Shown one piece after another: positions 1 through 60,879 of a stretch of DNA of 60,879 nucleotides (its first letter is position 1; each line of letters opens with the position of its first letter). The notes under the pieces are model-generated. The model was not told the DNA's origin. It made no database searches and saw only the letters and a program-made list of their open reading frames with translations. The DNA comes from Bdellovibrionales bacterium. GTDB lineage: Bacteria > Bdellovibrionota > Bdellovibrionia > Bdellovibrionales > UBA1609. A program made the position numbers and the translations under genes. The stretch is from positions 1 through 60,879 of the forward strand of contig JAHDIR010000015.1 in the NCBI GenBank assembly GCA_020630675.1, written 5' to 3'.

Positions 1-2587
1 TGGCCGAACCCGGAGGAGATGCACTAAAGCTTTTGCACTCGCAAGTTGAGTCGACGCAGCTTTTTACTTGTATTTTTACGCGATTGGCTCCCCGTCGGTA
101 GAGCTGTCTGATTTCTTTTATAGTAAGAGCTCTGTTCCATAAAGAAAAATCATCAATGTCTCCTTTAAAAAAACTTATAACCGAGCCTCTATTGTTTAAA
201 GCGCCAATAGTAAAATCATAATCAAAATTAGAAAAAGTACTTGGATTTTCTTGTCGACCGTAAGTGAGTGTCATAGGTTTTGCGTCAATATATATTTGTA
301 CTGTATTTGTGTTACCATTAGCTGTGGCATAAAAATGGTGCCAATTTCCATCATATAGATTAGCCTCATTTGTTTCTGCAATTAAATAATTAGAGTTGTC
401 ATCTCTAAGGGAAATTGTTGTTTTTCCTGCTGCGTAGAGATCATCTTTATCTCGGTTGAAATTAAGTCCTAGCATGGTTTCGGGACCATCATTGATTGTT
501 CCGAGCTGACTTATATTTGCTTCTATAGATGTTTTTATCCAAAATGATATACTAGGAATTTGTGTTGCCATTGAAGAACCAAAATTACCCATGGTTCCAA
601 TAATGATGTAATCATCTGTACCGTCAAAGGAAGTTGCTTTATTTAGCTGGCCTGGAACTCCAAAAGTTACGCCACCAGTTTCTGTTCCATGTGCCGCACT
701 TCCTGAAATATCTTGAAAGTCAGCTCCGCCTGATACAGAATTTGCGCTCATTTCATTGAAAGGCCAGTAGCCAACTAACCCAATATTCAGATGAGCATCT
801 AAACTAGAGTAGTCGGATAAATTTTCACTGTCAGGGTTACCATCATTATCAAAATCACCAACCAACTCTTTACCGAAAGGTAAACTAGTAGACCAACTTA
901 AATCAGGCCACTTCGATGTTGTGCTGCCCAGATCAATCACTTCTGAGTCGTAGTGTCCTGCGTATTTTTGTTTTTGACGGTTGTATATACTTAGGGCTTC
1001 CGATGAACTTAAAGCTGTCGACCAAATAGCTAAATCATCTAAATTTCCTTCTGCATAATTACCGTTAACACGACCAATGGTAAAAAAGTCGTTTAAACTA
1101 TTCAAGGTGTTAGTCGAAATGTCAATTTCAATACGCCCATCAACATAGCCAATTAATCGATCTATTTTTTTTACGATACCAATGTGGTGCCAATTGCCAT
1201 CGTTAAGTCTCGTAGACCCACTAGCAAAGTAATCATTAATACCATCATCGATTTTAACAAGGAGGGCATGGTTACTACCGGAATCCATTCTGATATACCA
1301 ACCTGTATTGATCTCTGTGCCTAATAAATAATTGTTACCAACACTATTGTACTTGGCCCAAACAAAGCTTGAAAATTCTGTGCTACTATCAAAATCATAA
1401 ACTCCGGTGCCAACATCGCAAGATTGATCGATACCATTGAAAGTACTAAAACCAAAACCAACTTTTTCTTGATTATTTTCTAGGGTTGGGTTGTTTAACG
1501 GGGTGCAATGATGACCATTTCCTGAAGAATCTTGCCAGTTCCCATCCATTTTCCAGTAGCCGACAATATTGTCCCATCTTGGTGTCCATGAAGGTGACAG
1601 CTCTGTGTAGTTTGAGTTTTGACCATGGTATAACTTTAAAATATCTTCATCAGTAAAGGTGGAGTCCCACATTGAAAATTCATCAAAAAGTCCATGGGCG
1701 TAGCAGCAGGCATGATAGTCATTTCGATGACCAATAATAAGATCAAGTGAGTCAATAAAATTGATAGGGTTGGTATTTGTACCTGATAACCTACCATTAA
1801 CCCAAACTTTTGTTGTTGTAGTTGCCAGATTATATGAGACTGATAGGTGATACCATTTACCCTCTTCCAGAACAGTATCTGTACAAAAGAAACTTACACC
1901 ACTATCAGTAATAAAACCAAGGGTACCGTCAATAGTTGAGCAACCACCGTCCCACGCTCCAGTCATATACAATGACCATCCTCCAGGATGTTCTCTTTTA
2001 GAAACGATGTCATGAATTAACGAAGAAGATATATTTTTGGGCTGGTACCATATAGAAAATGTTAAATCACTTGATAAGTCTAGTGATGAATTGCTCCCGA
2101 GGTTTATAGATGTACTTGCTGTTTGCCCTAACTCAACTGATTTACCTTGAAACTTTGTAGTACTTGAATAAGTTGCTGCTGATGTGAGATTCCCATTGTT
2201 TATAGATAACTCATCATCGACAGAATCATCAAGCCTCCAATACCCAACGAGGTTGGAAGATTTAGCTGCAAGTATCGTATTTACATGAATAGAATCAGTA
2301 GTTGGTTTTGTGAGGAGCTTCGTTTTATTCTCATAGAGGTAAGTTCCCACATGATTTCCATTATTAAAGTCATTACCTTCATGCTTTAAATCAATTGGCT
2401 TTAATTGAACTTTGCCGTCTTTCATTTCAACAAAGTTTTCATCAAAAGTAATATCAGAGGTTTTTGAAAAATCCAGGGTGGGTTCAAATATGGAAGGTAA
2501 CTCAAATGAAGTTTTAGTGTATTCGCAGGATGAGAGTATCAAAAAAAGAAAGAGTATATAAACAACTAATGATACTGGTTTTTTCAC
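1..2587 (-). CDS. LamG-domain surface lipoprotein, C-terminus beyond left edge
   Basis: The minus-strand frame is open from a GTG at 2587 to the window edge, at least 862 codons with no stop, so the gene is truncated by the window and not broken. It starts with a lipoprotein signal (hydrophobic run ending in the lipobox LSSC). It then carries three concanavalin A-like/LamG modules, each opening with a GYW-type motif (VGYWRLDD, VGYWKMDG, VGYWPFNE) and containing GNWHH or GKWYH strands, at roughly 2245-1640, 1580-990 and 780-90. The last visible part contains LYRRGANR, which I associate with large Bdellovibrionota LamG proteins. LamG domains bind glycans or proteins, so a surface adhesion or recognition role is likely but inferred. 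It lies 197 bp downstream of another surface lipoprotein gene on the same strand. Confidence 0.8.
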   Translation of the reverse strand, partial: MKKPVSLVVYILFLFLILSSCEYTKTSFELPSIFEPTLDFSKTSDITFDENFVEMKDGKVQLKPIDLKHEGNDFNNGNHVGTYLYENKTKLLTKPTTDSIHVNTILAAKSSNLVGYWRLDDSVDDELSINNGNLTSAATYSSTTKFQGKSVELGQTASTSINLGSNSSLDLSSDLTFSIWYQPKNISSSLIHDIVSKREHPGGWSLYMTGAWDGGCSTIDGTLGFITDSGVSFFCTDTVLEEGKWYHLSVSYNLATTTTKVWVNGRLSGTNTNPINFIDSLDLIIGHRNDYHACCYAHGLFDEFSMWDSTFTDEDILKLYHGQNSNYTELSPSWTPRWDNIVGYWKMDGNWQDSSGNGHHCTPLNNPTLENNQEKVGFGFSTFNGIDQSCDVGTGVYDFDSSTEFSSFVWAKYNSVGNNYLLGTEINTGWYIRMDSGSNHALLVKIDDGINDYFASGSTRLNDGNWHHIGIVKKIDRLIGYVDGRIEIDISTNTLNSLNDFFTIGRVNGNYAEGNLDDLAIWSTALSSSEALSIYNRQKQKYAGHYDSEVIDLGSTTSKWPDLSWSTSLPFGKELVGDFDNDGNPDSENLSDYSSLDAHLNIGLVGYWPFNEMSANSVSGGADFQDISGSAAHGTETGGVTFGVPGQLNKATSFDGTDDYIIIGTMGNFGSSMATQIPSISFWIKTSIEANISQLGTINDGPETMLGLNFNRDKDDLYAAGKTTISLRDDNSNYLIAETNEANLYDGNWHHFYATANGNTNTVQIYIDAKPMTLTYGRQENPSTFSNFDYDFTIGALNNRGSVISFFKGDIDDFSLWNRALTIKEIRQLYRRGANRVKIQVKSCVDSTCECKSFSASPPGSA

Positions 2588-2784
2588 ACTTATTTATCGG
2601 CAAATATGGCATAAGAATTTAAGAATTACGTTTAGTTTGTGTAAATAAAATTAGGTCCACGGTATCATTTGTTTATCATGTAATACAATTCATACGTTAT
2701 GAAGGCTTTGCATAAAACTTAAGCCTTGTTTTTAGAAATAAAAAAAGAAAGGCTTACTTTAGTCTGTGTAAGGATTCTTAAATT

Positions 2785-5700
2785 TTATTCGTTAGAACCC
2801 CACATAATACTTTCATCATCATTTTGCATATAAGATGTTGTTGATTTTGGCTCCCACCACATTGCAAATTTTTTGCTGGGGTCAGTGGCTCTAAAGATTC
2901 GCCCCTCTGTTGTGTTAGTAAATTTTTTATAAAAAACACCATTGGCTGAACTTCCATTCAAAGCAGTTGTTGATTCAACAACTCCCGTAGCGGCGTTCAC
3001 AATTTCAATACTCATGGCCTCAGTGGCAGCGATGGCCACCCATTCTGAATTTCCAGGCAAAATATAGCGCTTAAAAAATTTAGATGTACTGGCATAACTT
3101 GCAGAACAATATCCGTTAGAATCAGCATAGCTGTTGGCGGCTAATCGATCTCCCATAGCTCCAGTGAGTTTTTGAGCTGAACCGCTGTAAAGTGAACCTG
3201 TTGATGCAAAAGAGTAGGAGTTGCCTTCGTTGTATGTAGATGTTGTTGGTGTTCCGGTGGCATAAGAAGACAAAACATTCACTCCATTACCGTAAACACC
3301 GAAGCGTGCCGAATTAGATGGAAAGCCAATAATTTCTCTTGTGGCAGGAGCTAAAACCATAGGGTCTGCGGTAGAGTTTCCATCTTTAAAAGCAATAATT
3401 AAACCATTACTTATAATTTTATAAGAACCGTAACTAGTTATAGTAATTGGTGTTGCTGTTCCGGTATTTGCAGCAAGAGTTGTTGATGTGATTAGTGTTG
3501 ACCCTTTAAAAATTTGTATTGTAGAGGCCTCAAAAGCAAAAAGATGTAGGCGTTGAGGGGATGACCTTGAAAAATCAAAAACATATTCTTTGCCACTAAA
3601 ACCTTTAGAGGCCCAAGAAATATTAGTTTCATTTCTCATACCATTGGCATAAAAGGGTTTGTCGGATTCTAATAAATCATGTTGTGCGCAAGCAAAGTCA
3701 AAAGTGTCACCAGCATTTGTTAGTGTAGTTAATAAACTACCATTTAAATTAATGGTAGTGCCACTCCCATCAAAAGCAATCACACGGCAGCCGGTAGCGC
3801 CACCTACATTTGCTGCTGAATAGTTAGTAGTAAAGAAAGGCAAGTTGGGGCCTGTACTTTCTGTGATGGTATTAGAAGATTCTGCTGTGGTGCTTCCCAC
3901 TTTGGCTGTCACATAAATATTATACTCTGTACCTGCAGTTAAGCCTGTAATTTCTGTAGAACGAGTGGTTGAGACACCGTCTGAAAAATGACTAAAACTA
4001 GAAGCTGAAGATTCTTTATAAAAAATATCATAATCAGTGACCCCAATTGTTGAGGGAGCATTCCAACTAATTTTAATGCTATTACTTAGTCGCTCTTCTA
4101 AACCTAAAATAAAGTCAGACACAACGATAAAACTGTTACTTGTTGCTATACTTCCAAAGTTTCCATTATTATCGACGGCTCGAATAGAAATATAGTAATC
4201 GGTGCCAGGCACTAAACTCATGGAAATACCATCCACTCCATCATTGAGTGTGTAATTTCCAGAGGGGTTGCCAATATCAGTAAAAGGAACTGTATCGGTT
4301 AAATTTAGCCCGGTGTTAGCTGTTCCAACGGCAATTTCATAGTGAGAAATGCCACAAGTATCAGCTGGTTCAGTGCTCCAACTTAAAGTTGGGCTTGTTG
4401 TAACGTTAGGTGTGCCACTTAAACTTAAACCTGCTGCAGCACTGGGGGCTGTAGAGTCTACAACAAAAGCTGTGGTCGAGTAAGACGTGCTGGATATATT
4501 TCCAGCATCATCTTCGACATACATAGTTGCATATATGTCCGTACATTCAGATAAAGATAAACCACTAAAAGTATACGATGTTAAAGAGTTATTTAAAGTG
4601 ACAAAACTAGCAATATCATCAGAACCTGTGCTTGCAGAAGATAAACCAATGTATTGCTGAGAAACATCAGTGCTTGTTGAAAGACTCCAAGTAATAGGTG
4701 GAGATGTTGTTGAACTAGAGTGAGAAGGCGTATGGCTAATATTAGTTGTTGGGTTAGGGTTAGTTGTATTTACTTCGTAAAGTAGAGTGACTGTAGAGCA
4801 GCTAGACGTATAATTTAAATTATCAGTGACATTAGCATAAAAATTATGAACTCCCTCGCTAAGGGCTGAAGATAGGGTTAAATCAATACTACCACCTGTG
4901 GCAACTCCAGTCGCTACATTTGGATTTGTGCAAGAACTGTTTGTAAATAAGTTCACACTATTTCCGCTGGCGACACTTCCACCACTTAGTGTGAGTTCGG
5001 GGGTTGTGTTATTAGAAGGAGTACTGATTGGAACTTTTAAAACAATAGATGACGGTGGTAGGGGTTGGTTCGCCGTTGTAATAGACAAAGTGTTTGAGTA
5101 TTCGGCATCTAAACTTCCGACTTTGGCTACGATGTAAAAATCATAACTAGTTGCCGGTGATAACCCCGTTACTGTGGTTGCTTGTGATGTGGAAATTCCC
5201 TCTGAAAAAAGAGTGTAACTACTTGCCGAGGTGAGTTTATAATAAATGTTATAGTCAGAAATTCCAGAAGTGATTGGCAAACTCCAGGAAAGATCGACTT
5301 GATCAGGATAAGCTTGAGGTGAAGATAAATTAAAAGTAGGGGCTAAGGTAAAGCTCGAACTTGTACTGATAGAGCTAGTTTTTCCAGAGTTATCTTGTGA
5401 TCGAATAGAAATATAATAAGTTTGATCTTTTTCAAAATTAAACGACGCTCCAAGATTTCCATGGCTGGCTGTAAAAGTTCCGCTAGGAGTTCCGATATTC
5501 AACCAATCTAAAGTGTTATTAATATTAGCGCCAGTGTTTGATGTACCTATGGCTAATTCGTAATGGGCTATCCCACAGCTATCGCTTGAGGCCGTGAAGT
5601 TGAGGTTTCTGGCTTTTAACAAAGTGGCCACCGAAGTAAGCCCAGTGATGCTCGGGGCGGTTGGTGCTGCAGTATCAATTTGAAAAGGGTTGGCTGAAAC

Positions 5701-6714
5701 GGCATAGATAGAATTATTTCCGACGGTGTTTGTTGCAAATAGAGTTGCGTAGTAATTTGTACATTCAAGTAAACTGATAGAACTAAAAGAATAAGAGTTA
5801 GTGGATGCGCCAAGATTAGTAAAGCTTGCAGCTTCATGACCACCATTTGGGTCAGTTGATATTCCTATGCTTTGGCTACTAATATTAGAGCTTGCTGAAA
5901 GAGTCCATGAAATAAGGGGAGTGGTTGATGTATTGTTATGAGCTAAGGCGTGAGTTATAAGAGTTTGAGGTTGAGGAGGGGTAAGGCTTAATTCGTAATT
6001 TACTGTAGCTACAGAACAACTCGAAGTAGAAGATGTGCTATTAGTTGTTGTTGCATAAAAATCATATATTCCTTCAGGTAAGGAAATGGTAGTTAAATCA
6101 ATACTGCTTCCTGTGGCTGTTCCGCTAGCAACTAACTGTGTACAAGTGTTATCTGTAAAAAGTTCCACGTTTTGACCGTTACTGATGTCACCACCACTAA
6201 TGGTTAATTGTGGTGTGCTATCATTACTAGGGCTACTTACGGGATTTTTTAATACGATTGAAGTTGGAGGGCTTGCAGGCAATATAGATTGTCCTTGAAA
6301 ACTAAATATTAAAAGGCGATCTTCTTTTCCATCAAAGTAATTAAGATTAAAATTCTCATTAAAAGAATCCAAAGAAATTGGAGCAAATTCTATCACTAGA
6401 CTACAACTGGTATCAGGAGCTATGAGTTCTGAACAGTCTCCGCCAGTACCAGGAAAGTTAAAACCTTTAAAACGAAAGGGGGTTGTGTTATTGGTTTGAA
6501 AACCACTGGCATTGAAGCCCCCTATATTATTAATGATAAAGGTGGCATTTATAGTTGTATCTTGGCTAGTAAAACCAAAGTCGTAACTTGTAATTGTGCT
6601 TGTTAAAGAGGCTGGAATGGTCGAGGAAACGATATCAGCATCATCACTGGTTTGTGAATCACAGCCGACGACAATAGCTAGACATAAAAATAGAAAACCT
6701 CTTACGTACAACAT
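2785..6714 (-). CDS. Large multidomain surface lipoprotein (anchor-D, Ig-like and FN3 domains)
   Basis: A 1309-residue protein with a lipoprotein signal ending in VVGC (Cys18). Residues about 35-140 form one choice-of-anchor-D domain with FPGTGGDC and a second Cys nine residues later, the same signature as in the giant protein at the right end of the window. Residues about 150-930 hold two copies of a block made of Ig-like segments (IVLK...P..TP.L..SGG) and a fibronectin III domain (DLSWSLP and KISWNAP strands). The C-terminal 370 residues form a domain I do not recognise, rich in Ser, Thr and Gly with scattered Cys. It is probably displayed at the cell surface as an adhesin or structural lipoprotein; no enzymatic motif is visible. 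The divergent region 6715-6933 should hold its promoter. Confidence 0.85.
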   Translation of the reverse strand: MLYVRGFLFLCLAIVVGCDSQTSDDADIVSSTIPASLTSTITSYDFGFTSQDTTINATFIINNIGGFNASGFQTNNTTPFRFKGFNFPGTGGDCSELIAPDTSCSLVIEFAPISLDSFNENFNLNYFDGKEDRLLIFSFQGQSILPASPPTSIVLKNPVSSPSNDSTPQLTISGGDISNGQNVELFTDNTCTQLVASGTATGSSIDLTTISLPEGIYDFYATTTNSTSSTSSCSVATVNYELSLTPPQPQTLITHALAHNNTSTTPLISWTLSASSNISSQSIGISTDPNGGHEAASFTNLGASTNSYSFSSISLLECTNYYATLFATNTVGNNSIYAVSANPFQIDTAAPTAPSITGLTSVATLLKARNLNFTASSDSCGIAHYELAIGTSNTGANINNTLDWLNIGTPSGTFTASHGNLGASFNFEKDQTYYISIRSQDNSGKTSSISTSSSFTLAPTFNLSSPQAYPDQVDLSWSLPITSGISDYNIYYKLTSASSYTLFSEGISTSQATTVTGLSPATSYDFYIVAKVGSLDAEYSNTLSITTANQPLPPSSIVLKVPISTPSNNTTPELTLSGGSVASGNSVNLFTNSSCTNPNVATGVATGGSIDLTLSSALSEGVHNFYANVTDNLNYTSSCSTVTLLYEVNTTNPNPTTNISHTPSHSSSTTSPPITWSLSTSTDVSQQYIGLSSASTGSDDIASFVTLNNSLTSYTFSGLSLSECTDIYATMYVEDDAGNISSTSYSTTAFVVDSTAPSAAAGLSLSGTPNVTTSPTLSWSTEPADTCGISHYEIAVGTANTGLNLTDTVPFTDIGNPSGNYTLNDGVDGISMSLVPGTDYYISIRAVDNNGNFGSIATSNSFIVVSDFILGLEERLSNSIKISWNAPSTIGVTDYDIFYKESSASSFSHFSDGVSTTRSTEITGLTAGTEYNIYVTAKVGSTTAESSNTITESTGPNLPFFTTNYSAANVGGATGCRVIAFDGSGTTINLNGSLLTTLTNAGDTFDFACAQHDLLESDKPFYANGMRNETNISWASKGFSGKEYVFDFSRSSPQRLHLFAFEASTIQIFKGSTLITSTTLAANTGTATPITITSYGSYKIISNGLIIAFKDGNSTADPMVLAPATREIIGFPSNSARFGVYGNGVNVLSSYATGTPTTSTYNEGNSYSFASTGSLYSGSAQKLTGAMGDRLAANSYADSNGYCSASYASTSKFFKRYILPGNSEWVAIAATEAMSIEIVNAATGVVESTTALNGSSANGVFYKKFTNTTEGRIFRATDPSKKFAMWWEPKSTTSYMQNDDESIMWGSNE
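3870..6270 (-). repeat. Tandem duplication of an approximately 1.2-kb Ig/FN3 block inside the 1309-aa lipoprotein
   Basis: Two consecutive coding blocks, about 6270-5065 and 5065-3870, encode the same domain order with clearly similar residues: IVLKNPVSSPSN against IVLKVPISTPSN, the CTNYYATL against CTDIYATM segments, and the FN3 strands DYNIYYK against DYDIFYK. Boundaries are approximate because they were read from the protein by eye. The copies have diverged at many residues, so the duplication is not recent. Confidence 0.7.
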
Positions 6715-6933
6715 GAATATTTATCGGGTCTAGTTTATAAATACTTAAATTGTTTAGTCTTTTGCGAAAAATTAATGTTGTTTTAATAATACAGTAAAGT
6801 GATTTTGTTCACACAATTGTTCAGTAAAAGTAGTTTAATTTATATTTGAGTTTAGCCATTGGTAGAGTTGTTTCAAAGCAGGACAAAATTATAATTATTA
6901 GATTATATTTTCTCGCTAATATATAATTAATAT

Positions 6934-7719
6934 ATGAGTACGTTTTTGAGATTTTTTATAGCCCTTATTTTCCTTTGCCCTTTTCATTCTCTGATGGCTG
7001 AGTCCTATTTTGCTGGTGTGGGTGCCGATTATCTCAATCCAAGAATTGAACGTAACCAAGCTGGTAGCTCTTCTTTTTCTACGGCTTCAGAATCGAGTTA
7101 CCAGTATTACGGTGTTTTAGGTGTTCATATGGACCGAAGAAAAAGGCACTCTTTCCGCGGAACATATTACGTTAAAAACTTTGAATTAGAGGCGCCTTCT
7201 ACAAGATCATTTACTCAACTAGAACATGACTTTAGCTCTTATAGTGTCATGTATAACTATGGTGGAAAATCATTTGATTTTTATGTTGAATACTTGGTTG
7301 ATGAATCCTTTGTTTTTGAAAACCAGTTAGTCATTGGTCAGTTCACTCCAACATTAGTGAAATCAAGTTTTGTTGGTGTTGGTTTGCGATTTAAAGCTTA
7401 TAGTGACAAGCCCCATAATATTTTTAGTTACAACAGAATGACAAGTTACCGAGATAGCCGCGGAAGTAAAGTAAGTTACTCAAAAGGTTTTAGATTAACA
7501 ATTGATATTGCTTACTTTCAACAAATTGAATCTGAAGAATTATTAGGTTCTGAAGTTGAGTACAGTTCAAAAATTAAAGCCGGTATTCAAATGGAAAAAG
7601 GCGGAGCTTTTAGCTATGGAGCCCGCATCAATTTTGTGACCGAAAATTATGAATGGGCTAACGACAGTTACTCTGTTTTAGATTTTGGTGGCGGTGTTTT
7701 TTTTAAAATTAATTATTAA
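6934..7719 (+). CDS. Predicted outer-membrane beta-barrel protein
   Basis: A 261-residue protein with an N-terminal signal peptide (basic start, hydrophobic core, cleavage near LMAES). The rest alternates polar and aromatic residues in short amphipathic strands separated by polar turns. It ends in a strand rich in Gly and aromatics (GGGVFFKINY), typical of an 8-10-stranded outer-membrane barrel. No enzymatic motif is visible and I cannot assign a substrate. No clear Shine-Dalgarno lies before the ATG; the upstream 20 bases are AT only. It is divergent from the 1309-aa lipoprotein gene and 153 bp upstream of the subtilase gene. Barrel prediction is inference from sequence pattern. Confidence 0.6.
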   Translation: MSTFLRFFIALIFLCPFHSLMAESYFAGVGADYLNPRIERNQAGSSSFSTASESSYQYYGVLGVHMDRRKRHSFRGTYYVKNFELEAPSTRSFTQLEHDFSSYSVMYNYGGKSFDFYVEYLVDESFVFENQLVIGQFTPTLVKSSFVGVGLRFKAYSDKPHNIFSYNRMTSYRDSRGSKVSYSKGFRLTIDIAYFQQIESEELLGSEVEYSSKIKAGIQMEKGGAFSYGARINFVTENYEWANDSYSVLDFGGGVFFKINY

Positions 7720-7872
7720 AATGACAGATCATTAAGTTTTCTTTTTTTCATGCCCAACAGTAAGGTTTTGTAAGATAGAAATATTCAAGCTAGACCATCG
7801 TACAGTTCTTCTGAATTGACTAACCAGCCTGCCTTTCCAGGGTCTCTATATCTTTAGGAAAAGGAGGCTTGT

Positions 7873-9402
7873 TTGCTAAAAATTGTATCAATTATATTTT
7901 TTATACTATTCACTTTAGGCGCATGTACAAAATCAGACAGAGTTTTAATACAAAAAGACGAAACTGACTTTGAGGCCAAGCAACAATATATAGTTGTTTT
8001 AAAAGAAACAAGCAGCCAGCGTTTATCTATTCAACAAGTAAAAAGTTCTTTTGAAAGCATGGGAGATGCTTTAAATATAAAAGCAAAAAAAGTTTTTGCA
8101 AAAACGATTCATGCCGTGGTGACCGATTTAAATGAAAGTGAACTTTTACGTTTAAGGCAGAACGCGCAAGTTGATTTTATTGAACAAGATAAAGTTATTT
8201 CAATTGGTTCATTTCAGACTAATCCTATTTATAGTTTAGATCGATTAGACCAGGAGAGTTTACCTCTGAATAGCGAATATAACTATCCTGAAGGGCAAGT
8301 GCCAGTTCATGCTTATGTACTTGATACTGGTGTTCGTATAACTCACGAAGAGTTTGAAAATCGAGGGCGTCAGGGTTTTGATTTTGTTGATAATGATTCA
8401 GATGCTTCTGATTGTAATGGGCATGGAACACATGTGGCAGGAACTTTGGCAGGAAAAACTTTTGGAGGAGCTAAGAGTGCCATTGTTCACGGGGTTCGAG
8501 TGCTAAGCTGTCAAGGTTTTGGGAGATTTTCAGATATAATAGCTGGAATTGAATGGGTGAGTGAAAATCATGAAAAACCAGCTGTGGCTAATATGAGTTT
8601 AAGGTCTCCAGTTTCATTAGCTATTGATCGGGCAACGGAAGCGTCGATCAATCAGGGAATTACTTATGTAGTGGCTGCCGGTAATGACAGCGAGAACGCT
8701 TGTAACTCATCTCCGGCAAGAGTGAGCTCTGCTATTACTGTTGGAAGTAGTAATAGACAAGATAGAGTTTCATTTTTTTCAAATGTAGGACCTTGCGTAG
8801 ATATATTTGCCCCCGGTTCAGATATTTTATCAGCTTGGTTTAGGTCAGATACAGATCAGCAAATGATCAGTGGTACATCGATGGCTTCACCTTTAGTCGC
8901 CAGTGTGGCTGCGATGTATTTATCTCAAAATCCCAGTGCCACTCCTCAAGAAGTAAAAAATGCTATTGTCGAAAATGCTGTTAGCAATCAACTATCTGGC
9001 TTAAGGTCCTATTCTCCAGATCGTTTAGTGTCTTCGTTATTTTTATTAAATAATGATGAGGTTAAAGACCCTGTAGAAAAAGAGCCTGAAGACTCTGAAT
9101 TAGTCAATGGAGATCTTATTGAAGAACTCAATGATAAACTGGGAAATGAAACAAGATATTATGTTGATGTTCCGGAAGGCACAAGTGTGCTCAATATTGC
9201 TGTTGCAGATGGAGAAGGTGATGTTGATTTGTACTTGCGCCAAGGCGTTGAGCCAAGTCGGTTTAACTATGATTGTCGGCCCTACCGTTTTGGTAATAAT
9301 GAAGTTTGTGAAGTAAAAAAACCAAACCCAGGGCGGTACCACATTTTATTACGAGCTTATTCAAATTACAGTGGTGTTTCCTTAAGTGTTGAGATGGAAT
9401 AA
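7873..9402 (+). CDS. Subtilisin-family (S8) serine protease lipoprotein with PPC domain
   Basis: A 509-residue secreted protease. The start is TTG with AGGAGG five bases upstream. The signal peptide ends in the lipobox LGAC (Cys18), so the enzyme should be a lipoprotein. Residues about 38-110 match the I9 propeptide inhibitor (QYIVVLKE). The S8 catalytic domain shows Asp151 in VLDTGV, His184 in GHGTHVAG and Ser336 in SGTSMASP, so the triad is complete. The C-terminal 85 residues match a bacterial pre-peptidase C-terminal (PPC) domain (GEGDVDLYL). Similar proteases degrade extracellular or prey protein; that role is inferred. It appears monocistronic or loosely linked to the barrel gene upstream. 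Confidence 0.93.
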   Translation: MLKIVSIIFFILFTLGACTKSDRVLIQKDETDFEAKQQYIVVLKETSSQRLSIQQVKSSFESMGDALNIKAKKVFAKTIHAVVTDLNESELLRLRQNAQVDFIEQDKVISIGSFQTNPIYSLDRLDQESLPLNSEYNYPEGQVPVHAYVLDTGVRITHEEFENRGRQGFDFVDNDSDASDCNGHGTHVAGTLAGKTFGGAKSAIVHGVRVLSCQGFGRFSDIIAGIEWVSENHEKPAVANMSLRSPVSLAIDRATEASINQGITYVVAAGNDSENACNSSPARVSSAITVGSSNRQDRVSFFSNVGPCVDIFAPGSDILSAWFRSDTDQQMISGTSMASPLVASVAAMYLSQNPSATPQEVKNAIVENAVSNQLSGLRSYSPDRLVSSLFLLNNDEVKDPVEKEPEDSELVNGDLIEELNDKLGNETRYYVDVPEGTSVLNIAVADGEGDVDLYLRQGVEPSRFNYDCRPYRFGNNEVCEVKKPNPGRYHILLRAYSNYSGVSLSVEME

Positions 9403-9478
9403 AGTTTAAGTCTAATTTTTGCGACCCATTGAGTCGGATGAAGTATCGTTAACAAGAAATTGTTGCTATGATTTATGA

Positions 9479-11041
9479 ATGGATACATCAGTAAAAAATA
9501 AAAGTTGGTCAAATCATTTTTCGTCTTTATTAAAGCCAACAAATATAGCCATGATGTTTCTTGGGTTTTCAGCCGGGCTTCCGATTTTATTAATTTTTTC
9601 ATCACTATCTTTATGGTTACGAGAGGCTGGGGTAGATAAAGCTTCAGTGACTTATTTTAGTTGGGCGGCACTTGGGTATTCGTTTAAATTTATTTGGGCT
9701 CCCATTGTTGATCGCTTTCCTTTGCCTTTATTAAAAAAAATGGGACGTAGAAAATCTTGGTTATTACTTTCTCAGGTTCTCATTATTTTTTCAATTTGTG
9801 GGATGGCTTTAACTGACCCATCTCAATCGTCTTCGGCCTTAACGGTTATGGCTTGGTTTGCAGTTCTTTTAGGCTTTTCATCGGCAACACAAGACATAGT
9901 GATTGATGCTTATCGAATTGAGTCTGATCATGCGGATATGCAGGGCATTCTTTCTTCCACTTATATTGTTGGTTATCGCATCGGAATGATTGTGGCTGGA
10001 GCGGGTGCTTTGTTTTTAGCTAGCTTTTTAGGGTCAACCAAAGAGAGTTACAGTTACTCCGCTTGGCAATGGACATACGTTATTATGGCCTCCACGATGC
10101 TTTTAGGTGTATTAACCACTCTTATTATTCCTGAACCAAAAGAAGCTCAGCTAAGAAAAACCAAATATTTAGATAAAGACTATTTAAATTTCTTTTTATT
10201 GTTTTTAATAATGGTGGCTACATTTGTAGGTGTATATGTTTATAGCGGTGTATATGTTTTTTCTAACTCAGTTCTAAAGAGCTTATTAAACTCTTCAAAA
10301 GTCATGGGTTTTTTAATGGAGGTTGTACATTTTGTTACCTCTGTTTTAGTTGTTGTGATTGTTACGAAATTGCTTTTGTTAACTCATATATTTAATCGTG
10401 AGATGATTAATGAAACTTATGTTTCTCCCGTGAAAGAGTTTTTTCAGCGTTATGGTCGATCAATAGCTATTTTGTTGTTATGTTTGATTGGCTCCTACCG
10501 GTTAAGCGACATTGTCTTGGGCGTAATCTCAAATGTTTTTTACCAAGACCTCGGTTTTTCAAAACAGCAAATTGCAAGTATTGTTAAAACTTTTGGTTTA
10601 GTCATGACCCTTGTTGGAGGTTTTTTAGGGGGATTATTAACGGCACGCTTTGGAGTGATGAGAATTTTATTCTTAGGGGCTTTATTGTCTGCGGGTACGA
10701 ATTTGCTATTTATGGTTTTAGCTCATTTGGGAAATCATTTACCTATGCTTTATTTAGTGATTTCTGTCGATAACTTATCGGCAGGTCTTGCCAGTGCAGC
10801 TTTTATTGCTTTTTTATCAAGTTTAACCAACATATCTTTTACAGCTGTTCAGTACGCCATTTTTTCATCTTTAATGACACTATTACCAAAGGTTTTAGGG
10901 GGGTACTCCGGAACAATGGTAAAAAATATGGGTTATTCTAATTTCTTTCTATTTACGGCTATCATTGGGCTACCTGTTTTAATTTTAGTAAAATGGGCTC
11001 ACCATAAATTGGATATTAAAGAGCCAACCTTAAAAAAGTAA
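9479..11041 (+). CDS. ampG: AmpG-like MFS permease (muropeptide transporter family)
   Basis: A 520-residue polytopic membrane protein with about 12-14 hydrophobic segments. The N-terminus (FSAGLPILL, SLWLREAGV, YSFKFIWAPIVDR) is characteristic of the AmpG/PAT branch of the major facilitator superfamily, whose members import anhydro-muropeptides during cell-wall recycling. A central hydrophobic insertion and a loop at about residues 215-325 make it longer than E. coli AmpG (about 490). Substrate is inferred from family only. It is followed by a strong intrinsic terminator. No beta-lactamase or AmpR-like gene is nearby, so a recycling or predator-specific uptake role is more likely than ampC induction. 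Confidence 0.85.
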   Translation: MDTSVKNKSWSNHFSSLLKPTNIAMMFLGFSAGLPILLIFSSLSLWLREAGVDKASVTYFSWAALGYSFKFIWAPIVDRFPLPLLKKMGRRKSWLLLSQVLIIFSICGMALTDPSQSSSALTVMAWFAVLLGFSSATQDIVIDAYRIESDHADMQGILSSTYIVGYRIGMIVAGAGALFLASFLGSTKESYSYSAWQWTYVIMASTMLLGVLTTLIIPEPKEAQLRKTKYLDKDYLNFFLLFLIMVATFVGVYVYSGVYVFSNSVLKSLLNSSKVMGFLMEVVHFVTSVLVVVIVTKLLLLTHIFNREMINETYVSPVKEFFQRYGRSIAILLLCLIGSYRLSDIVLGVISNVFYQDLGFSKQQIASIVKTFGLVMTLVGGFLGGLLTARFGVMRILFLGALLSAGTNLLFMVLAHLGNHLPMLYLVISVDNLSAGLASAAFIAFLSSLTNISFTAVQYAIFSSLMTLLPKVLGGYSGTMVKNMGYSNFFLFTAIIGLPVLILVKWAHHKLDIKEPTLKK

Positions 11042-11044
11042 TAC

Positions 11045-11078
11045 AAACGATAACTTAACTTGTTATCGTTTTTTTATA
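11045..11078 (+). terminator. Intrinsic terminator after the AmpG-like gene
   Basis: A perfect 10-bp stem, AAACGATAAC with GTTATCGTTT, and a 7-base loop are followed by an uninterrupted T run, 3 bp after the stop codon. Confidence 0.9.
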
Positions 11079-11255
11079 AAACCCACTTCAGCTTTTTAAT
11101 TTATTTATTAAATATTCTAAACCTCAGATTTAGTTTTTCTCGACTGAATTATTCAATGCTATCGACTATTCTATCTAAAGAAGCCTGTTGTAAAGAGGGT
11201 GGGCTTTAAATAGAAATAAATTAAAATACAAAGAATTAGAGTCTAAGAGGAAATG

Positions 11256-11975
11256 ATGTCTTTTAAAATAAGTGTTGTTATTCCAGTTAAAAATGAAATG
11301 AGTTATGGTTATATTAAGCCAATTTTGAATTCTTTTGCCAATACTAGTTTCATTGAGCCCTTATGGGTTTTGTCAGAAAGCCATGATGGAACCCATGAGT
11401 TTTTGTTAAATCAAAAACAAAAAGTTATTTTTTGTTCAAAAAACTCAAGAGCTGCTCGATTAAATTTAGGAATTTCACAAGCCTCATCAGATTTTGTTTT
11501 ACTTCATCACCCAAGGAGCTTATTAGCTAAAAAAGCTTTTCATCAATTGAGAGATCACTTTCGAGCTCAACCAAGAACATGGGGGGGCTTTACCCATCAA
11601 TTTCAGGAAAACCCTTACCGCCTTCTTGATTTTACCTCATTTTATTCAAATCGAGTGCGTTTTGATCGAGCAGGAATCATATATTTAGACCATTGTATCT
11701 TTTTTAATAAAGCCCTTTTGCCAGAAGGTCCGCCGATGGCTGAGGTTGATATTTTTGAAGATACACTTTTTAGTCAGGCTCTATTAAAGAATCAACGGCC
11801 TAAAAGGCTCAGCGAAACGTCTGTAACCTCATCGGTTCGCTTTGAAACTAACGGTGTATGGAGGCAGGCAATAATGAATCAGGCGCTTAAGCTGGGGTTT
11901 CACTTTAGCCTTTCCCACCAAAAAATGAATAAACTTTACGAAAAAGGGCTAAACCTAAATAGCTCCTATAACTAA
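11256..11975 (+). CDS. Glycosyltransferase family 2-like protein with atypical metal-binding motif
   Basis: A 239-residue GT-A fold-like protein. The N-terminus SVVIPVKNE and the spaced SESHDGT, RAARLNLG and SSDFVLLHHP elements match GT2 enzymes of the type usually reading LHADT at the DxD position. Here that site reads LHHPRS, so the usual acidic metal ligand is missing. WGGF and a later DIFEDTLFS segment keep the rest of the pattern. It may be an inactive or divergent transferase. Of two adjacent ATGs the second (11256) has better spacing from GAGG (five bases). It stands alone between two terminated units; the donor and acceptor are unknown. Confidence 0.6.
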   Translation: MSFKISVVIPVKNEMSYGYIKPILNSFANTSFIEPLWVLSESHDGTHEFLLNQKQKVIFCSKNSRAARLNLGISQASSDFVLLHHPRSLLAKKAFHQLRDHFRAQPRTWGGFTHQFQENPYRLLDFTSFYSNRVRFDRAGIIYLDHCIFFNKALLPEGPPMAEVDIFEDTLFSQALLKNQRPKRLSETSVTSSVRFETNGVWRQAIMNQALKLGFHFSLSHQKMNKLYEKGLNLNSSYN

Positions 11976-12095
11976 TTCATATTCTGTCGATTAACGTTGA
12001 AATTCAGTTCGTCTACAGCTATGTTAACGGCTCATAATTTTTATTAAACTGAGCTATTGCGCTTAGCATAACAGAAAACCTAGGGAGGTTTTAAA

Positions 12096-12671
12096 ATGGC
12101 TTTTACATTACCAGAATTACCATACTCTAAAGATTCGCTTTCTCCCCATATTAGTCCTGAAACTCTTGAGTTTCATTTCGAAAAACATCATAAAGGCTAC
12201 TTATCTAAGTTGAACGCAGCTGTAGAAGGCACTGAAAATGCAGATAAATCTTTAGAAGATATTATTAAGTCTAGCAACGGTGGTTTATTTAACAATGCCG
12301 CTCAAGTTTGGAACCACACTTTTTATTGGAACTCTATGGGGCCAGGAAAAGGTGGAGAACCAAAGGGTGCTTTAGCCACGGCTATTAACGAAAAGTGGGG
12401 ATCTTACAGTTCTTTTAAAGAGGAATTTAACAAAGTGGCTGCCGGAACTTTTGGTTCAGGTTGGGCTTGGCTTGTTAAAAACAGCGCTGGTGCTCTTGAG
12501 ATTGTTTCTACAAGCAATGCAGGAAACCCAATGACAGATGGTCATACTCCACTTATGACTTGTGATGTTTGGGAGCATGCTTATTATATTGATTACAGAA
12601 ACGCTAGACCTAAGTACTTAGAAAGTTTTTGGAACTTAGTGAACTGGGATTTTGCTGAAGGTAACTTCTAA
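12096..12671 (+). CDS. sodB: Iron superoxide dismutase
   Basis: A 191-residue protein of normal length for a bacterial Fe-SOD, converting superoxide to peroxide and oxygen. Metal ligands are His27, His74, Asp157 and His161 (in [13 protein letters not shown]). Gln70 in [14 protein letters not shown] is the second-sphere residue typical of the iron rather than the manganese enzyme. There is no signal peptide, so it is cytoplasmic. GGGAGG is placed well before the ATG. A terminator follows closely, so it is a single-gene unit. For a predator or surface-exposed bacterium it would protect against oxidative bursts; that is inference. Confidence 0.96.
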
Positions 12672-12730
12672 ATTTGCTCTGAAAGTGTCGCATTTTTAAT
12701 TAAAGCGATTTTCTATAACTACAAATATAT

Positions 12731-12765
12731 AAAACGGAAATCAGTTATTGATTTCCGTTTTTTTT
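12731..12765 (+). terminator. Intrinsic terminator after sodB
   Basis: A 13-bp perfect stem (AAAACGGAAATCA with its complement) and a 5-base loop are followed by T8. Confidence 0.9.
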
Positions 12766-12901
12766 ATTTAAGATTTTTTGTAAAAAGTAGGTCTCAACAT
12801 TAGTCCGGTTTTTTTGGGGCTCATTGTCTTTCATAGACCCTCATGGGTTTTATTGTAAAAATAAATTTCGTTTATAATTTAAAATGAAAGGAGACTTATT
12901 T

Positions 12902-13984
12902 GTGAAATTTTTGTTTACTATACTTTTAAGTGTTGGTTTATTGGGGTGTAGTTCAGATGGTTCAAGCTCATCCCCATCATTGGGCCCTGCCGCATCAACT
13001 TTTGGTAAGGCAAGTTCTGCAATCTCAGGGGCGGGTCAAAGTTTACCTGGAGCGGTTTCTTTAACAGGCGCAAAATCCGGAACTATAGAAACCTTAGCTT
13101 CTGTTTGTGAAGGGGGAGTGACCGATTTATCTTCAGATGCAAGTGGCGCAGGAGAGTTCTTAGGCTGCCTATTAACAGCTAATAGTAAAAACCCAGAAAC
13201 ACCTCTTGGTTCATTTCACTTAGTGAATCAAATTATGGCGATGTTAGAAGGTAATATTAGTTTTACCTATGCCTCAACTTATACAAATCATGAAAATATC
13301 ACTGGAAGTGTAGATACCTCTGATGGCGTTCAATCTGTAACACTGTCATTAAGAGAAAGATCTTTAAGTTCAAACTGGAGCTACCATATTCAGTTGTGCA
13401 TATTAAACCTGGATGGAACTCCTTTAAACACTTCTCTTGCTGATTGCACAAGTGGAAGCTTTAACTTTGAAGTTTACCTAGTTGATGACGGAACGAAGTT
13501 AGGTTTTAAAACTATTGAAAGGTTTGGAAGCTTCTCTGGGGGAGCGGCTTTCTTAATTGATAACTCAACCAATGAGCTAAGGTTTGAAGGTTGGGATGAA
13601 GCTAATGGGCGTCATTCAAGAGTTTATGTTGCCGGTGCGGTTTCAACAGACTTTTCTTTAACAGGTGTTACTGGAATTGAAGTTGCTATTGCTGACCAAG
13701 GTATTGAAAACTCTGGAGATGGAACAGATGCTCTTTATGCTGAGTTTGATGGAACGAACCTCTGTATTAATGCCATTGATGATAATGATAACGATCATAC
13801 AAATGGCTTTGGTAATTCTAATACTGATTTACAGGCTCAAGGAACATGTGCTTCTTATCCTGATTATAATGCAGGGTTTTTCACTGCAAGTGGCTTAGAA
13901 GCCTTTTTATCAGATGAAACCAAAGGTATTTTAGATTTCACAGCAGCCAGTTTTGGAATTTCAAACTACTTTATAAATAATTAA
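12902..13984 (+). CDS. Lipoprotein of unknown function
   Basis: I do not recognise this 360-residue protein. The GTG at 12902 is preferred: AAAGGAG lies eight bases upstream, while an in-frame ATG 18 bases further up has that ribosome site inside its own coding sequence. The signal peptide ends in LLGC, a lipobox, followed by a Ser/Gly linker. The body is soluble with about seven Cys and a repeated aspartate-rich stretch near the end (DDNDNDHTN), which could bind calcium. There are no transmembrane helices. A terminator follows immediately, so it is monocistronic. It is probably an envelope lipoprotein; no function can be assigned. Confidence 0.75.
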   Translation: MKFLFTILLSVGLLGCSSDGSSSSPSLGPAASTFGKASSAISGAGQSLPGAVSLTGAKSGTIETLASVCEGGVTDLSSDASGAGEFLGCLLTANSKNPETPLGSFHLVNQIMAMLEGNISFTYASTYTNHENITGSVDTSDGVQSVTLSLRERSLSSNWSYHIQLCILNLDGTPLNTSLADCTSGSFNFEVYLVDDGTKLGFKTIERFGSFSGGAAFLIDNSTNELRFEGWDEANGRHSRVYVAGAVSTDFSLTGVTGIEVAIADQGIENSGDGTDALYAEFDGTNLCINAIDDNDNDHTNGFGNSNTDLQAQGTCASYPDYNAGFFTASGLEAFLSDETKGILDFTAASFGISNYFINN

Positions 13985-14009
13985 TAATTTATTTAATTTC
14001 AAATAAGCC

Positions 14010-14044
14010 AAAGCCTCCTTTTATCAGTAAGGGGGCTTTTTTTA
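14010..14044 (+). terminator. Intrinsic terminator after the orphan lipoprotein
   Basis: An 11-bp stem, AAAGCCTCCTT with AAGGGGGCTTT (one G-T pair), an 8-base loop and a T8 tail. Confidence 0.88.
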
Positions 14045-14110
14045 TATTTTCATTCATCATTTTTTTTTGTATAACTATTTTTTTATTTATTAGCTATTAA
14101 GGTTGTGTTT

Positions 14111-14566
14111 ATGCAGTTTCTACATTCAATGATCAGAGTACAAAACTTAGAAAATTCTCTTAAATTTTATTGTGATATTTTAGGTTTAAAAGAAGTCAGT
14201 CGACAAGAGAGTGAAAAAGGTCGGTTTACACTGATTTTTCTGGCTGCTGAAGAAGATTTTGAAAGAGCCTCTGAGGTTAAGTCTCCTTTGATAGAATTAA
14301 CTTATAATTGGCCCACAGAAAATGAAGCTCCTGAAGATTATGGCAATGCTCGTAACTTTGGTCATTTGGCTTTTCGAGTAAAAGATATTTATAAAACTTG
14401 CGAACATATTCAGAATCAAGGAGTGACGATTAACCGGCCTCCAAGAGACGGTTATATGGCTTTTTTAAAGTCACCAGATAATATCTCTATTGAACTGCTC
14501 CAAAAAGGTAGCCCTCTTCCGCCAAAAGAACCGTGGGCATCCATGGAAAACGTTGGTACCTGGTAG
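14111..14566 (+). CDS. gloA: Glyoxalase I (lactoylglutathione lyase)
   Basis: A 151-residue VOC-fold enzyme that isomerises the hemithioacetal of methylglyoxal and glutathione to lactoylglutathione. Metal ligands fit the family: His5, Glu62 (IELTYNW), His85 (FGHLAFRV) and Glu128 (IELLQ). The ATG at 14111 is preferred to the GTG at 14105 because AAGG lies eight bases before it, and His5 then matches E. coli GloA numbering. The last 22 codons (from 14500) lie inside a perfect 95-bp repeat that recurs at 16223, beyond the AbiE islet. The gene itself is intact. Confidence 0.92.
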
Positions 14567-14594
14567 TTTTACGACTTAAAGCGATAACCTGTTT
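14500..14594. repeat. Left copy of the 95-bp direct repeat flanking the AbiE islet
   Basis: This segment is identical, with no mismatch, to 16223-16317. It holds the last 67 bases of gloA, two intergenic bases and, in antisense, a non-functional 26-base copy of the 3' end of the ABC permease gene. Identity stops at 14595 (A) against 16318 (T) and before 14500. Confidence 0.97.
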
Positions 14595-14665
14595 ATCTAT
14601 TAAATGAGGATATTTCGTAAAACTCAACTATTATCAAATAATATATAAAATCATTTTAAAAAAAA

Positions 14666-15499
14666 CTATAAATCAAGTTTTTTAAGTTCATTCAAAAATG
14701 TCGAAAGGCAATTTTCAAATTCAACCTTTTCAGAAACAACAGAAGATACCTTACTCCATGACTTTTCAACTAAGCCATAGCTATAAGATTTCATAGTTTC
14801 ATAAATACTTTCAGGCAAATTGGTCTCACGGTGTTGAAAGCATTTCATTAATGATTTTTTAAGTTTATTTTTATTTGCCTGTGGAAGATATAAAGATAAA
14901 TCATAAAGATCTTTTGCCCTTGAACTACCACCCTCTCTAGAAATAAAGGCGTGAATTTTTTCAGATATTATCGTTTCTACAGGATAAACCTTCCAGCTTA
15001 ATTCACCTTCGCCCAGAAGAGTTGAAGTTTTTTCTAAAACTGGGGCGGGGTATATCAAATCATCAAACCCAATATCAAGGTGAACTTTAACAGATCTTGA
15101 GATATCTTTAGGCTGCTTGCCAAGCCCCGTACGGTAAATTTGCTTCAGCCCCCCCTTATATGACTGCAGCAATAGGTTCTCTTCTTTTTCAAAAACAAAC
15201 CAAACTCCATCATCGCTTTCTGACTGAATAATTTTTTTGAGTTGATTTATATGCTCTTTATTTTTAGAGCCATTTAAAACAGCATCTAAATCAATCGTAT
15301 ATCTTTTAGAGTTGTAAACTCTAAGACCGACAAACCCACCTTTGAAAACAAGTTGATCACGTAAAGATGTTGCAAGAATTCTATAAGCCATTCTTTCTAT
15401 AAAAAAATTCATTGCAACATAGTTGTAAGCAATATTGCTCTCTCTAGATATCTCTGATAACTTTTTCGATATTGATTGAGCTATTTCGTTAGGGCTCAT
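14666..15499 (-). CDS. abiEii: AbiEii toxin, nucleotidyltransferase of a type IV toxin-antitoxin system
   Basis: A 277-residue DUF1814/AbiEii protein. Family motifs are visible: FKGGFVGLR followed by TIDLDAVL (the nucleotidyltransferase acidic pair), ISEKIHAFISR, and RAKDLYDLSLYL near the centre. AbiEii enzymes use nucleotides to block growth, giving abortive infection or plasmid stabilisation; the exact target here is unknown. I start it at the ATG at 15499, which overlaps the abiEi stop as ATGA with GGGAG upstream. An in-frame ATG at 15517 is the alternative and would add six residues. It is co-transcribed with the antitoxin and forms part of the islet bounded by direct repeats. Confidence 0.9.
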   Translation of the reverse strand: MSPNEIAQSISKKLSEISRESNIAYNYVAMNFFIERMAYRILATSLRDQLVFKGGFVGLRVYNSKRYTIDLDAVLNGSKNKEHINQLKKIIQSESDDGVWFVFEKEENLLLQSYKGGLKQIYRTGLGKQPKDISRSVKVHLDIGFDDLIYPAPVLEKTSTLLGEGELSWKVYPVETIISEKIHAFISREGGSSRAKDLYDLSLYLPQANKNKLKKSLMKCFQHRETNLPESIYETMKSYSYGLVEKSWSKVSSVVSEKVEFENCLSTFLNELKKLDL

Positions 15500-16083
15500 G
15501 CTATCAAAAGCTCCCATTTTTTCTCTAAATAAGAAAGCATTTTCAGCTTTTTTCCCATCTTGTAAAGTTGTCCCTCTGTAGTTAGCTGTTCTTTTAATGC
15601 TTCAGTAATTGCTTTAAATACTATTGCTTCACCTATTTTATTCTGAAATTTTAACCCCTCAACCAAAGCCCTCTCAATGTTTACAATTTTAAAACCATCT
15701 TTATTTACTACTCCTGAGGTTAATGAAGATTTGGTTTTTATTGTTTTATACTTCTTATCTGTAGAAACTCTTCTGTCTGGAGGGGTGAGAACCCAAACTT
15801 TAGGCGAAACTTGATCAACAAGGTTATAAAACTCTAATGCTGAAAGACCACCAATAACCGAGTCCTTGCCAAATTTTTTACAAGCAATAATGTAATCTAA
15901 AAATTTAAAATTTATTTTGGCATTTTTATGAAGATACAGACCACGAGATACTCTTTCAATCATATGGGTAGACTTAATAAGCCTAAATAGAGTTGGCTGT
16001 GATATTGATAATGTACTCAGGGCCTCATTAGTAGAGAAAACTCCCAATACCTCGAGTTTTTTTAATTGGTTATCTTTATTCAT
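15496..16083 (-). CDS. abiEi: AbiEi antitoxin and transcriptional autorepressor
   Basis: A 195-residue AbiEi-family protein. Residues about 8-55 form the winged-helix domain (STNEALSTLSISQPTLFRL, then RGLYLHK). The rest is the AbiEi C-terminal region with SVIGGLSALEFYNL and a conserved VLTPPDRR segment. In the studied systems AbiEi represses its own promoter by binding inverted repeats, and counters the toxin without stable protein contact (type IV). A perfect 18-bp inverted repeat sits 11 bp before the start codon here, fitting that model. The toxin gene is translationally coupled downstream. Confidence 0.9.
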   Translation of the reverse strand: MNKDNQLKKLEVLGVFSTNEALSTLSISQPTLFRLIKSTHMIERVSRGLYLHKNAKINFKFLDYIIACKKFGKDSVIGGLSALEFYNLVDQVSPKVWVLTPPDRRVSTDKKYKTIKTKSSLTSGVVNKDGFKIVNIERALVEGLKFQNKIGEAIVFKAITEALKEQLTTEGQLYKMGKKLKMLSYLEKKWELLIA

Positions 16084-16094
16084 ATTACGTATTT

Positions 16095-16140
16095 TGAATT
16101 AAAATGCACTTTTAATCAAGATAAAGTGCATTTTAATTCA
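16095..16140 (-). promoter_or_regulatory. Candidate AbiEi operator: 18-bp perfect inverted repeat
   Basis: TGAATTAAAATGCACTTT at 16095-16112 is the exact complement of 16123-16140, separated by 10 bases. It lies just upstream of abiEi, where the promoter should be. AbiEi proteins are known to bind paired inverted repeats in their own promoters. No T tract follows on either side, so a terminator is less likely. Confidence 0.8.
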
Positions 16141-16222
16141 TATGGTCCGAACCAAAGGCTTCACCTTCCCAATCATAAGTCTTGTAATAAAAAAAATGAG
16201 CCGAAGTTTACTGAAAGTCTAA

Positions 16223-16317
16223 CCAAAAAGGTAGCCCTCTTCCGCCAAAAGAACCGTGGGCATCCATGGAAAACGTTGGTACCTGGTAGTTTTACGACTT
16301 AAAGCGATAACCTGTTT
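16223..16317. repeat. Right copy of the 95-bp direct repeat
   Basis: Identical to 14500-14594. It contains a dead 67-base copy of the gloA 3' end, ending at the would-be stop at 16289, and the functional last 26 bases of the ABC permease gene on the opposite strand. Confidence 0.97.
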
Positions 16318-17056
16318 TAAAAATCCACCGCACAGTGGCCAGGCATACGATTAAAAATAAACTAATCATAATTAAACTCACATTAAGACTAACATCGGCA
16401 GTATTATAAAAACTCCAACGAAACCCGCTAATTAAATAAACAACTGGGTTTGCCATAGAAATTTTTTGCCATAAGGGCGGCAGCATTTTTATCGAATAAA
16501 AGCTTCCCCCTAAAAATGCTAGGGGAGTAATCACGAGTAAGGGTATAATTTGTATTTTTTCAAAATTATCGGCCCAAACACCAATGATAAACCCGAGTAA
16601 GCTAAAAGTTATAGAAGTTAAAAACAAAAAGAATAACATCCAGAAGGGGTGTTGAATGTTGAGGTCTACAAATAAAGTGGCTGTGGCTAAAATCAGGGTT
16701 CCAACAATAATAGATTTAGTGGCAGCCGCTCCAACATAGCCAATGAGAATTTCAACATAAGAAATGGGAGCAGAGAGAATTTCATAAATGGTTCCAGCAA
16801 ACCGAGGTAAATATATACCAAAGGAGGCATTGGTTACACTGTTAGTAAGTACAGATAGCATAATTAACCCAGGAACAATGAAAGAGGCGTAGCTCACTCC
16901 CTCAACTTCATTAATGCGTGAACCAATGGCAGAGCCAAAAACGACAAAATAAAGAGAGGTTGAAATTACCGGTGAGGCCACACTTTGCCCGAGAGTTCTT
17001 TTCATACGAGCCATTTCAAAAAGATAAATTGTTTTTATTGCTTGAAAATTAATCAT
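16292..17056 (-). CDS. ABC-2 type transporter permease (YadH-like)
   Basis: A 254-residue membrane protein with six predicted helices and the ABC-2 fold pattern, including [11 protein letters not shown] and the [13 protein letters not shown] motif typical of YadH/NodJ-like export permeases. It pairs with the ATPase encoded immediately upstream; the two reading frames overlap by 4 bp. The substrate is unknown; related pairs export lipids, polysaccharides or drugs. Its last nine codons including the stop lie within the right 95-bp repeat, so the gene kept its true end after the AbiE insertion. Confidence 0.9.
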
Positions 17057-17976
17057 TGCTTATGAACCAATGCCACGAAAATTTCTTCGAGGGAACTTTT
17101 TTGAGTGTTAATATCATTGAAACGAATATTGTTTTTTACAAGTTCTTCTAGGAGGCTACAAATACCACTGTCTTCTTTTTTAGAGTCAAAGTTATAAGTT
17201 AAAATGTTCTTATTAAGTTCCAAATTAAATGAAGACAATGAGCTAGGCAGTTTTTGATGGTTTTCACTGAGCTCAATAGTGAGTTTTTTAGATCCCATCT
17301 TTTGCATTAACTGGTCTTTTTCTTCAACAAGAATTAATTCCCCTTGATTAATCACACCCACACGATCGGCCATTTCTTCGGCCTCTTCAATATAATGAGT
17401 GGTGAGTATAATAGTGACTCCAGCTTCTCTAAGTTTTCTCACCTGTTGCCACATATCTTTTCTGAGCTCAACATCCACTCCGGCTGTAGGCTCATCTAAA
17501 AATAATACTTCAGGCTCATGCGATAATGCCTTGGCAATCATTACCCGACGTTTCATTCCTCCTGATAAAGTCATCATGGGATTATCTTTTTTGTCCCATA
17601 ATGAAAGGTCTTTGAGTAATTGTTCGATATATTGGGGGTTAGGTTTTTTGCCAAAGAGGCCTCGACTAAAACAAACTGTATTCCATACGGATTCAAAAGC
17701 ATCTGTATTAAGCTCTTGAGGAACTAAACCAATTAAAGATCTCGTTTTCTTGTAGTCACTAAGAATATCATGGCCGCCGACAGTGACCTGTCCTTCTGAT
17801 GGGTTAGAAATTCCACAAATAATGCTTATCATTGTGGTTTTACCAGCTCCATTAGGGCCCAGAAGAGCAAAAATCTCTCCTTTGTTAATTTTTAAATTAA
17901 CACTTTTTAAGGCTTTAAAACCACCGGCATAGGTTTTACAGAGTTGTTTTATTTCAATAATGCTATTGTTTTTCAT
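17053..17976 (-). CDS. ABC transporter ATP-binding protein (YadG-like)
   Basis: A 307-residue ATPase for the ABC-2 exporter encoded by the next gene. It shows Walker [10 protein letters not shown], the Q-loop LVPQE, signature LSGGMKRR, Walker [13 protein letters not shown] and the switch His in TTHYIEEAE. The C-terminal 80 residues are a small accessory domain common to the NodI/YadG/DrrA group, ending in [10 protein letters not shown]. It is divergent from the M14 peptidase gene, so 17977-18092 should contain promoters for both directions. Confidence 0.93.
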
Positions 17977-18092
17977 AAAAGTAAGTATATAGCTCTAACT
18001 ATCAAAGGATCAACTGTTAGAATGAGATTATCTAACGGTAATCTAATTGACCAGGCTAGATAAATTTTCTGATTATTCTTATACTAATTAAA

Positions 18093-19052
18093 GTGAAAAA
18101 ATTTGTTGAACAAGAAAAGTTAAACCGAACTTTAGAGCTCTTGCAACCTTATGCTGACATTGAAACCTTGGCTAAGGTTGATCATGATGGAAGTTCTTTT
18201 CCTATTTATGGACTTTCTATGGGAAGCAAAGACAAAAAAGCTCCAGTTTTAGGGCTATTTGCTGGAGTTCACGGTTTAGAAAAAATAGGGTCTCATGTGC
18301 TTATTCAGCACTTAAATTATTTGGCTCATTTATTAAAGTGGAATCAAGCAGCTAGAGAGCTAATGAAAAAGACACGCCTTGTTTGCATACCCATTGTAAA
18401 CCCTGCCGGTATGTTTCATAATCGACGAAGTACGATGACGGGAATTGATATTATCAGAAATGGCCCAGATTGTATGAAGGTCGGCCCTAAAAACTTAGTT
18501 TCTGGTCACCGTATTAGCCCAAAGCTTCCTTGGTATATGGGCCAACCAGGAGAAATGGCCTTAGAAACTAAAACTTTGATTAATTTTGTAAAAAAAGAAA
18601 TTTATCCTTCTGACTTTGCTTTTACTCTCGACTTACATTCTGGGTTTGGTTTAAGAGACCGACTTTGGTTCCCTTACTCTAAAAATAAAAGCCCATTTCC
18701 TTTTTATAAGATAGCCCAACACTTTAAAACATCTATAAAAAAAGGAATGCCCTATCATATCTACAAGGTTGAACCTCAGTCAGAGAGTTATTTAATAAAT
18801 GGTGACCCTTGGGACCATCTATTTGATGAGTACTATAAGTTACACTTTGGAAAAAAAATTTTTATCCCTTGGACCTTAGAAATGGGCTCTTGGTTATGGG
18901 TTAGAAAAAATCCAAAACAAATATTCTCTTTTAAAGGTATGTTTAATCCAGTTGTTTCACATAGATATAAAAGAGTTTTAAGACGACATCGCTTTTTGTT
19001 AAACTATTTGCATCAAGTGGTCTGTCATTGGCAAGAGTGGAGTAAGGTTTGA
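18093..19052 (+). CDS. M14-family zinc carboxypeptidase-like protein
   Basis: A 319-residue cytoplasmic-looking protein (no signal peptide) with zinc ligands His60 and Glu63 in GVHGLE and His182 in DLHSGFG. A later LEMGSW segment is placed where M14 enzymes carry the catalytic Glu. This layout fits M14 carboxypeptidases and the related deacylases (succinylglutamate desuccinylase/aspartoacylase group), so the bond cleaved could be a C-terminal peptide bond or an N-acyl group. The start is GTG with a weak ribosome site. The next gene starts within its stop codon, so the two are probably co-expressed. Confidence 0.75.
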   Translation: MKKFVEQEKLNRTLELLQPYADIETLAKVDHDGSSFPIYGLSMGSKDKKAPVLGLFAGVHGLEKIGSHVLIQHLNYLAHLLKWNQAARELMKKTRLVCIPIVNPAGMFHNRRSTMTGIDIIRNGPDCMKVGPKNLVSGHRISPKLPWYMGQPGEMALETKTLINFVKKEIYPSDFAFTLDLHSGFGLRDRLWFPYSKNKSPFPFYKIAQHFKTSIKKGMPYHIYKVEPQSESYLINGDPWDHLFDEYYKLHFGKKIFIPWTLEMGSWLWVRKNPKQIFSFKGMFNPVVSHRYKRVLRRHRFLLNYLHQVVCHWQEWSKV

Positions 19053-19789
19053 ACTGGTTATTATTAAGAGGGTTGGCAAGAACGAAAGAACACTGGGGAG
19101 TGTTTCCTTTACAACTAGCTCAGGCTTCTGGAAAAAAGGTAGAATGCTTAGATTTACCTGGGTTTGGATCAGAATCAAATCAAAGCTCTCCAACATCTAT
19201 TCCTGCAATTGTAGATAATTTAAGATCTCGTTTTAAAAAAAATGAAAAACAAAATCAGGGACAGTGGGGAATTTTAGGCCACTCCTTAGGAGGGATGGTG
19301 GCTATTGACTGGGCATCTCGCTACCCCCAAGACTTTGAAACCGTTGTGACTTTAAATACAAGCTTTAAGAACTTATCTTCTTTTTGGCAACGCTTAAAAC
19401 CGAACTCATTATTTACTCTTTTAAAAATTTTAAAATCATCGCAGCCAATAGAAAAAGAAAAAGGAATCATCAGTTTAGTTTCAAACTTACGTAGTGATGA
19501 CCCTGAGGTTATTAAAGAGTGGTCTGCAATTTTAGAAAATAAAGAAACAAATTCCAAAAATTTTTTACGACAATTGTATGCAGCCTCTCGTTTTTCGGCG
19601 CCCTCAATTTTGAAAACCCCTCTTGTTGTTTTAGCTTCTCGGCAAGACAAAATGGTTAGTCATAAGTGCTCAGTTAAACTGGCAGAATGCTATCAAGCTC
19701 AACTTAGGCTTCACCCCAAAGCAGGCCATGACATGGCCCTTGATGCCACAGATTGGTTAGTCAATGAGTTAGTGTCGCTGAGCAAGTGA
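19049..19789 (+). CDS. Alpha/beta hydrolase
   Basis: A 246-residue alpha/beta-hydrolase with the nucleophile Ser in GHSLGGM, the acid in ASRQDKMV and His in KAGHDMALD, resembling BioH or carboxylesterase-type enzymes. It starts with TTG, overlapping the stop of the peptidase gene, with AGTAAGG just upstream, and so is translationally coupled. The natural substrate is unknown. BioH would be one option, but no other biotin gene is nearby. Its last 79 bases overlap, in antisense, the 3' end of the arginase gene. Confidence 0.8.
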   Translation: MNWLLLRGLARTKEHWGVFPLQLAQASGKKVECLDLPGFGSESNQSSPTSIPAIVDNLRSRFKKNEKQNQGQWGILGHSLGGMVAIDWASRYPQDFETVVTLNTSFKNLSSFWQRLKPNSLFTLLKILKSSQPIEKEKGIISLVSNLRSDDPEVIKEWSAILENKETNSKNFLRQLYAASRFSAPSILKTPLVVLASRQDKMVSHKCSVKLAECYQAQLRLHPKAGHDMALDATDWLVNELVSLSK

Positions 19790-20649
19790 GAAACAATCTC
19801 TGTAATGACATAAATACTACTTTTAATTTCCTCAGCACTGGTGGCCATTAAAGGATTTAGCTCAACAAACTCGGCGCTGACTAACTGATTTGTGTGTTTT
19901 AGCAAATGACCAAGGCTGCGAATATGCTCGATATTTAATCCATTAGGAACATGTAAGCCTGTGGCTTTGGCAAATTGAGGGTCCATACTATCAATATCAA
20001 AACTAAGATGAAGAGGGGAGTCTCCAGACGGGTCAATAGCTTGCAAAACTTGATGAATAGTTTTTTTCATTCCTTGTTGTTGAACCTCATAGGCTGACAC
20101 AGTTTGAATACCCAATTGTTGAATAATTTTTTGCTCACCTGGGTCAATGTCTCTAACTCCAATAATAGCTAATTTTTTTGGATTTAACTTAGTTTTAAAC
20201 CAATTCATGTCACCAATATAATCAGGGCTAACCAGTCCCATAAGATGAGATAAGGGCATGCCGTGAAGGTTTCCAGAAGGAGATGTTTGCGGAGTGTTCA
20301 TGTCGGCATGAGCATCCACCCAAATTACAGATAAGTTTGGGTATACATCTAGCAAGGCAGAAACCGTGGCGATAGAAACACTATGGTCTCCACCCATCAT
20401 GAGGTTAAAGTCATTCGTTTGCACCATATTTAAAGTTTGCTGATACAGGTTTTCATACATTTGCCCTTTGGAGAGGTTTTTCACCTGCAAGAGGTCACCC
20501 ATATCATTTACTAAATATTTAAATTGTTCTAATAAGAAGGGAAATCCGTGTTTTCTAAGCAAGGCTGGTCCTAACTCAACTCCGAATTTTTTTTGACCAA
20601 AACCGTAGCTTGCGCCAATTAAGCCAAGAGTAGGAGTTAAACCGGGCAT
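19711..20649 (-). CDS. rocF: Arginase
   Basis: A 312-residue ureohydrolase giving ornithine and urea from arginine. The binuclear manganese site is complete: GGDHS, DAHAD and SFDIDSMDP. The segment GNLHGMPLSHLMG and the N-terminal GQKKFGVELGP fit arginase better than agmatinase. Its start overlaps the end of the O-acyltransferase gene by 13 bp, in an operon with an OlsB-like N-acyltransferase. That suggests its ornithine feeds lipid synthesis, although general arginine use cannot be excluded. Its 3' end overlaps the convergent hydrolase gene by 79 bp. Confidence 0.92.
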   Translation of the reverse strand: MPGLTPTLGLIGASYGFGQKKFGVELGPALLRKHGFPFLLEQFKYLVNDMGDLLQVKNLSKGQMYENLYQQTLNMVQTNDFNLMMGGDHSVSIATVSALLDVYPNLSVIWVDAHADMNTPQTSPSGNLHGMPLSHLMGLVSPDYIGDMNWFKTKLNPKKLAIIGVRDIDPGEQKIIQQLGIQTVSAYEVQQQGMKKTIHQVLQAIDPSGDSPLHLSFDIDSMDPQFAKATGLHVPNGLNIEHIRSLGHLLKHTNQLVSAEFVELNPLMATSAEEIKSSIYVITEIVSHLLSDTNSLTNQSVASRAMSWPALG

Positions 20650-21419
20650 GGTATATACCTTTCTGTAATCAGTTGGTGTGATTTTTCAGCATAGTATTTT
20701 GTTTTTTTGTCCTTTTCTGTTGTCAAAACTTCGAGGTAATCGACCTCAACATTGATATTTTTTTGACCAAGTAAGTTCCATAAGTGAGAAAAAAATGGCA
20801 TTTTATCATACCAAAAAATAAGGTCGCGGTTTTGTGAGGAGATATACTCATTGTTTATTGATCTGTAATTCAGACATATAGGTTGAATCTTTTTTTCGGC
20901 AAAAATTGCAGCCGAATATAAAGGCTGTTTAAACCTTAAAACCTCATCACCATTTGTGCTTGTGGCTTCAGGAAAAATAGTGACGTTGACATTATTTTCT
21001 AGACCATCTGTAATTTCATTAATTTCTAAGGCTAAATTTTTACGAGTTCTTCTGTCGACAAAGAGGCAGCCTGCAAATTCACACAAAGTACCTAGAAAAA
21101 AAGTTTGCCTGATTTCTTCTGAGGTTACAAAACAGGTGGGTGTGATAGCAGCAACAACAAGAATATCTAGGTAAGATAAATGATTAGAAACAATCAACTT
21201 ATTGTCTTTTGTAAAATCATAGTTTTTACCTTTTACTTTTAAAGAGACTCCCATCACTTTTAAACCCCAGCGACAAAACAGTGATAAAGTTTTTGACCGA
21301 GCTTGAGTGCGAGCCCATTTTTTTCGATAAAAAAGAGCTAAAAGTGAAGAAACAAATGCATAGCTGAAGATTAAAGATAATATGGCGATAAATTTGAGTG
21401 TTTGCACAAAAATATTCAT
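20637..21419 (-). CDS. PlsC-family acyltransferase, probable OlsA-type O-acyltransferase
   Basis: A 260-residue membrane-associated acyltransferase with an N-terminal hydrophobic helix, the catalytic HX4D motif in NHLSYLD, and FPEATSTNG for phosphate or substrate contact. PlsC proteins acylate lysophosphatidate, while OlsA relatives transfer a second fatty acid to lyso-ornithine lipid. The neighbours decide in favour of OlsA: it overlaps the OlsB-like gene by 4 bp upstream and arginase by 13 bp downstream. A housekeeping PlsC role is the main alternative and cannot be excluded from sequence. Confidence 0.8.
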   Translation of the reverse strand: MNIFVQTLKFIAILSLIFSYAFVSSLLALFYRKKWARTQARSKTLSLFCRWGLKVMGVSLKVKGKNYDFTKDNKLIVSNHLSYLDILVVAAITPTCFVTSEEIRQTFFLGTLCEFAGCLFVDRRTRKNLALEINEITDGLENNVNVTIFPEATSTNGDEVLRFKQPLYSAAIFAEKKIQPICLNYRSINNEYISSQNRDLIFWYDKMPFFSHLWNLLGQKNINVEVDYLEVLTTEKDKKTKYYAEKSHQLITERYIPCPV

Positions 21420-22258
21420 ATCTGGAAGTACCTGTTGTAATATTTTGAACCAATTTCGTTCACGTGAATAATAGTAAAAAAATCATGGCAGCGAAAATCT
21501 CTGTCGTAAGCAGGAATTCCATAAATTTTAGCGCCCATTTTTAAATAAGATTTCATTAATATAGGAATCAGATCTTTTGGAGGAATAAACTCATACAGGG
21601 GTTTCATTTTGGATCGAGTATGATGCTGGTAGCGAAATCTAGGCTTAATATTAAATTTATTGGAGTAGTGATTTGACTTTAAGTGTTCTAAGACAGACAA
21701 GGCTTGAGCTTCATTAGTTATTTTAAGGCTAGTGCAACCAAAAAGGCTGTCCACTCCCGTGAGCCTTGCGTAACGTCCAATACCTCTCCAAACAAGATCA
21801 ATAGCCATACTTTTTCTAAACTCTTTTTTTATACAAGCACGACCAAGCTCTAGTTTTAAACCAGGGCTAGCAAAAAAATGATCCAGGTGAAACTCTTTGG
21901 CTGAGTAAAAATCATCGCAAAAACCACTAGATAGAACTCTATAAGTTCCAACAATTTGATGACTTTTTTTATCAATGAGTAAGATATGGTCGGCAATAAT
22001 ATCAAGTTTGGAAAAGTCTAAGTTATTATTTCTTTTCTCTCCCAGCCCTTCTTCAATAAAGATTTCATGTCTTAAGCGAAGAACCGCTTTCAACTCATCA
22101 ATAGTGGTAGCTGTTTTGATAACAAATTGGTTAGTTTCTAGTTCGAATTTAATTTTTGGTTTGAATTTTGAAATTTTAGAATTTTGATAACGAGCCCTAA
22201 TTTTCCAACGATCGTAGTTATGGGGGTGTTGTTCTGGCTTATATATCAATGTTTGCAT
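21416..22258 (-). CDS. olsB: OlsB-like N-acyltransferase (ornithine lipid synthesis)
   Basis: A 280-residue GNAT-fold protein of the Acetyltransf_5 type (LRHEIFIEE near residue 60, VGTYRVL, LELGRACI, and FGCTSLK). Members include OlsB, which puts a 3-hydroxyacyl chain on the amino group of ornithine, and GlsB, which uses glycine. The presence of arginase in the operon points to ornithine. It is the first gene of the operon, with AGGAGG six bases before the ATG at 22258; an adjacent in-frame TTG is less well spaced. The three genes overlap and must be co-transcribed. Confidence 0.75.
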   Translation of the reverse strand: MQTLIYKPEQHPHNYDRWKIRARYQNSKISKFKPKIKFELETNQFVIKTATTIDELKAVLRLRHEIFIEEGLGEKRNNNLDFSKLDIIADHILLIDKKSHQIVGTYRVLSSGFCDDFYSAKEFHLDHFFASPGLKLELGRACIKKEFRKSMAIDLVWRGIGRYARLTGVDSLFGCTSLKITNEAQALSVLEHLKSNHYSNKFNIKPRFRYQHHTRSKMKPLYEFIPPKDLIPILMKSYLKMGAKIYGIPAYDRDFRCHDFFTIIHVNEIGSKYYNRYFQI

Positions 22259-22336
22259 CAATAACCTCCTTGTTTTAGATACGAATAGTATTATGCTAAA
22301 GAAGGATTATTAGAATTTGACTTGAAATATATTATG

Positions 22337-22369
22337 AAAAAGAGAGCAATCCATGAGTTTTTGCTCTCT
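22337..22369 (-). terminator. Intrinsic terminator after the DEAD-box helicase gene
   Basis: On the minus strand AGAGAGCAA pairs with TTGCTCTCT across an 11-base loop and is followed by T4. It lies 56 bp downstream of the helicase stop codon. Confidence 0.8.
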
Positions 22370-22424
22370 AACCAGTAAACGAAGGCCAATGTTTGCTTTC
22401 GTAAATTTATTATTTAATTTTTAG

Positions 22425-23999
22425 TTAAGCACGTGATGATCGACGACCGGCTCCACCCCTAAGAGATGACTTTTTCTTACCACCGCCAGTTGTTTTTTTC
22501 CCGTCAGAACGATTTCGTGAAGATCCGCCACCGCCACCAGCTCCTCGTCGTCCACCAGCACTGGCAGAACCACCCCCTCGACGGGAGCGAGCACCACTAG
22601 CTCGTCCTCTCGCACGAGAGCGTCCCCGGCCAGGGCTGCCGCCACTAGCGGTATCTTCAATATCTTCAACACCATTTTGCTTTAAGCTTTTAGCATCGAA
22701 TTTCCAAGTAAACATAAGTTTAATCAATTGGTCATGAGCAAGGTCTTTAAGCTTATCTTCAAATAAAGAAAAACTCTCATCGGTTTTAAAGTCATCGCCT
22801 TGTACTTTTAAAGCTTCAATAATTCTTTCAGCTTTTGACAATTCATCTTCAATCTTTTTTCTTTTAAGTAAGGCAAGAGAGGGAAGTTTGCCCAATTCAA
22901 TAGATTTATTTATATGTCGTTCAATTTTACGAATGGCAAAGGCAGCACTTGGCCCAACAATGGTAAAAGCCTTACCTGTTTGGCCGGCACGACCGGTTCG
23001 ACCAATACGGTGCACATAACTCTCGTTATCTTGCGGTAAACCGTAGTTAATCACATGGGTTAAATTGTTAACATCAATTCCACGAGCGGCAACATCTGTA
23101 CAAACCATAATGGTGGCTTTTTTATCTTTAAATCTTTTCATGGCTCGTTCGCGTTCGACCTGTCCCATGTCACCATTTAAAACTTCAACATTATAACCTT
23201 GTTTTTTTAAATGATCGCCCACCTCTTTGGTTTCTACTCTAGTGCGGCAAAAAACAATTCCATACATATCAGCGTTGGCATCCATGATTCGTCCCAAAGA
23301 CTCTTTGAAATACCTGGGTTTTACAATAAAATACTTTTGTTCAATGTTATCATTACTGACCGACTTTTTTTCGACCTTAACCATTTCGTATTCATTAAAT
23401 GATTTTTTAATTAGTTTGATAATCGCCTGAGGCATAGTTGCTGAAAACATGATGAGTTGGCGTTCTTTTTTAAAGCTACTTAGAATTTTTTGAACGTCTT
23501 CAAAAAAGCCCATATTGAGCATTTCATCGGCTTCATCTAAAACACAAAAAGAAGCATTATCAAGAACAAGAGCCCTGCGTTTAATCATGTCCATAACACG
23601 GCCAGGTGTTCCCACAACAATTTGCGGAAAGTCCTTTTTTAAAGAGCGCAATTGTTTTTCGTAACCAGTACCGCCGTAAATACAAGTGGATCGGGCCTCA
23701 GTATGTTTGCCTAATTTGTGAATTTCATTTTCTACTTGCATCGCTAACTCACGAGTGGGTGCAAGAATAAGAGCTTGAACAGCTTTACTTTCGTAATCAA
23801 TTTTTTCTAATATCGGAATAACAAAGGCCGCAGTTTTTCCAGTTCCTGTTTGGGCTTGGCCAATAAAATCTTTGTTGGTTTTACCAAGAATAGGTATGGC
23901 TTTTTCTTGAATTTCAGTAGGTTGAGTAAAACCCATTTCAGTGACGGCTTTAAGTACGTCAGGGTCGATATTTAATTCTTCAAATGTAACATTGCTCAC
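22425..23999 (-). CDS. DEAD-box RNA helicase with a Gly/Arg/Ser-rich tail
   Basis: A 524-residue ATP-dependent RNA helicase. Q motif at FTQPTEIQ, motif I AQTGTGKT, II DEAD, III SAT, VI HRIGRTGRAG. After the two RecA domains a helical linker leads to a roughly 75-residue tail built of Gly, Arg, Ser and Ala, resembling the disordered RNA-binding tails of CsdA/RhlE proteins. The GTG at 23999 is chosen because GGAG lies five bases upstream; an upstream in-frame start at 24038 would add 13 unusual residues. The tail-coding stretch (22440-22640) is noticeably GC-richer than its surroundings. Likely roles are ribosome assembly or RNA decay. Confidence 0.93.
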   Translation of the reverse strand: MSNVTFEELNIDPDVLKAVTEMGFTQPTEIQEKAIPILGKTNKDFIGQAQTGTGKTAAFVIPILEKIDYESKAVQALILAPTRELAMQVENEIHKLGKHTEARSTCIYGGTGYEKQLRSLKKDFPQIVVGTPGRVMDMIKRRALVLDNASFCVLDEADEMLNMGFFEDVQKILSSFKKERQLIMFSATMPQAIIKLIKKSFNEYEMVKVEKKSVSNDNIEQKYFIVKPRYFKESLGRIMDANADMYGIVFCRTRVETKEVGDHLKKQGYNVEVLNGDMGQVERERAMKRFKDKKATIMVCTDVAARGIDVNNLTHVINYGLPQDNESYVHRIGRTGRAGQTGKAFTIVGPSAAFAIRKIERHINKSIELGKLPSLALLKRKKIEDELSKAERIIEALKVQGDDFKTDESFSLFEDKLKDLAHDQLIKLMFTWKFDAKSLKQNGVEDIEDTASGGSPGRGRSRARGRASGARSRRGGGSASAGGRRGAGGGGGSSRNRSDGKKTTGGGKKKSSLRGGAGRRSSRA

Positions 24000-24198
24000 A
24001 GGAACTCCAATAGGTAAGGTCTGAGGGCACTTTAACACACAATATCAAAGATGTATGGGGCTTTGTAGATATTACATGGTAAAAGACTAAAAATAATAAA
24101 TACTTACTGAGCTAGCTGGGGCTTTTTTCACTATTTATGGTTTTATTATCTGTGAAAAATCAGGCGTTACTTTACATTTCCTTGGTAACTTTAGCTAT

Positions 24199-24390
24199 TT
24201 AGTGATTTTGAGCCCGGGCTTGAAAGTTTTCGATGGCTCCATTTGAAGACGTGTAAAAAATAACAATGGGTTGGCAGCAGACTTCGCAATCTTCGATATA
24301 CTCTTGGCTCTCCTCAAAGGTTTCTATCAACATAGAAATGCTTTCCCAGCAGTAAGGGCATTGAAAAAATTGCTCTACAACTTGGTTCAC
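24199..24390 (-). CDS. CPXCG-motif cysteine-rich small protein
   Basis: A 63-residue protein with CPYCWE near residue 11 and a second CEVCCQP cluster, matching the CPXCG family, presumed zinc ribbons of unknown function. The four or five Cys can bind one metal ion. The start overlaps the stop of the preceding YecM-DUF4269 gene as ATGA, so the two are translated together. There is no membrane segment. Confidence 0.85.
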   Translation of the reverse strand: MNQVVEQFFQCPYCWESISMLIETFEESQEYIEDCEVCCQPIVIFYTSSNGAIENFQARAQNH

Positions 24391-25424
24391 GGCTCTAACC
24401 TTTTTTGTATGAAGCTATTTAATTTGGCCTCAGGCCACGAGTGTAGTTTTAGTAGTTCTGTGTAAGGGTTTCCTGTTAAGTCTAAGGCTTGGGCAAAGGC
24501 AGGTTCAGTTTTTAAGTTTTCTTGCCTGAGTTTTTGGATTTTATTTCTCAAAACTTTTCCTCCTAATTTTAAACAACGCTCTTCTATTTGAAAGTGAAGG
24601 TATGCTCTTTGTTGATGAGATGGGGTTTTTTGAGCAAATAGCTCAAAACGAATTTCATTAAATAAAAAGGAAATTAAAACATGATTTTTTTTATCATCCA
24701 AATTTTGTAAAATTTTGAACTGATGGAATTGAGAGTAATGTGTTTCAGCCGTTTTAATAACTTCTTTAAAGTCTTTAGCATAAAGAAGAATATCAACATC
24801 TGACTTATTATTTTGCAAGTTTAAGGGGTAGGTGCCAACCACCAGAGGTTGAAATTGAGAAAATAAAGATAAGACTTTAGATTGTTCAATAGCTTGATAA
24901 ACAGGAAGGTTAGATTCTAAGTGAGAGACCGATTCTAGAGACATATGGTGAAATTTAATAGTATAGTCAGTTAATTGAAGAGAAAGCTCTTTGTTAAAGT
25001 CTTTATTAAGGCCGCGCTCAGAAAATTGACAATGGCTGTAGTCATTTTTAATGTCATCAAAGCTAAAATTACCAACGACTTCTATATGTTCAAACCCTGT
25101 GGGCTTAGGCCGCCCATCTTTTGGAGCAGGAAGCTCGACAACATCAATTTGATGGTCTTGAAAGTAAAGAGGCTTATTAAGTTTAAAAGTAGAAATAGGT
25201 CGTCCATTTATGGGAGTTTCATGAAGTAAAATGGCAAACTGTTGAATTTTTTTTTTAAGTTGAGTGTAAAGTTGGTAGGAATCACAGCGATAGCACACGT
25301 GATCGACCTGATAATGAGAAGGCCAAGAGACTTTGGCACTTTTTAGCTGATTCTGAAGTTTAACTGCAAAATCATCAAAAGCTTGTTGAAATTCAAAACT
25401 ATCCATTTGAATTGAGGTCTCCAT
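24387..25424 (-). CDS. Fusion of a YecM-like VOC domain with a DUF4269-like nucleotidyltransferase domain
   Basis: A 345-residue two-part protein. Residues about 10-170 match YecM, a VOC-fold protein of unknown role with a metal-site-like pattern (VDHVCYRC, INGRPISTFKL, GFEHIEVV). Residues about 180-345 match DUF4269, a nucleotidyltransferase-like domain, with GTYPLNL followed by SDVDILL, the pattern of a catalytic Asp pair. In many bacteria these occur as separate proteins. The role is unknown. It heads a two-gene operon with the CPXCG protein, with 4 bp of overlap. Confidence 0.8.
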   Translation of the reverse strand: METSIQMDSFEFQQAFDDFAVKLQNQLKSAKVSWPSHYQVDHVCYRCDSYQLYTQLKKKIQQFAILLHETPINGRPISTFKLNKPLYFQDHQIDVVELPAPKDGRPKPTGFEHIEVVGNFSFDDIKNDYSHCQFSERGLNKDFNKELSLQLTDYTIKFHHMSLESVSHLESNLPVYQAIEQSKVLSLFSQFQPLVVGTYPLNLQNNKSDVDILLYAKDFKEVIKTAETHYSQFHQFKILQNLDDKKNHVLISFLFNEIRFELFAQKTPSHQQRAYLHFQIEERCLKLGGKVLRNKIQKLRQENLKTEPAFAQALDLTGNPYTELLKLHSWPEAKLNSFIQKRLEP

Positions 25425-25634
25425 TGAAAAAAAGTGGTGGTAAAAAGGCAGAACCTATCATTGAGGCCATGACTTGCCAAGAAGTTATCCTATTGATTTT
25501 AGGTGGTTATTTGCAGACTTTAATGAAAAGTTGACCGTTTAAAAAAGAATTTAAATTCGCTCAAGGTGCTTGAATTACTAGCAAAGCCTGGGTAGAACCA
25601 TTTCAACGCAAGACCCATTAAAAAGGAAAAAATT

Positions 25635-26117
25635 ATGAATATTAGTAAAGATCATGTTGTTGAAATTGACTACACTCTCACAAATGATGCTGGTGAAACT
25701 CTTGATAGCTCACAGGGTGGTCAACCCCTTGTATATCTTCACGGCCATCAAAATATTATTCCTGGTTTAGAAAAAGAACTAGAAGGAAAAACTTTAGACG
25801 ACGAAATTAAAACTTCTGTAGACCCAAAAGAAGGTTATGGCGTGAAGTCAGATGAGTTAGTGACTACTGTTCCTAAGGCTGAACTTAGTAGCATACCTAA
25901 CTTAGAAGTTGGTATGCAGTTACAGGCTGAAACAGATCAAGGTCACCAAAGTTTTACAATTGTAAAAATTGAAGAAGAAAATGTTGTACTTGATGGTAAC
26001 CACCCATTGGCCGGCCAAACTCTTCACTTTGATGTTAAGGTAAAAAGTGTTCGCAAAGCAACAGAAGAAGAGCTTTCACATGGTCATGTTCATGGGCCAG
26101 GTGGACACCAGCATTAA
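25635..26117 (+). CDS. slyD: FKBP-type peptidyl-prolyl isomerase SlyD
   Basis: A 160-residue cytoplasmic proline isomerase and chaperone. FKBP elements are YTLTNDAGETLDSS, IPGLEKELEGK and the inserted IF chaperone domain (about residues 70-125). The His-rich end (HGHVHGPGGHQH) matches SlyD metal binding, used in nickel delivery in E. coli. AAAAGGAAAAAATT lies before the ATG. It is followed by a bidirectional terminator that also serves the convergent HAD-like gene. Confidence 0.93.
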   Translation: MNISKDHVVEIDYTLTNDAGETLDSSQGGQPLVYLHGHQNIIPGLEKELEGKTLDDEIKTSVDPKEGYGVKSDELVTTVPKAELSSIPNLEVGMQLQAETDQGHQSFTIVKIEEENVVLDGNHPLAGQTLHFDVKVKSVRKATEEELSHGHVHGPGGHQH

Positions 26118-26186
26118 TTTTTTTATTAAAAAAAATATGATGTGAATAAGCTCGCCTAGGTGGCGAGTAAAATAAATATGTCTTTT

Positions 26187-26221
26187 AAAAAAGCCTTCAA
26201 TATTTCTTGAAGGCTTTTTTT
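26187..26221. terminator. Bidirectional intrinsic terminator between slyD and the convergent HAD-like gene
   Basis: A 14-bp perfect stem, AAAAAAGCCTTCAA with its complement, and a 6-base loop, with A and T runs on both sides. A short GC hairpin (CTCGCC/GGCGAG, 26151-26167) precedes it. Confidence 0.9.
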
Positions 26222-26230
26222 ATATCAAAT

Positions 26231-26956
26231 TTAGTGGTCAAACTCTGTATAGTGAATAACCGTTACCTCTTCGGAAGTTTCTTGAAAGGCTTTGTCCATA
26301 TTTTTAATATTTTTTACGTTATCGTCTATAAATATAATTTTTTGAAACTGAAAGTCTTCAGAAATGAAATCAAGATAAGCTTGCAAGGCTAAGCCTTTGT
26401 TAGCTCCAGTAGCAAAGCCGACACCATTTTGAAAAAGTAATTTCTTTTTTAAGATTTTTTTCTTTTTACCCTTTCCCATTTGATCAAAAAGAATTAGTTC
26501 TTTTTTACTATTGTAAAATGGGGCTGTTACAAAATCGATAGTCGCCGGTTTTGGGTTTTGTTCAGATACAACCATTTTTACATTAAGTTGTTTTAGTGTT
26601 GAGCTAGCCATGTCTCGGCCACGAGCCGTTAAGGCCATGACATGGTAGTCTTTGGCCTGTAGGTTGTTTATGATCGTGACCACCTTTTCGTTCGTCAAAA
26701 TCACTCCACATTTTTTCACTCGATCTTTAAAACGTTGAAACCCATTTTTGATGGTTTGGTCGGCTTCGGCACATCTTAATGTTCTTAAGACAGTGTCATC
26801 TAAATCAAAAACAACAAGTAACTCATCTGTTGATGAAGACTTAACACTCTTGTTAATTATGCTTTGAATTGTTTGATAAGAATCAGTGACAATAACTTCA
26901 GAAGCCGCGTAAGCCTGAACTGATATTAGAATAAGTAGTGAAAGAATAAATTTCAT
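26231..26956 (-). CDS. Secreted HAD-like protein (DUF2608 type)
   Basis: A 241-residue protein with a signal peptide (cleavage near AYAAS) and an aspartate-nucleophile motif FDLDDTVLRT of the HAD superfamily, with a later Lys-rich segment and FIDDNVKN. This matches DUF2608 proteins, exported HAD-like enzymes best known in intracellular bacteria such as Legionella and Chlamydia. A phosphatase activity is inferred from the motif. The periplasm is the expected location. It is convergent with slyD. Confidence 0.75.
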   Translation of the reverse strand: MKFILSLLILISVQAYAASEVIVTDSYQTIQSIINKSVKSSSTDELLVVFDLDDTVLRTLRCAEADQTIKNGFQRFKDRVKKCGVILTNEKVVTIINNLQAKDYHVMALTARGRDMASSTLKQLNVKMVVSEQNPKPATIDFVTAPFYNSKKELILFDQMGKGKKKKILKKKLLFQNGVGFATGANKGLALQAYLDFISEDFQFQKIIFIDDNVKNIKNMDKAFQETSEEVTVIHYTEFDH

Positions 26957-27007
26957 ATTTTAGCCCCTTTAAGTTGTACATTTATTTTTGGGTAATTGTG
27001 TTGGTTT

Positions 27008-27060
27008 TTCAAGAATCTAGTTTATAGCTATATAAATAGTTCCTTTAAAATATTCTTGAA
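27008..27060. promoter_or_regulatory. Possible regulatory inverted repeat upstream of the betaine/choline-type ABC operon
   Basis: TTCAAGAAT at 27008-27016 is the complement of 27052-27060 with 35 bases between. It sits in the 261-bp divergent gap between the HAD-like gene and the transporter operon. It may be a regulator site or a coincidence in AT-rich DNA. Confidence 0.3.
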
Positions 27061-27217
27061 CAATGTAAAATATGTATTGTTTAAGTGAGTTTAAGATGAA
27101 ATATATACCTAGTGAGACCATTTTTCTTGTCGGTAAAACCACTTAAAAGAACCTATTTTAGGGAACGAGCAATTTATATCGCTTGGAGACTAAAACTACG
27201 ATAAACTTTAGGAACTT

Positions 27218-27964
27218 ATGATTGAAATTAAAGGTTTATCAAAAAATTATGGATCGGTTAAGGCACTTCAGCCTTTGAACCTAAGACTCTCTGTTGGAAA
27301 AACTCATGTTTGTTTGGGCTCGAGTGGTTGTGGAAAGTCAACTTTACTAAGATTAATTTGCGGTTTGATTGAACCCACAGAGGGAGAAGTGATCATCAAT
27401 GGAAAAAAAGTTTCCACATCTAGTCAAAGAAAAACGGCCCTCAACATAGGTTATGTTATTCAAGAGGGAGGTTTGTTCCCTCATCTTACGGCCAAGGAAA
27501 ACATTGAATTGGCTGCCAAAGTAAACGGATGGAACAAAATAAATATAAAGAAAAGAAGATCTTACCTCATGGAGTTAATGACCATGAAAGAAAGTCTTCT
27601 AGAAAAATTTCCTAAGCAGTTGAGCGGCGGGCAAAGACAACGTTTTAGTTTGATGAGGGCTTTAATGCTCGACCCAGAAATAATTCTAATGGATGAGCCA
27701 TTAGGAGCTTTGGATCCGGTGGTGAGGTCACATTTACAGATAGAATTAAAAGATATATTTGAAAAGTTAAATAAAACAGTGGTTATGGTCACTCATGATG
27801 TTTGGGAAGGAGCCTTTTTAGGCGATACCATTTCTTTGTTTGATCAAGGGCAACTTCTACAACATGGAAAGTTCTCTGATTTGATGACTTCTCCTGCTAA
27901 CTCTTTTGTATCGTCATTTTTAAAAGCTCAATGGCCGCCAAAAGAAGTGATGGAGTGGTTATGA
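27218..27964 (+). CDS. ABC transporter ATPase, glycine betaine/choline (OpuCA/OsmV) type
   Basis: A 248-residue ATPase with Walker A SSGCGKST, signature LSGGQRQR, Walker B ILMDEPLGALD and the switch His in VTHDVWEG. The shape fits the OpuCA/ProV branch but lacks the C-terminal CBS domains found in osmosensing members, so it is a short form. It powers the fused permease encoded by the next gene, which overlaps it by 4 bp. AGGAAC lies before the ATG. Uptake of choline, betaine or a related quaternary amine is inferred from the family. Confidence 0.85.
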   Translation: MIEIKGLSKNYGSVKALQPLNLRLSVGKTHVCLGSSGCGKSTLLRLICGLIEPTEGEVIINGKKVSTSSQRKTALNIGYVIQEGGLFPHLTAKENIELAAKVNGWNKINIKKRRSYLMELMTMKESLLEKFPKQLSGGQRQRFSLMRALMLDPEIILMDEPLGALDPVVRSHLQIELKDIFEKLNKTVVMVTHDVWEGAFLGDTISLFDQGQLLQHGKFSDLMTSPANSFVSSFLKAQWPPKEVMEWL

Positions 27965-29436
27965 AGTTTATATTATTTTTTTCTATTTTTTATATTGCAC
28001 CTCATTTATTTGCTGGTTTGTCCGGGCATGTACGTGTGGGTTCAAAAGTTTTTACAGAAAGCTATGTTTTGGCTGAAATTATTTCTCAAGTTTTAGAGAG
28101 GCAAGGCCTTACCGTTGAAAGGCGATTTGGCCTAGGAGCCACTGGCATAGCTTTTGAGTCATTAAAAAATAATGAAATTGATATTTTACCAGAGTACACT
28201 GGCACGATAGCTCAAGCCATTTTGAAAAAAGAAATTTCAACAGTTTCTGAAATTAATAAAGAGTTAGCCCCTTATGATTTAACAATCTCTAAAAGCTTGG
28301 GCTTTAATAATACCTATGTTTTTGGTTTTTTAAAAAAGTCGAAACTGTACGGGAAAATAACTAAAATGACAGAATTAAAAAATTATCCAGATCTTAAATA
28401 TAGTGTAGATCATGAGTTTAGTCGACGTAAAGATGGTTTAAAAGCTCTTGAACGTCACTATAATTATGAGTTTAAGCATGTCTCTGAGCTTGATCATAAC
28501 TTAGCCTATCAAGTCTTAGAAGAAGGCCAGGTGGATATTATAAATTTATATTCCACAGATGCTAAGATAAAAAAAATAGGAATTGAGCTAATTGAGGACG
28601 ATTTAAGTTTTTTTCCAAATTACGATGCCGTTGCTTTTGCCAGTAAAAAGTGGATAAAAAAAAATCAATTAGCTTGGCAAAAACTTATTGAAATTCAAGG
28701 GGCTATCGATGAAAAAGCCATGGTTGAGCTCAACGCCATGGTGGAGTTGGATAAACTAAGCTTTGCCCAGGCCGCTCGTCGTTTTTTAAACTCATATTAC
28801 AAAGAAAATCGTATGTTAAAAAAGAAAAAAAAATTCGATTTGATCAAGTTAACGCAAGAGCACTTATTTTTAGTTTTTATTTCTTTGATAGCATCTATTT
28901 GTGTCGCTCTTCCCCTAGGAATTCTAGGTTCGCTACACTCTGTTTTAGGGCAAGGTATTTTAACCATAAGTGGCTTACTCCAAACCATACCATCTTTAGC
29001 ACTTTTATGTTTTTTAATTCCTTTTTTTGGTATAGGAACTCCACCAGCTCTCATTGCATTATTTTTGTACGGTTTGCTTCCTATTGTTAGAAATACATAT
29101 GTAGGGTTAACACAAATAGAGAGTGGCTTAAAAGAATCTGCGAGGTCTTTGGGGTTAAGTCGTTGGCAACAGTTACGCTTTGTTGAATTGCCTTTAGCCA
29201 TGCCATCAATTTTGGCAGGCATTAAAACGTCTGCAATTATTAATGTTGGTACTGCCACATTAGCTTCTTTTATTGGTGCTGGTGGTTATGGCACTCCTAT
29301 TGTCACGGGCTTGGCTTTAAACGAGACCTCTATTATGCTTTATGGAGCTTTACCAGCCGCTGGTTTAGCTGTTATTTTACATTGTTTGTTTGAGTTCATT
29401 GACCGTTGGGTCTTACCGAAAGGGTTACGTATATAA
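27961..29436 (+). CDS. Fused substrate-binding protein and permease, choline/betaine ABC importer
   Basis: A 491-residue single-chain importer subunit. A signal peptide (residues 1-19) is followed by an OpuAC-type binding domain (about 20-285: KVFTESYVLAEII, DILPEYTG, VDIINLYSTD). A permease domain with about five or six helices (300-490) carries the ABC EAA-like loop (LKESARSLGLSRWQQ). In OpuFB-type fusions I know the permease comes first; here the binding domain is N-terminal. ATG 27961 overlaps the ATPase stop. Aromatic ligand-binding residues cannot be assigned by eye, so the exact amine is unknown. Confidence 0.85.
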   Translation: MKFILFFSIFYIAPHLFAGLSGHVRVGSKVFTESYVLAEIISQVLERQGLTVERRFGLGATGIAFESLKNNEIDILPEYTGTIAQAILKKEISTVSEINKELAPYDLTISKSLGFNNTYVFGFLKKSKLYGKITKMTELKNYPDLKYSVDHEFSRRKDGLKALERHYNYEFKHVSELDHNLAYQVLEEGQVDIINLYSTDAKIKKIGIELIEDDLSFFPNYDAVAFASKKWIKKNQLAWQKLIEIQGAIDEKAMVELNAMVELDKLSFAQAARRFLNSYYKENRMLKKKKKFDLIKLTQEHLFLVFISLIASICVALPLGILGSLHSVLGQGILTISGLLQTIPSLALLCFLIPFFGIGTPPALIALFLYGLLPIVRNTYVGLTQIESGLKESARSLGLSRWQQLRFVELPLAMPSILAGIKTSAIINVGTATLASFIGAGGYGTPIVTGLALNETSIMLYGALPAAGLAVILHCLFEFIDRWVLPKGLRI

Positions 29437-31244
29437 TGATACCGTTACTATCTTTAAAAAATATTGGTATGACTATGGGGTCAAAAAAGTTATTTGAAAA
29501 CTTGAGCCTCGGTGTTTTTGAAAACGAAAAAATAGGTTTGATTGGCCCTAATGGGGCTGGCAAATCGACTTTACTAAAAATTATGGCTGAAGTAGAGCCA
29601 CCTGATGAAGGGGAGTTAAGTCAAAAAAAGTCATTAAAAGTGTCTTTTTTATCTCAAGAAAATCATTTTGAACCTCAAAGTACGGTCCTTTCCGCCGTGG
29701 TCAAACATTTGCAGAACACAAGTTCTATGACCGCACTAGAAGCAGAGGTTCAAGCCACTATTTACTTAAGCATTATTGGTTTTGAAAATACAGATCAAAA
29801 ATTATCTTCTCTTTCTGGAGGGTGGAGAAAAAGAGTGGCTATTGCTGCTGTTTTGGCTGAGGAGCCCGACCTACTTATTTTAGATGAACCCACTAACCAT
29901 ATGGACTGGGAGGGAATTCTTTGGTTGGAGTCTTGGCTAAAGAGTTATAAAAAGTCTTTAATCATTGTAACTCATGATAGAGCTTTTTTAAATAACCTTA
30001 CAAATAGAACTATTGAAATCAATAAACTCTATACTAATGGTTACCTCTCTTTTGATTGTAACTACGATAAGTTTTTGCAGAGAAAAGAAGAATACATACA
30101 AAACCAACTGTCTTTACAAGACTCCATGTCAAATAAAGCAAGAAGAGAAGTTGAATGGTTAAGAGCTGGGGTCAAAGCAAGAACCACCAAAAGTAATAGC
30201 CGTATAAAAGAGGCCCACAACCTATTAGATAATTTGGCTTTAGTAAAAGAGCGCAATAGATCTTCTCAACAAAAATCGCGACTAGAAATTGATGCAACAG
30301 ACAGAAAAACAAAAAAACTGATTGAGCTTAAAAATGTAAATGTTGGTTATGATGATTATCAGCTGATTTCTGATTTAAACCTTATATTGGGACCCAAAAC
30401 TTGTATGGGTTTTTTGGGAGAAAATGGTTCAGGAAAAACTAGTCTGATCAAAGCTATTATTGATTATGAAAAAAACTATACTGGAAAAATACAGCGAGCT
30501 GAAAAACTTGATATTGTTTACTTTGATCAAAAAAGAGAAGCTTTACCTCAAGATATCAACTTAATGGAGTACCTTGGTGATGGGTCAGATTATGCTGTTT
30601 TTAAAGACTCCTCAATTCATGTGGCCTCTTATGCCAGCCGATTTTTATTTACGGCCGAAAAAATGCAACTTAAAATTTCTCAATTGTCTGGTGGTGAGCA
30701 AGCTCGGCTGTTAATTGCCAAGCAGTTTTTAAAGCCGGCAGATATCTTAGTTTTAGATGAACCAACGAATGATTTAGATATAGAAACCATAGAGATAATT
30801 GAAGAGGCGATTAAAAATTTTAATGGATTGGTTTTGTTGGTCTCTCATGATCGACATTTTTTGAGTCAATTGTGTCAGCGCTTTTTAGCCTTGGATGGGC
30901 AGGGTGGTTGGGCCGAGTACGCTGACGTCAATCAGTGGCTAAAGCAAAGAGGCAAATCAGATAAGTCAGATTCAAGTGAGCCCAAAGTAAAAGAGTCAAA
31001 AGAAGTTTCTCCGAAAAAAAAGAAGTTATCTTATAAAGAAAAAAGGCAGTTAGAAACCATTGAGGCAGATATTCAAATGGCCGAAAAATCTCTTGAAGAT
31101 TGGCAGGCAAAGCTTGAACAAGTGGATTACTCCAATCATGAACAAGTCACAGAATTATCAACAAAAACCAGCCAAGCTCAAAAAAAAGTAGATCAACTTT
31201 ATGAACTATGGGATCAGCTTGAAGCTAAGCAAGCAAAAAACTAA
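29436..31244 (+). CDS. uup: ABC-F family ATPase Uup
   Basis: A 602-residue soluble ABC-F protein acting on ribosomes or branched DNA intermediates, not in transport. It has two nucleotide-binding domains with Walker A GPNGAGKST and GENGSGKTS, signatures LSGGWRKR and LSGGEQAR, Walker B DEPTNHMD and DEPTNDLD. The C-terminal coiled coil (LSYKEKRQLETIE onward) identifies Uup among ABC-F proteins. Its ATG shares one base with the TAA of the transporter gene (TAATG), so translation re-initiates. The end overlaps the thioredoxin gene on the other strand by 4 bp. Confidence 0.92.
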   Translation: MIPLLSLKNIGMTMGSKKLFENLSLGVFENEKIGLIGPNGAGKSTLLKIMAEVEPPDEGELSQKKSLKVSFLSQENHFEPQSTVLSAVVKHLQNTSSMTALEAEVQATIYLSIIGFENTDQKLSSLSGGWRKRVAIAAVLAEEPDLLILDEPTNHMDWEGILWLESWLKSYKKSLIIVTHDRAFLNNLTNRTIEINKLYTNGYLSFDCNYDKFLQRKEEYIQNQLSLQDSMSNKARREVEWLRAGVKARTTKSNSRIKEAHNLLDNLALVKERNRSSQQKSRLEIDATDRKTKKLIELKNVNVGYDDYQLISDLNLILGPKTCMGFLGENGSGKTSLIKAIIDYEKNYTGKIQRAEKLDIVYFDQKREALPQDINLMEYLGDGSDYAVFKDSSIHVASYASRFLFTAEKMQLKISQLSGGEQARLLIAKQFLKPADILVLDEPTNDLDIETIEIIEEAIKNFNGLVLLVSHDRHFLSQLCQRFLALDGQGGWAEYADVNQWLKQRGKSDKSDSSEPKVKESKEVSPKKKKLSYKEKRQLETIEADIQMAEKSLEDWQAKLEQVDYSNHEQVTELSTKTSQAQKKVDQLYELWDQLEAKQAKN

Positions 31245-31618
31245 GCTTTGGAGTTCTTAGCCTCTTCTTCTTCAATTTTTTTACGAACCTCATCCATGTT
31301 TGCATCTTTGACCTGCTGGACAATGGCTTTGAAATCATCTTTTCCTATTCCACCACTATGGCGAAAGACCTCAAGTTGTTCACGAATGATAATGATAGTG
31401 GGAATACTACGAATTCCAAAGTAGGCCGACAGCTTTTGTTGAGCTTCTGTTTCAACTTTACCAAATACAATATTTGGAAAAAGTTCAGAAACTTCTTCAA
31501 AAGTAGGAGCAAATTGATGGCAAGGTCCACACCAAACCGCCCAGAAATCAAGAACAACAATATCGTTGTCTTTGTACACTTGACGAAAGCCTTCATCATC
31601 GATATCGAGAACTGCCAT
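31241..31618 (-). CDS. Thioredoxin-like protein
   Basis: A 125-residue thioredoxin fold with active site WCGPC (Cys30, Cys33), Asp24 in VLDFWAVW, and cis-proline in SIPT. It reduces disulfides in the cytoplasm, having no signal peptide. The C-terminal 20 residues (KKIEEEEAKNSKA) extend beyond the usual 105-108 residues as a charged tail. It is divergent from the GNAT gene with 31 bp between start codons, so their promoters and ribosome sites are packed tightly or overlap the coding sequences. Confidence 0.9.
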   Translation of the reverse strand: MAVLDIDDEGFRQVYKDNDIVVLDFWAVWCGPCHQFAPTFEEVSELFPNIVFGKVETEAQQKLSAYFGIRSIPTIIIIREQLEVFRHSGGIGKDDFKAIVQQVKDANMDEVRKKIEEEEAKNSKA

Positions 31619-31649
31619 TACATATTCCTTAGAGCAAAGAGGTGAATTT

Positions 31650-32147
31650 ATGACATATCAAATAAGACCAGCGTTGAAAAGTGATGTTGAGACAATGTTG
31701 TCTTTAATTCATGGCTTAGCCATTTATGAAAAAGAGCCTGATGCGGTAAAAACTACCACCGAAGATCTTTTACGTGATGGGTTTGGCGAACAGCCTATGT
31801 TTCATTGTTTAATTGCCGAAGATCAGCAGGGACAAGCCCATGGCTTTGCTTTGTATTTTTTTAATTGGTCAACGTGGGAAGGGCGCCCAGGCCTATATTT
31901 AGAAGACCTCTTTGTTAAAGAGGCCTCAAGAGGTCATGGCATAGGCTTGTTACTTTTTAAAAAATTAGCTCAAATTGCTGTTGAACGAAATTGTCGTCGA
32001 TTTGAGTGGTCTGTTTTGGACTGGAACCAACCAGCTCGTGATTTTTATCATAACTTTGGGGCTCGGCATAAAGAAGGTTGGCTTCCTTATCGTCTAGAGG
32101 GTGATGCCTTACAGAAGTTTGGGCAACTTAGTCAAGACGATGACTAA
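31650..32147 (+). CDS. GNAT acetyltransferase, diamine/thialysine acetyltransferase-like
   Basis: A 165-residue GNAT of the SSAT-like type: YEKEPDAV at the N-terminus, YLEDLFV, and the acetyl-CoA loop SRGHGIG, then NQPARDFYHNFGA. Eukaryotic relatives acetylate spermidine or thialysine; bacterial members act on small amines. The substrate here is not known. AAAGAGGTG lies before the ATG. It is divergent from the thioredoxin gene. Confidence 0.85.
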   Translation: MTYQIRPALKSDVETMLSLIHGLAIYEKEPDAVKTTTEDLLRDGFGEQPMFHCLIAEDQQGQAHGFALYFFNWSTWEGRPGLYLEDLFVKEASRGHGIGLLLFKKLAQIAVERNCRRFEWSVLDWNQPARDFYHNFGARHKEGWLPYRLEGDALQKFGQLSQDDD

Positions 32148-32234
32148 GTCTTTATAGCTATAAGCCTTTGTAATATTGATGGTGAATTTGAATTCAAATT
32201 GTTTTCTTTAAGTTTTTATGCTGCTATATAAACT

Positions 32235-32582
32235 ATGAATTTACTTTTATTTATGAACGGCTTTTCTAAATTTATTTTCATTGTTTTAAGTTTTTTTATT
32301 TTTCATGTGGCTTTTGCTCAGGGGGTTGTTTCCATTAAAAATGATGTTGATGACTGTCTTGATGGTTGGCCAACGATGGATGTCACAATTTTTGTTGGTG
32401 AAGAAGAGTATAGCTTTGACCCTAAGTGCGAAGAAAGTTTCAATAAAAACTTTGTCACCCAGTCTAAAGTGGCTTGCACGGTAGAGTCTGGCATGTGCTC
32501 TCAATTTGAACCTAAAAATACTTTTAAAGTCACTTGTAAAGGCTACCCTTTAGCTAAAGTGAATATTACGTGCGCCCCTTAA
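32235..32582 (+). CDS. Small secreted Cys-rich protein of unknown function
   Basis: A 115-residue protein with a signal peptide ending near AFAQG and a mature part of about 80 residues with six Cys, an even number consistent with three disulfides in the periplasm. I know no matching family. An internal ATG at 32253 would give a shorter signal peptide; no convincing ribosome site favours either. It stands alone and is convergent with the truC-like gene. Confidence 0.55.
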   Translation: MNLLLFMNGFSKFIFIVLSFFIFHVAFAQGVVSIKNDVDDCLDGWPTMDVTIFVGEEEYSFDPKCEESFNKNFVTQSKVACTVESGMCSQFEPKNTFKVTCKGYPLAKVNITCAP

Positions 32583-32607
32583 AGACGGTAAACTACTTAG
32601 TAAATTT

Positions 32608-33255
32608 TCAAACTTTGACTTTAAGTTGATTTAAAAGTTGTTTTAACTCAAGGGGAAGGTCTGGAGATTCACTTATATTTTCATTGGTAAAGGGGTGGGT
32701 AAAAGAAAGTTCACTACAGTGTAAAAATAAACGATGAAACTCATATTTTTCTCTGAACATTCGGTTTAGCCAACCTTTTCCATGGTTAACATCTCCAATG
32801 ATATGATGCTTTTCATGGGAAAGGTGACGTCGTATTTGATGCTTTCTTCCTGTGACAAGCTGTAGTTCTAATAAGGAGTAGTCGCCGATGGTTTCAAGTG
32901 TTTTGTAGTGAGTTACGGCCTCTTGTTTTATTTTCTTCTCATTATTTAAAGGGCGATCAAATGTTCCTTTGCTATCCAATGAGCCTAAGCAAAGAGTTAT
33001 ATATTTTTTTATTGATGTAGGGCTTTGCAATGAAGTTTGCAGATTTCGGGCACTTTCTGGGCTGAAGGCAAAAGCTATAGCTCCGGAAGTTCCTCTGTCT
33101 AGGCGATGTACTGGGTAAAGGTAGGCTCCAAGTTGATCACGCAGAGTTTGCAAAAGTATAGGGAAAGAACCGCTTCCTTTTGTTTTGTGAACGACGTATC
33201 CTGATGGTTTGTTAACCACACAGATATCTTTGTCTTGATAGAGTATTTCAATCAC
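32608..33255 (-). CDS. truC: RluA-family pseudouridine synthase, TruC type
   Basis: A 215-residue enzyme that converts a uridine to pseudouridine. Catalytic Asp lies in HRLDRGTSG, with GRKHQIRRH as the next family motif. The segment IIGDVNHGKGWLNRMFRE resembles TruC, which modifies U65 of tRNA, more than the rRNA enzymes. There is no S4 domain, as expected for TruC. It lies alone between convergent and divergent neighbours. Confidence 0.85.
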   Translation of the reverse strand: MIEILYQDKDICVVNKPSGYVVHKTKGSGSFPILLQTLRDQLGAYLYPVHRLDRGTSGAIAFAFSPESARNLQTSLQSPTSIKKYITLCLGSLDSKGTFDRPLNNEKKIKQEAVTHYKTLETIGDYSLLELQLVTGRKHQIRRHLSHEKHHIIGDVNHGKGWLNRMFREKYEFHRLFLHCSELSFTHPFTNENISESPDLPLELKQLLNQLKVKV

Positions 33256-33383
33256 AACTCATAGCTCACTAAATATTAAAAAATTAAACTTACTTTACCT
33301 CGAACTTAAACTAAAGGTACAATTGTTTCTAAGACGATGAATTATTTATCTAGAAAAAATAATTTTGGCGGGGAGAGATAGAA

Positions 33384-34046
33384 ATGAATTCCAGCTCTAA
33401 GAAATTTTGTATTTTTGGAACCGGAGGAGCAGCGCGCGATGCTATGTGCTGCCTGGTAGATGAGTTAAAATCTAAAAAATTAAACTTTAAAAATCAACTC
33501 TGTTTTATTGAGCAAGATGCTAGCTTTACAAACAGTCAACTCATGGGCTTTGCGGTTTTAAAGCAATCTGAATTTAACCCTTCGTTGCATAAAGCTTTTA
33601 TTTCTATGGGGAACCCTTTGGTTCGGCAAAAAGTCGTGCAGAGTTTACCTAACAGCACCGAGTATTTTTCAATCATACACCCCAGTGTGATTATGTCTGA
33701 GTGGGTAAAATTAGGCGAGGGCTGTCTTTTAAGTGCTGGCGTTATTTTAACTTGTAATATTAACATTGGTAAGCACTCGCACCTCAACCTTCAAAGTACA
33801 ATTACTCATGACTTTCACTCCGGTGATTACTTTACAACGGCCCCGGCCGTTAATATTAGCGGCAATTGCACGGTTGGTGATAGGGTTTATTTCGGAACAA
33901 ATTCAGCCATGAAACAAGGGGTTCAAGTTTGTGATGATGTCACCATTGGCATGGGGGCTATTGTTGTTAAGAACATTTCAAAGCCAGGTATTTATATTGG
34001 CAACCCAGCTCATGAACAAGTGTCATTAACCACAGCAAATTCATAA
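33384..34046 (+). CDS. NeuD/PglD-family sugar O- or N-acyltransferase
   Basis: A 220-residue enzyme. The N-terminal 80 residues form the substrate-binding Rossmann-like part (CIFGTGGAARDA). The rest is a left-handed parallel beta helix of hexapeptide repeats (SAGVILTCNINIGKHSHLN, then GNCTVGDRVYFG), closing with GNPAHEQ. Family members acetylate sialic acids or bacillosamine-type sugars for surface glycans. No other glycan synthesis genes are adjacent, so the acceptor is open. GGGGAGA precedes the ATG. Confidence 0.88.
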   Translation: MNSSSKKFCIFGTGGAARDAMCCLVDELKSKKLNFKNQLCFIEQDASFTNSQLMGFAVLKQSEFNPSLHKAFISMGNPLVRQKVVQSLPNSTEYFSIIHPSVIMSEWVKLGEGCLLSAGVILTCNINIGKHSHLNLQSTITHDFHSGDYFTTAPAVNISGNCTVGDRVYFGTNSAMKQGVQVCDDVTIGMGAIVVKNISKPGIYIGNPAHEQVSLTTANS

Positions 34047-34119
34047 AAATATCAATTATTTTAGTAAATTAAACAGAGCCACCCCTTTGTTGTGTCGTGA
34101 TGAGCTCTGGGGGCTATTT

Positions 34120-34140
34120 ATTATTCGAATATCGAATAAT
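34120..34140 (+). promoter_or_regulatory. Palindromic operator candidate upstream of the phospholipase D gene
   Basis: ATTATTCGA and TCGAATAAT face each other across a 3-base spacer, a perfect 9-bp inverted repeat 74 bp before the start codon. The size suits a dimeric repressor. The regulator is unknown. Confidence 0.45.
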
Positions 34141-34214
34141 TACATGCGGACTATTCATTTTTAAAATATAAAAAAATACTGTAAAAATGCTTCATAGACT
34201 GTCGGGGAGAAGTT

Positions 34215-35555
34215 ATGAAGTCATTTCTATTTTTTGTTATTTTAAGTTTTTGCTTACAAAGTACGGCTAAAGTCGAGGTTCTTTTTCACCCTTATGACAA
34301 CACTCTTCAAAAAATAGCAGGAATTATAGCCAATGCCGAAAGCACGGTCGATATGGCTCTTTACAATATCGACACCAGCGCTACTAACCCAGTGATAAAA
34401 GCTATTCAATCTGAAGACGTACAACGTCGCATTCAATCCGGTGATTTAAAAATTAGAATTCTTTTTGAAGGTTATTCTTCGAAAGCGTCCAATCAAAAAA
34501 AAATGGAAACACTTGAGTCTTATGGAATTGATGCTAGGTACTTAGGTATTAGTAGAAAAATGCACCATAAGTTTGCAACAGTAGATACAATGGGAAGCCT
34601 ACCTATTTTAATTACTGGCTCGGCCAATTGGTCTATGATGTCTCGACGTCATTTTAACGAAAATATTTTGTATTTTGAAGGTAAGCCAGGGATTACTTTT
34701 TCTTTTCAAGACCAATTTGATTTACTTTGGTCGCAAGCTAAAGAGTTTGGATTTTCATCTGAGCCACATGTCGTTCCAGATTATTATATGAACGATATCA
34801 TCTTGGAAGATGGTTTGGAAGTAAACTTCAACTCTGATAATTTTGTAATCACAGAAAAAGGTTTTCGTAAAAGTAAAACTCAAAAATATGTTCTTACCCA
34901 GCAAGTTGTTCAGGCCATTGATGAGGCTCAAAAGCAAATTGACATTGCCACAACACGTTTAAAGTTAAGACCAATTTATGAAGCCCTTAAAAGAGCTGCT
35001 GCCCGTGGTGTAAAAATTAATATTGTTGTTAGTATGGCTGAGTATGCTCCTATTTATATTCGTAAAAAAACGGAACTCAAACAATGTAAAGATATTTATG
35101 GCAGTAAGTGCTCAACGAGTCAAAATTTTGCCATATTTTTAAACCAGCAAGAGTTTCCAGGGAAAGAAAATATATCACTAAGAATTAAGTACTTTGACCT
35201 TAGAAAGGGACAACACCTGAGCAAGCAAATGCATTCAAAATATATGATTGTAGATAGCTTAAATATTTTAACCGGATCATTTAATTGGTCTTATTCGGCC
35301 GAGTACAATCACTTTGAAAATCTAGTTGAAATTAATGGTGACGATCACCCTGTTGTTTTGAGTGACTTTGTTAAAGATTATAGAAGACTTTGGGGCAAGA
35401 ACCGTGAGCAACTGCGCGATAAAGTCGACATTTTAAGCCAGAAAAATAAAATTAAATGCAGCTTTGCCCCAATGACTCTTTCTTTTAAAGAAATTGATTC
35501 TCTGTTAAATGCGGCAAGAAAAGTGGACAGAAAAATTAAAAATGTTTGCCTTTAA
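34215..35555 (+). CDS. Secreted phospholipase D-family protein
   Basis: A 446-residue protein with a signal peptide (residues 1-18) and two complete HKD motifs: HHKFATVD followed by GSANWS, and HSKYMIVD followed by GSFNWS. Both are needed in one chain for the PLD active site. Such enzymes cleave phosphodiester bonds in phospholipids, cardiolipin or nucleic acids; which is unknown here. Export is clear from the signal. In a predatory bacterium it could attack prey membrane or DNA (inference). A palindrome lies upstream. Confidence 0.9.
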   Translation: MKSFLFFVILSFCLQSTAKVEVLFHPYDNTLQKIAGIIANAESTVDMALYNIDTSATNPVIKAIQSEDVQRRIQSGDLKIRILFEGYSSKASNQKKMETLESYGIDARYLGISRKMHHKFATVDTMGSLPILITGSANWSMMSRRHFNENILYFEGKPGITFSFQDQFDLLWSQAKEFGFSSEPHVVPDYYMNDIILEDGLEVNFNSDNFVITEKGFRKSKTQKYVLTQQVVQAIDEAQKQIDIATTRLKLRPIYEALKRAAARGVKINIVVSMAEYAPIYIRKKTELKQCKDIYGSKCSTSQNFAIFLNQQEFPGKENISLRIKYFDLRKGQHLSKQMHSKYMIVDSLNILTGSFNWSYSAEYNHFENLVEINGDDHPVVLSDFVKDYRRLWGKNREQLRDKVDILSQKNKIKCSFAPMTLSFKEIDSLLNAARKVDRKIKNVCL

Positions 35556-35570
35556 TAAAAGTTTTATATT

Positions 35571-36404
35571 TTATTTCACTAAATGGGTATGAGTATCGTC
35601 AGTAGTAATAATTCTTTTTTTGTAGAGGTCTCCTAAAGCAATTTTAAACTTTTTGCGACTCACTCCAAAAAGAGCATTAATTTCTTCTGCCGATGATTTA
35701 GCATTTATTTTCATTGATCCATTATTTTTTTTAAGCTCAGCAATAATTAAATCTTTAACGCTGATTTTGTTTTCAGAATGAGGTTCCTTTGTAGTGAGGT
35801 CGATTTTGTTATCTGTTCTAATATTTTTAATATATCCAGTGATATTTTGCCCGAGTTGCAAGTGATTAATATTATCATCTTTAAAAAGTAAACCGGAGAA
35901 GGCACCATTAATAACGGCTTTTGCTCCTAAGTCGGTGAATTGATATATAAGAAGTTGTACCTGCTGCCCTAAACTAAATGGGGGCTTGGTGGTGTTTATA
36001 AATTTATTGATTCGCATAGATGCACAAATGCGGTCGCTGTTATCAACATATAAATAGACAACATATTTCTCACCTTCCTGCATTTTACAAAGCTGTTCTC
36101 TAAAGGGAACAAATAAATCTTTGTCTAACCCCCAATCAAGAAAAACACCAAACTCCTCTTGTGATTTAACAGCAAGGCTTGCAAACTGTCCAACTTGAGC
36201 CAGGGGAATTTGCGTTGTAGCAATAATAATATCTTCAGAATCAAGGTAAATAAAAGCATCAACTTCTGATCCCACTTTTAAGTCTTTGGGGCTATGTTTA
36301 TTGGGTAATAAAATATTTCCCCATTTTTCATCACCTTCAAGGTAATAACCATGCCCTTCTTGGTATAAAACTTTTAATCGATTAATTTTTCCAACTTGAA
36401 TCAT
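35571..36404 (-). CDS. cvfB: CvfB-like S1-domain RNA-binding protein
   Basis: A 277-residue protein built of three S1-like OB folds and a winged helix at the C-terminus (about residues 215-275: LIIAELKKNNGSM and SRKKFKIALGDLYKK), as in CvfB/YitL. These proteins bind RNA and, in Staphylococcus, control virulence genes. ATG 36404 has AGGG seven bases upstream and starts directly with MIQVGK; an in-frame TTG at 36458 lacks a ribosome site. It is convergent with the phospholipase gene. Confidence 0.85.
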   Translation of the reverse strand: MIQVGKINRLKVLYQEGHGYYLEGDEKWGNILLPNKHSPKDLKVGSEVDAFIYLDSEDIIIATTQIPLAQVGQFASLAVKSQEEFGVFLDWGLDKDLFVPFREQLCKMQEGEKYVVYLYVDNSDRICASMRINKFINTTKPPFSLGQQVQLLIYQFTDLGAKAVINGAFSGLLFKDDNINHLQLGQNITGYIKNIRTDNKIDLTTKEPHSENKISVKDLIIAELKKNNGSMKINAKSSAEEINALFGVSRKKFKIALGDLYKKRIITTDDTHTHLVK

Positions 36405-36471
36405 ATAAGAGCCCTGGTATTGAAAGGGGAGTTTGTCTGCTTTCGAATGATTATTCAAGCAAGATTAAAAA

Positions 36472-37539
36472 TTATTCAAGGTCTTGACTCCAGTTGGACA
36501 CGCAGAACTCTTTGGGGAAGTCTCGATTTGTTTGGTGAACAACACCTACGCCGTCTAAAATAGCTGTTTTTCGAGAACGAACGTCATTGACGTACTGAGG
36601 GCGTGTGAGAGTGAGGCGGTGCTCAAGTAAGATTTTCATTTTTTCAACTTCAGACAGAGGCTTTGCTTCCTTTTCTAGGCTAGCTAAATATAGGTTTCGA
36701 ATGCTGTTTGGGATACCGCCATTTTGTACCACGATATCAAAGAAAAATAAGTAAGATCTCAGTTCTGAAACACTATACTCATTTGCCAATTTCTGAGCTT
36801 TTTGGTGAATATTGTTAGCAGCTAGTATTTGCATAGAAATATATCTTGGGTCGGTGGCAAGGTTCTTTAATGCTGACTTCCACAAAGGTTTGAAAGTTTT
36901 CTTATCACTTTCAAAAACGTTGGCTAGGGCCCAATCAACACTTGTTTGATTTTTACCATTGGAAGCTTTTTGAAAAGTCATTATGTGGTCTAAAAGGGAA
37001 TAATCCCCAGTTTTAAAAGACATTTTTAATTGAGCTTGTGTTTGTCTTGTTAGTGTCAAAGGGCTTCCTTGCCATATGGCCAACATATTGATCAAGCTTT
37101 CTTTTTGTTCCAAAGATAAGTGGTTATCAAAGAGTTTAGGAAATTGAGAGTAGGTTAAAATAAGAAGTTCTTGTAAAGAGCCCTGCCCTAAGTTTTGCTG
37201 AAATAAACCCAAGCTTATTCCCTGACCATCAAAATTATTAGTTAAGTTTCCCCACTCCTCACGTCCTTCAAAACTTCCTGTGATATTCATGGCTAAAGCA
37301 AAAATATCTGTTTCATAGGATGAAAGCTCTTGGGGCCAAGAAATTTCTTCAAGATCTAATTGTGAACAAAAATCCAGTTTGGAAAGGGGAGGCTCTAAAG
37401 GAGGTGGTAAAGATTTGTCCGTGTCTGAGAAGGAAGAAAGAGTGAGGCTTTGTGAAGTATGAAACTCTCCACAGCCCGTGCTTAAAAATAGCACAAAAAG
37501 GAGTGAGCAAAAATGGAGGTAAAACTTAACTTTTCCCAT
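36472..37539 (-). CDS. Lysozyme-like lipoprotein (possible muralytic or chitosanase-type enzyme)
   Basis: A 355-residue predicted lipoprotein (lipobox LSTGC, Cys23). The segment from residue 88, GSFEGREEWGNLTNNFDGQG, followed by ISLGLFQQN, recalls the lysozyme-fold/GH46 pattern. Glu91 would be the acid and Asp104 a second acidic residue near a helix with GxxxQN. Such folds cut beta-1,4 bonds in peptidoglycan or chitosan. Assignment is from motif resemblance only; a close homologue is not recognised. It may act on the wall of the cell itself or of prey. It is upstream of, and on the same strand as, cvfB. Confidence 0.5.
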   Translation of the reverse strand: MGKVKFYLHFCSLLFVLFLSTGCGEFHTSQSLTLSSFSDTDKSLPPPLEPPLSKLDFCSQLDLEEISWPQELSSYETDIFALAMNITGSFEGREEWGNLTNNFDGQGISLGLFQQNLGQGSLQELLILTYSQFPKLFDNHLSLEQKESLINMLAIWQGSPLTLTRQTQAQLKMSFKTGDYSLLDHIMTFQKASNGKNQTSVDWALANVFESDKKTFKPLWKSALKNLATDPRYISMQILAANNIHQKAQKLANEYSVSELRSYLFFFDIVVQNGGIPNSIRNLYLASLEKEAKPLSEVEKMKILLEHRLTLTRPQYVNDVRSRKTAILDGVGVVHQTNRDFPKEFCVSNWSQDLE

Positions 37540-37668
37540 AGATAAAGGCTTATCGGGCCCTTTCGGAAAGAGTTTTAATGTGAATAAAATTGATTAAAAA
37601 ATAGGCAAAATAGTCTGATGCACTTCTTTCAAGGTTGGCTGTATCGATTTACAGCTGTTTTCAGGAGG

Positions 37669-38664
37669 TTAGTTTTTATTTTGAGAATGGCAATTTCTGA
37701 CTTTGCCTGTTAGGAAAACATCCTCATTTTCTATAGGGTCTAGTAGAGTGTCATTTTTAATTTGGTCATAGTTTTCAATTCCACAGTTTAAAATCCATAA
37801 ACGAAGTAGCTTAACGAGTTGAATATTAAGTAAAGGATAGCCATCTTCTGTTGGCGGCATTCTTAAATTAATGGCAACGGCTTTATATGTTGTACTGCCC
37901 TTAATTTTTTTTGTTTTTTGTGTTCGTTGGCCATTCTCATCTGTCACCCATTCTTGTTGAACCGAGTTAACAAGTTGTCCGCCAGTAATATCGTCACTAA
38001 AAATAAAAGATTGATAATCAGTGGTGTCAAAATCTGTGTAAGAGATGGCCCCATCAATATCTGCTTTAGACCCGTCCCAAGAGTGGCATTCATTACAAGT
38101 TTTAGAAAAAATATATTTGTTCACAAGCCCGTAATCTATTGTTTCTGGTTTTTCAAAATAAGGCTGTAACTCTTGAGCTAAAGTTTTTGGAGTTTCAACT
38201 TTTTGCGAAAGCTCTTTTTTAGCCCCGTTAGAAATCCATTGATAAACCAAGCTTATTTGCTCACCACTCAACTGAGGCTTATTAAAAGGAGGCATATGTC
38301 TGGGTCCAGAAGGCAATATTAGCGTGTTATAAAGCGAGCTTTCTTCGGGGCTAAAGGGCTTGACTGTTGTTTTTCCGCCGGACAGTCCAAAAAGCTCTTC
38401 ATGAGAATTCACAGCTACATTTGCTTTCATGGCTCCTTCAGAGTTATGGCAGGAGGTACAGTTGTCAGTTAAAACTAATTTTTTAACAAGACTAAATGTA
38501 ATGGTTTCAGGGGTATTTAAAGCCTCGGCTAAAGAAATATCATTTGGCGAAGCCAAAGACCTCTCAAGCTTATTGTTGTGTTTAGAATCACAAGATAAAA
38601 TAAAAATAGATGAAAAAAAGCTGAGAAGAAAAAAATAAATATTTGGGCCTAAACTTTTTTTCAT
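37669..38664 (-). CDS. Di-haem c-type cytochrome lipoprotein
   Basis: A 331-residue lipoprotein (lipobox ILSC, Cys25) with two haem-attachment sites, CTSCH at 69-73 and CNECH at 190-194. Each is preceded by a similar segment (PETI, aromatic, LV.K), so the protein is an internal duplication of one haem domain. Met residues in RHMPPF and LRMPPT are probable sixth ligands. It belongs among envelope cytochromes that pass electrons in the periplasm. The partner is unknown. Confidence 0.85.
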   Translation of the reverse strand: MKKSLGPNIYFFLLSFFSSIFILSCDSKHNNKLERSLASPNDISLAEALNTPETITFSLVKKLVLTDNCTSCHNSEGAMKANVAVNSHEELFGLSGGKTTVKPFSPEESSLYNTLILPSGPRHMPPFNKPQLSGEQISLVYQWISNGAKKELSQKVETPKTLAQELQPYFEKPETIDYGLVNKYIFSKTCNECHSWDGSKADIDGAISYTDFDTTDYQSFIFSDDITGGQLVNSVQQEWVTDENGQRTQKTKKIKGSTTYKAVAINLRMPPTEDGYPLLNIQLVKLLRLWILNCGIENYDQIKNDTLLDPIENEDVFLTGKVRNCHSQNKN

Positions 38665-38680
38665 CAGACAAATCCTTTTA

Positions 38681-39253
38681 TTAATCTTTAATGATTTCTA
38701 GGTTCACAGTAATATTAACTTCATCACCAACAATTTTTCTTAACGCCGTCATACCAAACTCACTTCGACTGATAGAAGTAAAAGCCTTGTAGCCAGCTCG
38801 TTGCTTGCCCTGAAGTTTTCCAGCGCCAACCTTTTCAACATTAAAAATAACACTTTTGGTTTCACCTCTAAAATTTAGGTCTCCAGTGATGGTGCTAGGA
38901 TCTCCTTCGCTGTCATAGGTGATTTCGGTGGATTTAAAGTCGATGGTTGGAAATGTAGCCACGTCAAAAAGGTCTTCTCTTTTTATATGAGCATCTCTTT
39001 TAGCTTGATTGGTATCAACACTGGCAGCTTCAATGGAAAAAGACACTTCAGATTGCCCACCGGCTTGAAAATTTACTGATCCAGAAAATTTATTAAATCG
39101 ACCAATGACATCTGAAATACCAAAATGAGAAATGCTAAAGCCAATATTGGCATGGTCCTTATCAAGTTGATAAGTTCCGTCTGGAGTAATGGCTGCTAAT
39201 GAGCTCACGCTAATTAGTAAAGTGCTAATTAGAATAGGTATAAGTTTTGACAT
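38681..39253 (-). CDS. YceI-family periplasmic protein
   Basis: A 190-residue protein with a signal peptide and a YceI lipocalin-like barrel (YQLDKDHANIGFSI, SGSVNF, DLNFRGETK, EFGM). Family members bind polyisoprenoids, possibly quinones. The ATG at 39253 follows GGAGGGG with suitable spacing; an upstream ATG at 39289 has none and would spoil the signal peptide. It is 16 bp upstream of the cytochrome gene on the same strand, so a shared operon with the electron carrier is likely. Confidence 0.9.
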   Translation of the reverse strand: MSKLIPILISTLLISVSSLAAITPDGTYQLDKDHANIGFSISHFGISDVIGRFNKFSGSVNFQAGGQSEVSFSIEAASVDTNQAKRDAHIKREDLFDVATFPTIDFKSTEITYDSEGDPSTITGDLNFRGETKSVIFNVEKVGAGKLQGKQRAGYKAFTSISRSEFGMTALRKIVGDEVNITVNLEIIKD

Positions 39254-39454
39254 AATCAGTTCCCCTCCCAGGCTTTTGATGATTAGCATTATCTATCAAT
39301 TGATGTTATTTTTGGCAAAGTACTTTATTTTCTATGATCAATAAAAGCGATTAGGGGTTATTCTTATATTTCTTTGCAAAGATTACTGCTATTTTTGGAT
39401 GTGACGTTAGAAAATTATTCATAAGTATTTACTGAAAAATTAGGATGGTTCGTC

Positions 39455-40054
39455 TTGTTAACAGATATATTTCATCAAAAAATAAAGCAATCGGCAGAAG
39501 ATATTGCTTCTAAGGGCTACTGTTTGTTTACCAGTACGTTTACAACGTCAGTATTTAATGAGTTAGAAAAAAACTTTGAGATGAATAGGCACTTGCTGTC
39601 GCCGGCAAAAATTGGTCGTGGTGTAGGTAAGCAATTGAACACTTTGGTTCGAACAGATCATAATATTTGGTGTGAGGAGGCCAGTGGCGACTTTTCCCCT
39701 ATACACAAGGTTTTTAATGCACTACTTACGATGTGTCGAGAAGAGTTATTTCTGCCGATCAAGCGCTATGAAGCTCAGTTAGCGGTTTACGGCCCTGGCA
39801 GTTTTTACAGAAAACACAAAGACAAGCATTTGGGTAGCCCTCATCGCCTTTTAACGATGGTGTTTTACTTCAATGATTGGCAACCTGAACATAGAGGTGA
39901 GCTTTGTATCTATAAAAATAACCAAAAGTTGGTGCAAGTTCAGCCTCGAGCCAACCACCTTGTTATATTTAAAAGTGAGTTAGAGCACGAAGTTTTGGAG
40001 GCAAAGCTAGAAAGAAGAAGTATTAGTGGTTGGTTGAGAGATGATATTTTGTAA
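39455..40054 (+). CDS. 2-oxoglutarate/Fe(II)-dependent oxygenase
   Basis: A 199-residue dioxygenase of the SM-20/prolyl hydroxylase type. The iron site is the HxD in YRKHKDKH, with the distal His in ELEHEV and the 2-oxoglutarate-binding Arg in RRSISGWLR. The start is TTG. Bacterial relatives hydroxylate proteins such as elongation factor Tu or free amino acids; the substrate here is unknown. It is divergent from the YceI gene. Confidence 0.85.
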   Translation: MLTDIFHQKIKQSAEDIASKGYCLFTSTFTTSVFNELEKNFEMNRHLLSPAKIGRGVGKQLNTLVRTDHNIWCEEASGDFSPIHKVFNALLTMCREELFLPIKRYEAQLAVYGPGSFYRKHKDKHLGSPHRLLTMVFYFNDWQPEHRGELCIYKNNQKLVQVQPRANHLVIFKSELEHEVLEAKLERRSISGWLRDDIL

Positions 40055-40067
40055 ATACCAAAATTCA

Positions 40068-40101
40068 AAAGAGCTGCGAAAAAAATAGACGCAAGCTCTT
40101 T
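40068..40101. terminator. Hairpin between convergent oxygenase and GST genes, possible terminator
   Basis: AAAGAGCTGCG pairs with CGCAAGCTCTTT with one bulged A and an 11-base A-rich loop. The T tract is short on both strands, so termination is only possible. Confidence 0.4.
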
Positions 40102-40122
40102 AGTATTTATGGTGAGTTTTAA

Positions 40123-40731
40123 TTAATTTAAAGCCTGGTATTTCTTAAAGGCCGGTCTTTGAGAAATTTCATTTAACCAGTTTTGTATATTTTTAAAAGC
40201 AGTTAAATCAAACTTTATTTCCTGACATATACTAACGACGGAAGCAGCATTAAGGTCAGCTAAAGAAAATGAATTTCCAACCAAGAAAGGGCCACGTTTG
40301 AGTTCGTTGTCAAGTGTTTGCAACAGAGTGGGTAATTTTTCTTGAGCTTTTTTAATGACGTCATGATTTCTTCTTTCCTCGGGTACAAAAACAAGTTGAA
40401 TGAAAATTTCAATCAGTGGGGGTTGTAAATCGGCAATGGCCCAAATGCTCCACTGGTGAACTAGGCCTTTTTCTTGTGGGTTTTGACCTAATAGTTCAGG
40501 TTTATAGGCTTCAGCTAAATAAAAGTTTATGGCCATTGATTCCCAAACCTTAAATTCACCATCAATCAGTGCGGGAACTTTACCGTTAGGGTTAATTTCA
40601 AGATAAGCTGGTGATTTGTGCTCTTTTTCTTTGAAATTGATAGCTTGTGGTTCATAGGCCTGGCCTATTTCTTCTAAACACCAAAAGCAGCGACCAGAAC
40701 TTGATTTAGGGGAGCCATAAATTTTAATCAT
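40123..40731 (-). CDS. Glutathione S-transferase family protein
   Basis: A 202-residue GST with the N-terminal thioredoxin-like domain (IYGSPKSSSGRCFWCLEE, NPNGKVPAL, ES.AI) and an all-helical C-terminal domain (LADLNAAS). The Ser/Cys-rich start suggests a Ser or Cys rather than a Tyr active site, as in bacterial beta or zeta-like enzymes. It conjugates glutathione to electrophiles or reduces peroxides; the substrate is unknown. It is convergent with the oxygenase gene. Confidence 0.88.
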   Translation of the reverse strand: MIKIYGSPKSSSGRCFWCLEEIGQAYEPQAINFKEKEHKSPAYLEINPNGKVPALIDGEFKVWESMAINFYLAEAYKPELLGQNPQEKGLVHQWSIWAIADLQPPLIEIFIQLVFVPEERRNHDVIKKAQEKLPTLLQTLDNELKRGPFLVGNSFSLADLNAASVVSICQEIKFDLTAFKNIQNWLNEISQRPAFKKYQALN

Positions 40732-40932
40732 AAAAACCTCGCAGTAAAAATATTATTAATTTTAAAAAGAACTTAAATACGTTAAGAAAAATTAAAGAAA
40801 TCATCAAGAGCTAATTTTTTTATCCACTGAGATATACACAGATAGAAGCATTCGGTAAAGTTTTGTTACTATATCAGAATTAAAATGCTTTGTGTTTGTC
40901 AGCTTTTAAAAAAAATCATATAAATAAGGCCT

Positions 40933-42426
40933 GTGGATTTTAAAAAGTTTTTATTCTATTTATTGGCCAAGAAAAATTTTGCGTTTTACGTTTTAATTAC
41001 GGCTTTTGGCTCTTTTTTGGCTTTGGATCAGATTCAAGCCTCACCTATTATAAATGACTTTTTAAAAACGATTAGTCAAAACTCCCTACATTTAAAAAAA
41101 ATTCAAAGCGAAGCCCAAGCTTCCTTGGCGGTGAATAATTCAGAACTTCTTATTTTTGAATCCACAGGCTATCTAAGTGGCAGTTATGACAATCGTAAGA
41201 CCGCTCCGACGTCTCCTTTTGCTAGTACCGACAGTAATGCCCTCACTTATGGCGTCGGCTGGAGCAAGTTATGGAAGCAAGGTTTAAGTTCAGAGCTGTC
41301 TTACTCATTGTCTGACTCCGAAACTAATTTCAGTAACAGGCCTAACTTTTCTTTTTTGTCACCACAGTTATCACTAACTTTAAAAACAGACCTTTTTAAA
41401 GATTTGATTTATGGCCAGTATGGTTATTTGGAAAAAGAGAATAAAGCTAAAAATGACTTGTCGAGTATTGAGTACCAGGTCAATAGCAAAAATATTTTAA
41501 TTCAAGCCCTTTTTGACTTGGCTACAATTATGGCTAGTGATGAGGACCTCAGTTTGCAAAACAAACTTTGTAAAGAAACTCGAGTTCAGGGAAGAAAACT
41601 ATCCCAAAAAAGAAAGAGAGGTTCAATTTCTAAAAAAGAATATCTGTTGAGTTTAAGAGAGCTCAGTCAATGTCGAGCGGCAACTGATCAGCTAGAAAAA
41701 CAAATTTTAGAGCTGAAACAATCCTTTAATTCATCTTATAGCACCTCTTTTTCTTCCTATGAAAAAATTCATTCTGATATGTTTTTTGCCGACTTAGAAA
41801 CACAGTACAATATTTACAACTCAGGAAAAGTTAAGGTTGATATAGAAGGTAAGGGAGAGGTCAGGGCTATTCAGGCTCAATTGGCATCTTTAAATTTAAG
41901 GGATAAAAAATTAAGAGCGCAAAGTAAATCAAATTTTGCCTTAGAGCTAAGTGCGGGAGCTGTTGGTGCTGATAATTCACACTCTCAAGCTCATACTGAC
42001 GTTACTGATCTTCGTTATCCTTTTGTGACTGTTGGCTTGCGAATGGACTTACCACTATCTAATCGTCAAGCATTGGCTGAAAAACAAGCCAATGATTATC
42101 AAAGAAAGGCTTTATCTTACCAAAAAGATATAGTTTTACGTACAAATAAGTTTAGGTATCAAACTTTGCAAAAAACTTTAAAAAAAGATTTTGAAATTTT
42201 TAAAAAATATAAAAATTCTGTAAAACTATCAGAAAATATTTTACAAGAAGCTCGTCGAGATTTTAACAATGGTCGAATTGATTTTTATAATTTGACGGAA
42301 TTTAATAAACAATTAATCCAAGATCAAAAAGTTTTAAGTAATCACCGAAACCAACTCGTGGTTCGCGTGGTTGAATTTCTAGATTATTATAAATTTTTTA
42401 GTCAATTTGGGCCAGGTTCTTTGTGA
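40933..42426 (+). CDS. TolC-family outer-membrane export protein
   Basis: A 497-residue protein with an N-terminal signal and two OEP repeats rich in long helices (LFDLATIMASDEDLSLQ and a C-terminal RRDFNNGRIDFYNLTEFNKQ). It forms the outer-membrane channel of tripartite pumps. The start is GTG and the stop overlaps the RND gene start (GTGA), so they are translated together. No membrane-fusion protein gene lies beside them. Confidence 0.85.
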   Translation: MDFKKFLFYLLAKKNFAFYVLITAFGSFLALDQIQASPIINDFLKTISQNSLHLKKIQSEAQASLAVNNSELLIFESTGYLSGSYDNRKTAPTSPFASTDSNALTYGVGWSKLWKQGLSSELSYSLSDSETNFSNRPNFSFLSPQLSLTLKTDLFKDLIYGQYGYLEKENKAKNDLSSIEYQVNSKNILIQALFDLATIMASDEDLSLQNKLCKETRVQGRKLSQKRKRGSISKKEYLLSLRELSQCRAATDQLEKQILELKQSFNSSYSTSFSSYEKIHSDMFFADLETQYNIYNSGKVKVDIEGKGEVRAIQAQLASLNLRDKKLRAQSKSNFALELSAGAVGADNSHSQAHTDVTDLRYPFVTVGLRMDLPLSNRQALAEKQANDYQRKALSYQKDIVLRTNKFRYQTLQKTLKKDFEIFKKYKNSVKLSENILQEARRDFNNGRIDFYNLTEFNKQLIQDQKVLSNHRNQLVVRVVEFLDYYKFFSQFGPGSL

Positions 42427-45400
42427 AGTTACTAAAGTTCTTACAAAATAATAAATTATTTGTTCATTACGTTTCTTTTGTGGTGATTGTTATTGGAGTC
42501 GCCACTTTGTTTAGAATGCAAAGAGAAGCCAGGCCTAATGTTAATTTTAATCGAGTGGCTGTGGCATTAGCTTACCCAGGTGCTTCTCCCGAAGATATAG
42601 AAGAACTTGTAATTGATCCCATTGAAGAAAAAATTGCCGAAGTGGATGGGGTAAAAGAGTATCGTTCTGTATCTTTTATGGGGGCGGGGTCTATTTCCGT
42701 GCAAATTGATGATACATATCCAAACCCTGAAGATATTGTTGATGAGCTCAGACGTAAAATATCAGAAGTGAATGATTTACCCACAGAGGTCAAAGACCCT
42801 GTAATTACTGAAATTAAAGCCTCCAGTATTCCAGTTCTTAACTTAGCTCTTTATGGGAGCCTTCCTCCTGATGAATTTAAATTAGAAACAGACAAGCTGA
42901 TTGATTTTTTAAAGCTTCAAGATGGAGTGCAAAGTGTTGGGTTTACAGGTTTATCAGATTTACAATTACAAGTTTCTTTAGATCCTAAAAAATTAGATCG
43001 CTTTGATATTACCTCTGAAGAAGTGGCTCAAAAAATTTCCGGTTGGGCTAAACAAAAACCGGGTGGCCTTTTTGAGGGGCCTGAAAAAGTAGCTAACATT
43101 ACTATTGGTAAAAATTTAGGAAATATAGAAGATTTAAGACGTTTTGTTGTGCGTAGCAATGACTCGGGCAATAAGGTTCAGCTTTCTGATATAGCCCAAG
43201 TTAAATTTGATTTAGAGTCTTCGCAAACAGCGAATATATTTTATGATAATGATGCCGTATTATTAACTGTAGTTAAAAAACCTTTTTATGATGCTATTGA
43301 TATCGTTGATAGTCTAAAAACTAAGCTCAAGGATTATGAAAAAACACTTTCTCCTCAACTTAAAATAAAGTTATACAAAGACCAATCTATCAGAATTAGA
43401 AACAAACTCAAAATTGTCTCTTTCAATGCCTTAACGGGTTTGTTCTTAGTTTTATTAATTCTTATTATTTTTTTGGACTGGCGCTCATCTATTGTTACCT
43501 CTATAGGTATTCCTATTGCCATTTTAGGTGGGGTGATTGTTTTATACTCTATGGGCCAAACGATTAATTCTTTAGTGGTCATAGGAATTATTATCGTTTT
43601 AGGCATGTTGGTCGATGATGCTATTGTTGTTTGTGAAAATATTTACTCATATATAGAAAAGGGTTTGTCGCCCATGCAAGCAGCTTATGAAGGAGTTAAA
43701 GAAATTTCACTTCCGGTGATAGCTTCTGTTTTGACCACAATTTTTGCCTTTTTGCCTATAGTTTTTATGGAAGGTATTATAGGTCAATTCTTAAGTGTTA
43801 TACCTTTAACGGTCATAGCCATGTTGGCTGTTTCTTTGCTCGAAGCTTTGACAATTTTACCAATTCACTCTGAAGAATTAATGAGACCTAAAAAAAATGA
43901 AAAAGTACATTTTTTCAAACGTTTTGAAGATTTATATAGAAGATATATTACCTGGAGCATTAATAAACGTTGGTTTTTAACTTTAGGTTTATCCTTGTTT
44001 CTTGCCTTTTCAATGGTACAAGGAAAACGAATTTTTGAAAGGTTTAGTTTATTTCCAGCAGAAGGGCTTGAGGGGTTAAGTGTACGAGTTGAGCTAGAAA
44101 AAAATAGCCCCCTTAAAATAACAACTGAAAAAATTAAACTTCTAAGCCAAGAACTACTAAAGGTTTCTGATGGAACTTTTGATAATATTTATTCAAACTT
44201 AGGGCAAGTCACGACTGGTGGCTCTGGCGGGAGTCGACAAAATGGAACACACTTGGGAGTTATATACGTAACTTTTACATCTGACTCTGACTTTATTTAT
44301 AAAGAAAAACAAATAGTGACCAATATTCGTAAAGTGGTAAAGGCCTTCAAAAAAGAACATCAAATAAAAGCATCTGTTACTTTAGATCGGCCTGGCCCTC
44401 CTATAGGCAAGCCTATACAGTTTCAAGTCACCTCTCGTGATTTTTCTTTTGGTGAAAAAATAATTTTAGAGATTAAGCAGGAACTATTAAAAATTAAAGG
44501 GGTAAACTCTTTAGAAACAGACTTAGATGGTGATAGCTTAAAATACAGAGTAGAAGTTGATAACGAAAGAGCAGTTTCAGAAGGTGTGAACCCAAGTGTT
44601 ATTTCTCAAACTATTTTTACCTCGTCGACAGGAAAAGTAACAAATGAGGTTTTAAAAAATAGTGAAAAAATTGAAATTTTACTGAGGTTTGATTCTTCTC
44701 AAGCCGATCAAGTAAATAATATTTTAAAGTTGAAAGTTAGAAATTCAAGTGGGCAGGCAGTTCCTTTAGAAAGTTTTGCGAAAGTCATTCAAGAAAAAGG
44801 CCCCTCTTCGATTCAGCGTTTAAATGGTTTGCGAACAATTACCCTTTTTGGTGAAGTGGATGAAGAAGTTATTACTGGCAAAGAGGTGAATAAAAAAATA
44901 AAACCTTTTATTGATAAAATGAAAGAAAAATATCCAACCATTACCTTGGTCACCGGTGGAGGGGAGAAAGATCGCTTAAATGCTTTGAAAGACACTATGA
45001 AGCTTTATATCCTAGCTTTACTTCTTATATTCATGGTGATTAGTTTAACTTTTAATTCCGTTGTTTATCCTTTTATTGTTTTATCTGCTATTCCTATGGG
45101 AGTGAGTGGTGTTATTTGGTCTTTAGTCATTCATGGCAAGTCTCTTTCATTAATGGGAATTATCGGAATTGTTGGTTTGAGTGGAGTTGTGGTTAATGTG
45201 TCGATAATTCTTTTAAAATTTGTACAGGATCGTTTAATTGATGGAATGGAGTTTAGACAGGCCATCACTGAAGCTGGAGTCAGTCGTTTACGCCCTATAG
45301 TTATGACCACCGTTTCAACACTGATAGGGCTTTTGCCAACTATCTATGGAGTCGGGGGAATTGATACTTTTGTACAACCCATCGCTTTGGTATTGGGCTG

Positions 45401-45485
45401 GGGGTTATTTGTAGCCACTATTATGACCTTATTGTTTTTACCAGCAGTACTGTCTTTCTTTACTTTTTTGAAACCCAAAATATAA
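42423..45485 (+). CDS. RND-family efflux transporter permease
   Basis: A 1020-residue inner-membrane pump with 12 expected helices and two large periplasmic loops (about residues 35-330 and 545-850). TM4 contains the proton-relay pair in GMLVDDAIVV. In TM10, where AcrB has Lys940, the matching segment reads GVVVNVSII with no Lys, a variation seen in some RND branches. Similarity fits the HAE1/AcrB group by length and layout. It works with the TolC protein encoded upstream, whose stop it overlaps; the linking periplasmic adaptor must come from elsewhere. The substrate is unknown. Confidence 0.9.
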   Translation: MKLLKFLQNNKLFVHYVSFVVIVIGVATLFRMQREARPNVNFNRVAVALAYPGASPEDIEELVIDPIEEKIAEVDGVKEYRSVSFMGAGSISVQIDDTYPNPEDIVDELRRKISEVNDLPTEVKDPVITEIKASSIPVLNLALYGSLPPDEFKLETDKLIDFLKLQDGVQSVGFTGLSDLQLQVSLDPKKLDRFDITSEEVAQKISGWAKQKPGGLFEGPEKVANITIGKNLGNIEDLRRFVVRSNDSGNKVQLSDIAQVKFDLESSQTANIFYDNDAVLLTVVKKPFYDAIDIVDSLKTKLKDYEKTLSPQLKIKLYKDQSIRIRNKLKIVSFNALTGLFLVLLILIIFLDWRSSIVTSIGIPIAILGGVIVLYSMGQTINSLVVIGIIIVLGMLVDDAIVVCENIYSYIEKGLSPMQAAYEGVKEISLPVIASVLTTIFAFLPIVFMEGIIGQFLSVIPLTVIAMLAVSLLEALTILPIHSEELMRPKKNEKVHFFKRFEDLYRRYITWSINKRWFLTLGLSLFLAFSMVQGKRIFERFSLFPAEGLEGLSVRVELEKNSPLKITTEKIKLLSQELLKVSDGTFDNIYSNLGQVTTGGSGGSRQNGTHLGVIYVTFTSDSDFIYKEKQIVTNIRKVVKAFKKEHQIKASVTLDRPGPPIGKPIQFQVTSRDFSFGEKIILEIKQELLKIKGVNSLETDLDGDSLKYRVEVDNERAVSEGVNPSVISQTIFTSSTGKVTNEVLKNSEKIEILLRFDSSQADQVNNILKLKVRNSSGQAVPLESFAKVIQEKGPSSIQRLNGLRTITLFGEVDEEVITGKEVNKKIKPFIDKMKEKYPTITLVTGGGEKDRLNALKDTMKLYILALLLIFMVISLTFNSVVYPFIVLSAIPMGVSGVIWSLVIHGKSLSLMGIIGIVGLSGVVVNVSIILLKFVQDRLIDGMEFRQAITEAGVSRLRPIVMTTVSTLIGLLPTIYGVGGIDTFVQPIALVLGWGLFVATIMTLLFLPAVLSFFTFLKPKI

Positions 45486-45499
45486 ACATTGAGAGAATT

Positions 45500-46270
45500 A
45501 TGAGCCCAGTCAAAGAAAAAAAAATAGCTTTAGTTTGTGGCGCCACTCAGGGTATTGGCTTAGCTATAGCAAAACAACTTGTTCAATTGTCTGATTATAA
45601 AAAAATTTACGCCACTTACAGAGATACCAGTGACCTCAACGAATTAGAGCAGCTTCAGGAGCAAAACCAAGGCCTTTTAGAGCTTATAAAATTTAATATT
45701 GAAAACGATCAAGACGCCATAGCCATCAAGAATACCATTGAAAGCTCTTATGGTGTGCTTGATTTTTGTATAAATTCTATTGGAACTTTGACAGATGAAA
45801 TAGCAAAACCTGAAAGACGTATTACTGAGATCAAGAAAGAGAGTCTAGATTGGTCTTTTCAGGTTAATACCTGGCCAACAGTTTTATTGGCTCGAGAAAT
45901 GAAAAGTTTATTAGTGAAAAGTGCAAAACCAACGTTTGTGGCAATTTCGGCTAAAGTAGGTAGTATTGCCGATAATCGTTTAGGAGGTTGGTACTCTTAT
46001 CGAATGTCTAAAGCGGCTTTAAATATGGCAGTTGTTACTTTTTCAAAGGAAATGTACTTTGCAAATAAATCGTCATTGGTTTTAGCAATACACCCTGGTA
46101 CCACTGACACCAACTTATCTGCCCCCTTTCAGGTGACAGCTAAAAAGAAATATATTTTACACAGCGCTGAAAGCACAGCTCAAAATATTTTAAACGTTAT
46201 TCAATCCTGCCAGCCGGGTGAAAATAACGGTGATTTTCTTTCTTGGGATGGCCAGCCGATTGCCTGGTAA
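45500..46270 (+). CDS. Short-chain dehydrogenase/reductase
   Basis: A 256-residue SDR with the NAD(P)-binding GATQGIG motif, the structural NSIG in place of NNAG, a Ser in AISAKVGS and YxxxK in YRMSK. The general pattern recalls the CsgA/C-factor branch of SDRs. It starts 14 bp after the RND gene, so it is probably in the same transcript. The substrate is unknown. Confidence 0.88.
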   Translation: MSPVKEKKIALVCGATQGIGLAIAKQLVQLSDYKKIYATYRDTSDLNELEQLQEQNQGLLELIKFNIENDQDAIAIKNTIESSYGVLDFCINSIGTLTDEIAKPERRITEIKKESLDWSFQVNTWPTVLLAREMKSLLVKSAKPTFVAISAKVGSIADNRLGGWYSYRMSKAALNMAVVTFSKEMYFANKSSLVLAIHPGTTDTNLSAPFQVTAKKKYILHSAESTAQNILNVIQSCQPGENNGDFLSWDGQPIAW

Positions 46271-46278
46271 ATATTAAA

Positions 46279-47340
46279 TTAAGCTGTCGGTAAAGGCTTG
46301 GCTAAATGCAGAGTTTGGGTTGGGTAAGCAATAGGCGCCTTATGAGTTTTAGAAAGTTCTAAAATATCAAAAATAAGTTTTTGTCTTTCTGCTAATTCTT
46401 GAGACCAATCTTCCACAGAAAAGAAAACGTACACTAAAACTTCCACAGAACTGTCTCCTAAAGAATTTAGAGTGACCTCTGTTTTTTCATCCCAAGTATT
46501 AGGGTTGTTATTTATGGTTTCCTTGAGAGATTGAATAAAAGTTTGAATATTTTCGGCAGGAGTTTCATACTCTAACCCAATAACATGTCGAAACCTTCGA
46601 TACTCACGTTGTCCGAGGTTGTCTAGAGTACTCATAGCAATAATACTATTGGGAACTACGACAAGTGAGTTGTAAAAAGTACGAATTCGAGTGGACCTTA
46701 ACCCTATGTCTTCAACAGTACCTTCAATATCACCTGTTTTTATCCAATCTCCAATATTGAACGGTTGGTCGAGAAGAATCATTAAAGATCCAAAAAAGTT
46801 TGAGGCTGTATCTTTTGCTGCCAGAGCTAAAGCGAGTCCACCTAACCCTAGGCCAGCAATCAGTGAAAAGACATCTAAGCCAAAACTTTGAAGAACTAAA
46901 AGTAATCCTAAACTGAGAATAAGAAAGCGTGAAATTTTTTCGAGGACAGGAAGAAGTTGATCATCTAATTTTGATTGAGTTTTAGCGGTAATGATTCGAA
47001 AGCCTGAAAATAAGTAGTTAGAAGCAGAGTATAGAACCCAAAAGATACAAATATAAAAAATAGACTTCACAATAGAAGTAGAAATTTTTAAATATTGCCC
47101 TTCCAAGCTAAGTTTACTGAAGACAAGCCAGAGTGCAGGCAAGAGTACTAATAATAAGCTGGGGTGTTTGAATCGCTTAATATGAAGGGACCATTTAGTG
47201 GGAGTGACCCAGCTTAAAATACGCCCTAGAACAGAGCTCATGATAAAACTAACAACAAAGTAAATAAGTAAATACATAATTATTTTAGTGATAGGTTGAG
47301 ATATAAAATTAAAACTTATTTCTGTAAAAATATCGTTCAT
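46279..47340 (-). CDS. MscS-family mechanosensitive channel
   Basis: A 353-residue membrane protein. About four helices lead to the MscS pore-lining segment (GLGLGGLALALAAKD), followed by the beta-rich domain (FNIGDWIKTGDIEGTVEDIG, then VVVPNS). It releases solutes on hypo-osmotic shock. AAAGGAG lies eight bases before the ATG at 47340, which is preferred over an in-frame ATG at 47391. It is convergent with the SDR gene. Confidence 0.93.
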   Translation of the reverse strand: MNDIFTEISFNFISQPITKIIMYLLIYFVVSFIMSSVLGRILSWVTPTKWSLHIKRFKHPSLLLVLLPALWLVFSKLSLEGQYLKISTSIVKSIFYICIFWVLYSASNYLFSGFRIITAKTQSKLDDQLLPVLEKISRFLILSLGLLLVLQSFGLDVFSLIAGLGLGGLALALAAKDTASNFFGSLMILLDQPFNIGDWIKTGDIEGTVEDIGLRSTRIRTFYNSLVVVPNSIIAMSTLDNLGQREYRRFRHVIGLEYETPAENIQTFIQSLKETINNNPNTWDEKTEVTLNSLGDSSVEVLVYVFFSVEDWSQELAERQKLIFDILELSKTHKAPIAYPTQTLHLAKPLPTA

Positions 47341-47608
47341 AGAAAAAGCTCCTTTCCCTTGATTTAGGCTAAGTGTATAATTATATTGCAATAATTCAGC
47401 AAATAAGTACAGCTAATAAGTGACATCACAGTTACTATAGCAAGGTATTTTTTGTATTGTACAAATTATCTTTTATGAATTTTTATTCGAGAAATTCTTT
47501 CATGTTATTGACAATTTTTTTCCTTTTTTGACAACAATTGTATTTGTGGGTTTTCTTCCAATGAACTAGAACTAGAGATAGAAATCAGGGTGGGTTCCAT
47601 AAAGTTCC

Positions 47609-47616
47609 GGGGGGGG
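47609..47616 (+). repeat. Run of eight G before the trypsin-like protease start codon
   Basis: A homopolymer of eight G ends four bases before the ATG, in the place of the Shine-Dalgarno. Such a run is rare in this AT-rich DNA and could vary in length by slippage, changing translation. Confidence 0.9.
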
Positions 47617-47620
47617 CGAA

Positions 47621-49072
47621 ATGAAAAACTCTACACTATCTGTGTTGGTGTTATTGTTAGTTTCTATGTTGAATGTGGGTTGTAGTAAAAATTCAGATGA
47701 TAAGTATAAATCATCTAATTTTAAATCACTCACTCAAGAGCTCTCTAAGGCTAGTTTTCTTTGTGAAAATGGCAGTGATTGCCCAGAAAATGTGGGTATG
47801 ATTTTAGCCAATCATTCAAATGCTACAAAAAATCCAGAAATCACTTACTGTTCAGGCTTTTTAATAAGTCACGACACAGTGGCAACCAACAGACATTGCG
47901 TACCGATGAACTTGAGAACAGGACAAGTTATAAAATGTAACAAGAGCATGGCAATACGCTTTAAAGGTGAATTTGGTGATGAAATATATGAATGTGAAGA
48001 TTTAATTTCTTTTAGTCGTGAAGATGATGCACGAGATTATGCCTTTTTTAAAATTAAATCTACAAATCTTAAGCCCTTTAAGGTCAGTAAAAGTGGCCTT
48101 AAAGAAGGTGAAAAAATTAGTTCTCTTCGCATGACTCCAATGAAAGGAGTCATTGGGGGAACTTTGGGGCGAAAAGAATGTAATGTTGTTGCCAATAGCT
48201 TTATGAACATATTAGGTTCAATTGGTGCTTGGAGTGAAACAGCTGTAGCCATGGGGTGCTCGGCTCAAGGTGGAAATTCAGGCTCTCCTATTGTTAATGA
48301 AAATAATGAAGTTATAGGAATTTTACAGGCCTATTTAATGAATGGTTCTATTAATGTAATGAGAAATAAGTACTCGTTATTTGATTTTGTTATGCCGGCA
48401 ACCCTTCCCACTCATGGCTTGTTTACAAACTTTTCTTGTGTCGATGACCCAGTATTTGGGGCTGGCCAACAGAAAGCTTGCCAAGAAATTAAAGGCTTAA
48501 ACCCAAGAGTGTGCTTAATGAAAGACGCAATTCCAATAAGCTCTATGGATAACTTTTTATCTGATTGGGAAAAGACTTTACCATCAGAAGTTTTATTTGA
48601 TGTTTATATTGATATGGACGACAAAAGCACGGTGGCTCGCCCAAGGTGTGTTGTTGATCACTCCTTAAACCGAGGGCTTGCAGGTCAAGTTCAGCAGAAC
48701 ACTCAAGGAAAAAGCATCAACGTAAGCTCAAAGCTTAATCTACAACCAGAGTTTGAAACATCAATATCTGCAAAGTTTCAAGTTTTACACAAGCCAATAA
48801 ATTCTCGTTTTTCGAGCTCTTTCCTGGCTGACTTGGAACTTTTTTACTTTCCGGGTGAGAGCGGAATGTGGCAAGGTCGTGTAAGTTATGCAGGCTTTGG
48901 AAAGCCAGGAGTCTCTGAGGATATATCAATATCAGATTGTAGTGAAGAAGACAAAAAACTTGGTCACCAACGTTTTGTTAATAAAGATGATGTGGCTGTT
49001 TCTGTTCAAGATTATGAAGACCTAATAGCCTCTATGGAGATGTCTTCGCAAAATTTATGTTCAGTCAAATAA
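47621..49072 (+). CDS. Trypsin-like (S1) serine protease lipoprotein
   Basis: A 483-residue secreted protease. The lipobox is NVGC (Cys21). The chymotrypsin-fold domain (about residues 45-260) has the full triad: His92 in TNRHC, Asp139 in DYAFF and Ser220 in GGNSGSP. A further 220-residue domain of unknown type follows, with several Cys. The ribosome site region is a run of eight G. It is expected on the outer surface or in the periplasm. It may act on host, prey or self proteins. Confidence 0.9.
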   Translation: MKNSTLSVLVLLLVSMLNVGCSKNSDDKYKSSNFKSLTQELSKASFLCENGSDCPENVGMILANHSNATKNPEITYCSGFLISHDTVATNRHCVPMNLRTGQVIKCNKSMAIRFKGEFGDEIYECEDLISFSREDDARDYAFFKIKSTNLKPFKVSKSGLKEGEKISSLRMTPMKGVIGGTLGRKECNVVANSFMNILGSIGAWSETAVAMGCSAQGGNSGSPIVNENNEVIGILQAYLMNGSINVMRNKYSLFDFVMPATLPTHGLFTNFSCVDDPVFGAGQQKACQEIKGLNPRVCLMKDAIPISSMDNFLSDWEKTLPSEVLFDVYIDMDDKSTVARPRCVVDHSLNRGLAGQVQQNTQGKSINVSSKLNLQPEFETSISAKFQVLHKPINSRFSSSFLADLELFYFPGESGMWQGRVSYAGFGKPGVSEDISISDCSEEDKKLGHQRFVNKDDVAVSVQDYEDLIASMEMSSQNLCSVK

Positions 49073-49180
49073 AGTTTATGAACTAAGAGCTTTAATTTAA
49101 AACTTTTAAGTTCCATGATTAAGGCGGAGCTGAATGACTTGTTAAATTGACATTCCTGATTTCGTACAGATGTTTCTAAT

Positions 49181-49855
49181 ATGGAAGAAGATCTCTCTGA
49201 AGTCATTTTAGAAAAAGAACAGCGTTTACAAAGTACACTAATGACGCAAAAACCAGCCTTTTCAGGTCTGATGGCGGCTTTGATCACTCTTATGTTCATG
49301 GCTATTTTTTCTCAAATTTATTGGCTGGATATTTATGGTTGGTCTTCGCAATTACCTGCTGTTCGAACAGCTATTTTTGATAATAGTGAGTGGTGGAGGG
49401 TGTTTACCGCTATATTTATTCACGGAGATGTCGGGCATTTTACTTCTAATATGCTTATGCTGTCTGTGTTTAGTTTTTTTGTTTTTGGGCACTTTGGGTT
49501 TGGAGCTTATCCTTTGTTTGCATTTATTTTTGCCGGGTTGACCAACTTATTGGCGGTAGCAACCTACGGACCTGAGGTTCGCCTCTTAGGAGCTTCAGGA
49601 TTAGTTTATCTATTGGGTGGGTTTTGGTTAACCTTATACTTTTTTATTCAAAGGCAGTATGCCGTATGGAATAGGTTAATAAGAGTGACAGGTTTAGCTT
49701 TGATGTTATTTTTTCCAACGACATTTTCGCCGACGACGAGCTATCGAACTCATGCTATTGGAATAGTTATGGGAGTTTTTATGGGCATATTTTATTTTTA
49801 TAAAAATAAAAAAAGTATTCGTTCAAAGGAAGTTTATAGAATTGATTATGTCTAA
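49181..49855 (+). CDS. Rhomboid-family intramembrane protease
   Basis: A 224-residue protein with about six helices. The catalytic dyad is Ser139 in GASG and His191 in THAIG, with the HxxxxHxxxN motif (His81, His86, Asn90) of the first conserved segment. Rhomboids cut membrane proteins within or near helices. The N-terminus is cytoplasmic and acidic. The stop lies 3 bp from the end of the convergent HIT gene. Confidence 0.9.
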   Translation: MEEDLSEVILEKEQRLQSTLMTQKPAFSGLMAALITLMFMAIFSQIYWLDIYGWSSQLPAVRTAIFDNSEWWRVFTAIFIHGDVGHFTSNMLMLSVFSFFVFGHFGFGAYPLFAFIFAGLTNLLAVATYGPEVRLLGASGLVYLLGGFWLTLYFFIQRQYAVWNRLIRVTGLALMLFFPTTFSPTTSYRTHAIGIVMGVFMGIFYFYKNKKSIRSKEVYRIDYV

Positions 49856-49858
49856 AAG

Positions 49859-50251
49859 TTATAACTGTGATGCAATTTTTTCTAACCAAGAGTTAGTGGT
49901 CGTTTGGTTTTTATTAAGGCTATGCCCCCAGAGAGCGCCAGGCCAAGCCTTGTCAGATTTGTAACGCGCAATAATATGGATGTGTAATTGTGGAACCATA
50001 TTTCCTAAAGCTCCAATGTTTATTTTATCGCAGTTAAACTCATTATTAAGAACTGTAGATGCAAGGGTTATTTCTTGGCAAAGAATATTCTGTTGTTGTG
50101 GATTTAATTGAAACCATTCTGTAATATTGTTTAATTTTGGAACAAGAACTAACCAAGGGTTTTCACTATTAGGTAACAAGAAAAAAGAAGATAGCTCTTT
50201 ATCCTTTATAAAAAGGAGGTCTTTCTTGAGTTGCGGGTGAAGCTCAAACAT
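49859..50251 (-). CDS. HIT-domain nucleotide-binding protein
   Basis: A 130-residue HIT protein with the motif HIHIIAR and the following WPGALWG segment typical of a bacterial HIT subgroup. It hydrolyses nucleotide conjugates or phosphoramidates, with the second His of the motif acting as nucleophile. It lies 5 bp downstream of the 336-residue gene and is probably co-transcribed. Confidence 0.88.
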   Translation of the reverse strand: MFELHPQLKKDLLFIKDKELSSFFLLPNSENPWLVLVPKLNNITEWFQLNPQQQNILCQEITLASTVLNNEFNCDKINIGALGNMVPQLHIHIIARYKSDKAWPGALWGHSLNKNQTTTNSWLEKIASQL

Positions 50252-50256
50252 AATAG

Positions 50257-51267
50257 CTACCGCGAAGCTGAAACATGAGACATATACGATAAATTTAAGT
50301 AAGACATGAGTTTATCTTTGTCTTTTTTCTTGATCCTTACTTTTTTATTATTATGAGATAAATTTTCAATTTGGTACTCTGACAAAGCACACCCCGGTGA
50401 CAAGTAATGGTAATCTTTGGCGCTATACTCTAAATAAAGATAAACATCAAAATCAACAGGTGTTTCGCTGGTGAAATATACAGCATCTGTTTCTAGCATA
50501 TCATCACTTTCCATAATTTTAAATTCAGGAAGTTTACACTTAAAACCAAAGGTATCGACTTTTTCATTGTTGATATTTACTGAACCAAGGTAGTCAGGTT
50601 GAATAGATGTTTTTTCTGGTGGACGGTATGTAAAAGGATCACTTGTTTTGACCTCGTTATTCAGTTTTTTAGCAATAGCTTCGCTCACTTTTTTATTTTC
50701 AGTATTTAGAAGTAAATAACCAGAGTGATTTTCTTTTTTTAGGGGCAAAGCTTGCATAGATTCAATTTTTTTGTCAGGTGTATCCGCCGATATATTTAAG
50801 TAACCAGAGACAAGATCAAATATTTTATTCAAAGCAGGGGTGTGCTCTTGGCTGAGCTCCTGAGCATTTGTTTTAGCTTCTGTAATAACTTTTTCTAAGT
50901 AGCTAGTTAAAACATCAAGTTCACTTTTACAATTAGTATCTGTTGGCAAGGGTTTGGCTTGTTTTAAGATGTCTAAGTAATGATCATCAGGCTTATCACT
51001 AAGGTCTTTTTCATTAAATAGTATTGCACTTTTTCTGTATTTTTTTTTGACCCAAGTAATAATAGTTTGTGGATTATTTTGTTTGAACTGCTGGCTAACT
51101 AAAATAGACATGGGGTTATGAGTAAGTAAAAAGAGGTAAAGACTATTTCTAGATTCAAAAGATCTAGTAATTAAACCTTTTTCTGCAAAGTAAAATTCTA
51201 AAAAATTGACAAACGGACTTTGTTTGTCGGACACCAAAATGGCAACTTCTTTTTTTGTCGTCATCAT
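50257..51267 (-). CDS. Protein of unknown function, possible degenerate receiver plus C-terminal beta-rich domain
   Basis: A 336-residue soluble protein. The first 100 residues (VAILVSDKQSPFVNFLEFYF, then SRNSLYLFLL) follow the order of a response-regulator receiver, but the phospho-accepting Asp is not in a recognisable place, so I treat it as degenerate at best. A polar linker leads to residues about 210-336, a beta-rich region that could be PilZ-like, without a clear RxxxR motif. The ribosome site fits AAAGGTGG. I do not assign a function. Confidence 0.5.
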   Translation of the reverse strand: MMTTKKEVAILVSDKQSPFVNFLEFYFAEKGLITRSFESRNSLYLFLLTHNPMSILVSQQFKQNNPQTIITWVKKKYRKSAILFNEKDLSDKPDDHYLDILKQAKPLPTDTNCKSELDVLTSYLEKVITEAKTNAQELSQEHTPALNKIFDLVSGYLNISADTPDKKIESMQALPLKKENHSGYLLLNTENKKVSEAIAKKLNNEVKTSDPFTYRPPEKTSIQPDYLGSVNINNEKVDTFGFKCKLPEFKIMESDDMLETDAVYFTSETPVDFDVYLYLEYSAKDYHYLSPGCALSEYQIENLSHNNKKVRIKKKDKDKLMSYLNLSYMSHVSASR

Positions 51268-51494
51268 ATTTTGTCCACCTTTTTTGAGGTTGTGTTAGCC
51301 TTAATTTAAACATTTCTTTTATCAAAGATCAGTTTTCATGCCTGAGTAAACAATAAAAATTGACCTAAGTTTTATGAAAAGGTCTAGGCCAACTAGTATA
51401 AGGTAAGGTTGTATAAGTTTTACTGATGCTTACATTGTTGGTCATAAAAACGATTGATATTATAAAATTTGTAATGTTTAAGAAAGGTCGTTTG

Positions 51495-52367
51495 ATGAAA
51501 GTAATTAATATAAGAGTTGAGTCGAATCTTTATTTATCTTGCGCTTTTCATTCAGTAGAAAAACCAAAGGCTCGCATCGTTATCACTCATGGCATAATGG
51601 AACATAGCGGACGCTATCAACATATTGTTGATTTTTTTAATAATGAAAATTTTGACGTAGTTACATATGATTTAAGAGGGCATGGACAATCAGGTGGAGA
51701 TCGGGCTCATGTTGAAAAATTTTCTGATTTTGTCTCTGATTTACAATTAGTTTTTGAAGAGTCCATAAAAAATAACCCAGAGCTTCCTGTTATATTTCTT
51801 GGCCACAGTATGGGGGGGCTTATTTCTTACTTACACTCCTTACAAAAGAATTCTTATTCTGAAAAAATTAGCGGTTATGTTATTTTATCTCCAGCTATGT
51901 CTATGCCGGCATTAAGCTTTATCGAAAAAATTAAGTTGTTTTTTGCTCGCTTGTTAAGACCGATTATTCCCAAAAAAACTGAAAAAGTTGGTTTGCTCTC
52001 TGAAGAGCTTATGACTGACCCTTACCAGCAAGAGCTTCATCGCAGTGATAAAAAAGTTATGTCTAAGGCAACTATTAGTCTTTTACTTGAGCTGTTAGGA
52101 CAATCGGCAAAAGTTTCTAAAGATCTTCGAGTGGCTCAGAAGCCTTCTTTGTTTTTACAAGGTGATTTAGATACCGTTGTGAACGCAAAATCAAACATTG
52201 AAGTATTCAAGGTATTAAAGTCTAGTTCGAATGGAGTGAGTCATTTCGATATTTTTCAAGGTGAGCTACATGAATTATTAAATTCTCATCTTGAAACAAG
52301 ACAAAAGGTCTTTACAAAAATTTTAACTTTCACAAATAAAGCGCTTCAATTAAATACTAAAAAATAA
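51495..52367 (+). CDS. Alpha/beta hydrolase, monoacylglycerol lipase-like
   Basis: A 290-residue serine hydrolase: HG-motif ITHGIMEHSGRY, YDLRGHGQS and the nucleophile in GHSMGGL, with Asp in GDLDTVV and His in GELHELL. The pattern matches the monoacylglycerol lipase/lysophospholipase group (Hydrolase_4). The ATG at 51495 follows GAAAGG by seven bases; a possible start at 51426 would add 23 residues. There is no signal peptide. It acts on lipid esters in the cytoplasm or at the membrane. Confidence 0.88.
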   Translation: MKVINIRVESNLYLSCAFHSVEKPKARIVITHGIMEHSGRYQHIVDFFNNENFDVVTYDLRGHGQSGGDRAHVEKFSDFVSDLQLVFEESIKNNPELPVIFLGHSMGGLISYLHSLQKNSYSEKISGYVILSPAMSMPALSFIEKIKLFFARLLRPIIPKKTEKVGLLSEELMTDPYQQELHRSDKKVMSKATISLLLELLGQSAKVSKDLRVAQKPSLFLQGDLDTVVNAKSNIEVFKVLKSSSNGVSHFDIFQGELHELLNSHLETRQKVFTKILTFTNKALQLNTKK

Positions 52368-52527
52368 ATTTTCTCGTTTTAGTGCGTTTCATAATTAATA
52401 TTTATTAACATCGAAAAAATAAAATTCAATTTGTGTATCAATTGTGGAAGAAAACTGAATTTTTTTCATAAATCTGCCGAAGATAAAATAGAATAAAAAT
52501 AAGTTTTATTTGCTGGAAGAAAGTCTG

Positions 52528-52569
52528 TTTGTTTAGCCCGACTTCGGTTTGGATAAACAAAATTTTTTT
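52528..52569 (+). terminator. Terminator-like hairpin in the 298-bp leader region before the giant repeat gene
   Basis: TTTGTTTA pairs with TAAACAAA around an inner CCGA/TCGG stem, then one A and T7. It lies 160 bp after the lipase gene and about 100 bp before the giant gene. It may end the lipase transcript or attenuate the giant gene. Confidence 0.6.
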
Positions 52570-52610
52570 CCTAGATCTAGGTAGAAATTATTAAGTAATC
52601 AATACCTAGG
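52570..52610. promoter_or_regulatory. Palindromes CCTAGATCTAGG and CTAGGTA/TACCTAG before the giant gene
   Basis: A perfect 12-bp palindrome at 52570-52581 overlaps one arm of a 7-bp inverted repeat that closes at 52609. These lie 55-95 bp before the likely start of the giant gene and could bind a regulator. No other feature is visible in the rest of the 52368-52665 gap. Confidence 0.4.
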
Positions 52611-52665
52611 TTTAAATGAATATTAAGAAACAGTAATGTGCGTGTGAACATTTTGCTAATATTTA

Positions 52666-55600
52666 ATGGAGATTAAATTTGTTTTTTTTAACCTTTTACA
52701 AGGCTTGTTGATTATCCGTGTAGGTACAGTTAAAGCTCTTAGCTTTCTTTTTCTGAATATTTCATTCCTTCTGACTATAGTAGGTTGTGATGCTGATCTA
52801 AATGGACCATCAGGTTTAACAGATATTGGCTTCTCAACCACTCAAAATGAAGGCGGTCTTATAACAGAGCTTAACTACGGTTTTCGTGCCGTTACCGGAA
52901 CTTTTGATTCCGAAATATATGTTATAAATTACGGCGATGCCGATATTTCAGAAATGGTTTTTATAAATCCTGCAGCTCCTTTTACATTTAAAGGCGGAGT
53001 TTTTCCTGGTGTAGGTGGAGATTGTGCCCAAGAACTAGTCGCTGGTTCGGCTTGTAAACTAGTTATTAATTTTAGTCCAACAACATACACGACTAATAAT
53101 AGTTCAATTAATTTAAGCTATAAAGAAAAAGCGGGTTCTGAAAAAACAGTGGTTTTGCCAATTACTGGAACAGGAGCTACGCCCGCACTCCTCGCTTTAT
53201 CTGATGGACCATCTTTTGATTTTGGATCTATTCCCTCTGGCGGACGAATTAGGCACACTTTCAACCTTAATAATAGCGGTGGCGCCCAAGCAGATGATGT
53301 TGCTGGAAGCATAACAACAGCAAATTTTAAATTTGCTGACGGAAATTTCCCAGGTACAGGGGGGAACTGTCAAAATATTCTTGTTGGTGGAGCAACTTGC
53401 TTAATTGTTGTTGATTTCGAACCTTTAGGCGTCGGTATATTTAGTGATAACTTAGATATAACTTATAATAATGGCCTTTCGGGGCAATCAGTCAGTGTTG
53501 GTTTACAAGGAACAGGAGTTTCAGCTGCAAATTTAATTATTTCTGAGACAGATCCTTATGATTACGGTTCAAGAGTTATTTTGTCTGACACTCCACATAC
53601 TTTTTCAATAACAAATACAGGTGGTTTTCCAGCAAACTCTATAGCTATTACTGCTTTCACACCTGATTTTTCTTTTACTGGTGGTACATATCCGGGAACA
53701 GGCGGAGACTGTACTCCGTCTATTTTACCTGGAATTACTTGTGACATCGTTGTTTCTTTTAGCCCTGTTAGTTTGGGTGTTAAGTCAGACCAAATTGAAA
53801 TTAGTTATTTTAGTGGTGTTGTTAATAGTATAGTAACAAGAGCTCTTACTGGTGAAGCACGTCCTCCAGGGCTCATTGTTATTTCAGAAACAGACCCTTA
53901 CCAGTTTGGATTAGTGGCTAACGGAGCAACTATTTCCCATACCTTTGTATTGACGAACACAGGTGGTTCACCTGTCACGGCAATGGCTGGTGTTCTTGGT
54001 GGAACTCCTTATTCTTTCACTGGCGGAACTTTTCCTGGTACCGGTGGTGACTGCTCAGCCACTTTAGGTGTTGGGCTTTCTTGTAATGCTGTCGTCAGTT
54101 TTTCTCCTGTAGCTTTAGGTAGTTTTTCGGACAATTTAACTATCAATTACAATGATGGAGTGGCAATTAGAAGTTCACTTCGTCAAGTTGAGGGCGTAGG
54201 AGCACCACCGGCTCAATTATCTGTCGCCGGTGCTAACCCTTACGATTTTGGACAAAGAGCTTTAACCTCAACAACACGACAAACGTTTGTTGTCGCAAAT
54301 ACTGGTGGAGTAACGGCGACAGCTATGGCTGGAACTGGGCTTGCTTTGCCATTTGAATTTGATGGTGGTGTTTACCCTGGAATTGGTGGGACCTGTGGTT
54401 TAACTTTAGCCAGTGGAGCCAACTGTGATGTTGTTGTTGCCTACGGCCCGACAGCTTTAACAGTTTCAAATGATAATTTTGATATCGCTTTTAACGATGG
54501 GGCCGCTCCGGCGACTTACTCTCATGGTGTTACAGGAGAAGGTGTTACACCAGCCTCAATAACAATTAACCAAGGGCCTCTTTATGACTTTGGAACACAG
54601 GCTGTAGGCTCATCAGTTACGGCGACGTTTACGTTAACAAATGGTGGTCAAGCGACAGCAAATGCCATCGCTGAAGTTGGTTTAGTGGCTCCTTTTATTT
54701 TTGAAGGTGGAGCATTCCCTGGAACCACTGGAACTTGTGGAACGACACTCATTTCAGGAAATACTTGTGATCTAGTCATTGAATTTTCTCCTGTAACTAC
54801 GGGTCCAATGACTGACGATATTCAAGTCGATTATAACGATGGAGCGAACTTACAAAGTTCAACAAGAACTGTTCAAGGAACAGCTGCTGCCCCGGCCTTA
54901 CTTTCAGTGAGTGATGGGCCTTTATTTGATTTCGGTAATCACCCCTTTGGAAGTAGTGTGAGTCATACATTTACTTTAACCAACATTGGTGGCTTTGCAA
55001 TGAGTGGGTTAAGTGGGGCAGGTTTAGCAGCACCTTTTACATTTACTGGAGGGGCTTTCCCTGGAACGGGAGGAGACTGTACTCCAGCTCTGGCTCCTGC
55101 AGCGACCTGCGAAGTGGAAGTAAGTTTTGATCCATTAATTGTAGCAACTTTTAATGATACTATTGATTTTAACTATTTTGATGGTGCTAACAATCAGGTT
55201 GAGTCCAGAGATATTCAGGGTAATTCTGTTAACCCAGCAAATCTAACAATTAGTGAAACTGAGCCTTACAGCTTTGGGTTGCAGGCTACAGGAAGTCAAA
55301 CAGTACATACTTTTGTTGTGACAAACACCGGAGATGTTGATGCTACTGCTATGGCTGAAGTGACTCTTGCTGCTCCATTTAGTTATGTCGGTGGAGCTTA
55401 CCCAGGAACAAATGGTACCTGTGCTCTTGTTTTAAACCCTGCTGCTACATGTGATTTAGAGTTAGTTTATTCTCCGATTGCTGTTGGTACTTTTTCAAGT
55501 GTTATTCAGATGGATTACTTTGATGGAGTGAACACTGTTGCATCTACTCGAACGGTTAATGGAGATGCAGCTGTACCAGCTTTACTAACAATCACAGATT

Positions 55601-58600
55601 CCCCATCATTTATTTACACAGATACAGCTGTGGGTGGAACAAGAAACCATGTGTTCACTGTAACAAATACTGGCGGCATAACAGCCACAGGTATTCTAAC
55701 ATCAGGATTAACAGCCCCTATGGATTTTACAGGGGGAGCTTTTCCAGGCACGACAGGAACATGTACCGCGACTTTAGCCGCTGGTGCTAGTTGCGATTTA
55801 GATATTAGTTTTTCTCCCATCGCAACGGGTTTAATTTCTGATCAGTTACTTATTGATTACCAAGATGGTGCAGCTGCACAACAGTTAATTCAAGGCATTG
55901 ATGGAACAGGAATTTCTCCAGCCTTATTAAGTATTACTGAGTCAGACCCTTATGATTATGGCCAAGCCCCGCTTGGTTTTGAAACGACTCATACCTTTAC
56001 TGTGACAAACGTTGGTGGCGCCGATGCCGTTTTAGTTTCAGGAACTGGCTTATCTGCCCCTTTTCTTTATGAGGGTGGAGCTTACCCTGGTACTACCGGA
56101 ACTTGTACAGCTACAGTTGCCAATGGCGTTCCTTGTGAAATTGTTGTGAGTTTCTTGCCCACAGTGATTGGTACTTTTTCTGATCAAATTGACTTAAGTT
56201 ATTTTGATGGAGCCGTGAACCAAAACTCTTTAAGAGATGTTGTCGGTGAAGGCGTTCCTCCTGCGATTTTATCTATTTCTGAGTCGCCAATTTATAATTT
56301 TGGAAACGTAGCAGTTGGTGGTTCACAAAGTCATACCTTTACATTAACAAATACCGGGGGATGGCAGGCGACAGCTATTTTAGAAAGCGGCCTAGGTGCT
56401 CCTTATGGTTATTTAGGCGGAGCTTACCCTGGAGTGGGTGGAGATTGTGGTCTTCCTATTACTGCTGGCGGTAGTTGTGACATAGTGATTGAATTTTCAC
56501 CTGCTGCGACAGGTGTTGCTGTTGACACAATTGAAGTGAGTTATTTTGATGGAGTTACAACTCAAAATGTTGATAGAGATATTCAAGGTGTTGGTGCTAC
56601 TCCTGCACTAATAACAATTAGTGAAGTTGAGCCTTTTGATTATGGTACGTTGCCAACGGGAGCTAGTGTTGAACAAACTTTTGTTCTTACTAATTCTGGA
56701 GGAACAGATGCCTTTTCTATGACAAGTGTTCCTTTATCTTTACCTTATACTTTTGCCGGTGGAACTTTCCCAGGAGTGGGTGGAGATTGTACGGCGACTT
56801 TAGTTTCATTGAATACTTGTAGTGTAGTTGTGAGTTACAACCCAACTGTTGTTGGGGCCACTTCTGAGACTATTCAAATTAACTATTTAGATGGTGTTGG
56901 CTCTGTTTCTGCCACTCGTGGAGTGCAAGGGACAGCCGTGGCTCCAGGTTTACTTACAATTAGTGAAGCTGAACCTTACGATTACGGGCCTGTTGTTTCT
57001 GGCACAACTGCCAATCATATTTTTACTGTGACAAATACGGGTGGATTTCCTGTTAGTAGTATGGTGGAAGTTGGGGTAGGAACTCCATTTAATTACAGAG
57101 GGGGAACTTTCCCTGGAACTGCTGGAAACTGTACTGCCATTTTAACTCCAGCTGCATCCTGTGATTTAGATATTGAATTTTCTCCAATTGTTTTGGGGTT
57201 ACAATCTTCAACAATTACTATTGATTACAATGATGGAGCGGCGGCACGCCAAGTGGTGCGAGGAATTCAAGGTACAGGTTTAGCTCCGGCCAACTTAACG
57301 ATTTCAGACCTCGACCCTTTTGATTTTGGTACGGTGACCGTGGGTGTGACGGCTCTACAAACTTTTACTGTTACGAACACTGGCCTTGCAACAGCCACCG
57401 CGGTTTCAGGTTTAGGTATTAATCCTCCTTATACTTTTGAGGGGGGAACTTTTCCCGGAACAACTGGAACATGTGGTGCTACCATTGTTGCTGCCGCCAG
57501 TTGTGAAGTTGTGGTTGCTTTTAGCCCAACCGTATTGGGTGTTCAAACTGATGATATGAGTATTAACTATAATGATGGTGTTAGTCCTCAAGCAATTACA
57601 AAAGACTTCAGTGGTGAAGGTATCAGCCCAGCCGTTATTGATATTAGCGATGCTACTCTTTATGACTTTGGCACAGTCGCTGATGGCAGTACTCATCAAC
57701 ATACCTTTGTTTTAACAAACAGTGGCGCTAGTCCAGCATTAACTTTGAGCGGTGCAGCCTTAGCTTTACCTTTTTCTTATGTCGGTGGAACATTTCCAGG
57801 AACAGGCGGAACTTGTACGGCCACTCTGAACCCAGCAAATACTTGTGATGTTGTCGTAAGTTTTGACCCAACAGCGACTGGAATTCAGACGGAAACTTTA
57901 ACAATAAATTATAATGACAGTGCGGCGGCTCAAACTTCAACAAGAAGTATACAAGGAACTGTGGTTACTCCAGCTTTACTAACACTTTCTGAAGCAGACC
58001 CTTATGATTACGGTACAATAGCTGTTGGCGGAACACTTGATCATACATTTGTGGTAACTAACGCTGGACAGTTTGCAGCCTCCTCTGTGGCAGGCTCAGC
58101 TATGACTCTTCCATTCAGTTACAGCGGCGGAACTTTTCCTGGTACAGGAGGAGATTGTACGGCGAATATTCTTCCTGCCGCGACTTGTAACATAGTGATT
58201 AACTACAGCCCCTCTGCGACGGCATTATCTACCGATACACTGGAAGTAACTTATTATGATGGTGCCAATTCACAAACTAGTTCCAGAGGTGTTCAAGGAA
58301 CTGGTGACACTCCAGCAACATTAACTATTTCTGATGGGCCAACTTATGATTTTGGGACCATTGGTAACAATACAGTTGCTGAGCATACGTTTACGATTAC
58401 AAACACTGGTAACATTGGTGCTACAGCCATTGCTGACTCTGCCGGACTTGCTGCTCCTTATCGTTACAAAGGTGGGGCATATCCTGGAACTTTAGGAACT
58501 TGTGCAACCACGTTAGCTGGGGCTGCAACCTGTGAAATTGTTGTTGAATTTGCACCAACGGCTTTAGGTGTTCAGACAGACACCATTGATATTAGTTACT

Positions 58601-60879
58601 TTGATGGAGCTGCCACAGTTTCTACAACGAGAGACTTAACGGGTAATGCTATTGATCCAGCCATTCTTACTTTAAGTAACGGACCTATTTTTGATTACAA
58701 TTTACAAGCGACAGGTTCACAAACCAACCAATTACTAACTTTGACAAACTCTGGTGGAACAGCTGCAACAGGCTTGGGTGATGCCGGCGCTTTAGCAGCT
58801 CCTTTTGATTATTCCGGTGGTGCTTATCCTGGAGCTGGTGGTGATTGCGGAAGTTCTTTAGCTCCAGCAGCGACTTGTACTATTGAAGTTGCTTATAGCC
58901 CAGTCACGGTAGGAACCTTTTCTGACACTGTTGACTTAAATTACAACGATGGTTTAGTGACTCAGGTGGTAAGCCGTGACTTAACAGGAACTAGTGCATT
59001 ACCAGCTTTAATTACAGTTACTGATTTTCCAACTTATGATTTTGGTGGCGTAGTTATAAACTCGAGTTCTACACGCACATTCACTTTAACTAATACTGGA
59101 GGCATTGAAGCTACTAGTTTAACTGACAATGGTTTGGTAGCAACCCCTTATACTTATGAAGGGGGAGCTTACCCTGGAACAACGGGAACTTGTGCGGCGA
59201 ATCTTCTTGCTGGTGCTACTTGTGATGTTGTAGTTACTTTTGCCCCTGTTACAACAGGAGCTCATTCCGCCAGTGTCGATGTAAATTACAATGATGGAGC
59301 AACAACCATTAATTTGGCATTAGCTTTAGATGGTACTGGTTTAAGCCCAGCTAATTTAACTATATCTGAAACTGACCCATATGATTACGGTCAAGTGACT
59401 GCTCTTTCTTCTGGGCTTCATACATTTACAATTACAAATATAGGTGGCGGAACTGCTACGGCTATTTCAGGAAGTGGTTTAGCAGCTCCTTTTGACTTTC
59501 AGGGGGGAACATTCCCGGGAGTAACTGGTGATTGTGCTGGATCTTTAGCTCCTGCGGCGACTTGTGAAGTTGTTGTAGAGTTTGCTCCAACTGTAGCTGG
59601 GATTGTTACTGATACGATTGAGTTAAATTACAACGATGGTGCCCTGCCTCAGGTGGTGAGTCGTGATGTCAGCGGTGAAGGATTATTGCCAGCAGTTTTA
59701 ACGATTACAGAATCGGATCCTTACGACTATGGCGTAGTAGCTAATAATGGTAGCCGTCTTCATACGTTTACAGTTACAAATGCCGGTGCAAGTAGTGCTA
59801 CGGCCTTAACTGAAGTAGGACTAGCTGCACCTTACGCTTTTGCTGGCGGTGCTTACCCTGGTACAGGCGGAAACTGTGTAACTGTTTTAGCCTCAACCGT
59901 GAGTTGTGATATAGTGATTGAGTTTGCGCCAACAACCTTAGGTGCTTACAACGATACCATTGAAATCACTTATAATGATGGTGCTGCCACTCAAACTTTG
60001 AGTCGTGCGGTTCAAGGTATTTCGGGCGCTCCTGCTTTACTAACAGTTAGTGATGCTCCTACTTATGACTATGGTTTACAATCTATTGGGTCTTCGACTC
60101 CTTATACATTTACGGTAACCAACTCTGGAGCTGTACCTGCAAGTTCTATTACAGACCTTGGAACTTTAGCTCTGCCTTTTACTTACGAAGGTGGAAGTTA
60201 CCCTGGAGCAACGGGAACTTGTGGTGTGTCCTTAGCCAATGGAGCAACTTGTGAACTCGTTGTTAATTTTGAGCCTTCGTCAGCTGGTGCTTTTGCTGGA
60301 ACTATTGACATCAATTACAATGACGGAGTGGTAACTCAAAATACTCAGAGAGATGTAGCCGGAAATGCTGCAGTACCAGCCTTCTTAACAATTACTGAAA
60401 CAGACCCATATGATTATGGCAGTGTGACTGTTGGTTCAACAAACTCTCATATTTTCACTTTAAATAACACTGGTGGTGTTGCCGCGACTTCTATCAGCGA
60501 AATTAGTTTAGCTCTACCATTTCAATTTGTTGGGGGAACTTTCCCAGGTACAGCTGGAACTTGTACCACTAACTTAAGTGCTGCTGGCTCATGTGATGTA
60601 GAAATTGAATACGCCCCAACCAGCACAGGTTTTGCCGTCGATACCATTGACTTTAGTTATAACAACGGAACAAGTGTTGCCTCAGTAACTAGAGATATTC
60701 AAGGAACAGGATTAGCTCCTGCCGTTCTTGCCATCAGTGACGGACCAACTAGTTATGACTATACAACCGTTCCAACAGGAAGTACTAATCGCCACACATT
60801 TACTGTGACCAATACAGGTGGCTCTCCTGCTACAGCCATTTCTGGTGCAGGGCTTGCTTTTCCGTATACTTTTGAAGGG
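52666..60879 (+). CDS. Giant surface lipoprotein of tandem choice-of-anchor-D domains, runs off right edge
   Basis: The frame is open for at least 2738 codons to the window end with no stop. An N-terminal hydrophobic signal ends in TIVGC, a lipobox. From about residue 45 the protein is made of about 24 repeats of near 114 residues. Each has a SDGP.YDFG-like first strand, a GG.FPG.GG.C motif, a second Cys nine residues later (C-x9-C) and a Q..SR-type closing strand. The first is divergent and the last is cut by the window. These Ig-like ASPM-SPD-2-Hydin/anchor-D folds make extended rods. The start is uncertain: ATG 52666 gives a long signal, TTG at 52708 a usual one with AAGG upstream. Adhesion is the likely role (inference). 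Confidence 0.9.
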   Translation, partial: MEIKFVFFNLLQGLLIIRVGTVKALSFLFLNISFLLTIVGCDADLNGPSGLTDIGFSTTQNEGGLITELNYGFRAVTGTFDSEIYVINYGDADISEMVFINPAAPFTFKGGVFPGVGGDCAQELVAGSACKLVINFSPTTYTTNNSSINLSYKEKAGSEKTVVLPITGTGATPALLALSDGPSFDFGSIPSGGRIRHTFNLNNSGGAQADDVAGSITTANFKFADGNFPGTGGNCQNILVGGATCLIVVDFEPLGVGIFSDNLDITYNNGLSGQSVSVGLQGTGVSAANLIISETDPYDYGSRVILSDTPHTFSITNTGGFPANSIAITAFTPDFSFTGGTYPGTGGDCTPSILPGITCDIVVSFSPVSLGVKSDQIEISYFSGVVNSIVTRALTGEARPPGLIVISETDPYQFGLVANGATISHTFVLTNTGGSPVTAMAGVLGGTPYSFTGGTFPGTGGDCSATLGVGLSCNAVVSFSPVALGSFSDNLTINYNDGVAIRSSLRQVEGVGAPPAQLSVAGANPYDFGQRALTSTTRQTFVVANTGGVTATAMAGTGLALPFEFDGGVYPGIGGTCGLTLASGANCDVVVAYGPTALTVSNDNFDIAFNDGAAPATYSHGVTGEGVTPASITINQGPLYDFGTQAVGSSVTATFTLTNGGQATANAIAEVGLVAPFIFEGGAFPGTTGTCGTTLISGNTCDLVIEFSPVTTGPMTDDIQVDYNDGANLQSSTRTVQGTAAAPALLSVSDGPLFDFGNHPFGSSVSHTFTLTNIGGFAMSGLSGAGLAAPFTFTGGAFPGTGGDCTPALAPAATCEVEVSFDPLIVATFNDTIDFNYFDGANNQVESRDIQGNSVNPANLTISETEPYSFGLQATGSQTVHTFVVTNTGDVDATAMAEVTLAAPFSYVGGAYPGTNGTCALVLNPAATCDLELVYSPIAVGTFSSVIQMDYFDGVNTVASTRTVNGDAAVPALLTITDSPSFIYTDTAVGGTRNHVFTVTNTGGITATGILTSGLTAPMDFTGGAFPGTTGTCTATLAAGASCDLDISFSPIATGLISDQLLIDYQDGAAAQQLIQGIDGTGISPALLSITESDPYDYGQAPLGFETTHTFTVTNVGGADAVLVSGTGLSAPFLYEGGAYPGTTGTCTATVANGVPCEIVVSFLPTVIGTFSDQIDLSYFDGAVNQNSLRDVVGEGVPPAILSISESPIYNFGNVAVGGSQSHTFTLTNTGGWQATAILESGLGAPYGYLGGAYPGVGGDCGLPITAGGSCDIVIEFSPAATGVAVDTIEVSYFDGVTTQNVDRDIQGVGATPALITISEVEPFDYGTLPTGASVEQTFVLTNSGGTDAFSMTSVPLSLPYTFAGGTFPGVGGDCTATLVSLNTCSVVVSYNPTVVGATSETIQINYLDGVGSVSATRGVQGTAVAPGLLTISEAEPYDYGPVVSGTTANHIFTVTNTGGFPVSSMVEVGVGTPFNYRGGTFPGTAGNCTAILTPAASCDLDIEFSPIVLGLQSSTITIDYNDGAAARQVVRGIQGTGLAPANLTISDLDPFDFGTVTVGVTALQTFTVTNTGLATATAVSGLGINPPYTFEGGTFPGTTGTCGATIVAAASCEVVVAFSPTVLGVQTDDMSINYNDGVSPQAITKDFSGEGISPAVIDISDATLYDFGTVADGSTHQHTFVLTNSGASPALTLSGAALALPFSYVGGTFPGTGGTCTATLNPANTCDVVVSFDPTATGIQTETLTINYNDSAAAQTSTRSIQGTVVTPALLTLSEADPYDYGTIAVGGTLDHTFVVTNAGQFAASSVAGSAMTLPFSYSGGTFPGTGGDCTANILPAATCNIVINYSPSATALSTDTLEVTYYDGANSQTSSRGVQGTGDTPATLTISDGPTYDFGTIGNNTVAEHTFTITNTGNIGATAIADSAGLAAPYRYKGGAYPGTLGTCATTLAGAATCEIVVEFAPTALGVQTDTIDISYFDGAATVSTTRDLTGNAIDPAILTLSNGPIFDYNLQATGSQTNQLLTLTNSGGTAATGLGDAGALAAPFDYSGGAYPGAGGDCGSSLAPAATCTIEVAYSPVTVGTFSDTVDLNYNDGLVTQVVSRDLTGTSALPALITVTDFPTYDFGGVVINSSSTRTFTLTNTGGIEATSLTDNGLVATPYTYEGGAYPGTTGTCAANLLAGATCDVVVTFAPVTTGAHSASVDVNYNDGATTINLALALDGTGLSPANLTISETDPYDYGQVTALSSGLHTFTITNIGGGTATAISGSGLAAPFDFQGGTFPGVTGDCAGSLAPAATCEVVVEFAPTVAGIVTDTIELNYNDGALPQVVSRDVSGEGLLPAVLTITESDPYDYGVVANNGSRLHTFTVTNAGASSATALTEVGLAAPYAFAGGAYPGTGGNCVTVLASTVSCDIVIEFAPTTLGAYNDTIEITYNDGAATQTLSRAVQGISGAPALLTVSDAPTYDYGLQSIGSSTPYTFTVTNSGAVPASSITDLGTLALPFTYEGGSYPGATGTCGVSLANGATCELVVNFEPSSAGAFAGTIDINYNDGVVTQNTQRDVAGNAAVPAFLTITETDPYDYGSVTVGSTNSHIFTLNNTGGVAATSISEISLALPFQFVGGTFPGTAGTCTTNLSAAGSCDVEIEYAPTSTGFAVDTIDFSYNNGTSVASVTRDIQGTGLAPAVLAISDGPTSYDYTTVPTGSTNRHTFTVTNTGGSPATAISGAGLAFPYTFEG
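53185..60879 (+). repeat. Coding tandem array, period about 343 bp
   Basis: Repeat starts are seen near 53185, 53527, 53870, 54211, 54555, 54898, 55240, 55583, 55922, 56263, 56608, 56947, 57291, 57633, 57976, 58318, 58660, 59005, 59353, 59695, 60037, 60382 and 60723. The spacing stays at about 339-348 bp. Copies differ at many bases, so they are old or under diversifying drift. Confidence 0.9.

Follow-up and report, generated by a model that had tools for sequence, protein, structure and literature searches.

The 60,879-nucleotide stretch of a Bdellovibrionales contig analyzed here (the window) carries an arginase gene in one overlapping row with two acyltransferase genes, which raises the question as to whether a cell may supply the head group of an ornithine lipid from the same gene unit that acylates it. 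The classic route to ornithine lipid is encoded by the olsBA gene pair (reviewed in PMC11631085), and the first-pass annotation of the window had proposed that the three genes form a self-supplied version of this pathway. To explore this proposal, we examined the identity of the three proteins, their linkage in related genomes, and the metabolism of ornithine in the window's genome.

An overlapping row of two acyltransferases and an arginase

On the minus strand, the genes run 5' to 3' in the order OlsB-like, PlsC-type, arginase (Table 1), overlapping by 4 bp and then by 13 bp. The frames and overlaps that had been read from the sequence at first pass were borne out, and all three family assignments hold by profile. 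The upstream neighbor of the OlsB-like gene is a DEAD-box helicase gene that ends at position 22425. At its 3' end, the arginase gene shares 79 bp with a convergent alpha/beta-hydrolase gene. Chance juxtaposition of the three genes is rejected because relatives with about 36 to 50% protein identity have the genes similarly closely spaced. No Pho box of the E. coli-type pattern was found upstream of olsB, and matches to this pattern across the window were no more frequent than expected by chance; scans for intrinsic terminators and sigma-70 promoters likewise gave no more matches than in shuffled sequence.

Table 1. Positions of the three-gene unit and its conserved neighbors within the window.
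Feature	Position	Strand	Remarks
OlsB-like ornithine N-acyltransferase (putative)	21416..22258	-	280 aa, PF13444
PlsC-type, OlsA-like lyso-ornithine-lipid O-acyltransferase (putative)	20637..21419	-	260 aa, PF01553
Arginase (predicted)	19711..20649	-	312 aa, PF00491
Alpha/beta-hydrolase, conserved neighbor	19049..19789	+	Ser79-Asp200-His227
M14 zinc-carboxypeptidase-like protein, conserved neighbor	18093..19052	+	PF00246 1e-15, no evident signal peptide

The first protein of the unit carries a GNAT-type N-acyltransferase domain (Pfam Acetyltransf_5, 1.9e-21), and its top NCBIfam matches are two OlsB models (117.1 and 114 bits, ~1e-33), each under its equivalog cutoff (320 and 350 bits, respectively). 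A sequence search found no relative of known structure for this protein. The PlsC-type protein, whose gene adjoins olsB, matches the Pfam Acyltransferase family (5.9e-18), and its top NCBIfam model is OlsA, at 113.7 bits against an equivalog cutoff of 300. By these profile matches, the two proteins are best filed as OlsB-like and OlsA-like. Because their scores fall well below the equivalog cutoffs, the sequences do not settle which head group is used, and the substrates given for both acyltransferases are predictions. Elsewhere in the window's genome, a second PF13444-type domain (27 bits) lies within a 463-aa frame (G000:C79:541-807; L002).

The third protein matches the Pfam Arginase family (6.3e-59) and scores above the NCBIfam equivalog cutoff of TIGR01229 (236.6 versus 227.6 bits), while agmatinase models reach 83 to 92 bits, well under the arginase model. 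In human arginase 1, residues H101, D124, H126, D128, D232, and D234 form the metal site as Mn ligands, and N130, S137, H141, D183, E186, and E277 bind arginine, with contacts to its alpha-amino and alpha-carboxyl groups among them. All 12 are identical in the aligned window protein. Its assignment as an arginase, predicted to hydrolyze L-arginine rather than agmatine, is therefore supported.

Two other arrangements within the window were observed on the minus strand. At positions 14666-16083, an AbiEii-type nucleotidyltransferase toxin gene overlaps a gene for a 195-aa protein with no Pfam match, which is possibly an AbiEi-like partner. At 24387-25424, a YecM domain and a DUF4269 domain are joined in one 345-aa protein.

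Linkage of arginase and olsB across Bdellovibrionia

The first-pass annotation had pointed to gene-neighborhood conservation across Bdellovibrionota as a check on its proposal. We compared the positions of arginase and OlsB in 59 relatives and then in 144 Bdellovibrionia genomes; when contigs were searched for OlsB, an alignment query gave matches and a single-protein query gave none. Related arginases were identified in 36 of the 144 genomes and OlsB in 108, and arginase adjoins olsB in 23 genomes from 15 genera, in four arrangements. The OlsB-PlsC-arginase order of the window is found in seven genomes, all of the window's family. The arginase-OlsB order is found in 14 genomes of a second family (f8), with an M14 gene directly downstream on the same strand in five of them. 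The remaining arrangements occur once each: an OlsB-arginase order with an OlsA-like gene elsewhere (G044), and a divergent order of arginase and OlsB-PlsC (G121). In genomes G015 and G102, a contig end probably separates the two genes. A PlsC-type gene follows olsB in most relatives. Three genomes have arginase without olsB, and several olsB-positive genomes keep their arginase unlinked.

On the arginase tree, in which many of the deeper forks lack resolution, nine changes of arrangement are needed. Three sequences of a divergent arginase-like clade (G014, G091, and G094; L049, L168, and L170) sit on a long branch and are unlinked to ols. As different lineages keep different gene orders, the linkage is better explained by function than by an accident of inheritance. 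A set of 80 named OlsB loci extends to Cloacimonadota and other phyla, and arginase neighbors of the window's kind occur in this set only in Bdellovibrionia records.

Some f8 genomes (G053, G065, G088, and G090; L040, L041, L153, L156, and L157) have at least two olsB copies, only one of which is paired with arginase. This suggests that the copies are separately supplied or regulated paralogues.

The two plus-strand neighbors of the window unit also recur. M14 genes are present in 20 of the 80 named OlsB loci, usually together with the hydrolase, and all of these are Bdellovibrionota-type or unresolved Proteobacteria records; M14 genes near OlsB are found in genomes without arginase as well. 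M14 and hydrolase genes accompany ols at window positions 18093-19789 (+) and at L159, L160, L162, L163, L164, and L167, and in some relatives an arginase-olsB-M14-hydrolase row lies on a single strand. The predicted model of the M14 protein (pLDDT 84.8) is similar to carboxypeptidases A, B, and T, and the sequence retains the HxxE...H zinc motif and an invariant Glu263. An Asp at carboxypeptidase position 255, which would indicate specificity for basic residues, was unsupported by the profile alignment. The hydrolase model (pLDDT 93.9) is that of a generic alpha/beta-hydrolase with a conserved Ser79, Asp200, and His227. The planctomycete OlsH/OlsI system (PMC12493201) similarly encodes an alpha/beta-hydrolase near its partner gene, but the GH3-like enzyme of that system is not seen at the window locus, and the weak match of the window hydrolase to the OlsI model (25.8 bits; cutoff, 385) is unspecific, being no better than its matches to several other hydrolase families.

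The M14 protein and the hydrolase are likely partners of ornithine-lipid metabolism; whether they act in lipid turnover or in freeing arginine from peptides is a matter of speculation. One could imagine a larger Bdellovibrionota module for ornithine-lipid supply and turnover or remodeling, in which arginase, OlsB, and OlsA would be joined by a hydrolase that removes or exchanges the ester-linked chain and an M14 amidohydrolase that acts on the amide beside the free carboxyl group of N-acyl-ornithine, returning ornithine for reuse. We regard this extended scheme as unlikely.

Sources and uses of ornithine

If the arginase supplies a lipid head group, other ornithine genes should bear on its role. 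In the window's genome, which is 99.9% complete, no ornithine carbamoyltransferase (OTC) or ornithine aminotransferase (RocD) scored over cutoff, and neither ArgJ nor an OKR-type ornithine decarboxylase was found. A TIGR01885 match was rejected as an ornithine aminotransferase, since the protein is BioA, encoded next to a BioD-like frame. PF02784 matches were rejected as ornithine decarboxylases, since they are only SpeA (760.8 bits) and LysA (396 bits). With SpeA and an agmatinase both present over their cutoffs, and with SpeA and LysA as the only decarboxylase candidates, putrescine is predicted to be made by the SpeA-agmatinase route, and ornithine would not be needed for polyamines. In this search, which covered OTC, ArgJ, RocD, OKR-type and PF02784-type decarboxylases, and agmatinase, OlsB is the only candidate consumer of ornithine identified. 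Judged by its gene content, the cell seems to lack a de novo route to ornithine. Arginine taken from prey is thus a plausible source, in keeping with the lack of OTC and ArgJ.

Across the class, OTC is present in 28 of the 144 genomes and co-occurs with arginase in 2, versus 7 expected (Fisher p 0.015). The exclusion holds within olsB-positive genomes (p 0.010) and at the genus level (p 0.039), although these tests correct only partly for relatedness and the exclusion is partly phylogenetic. Without the divergent arginase clade, a removal decided after seeing the tree, the overlap falls to one genome (p 0.005). Arginase and OTC thus largely exclude each other, and the ornithine makers of the class are mostly without arginase, which supports arginase as supplier of the head group. 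Many olsB-positive relatives have neither a window-type arginase nor OTC, and these must either draw ornithine from another source or use a different head group.

A proposed pathway and its alternatives

Could the acyltransferases instead build another aminolipid, on glycine, lysine, glutamine, or the like, with the arginase serving independent arginine catabolism and standing in the operon by chance? OlsB homologues outside the characterized groups do make glycine and glutamine lipids (PMC11631085), and the sub-cutoff OlsB and OlsA scores would allow for it. The Bacteroides glycine-lipid enzymes GlsB and GlsA likewise pair an N-acyltransferase of the same GNAT superfamily with an O-acyltransferase, but the window OlsB has no significant match to the GlsB model. 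Of 21 aligned OlsB-like proteins, all match the OlsB models and three touch GlsB, at best with 9e-8, and a GlsB-type head group is disfavored accordingly. The recurrence of arginase adjacency in several arrangements also speaks against an independent arginase, as does the failure to find a RocD, OTC, or ornithine decarboxylase that would carry its ornithine onward, and we consider this reading improbable.

The doubt might instead fall on the middle gene. Pfam PF01553 spans both lysophosphatidate and lyso-ornithine-lipid acyltransferases, and the general AGP acyltransferase model TIGR00530 reaches 86 bits with the PlsC-type protein (cutoff, 103), so that the operon might make only N-acyl-ornithine or serve phospholipid synthesis. 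However, the OlsA model outscores every PlsC model for the window protein and for the seven relatives tested, a second PlsC-like frame lies elsewhere in the window's genome, and the tie of a PlsC-type gene to olsB is kept in most relatives; a phospholipid role seems slightly less probable still. Supply of polyamines or nitrogen metabolism is the usual role of bacterial arginases, and cotranscription with olsBA could be incidental or regulatory. This we judge very improbable, since putrescine can be reached without ornithine and neither ornithine decarboxylase nor ornithine aminotransferase was found.

The self-supplied ornithine-lipid operon of the first-pass annotation, with arginase as the head-group supplier to OlsB and OlsA, is instead supported by the profiles, by adjacency in 23 genomes and in four gene orders, and by the detection of no other ornithine source or consumer, and we hold it to be highly probable. 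Arginase would convert L-arginine to L-ornithine and urea, the OlsB-like enzyme would transfer a 3-hydroxyacyl chain onto the alpha-amino group of ornithine to give lyso-ornithine lipid (N-acyl-ornithine), and the OlsA-like enzyme would add a second acyl chain through an ester bond to give ornithine lipid. The gene overlaps may allow translational coupling, which would tie the supply of the head group to the two acyltransferases. With no apparent ornithine synthesis of its own, the cell would derive the head group from arginine acquired from outside.

Like the olsBA pairs of Sinorhizobium, Rhodobacter, and Brucella, the window unit has two adjacent acyltransferase genes of the same families, N-acyl then O-acyl, but it differs in its third member, the arginase, and in scores far under the NCBIfam equivalog cutoffs. 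In Ruegeria pomeroyi, arginase SPO2119, which falls in an olsA mutant, is described as responsible for ornithine production and is likewise proposed as the ornithine supplier (PMC9938194), yet its locus tag is distant from that of olsB (SPO1980) and no operon was reported. A literature search, with most subscription papers outside its reach, found no report of an arginase-ols operon, in line with the first-pass annotation, and no paper on the ornithine lipids that Bdellovibrio may make. The idea that an arginase provides ornithine for this lipid thus already exists for R. pomeroyi, and what appears to be new is an arginase within a putative ols operon, a finding that the genomic comparisons support well. 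Head-group supply and aminolipid synthesis would here be coupled within one gene unit, which suggests a way for bacteria of the Bdellovibrio lineage without ornithine synthesis to turn arginine from outside into a phosphate-free lipid.
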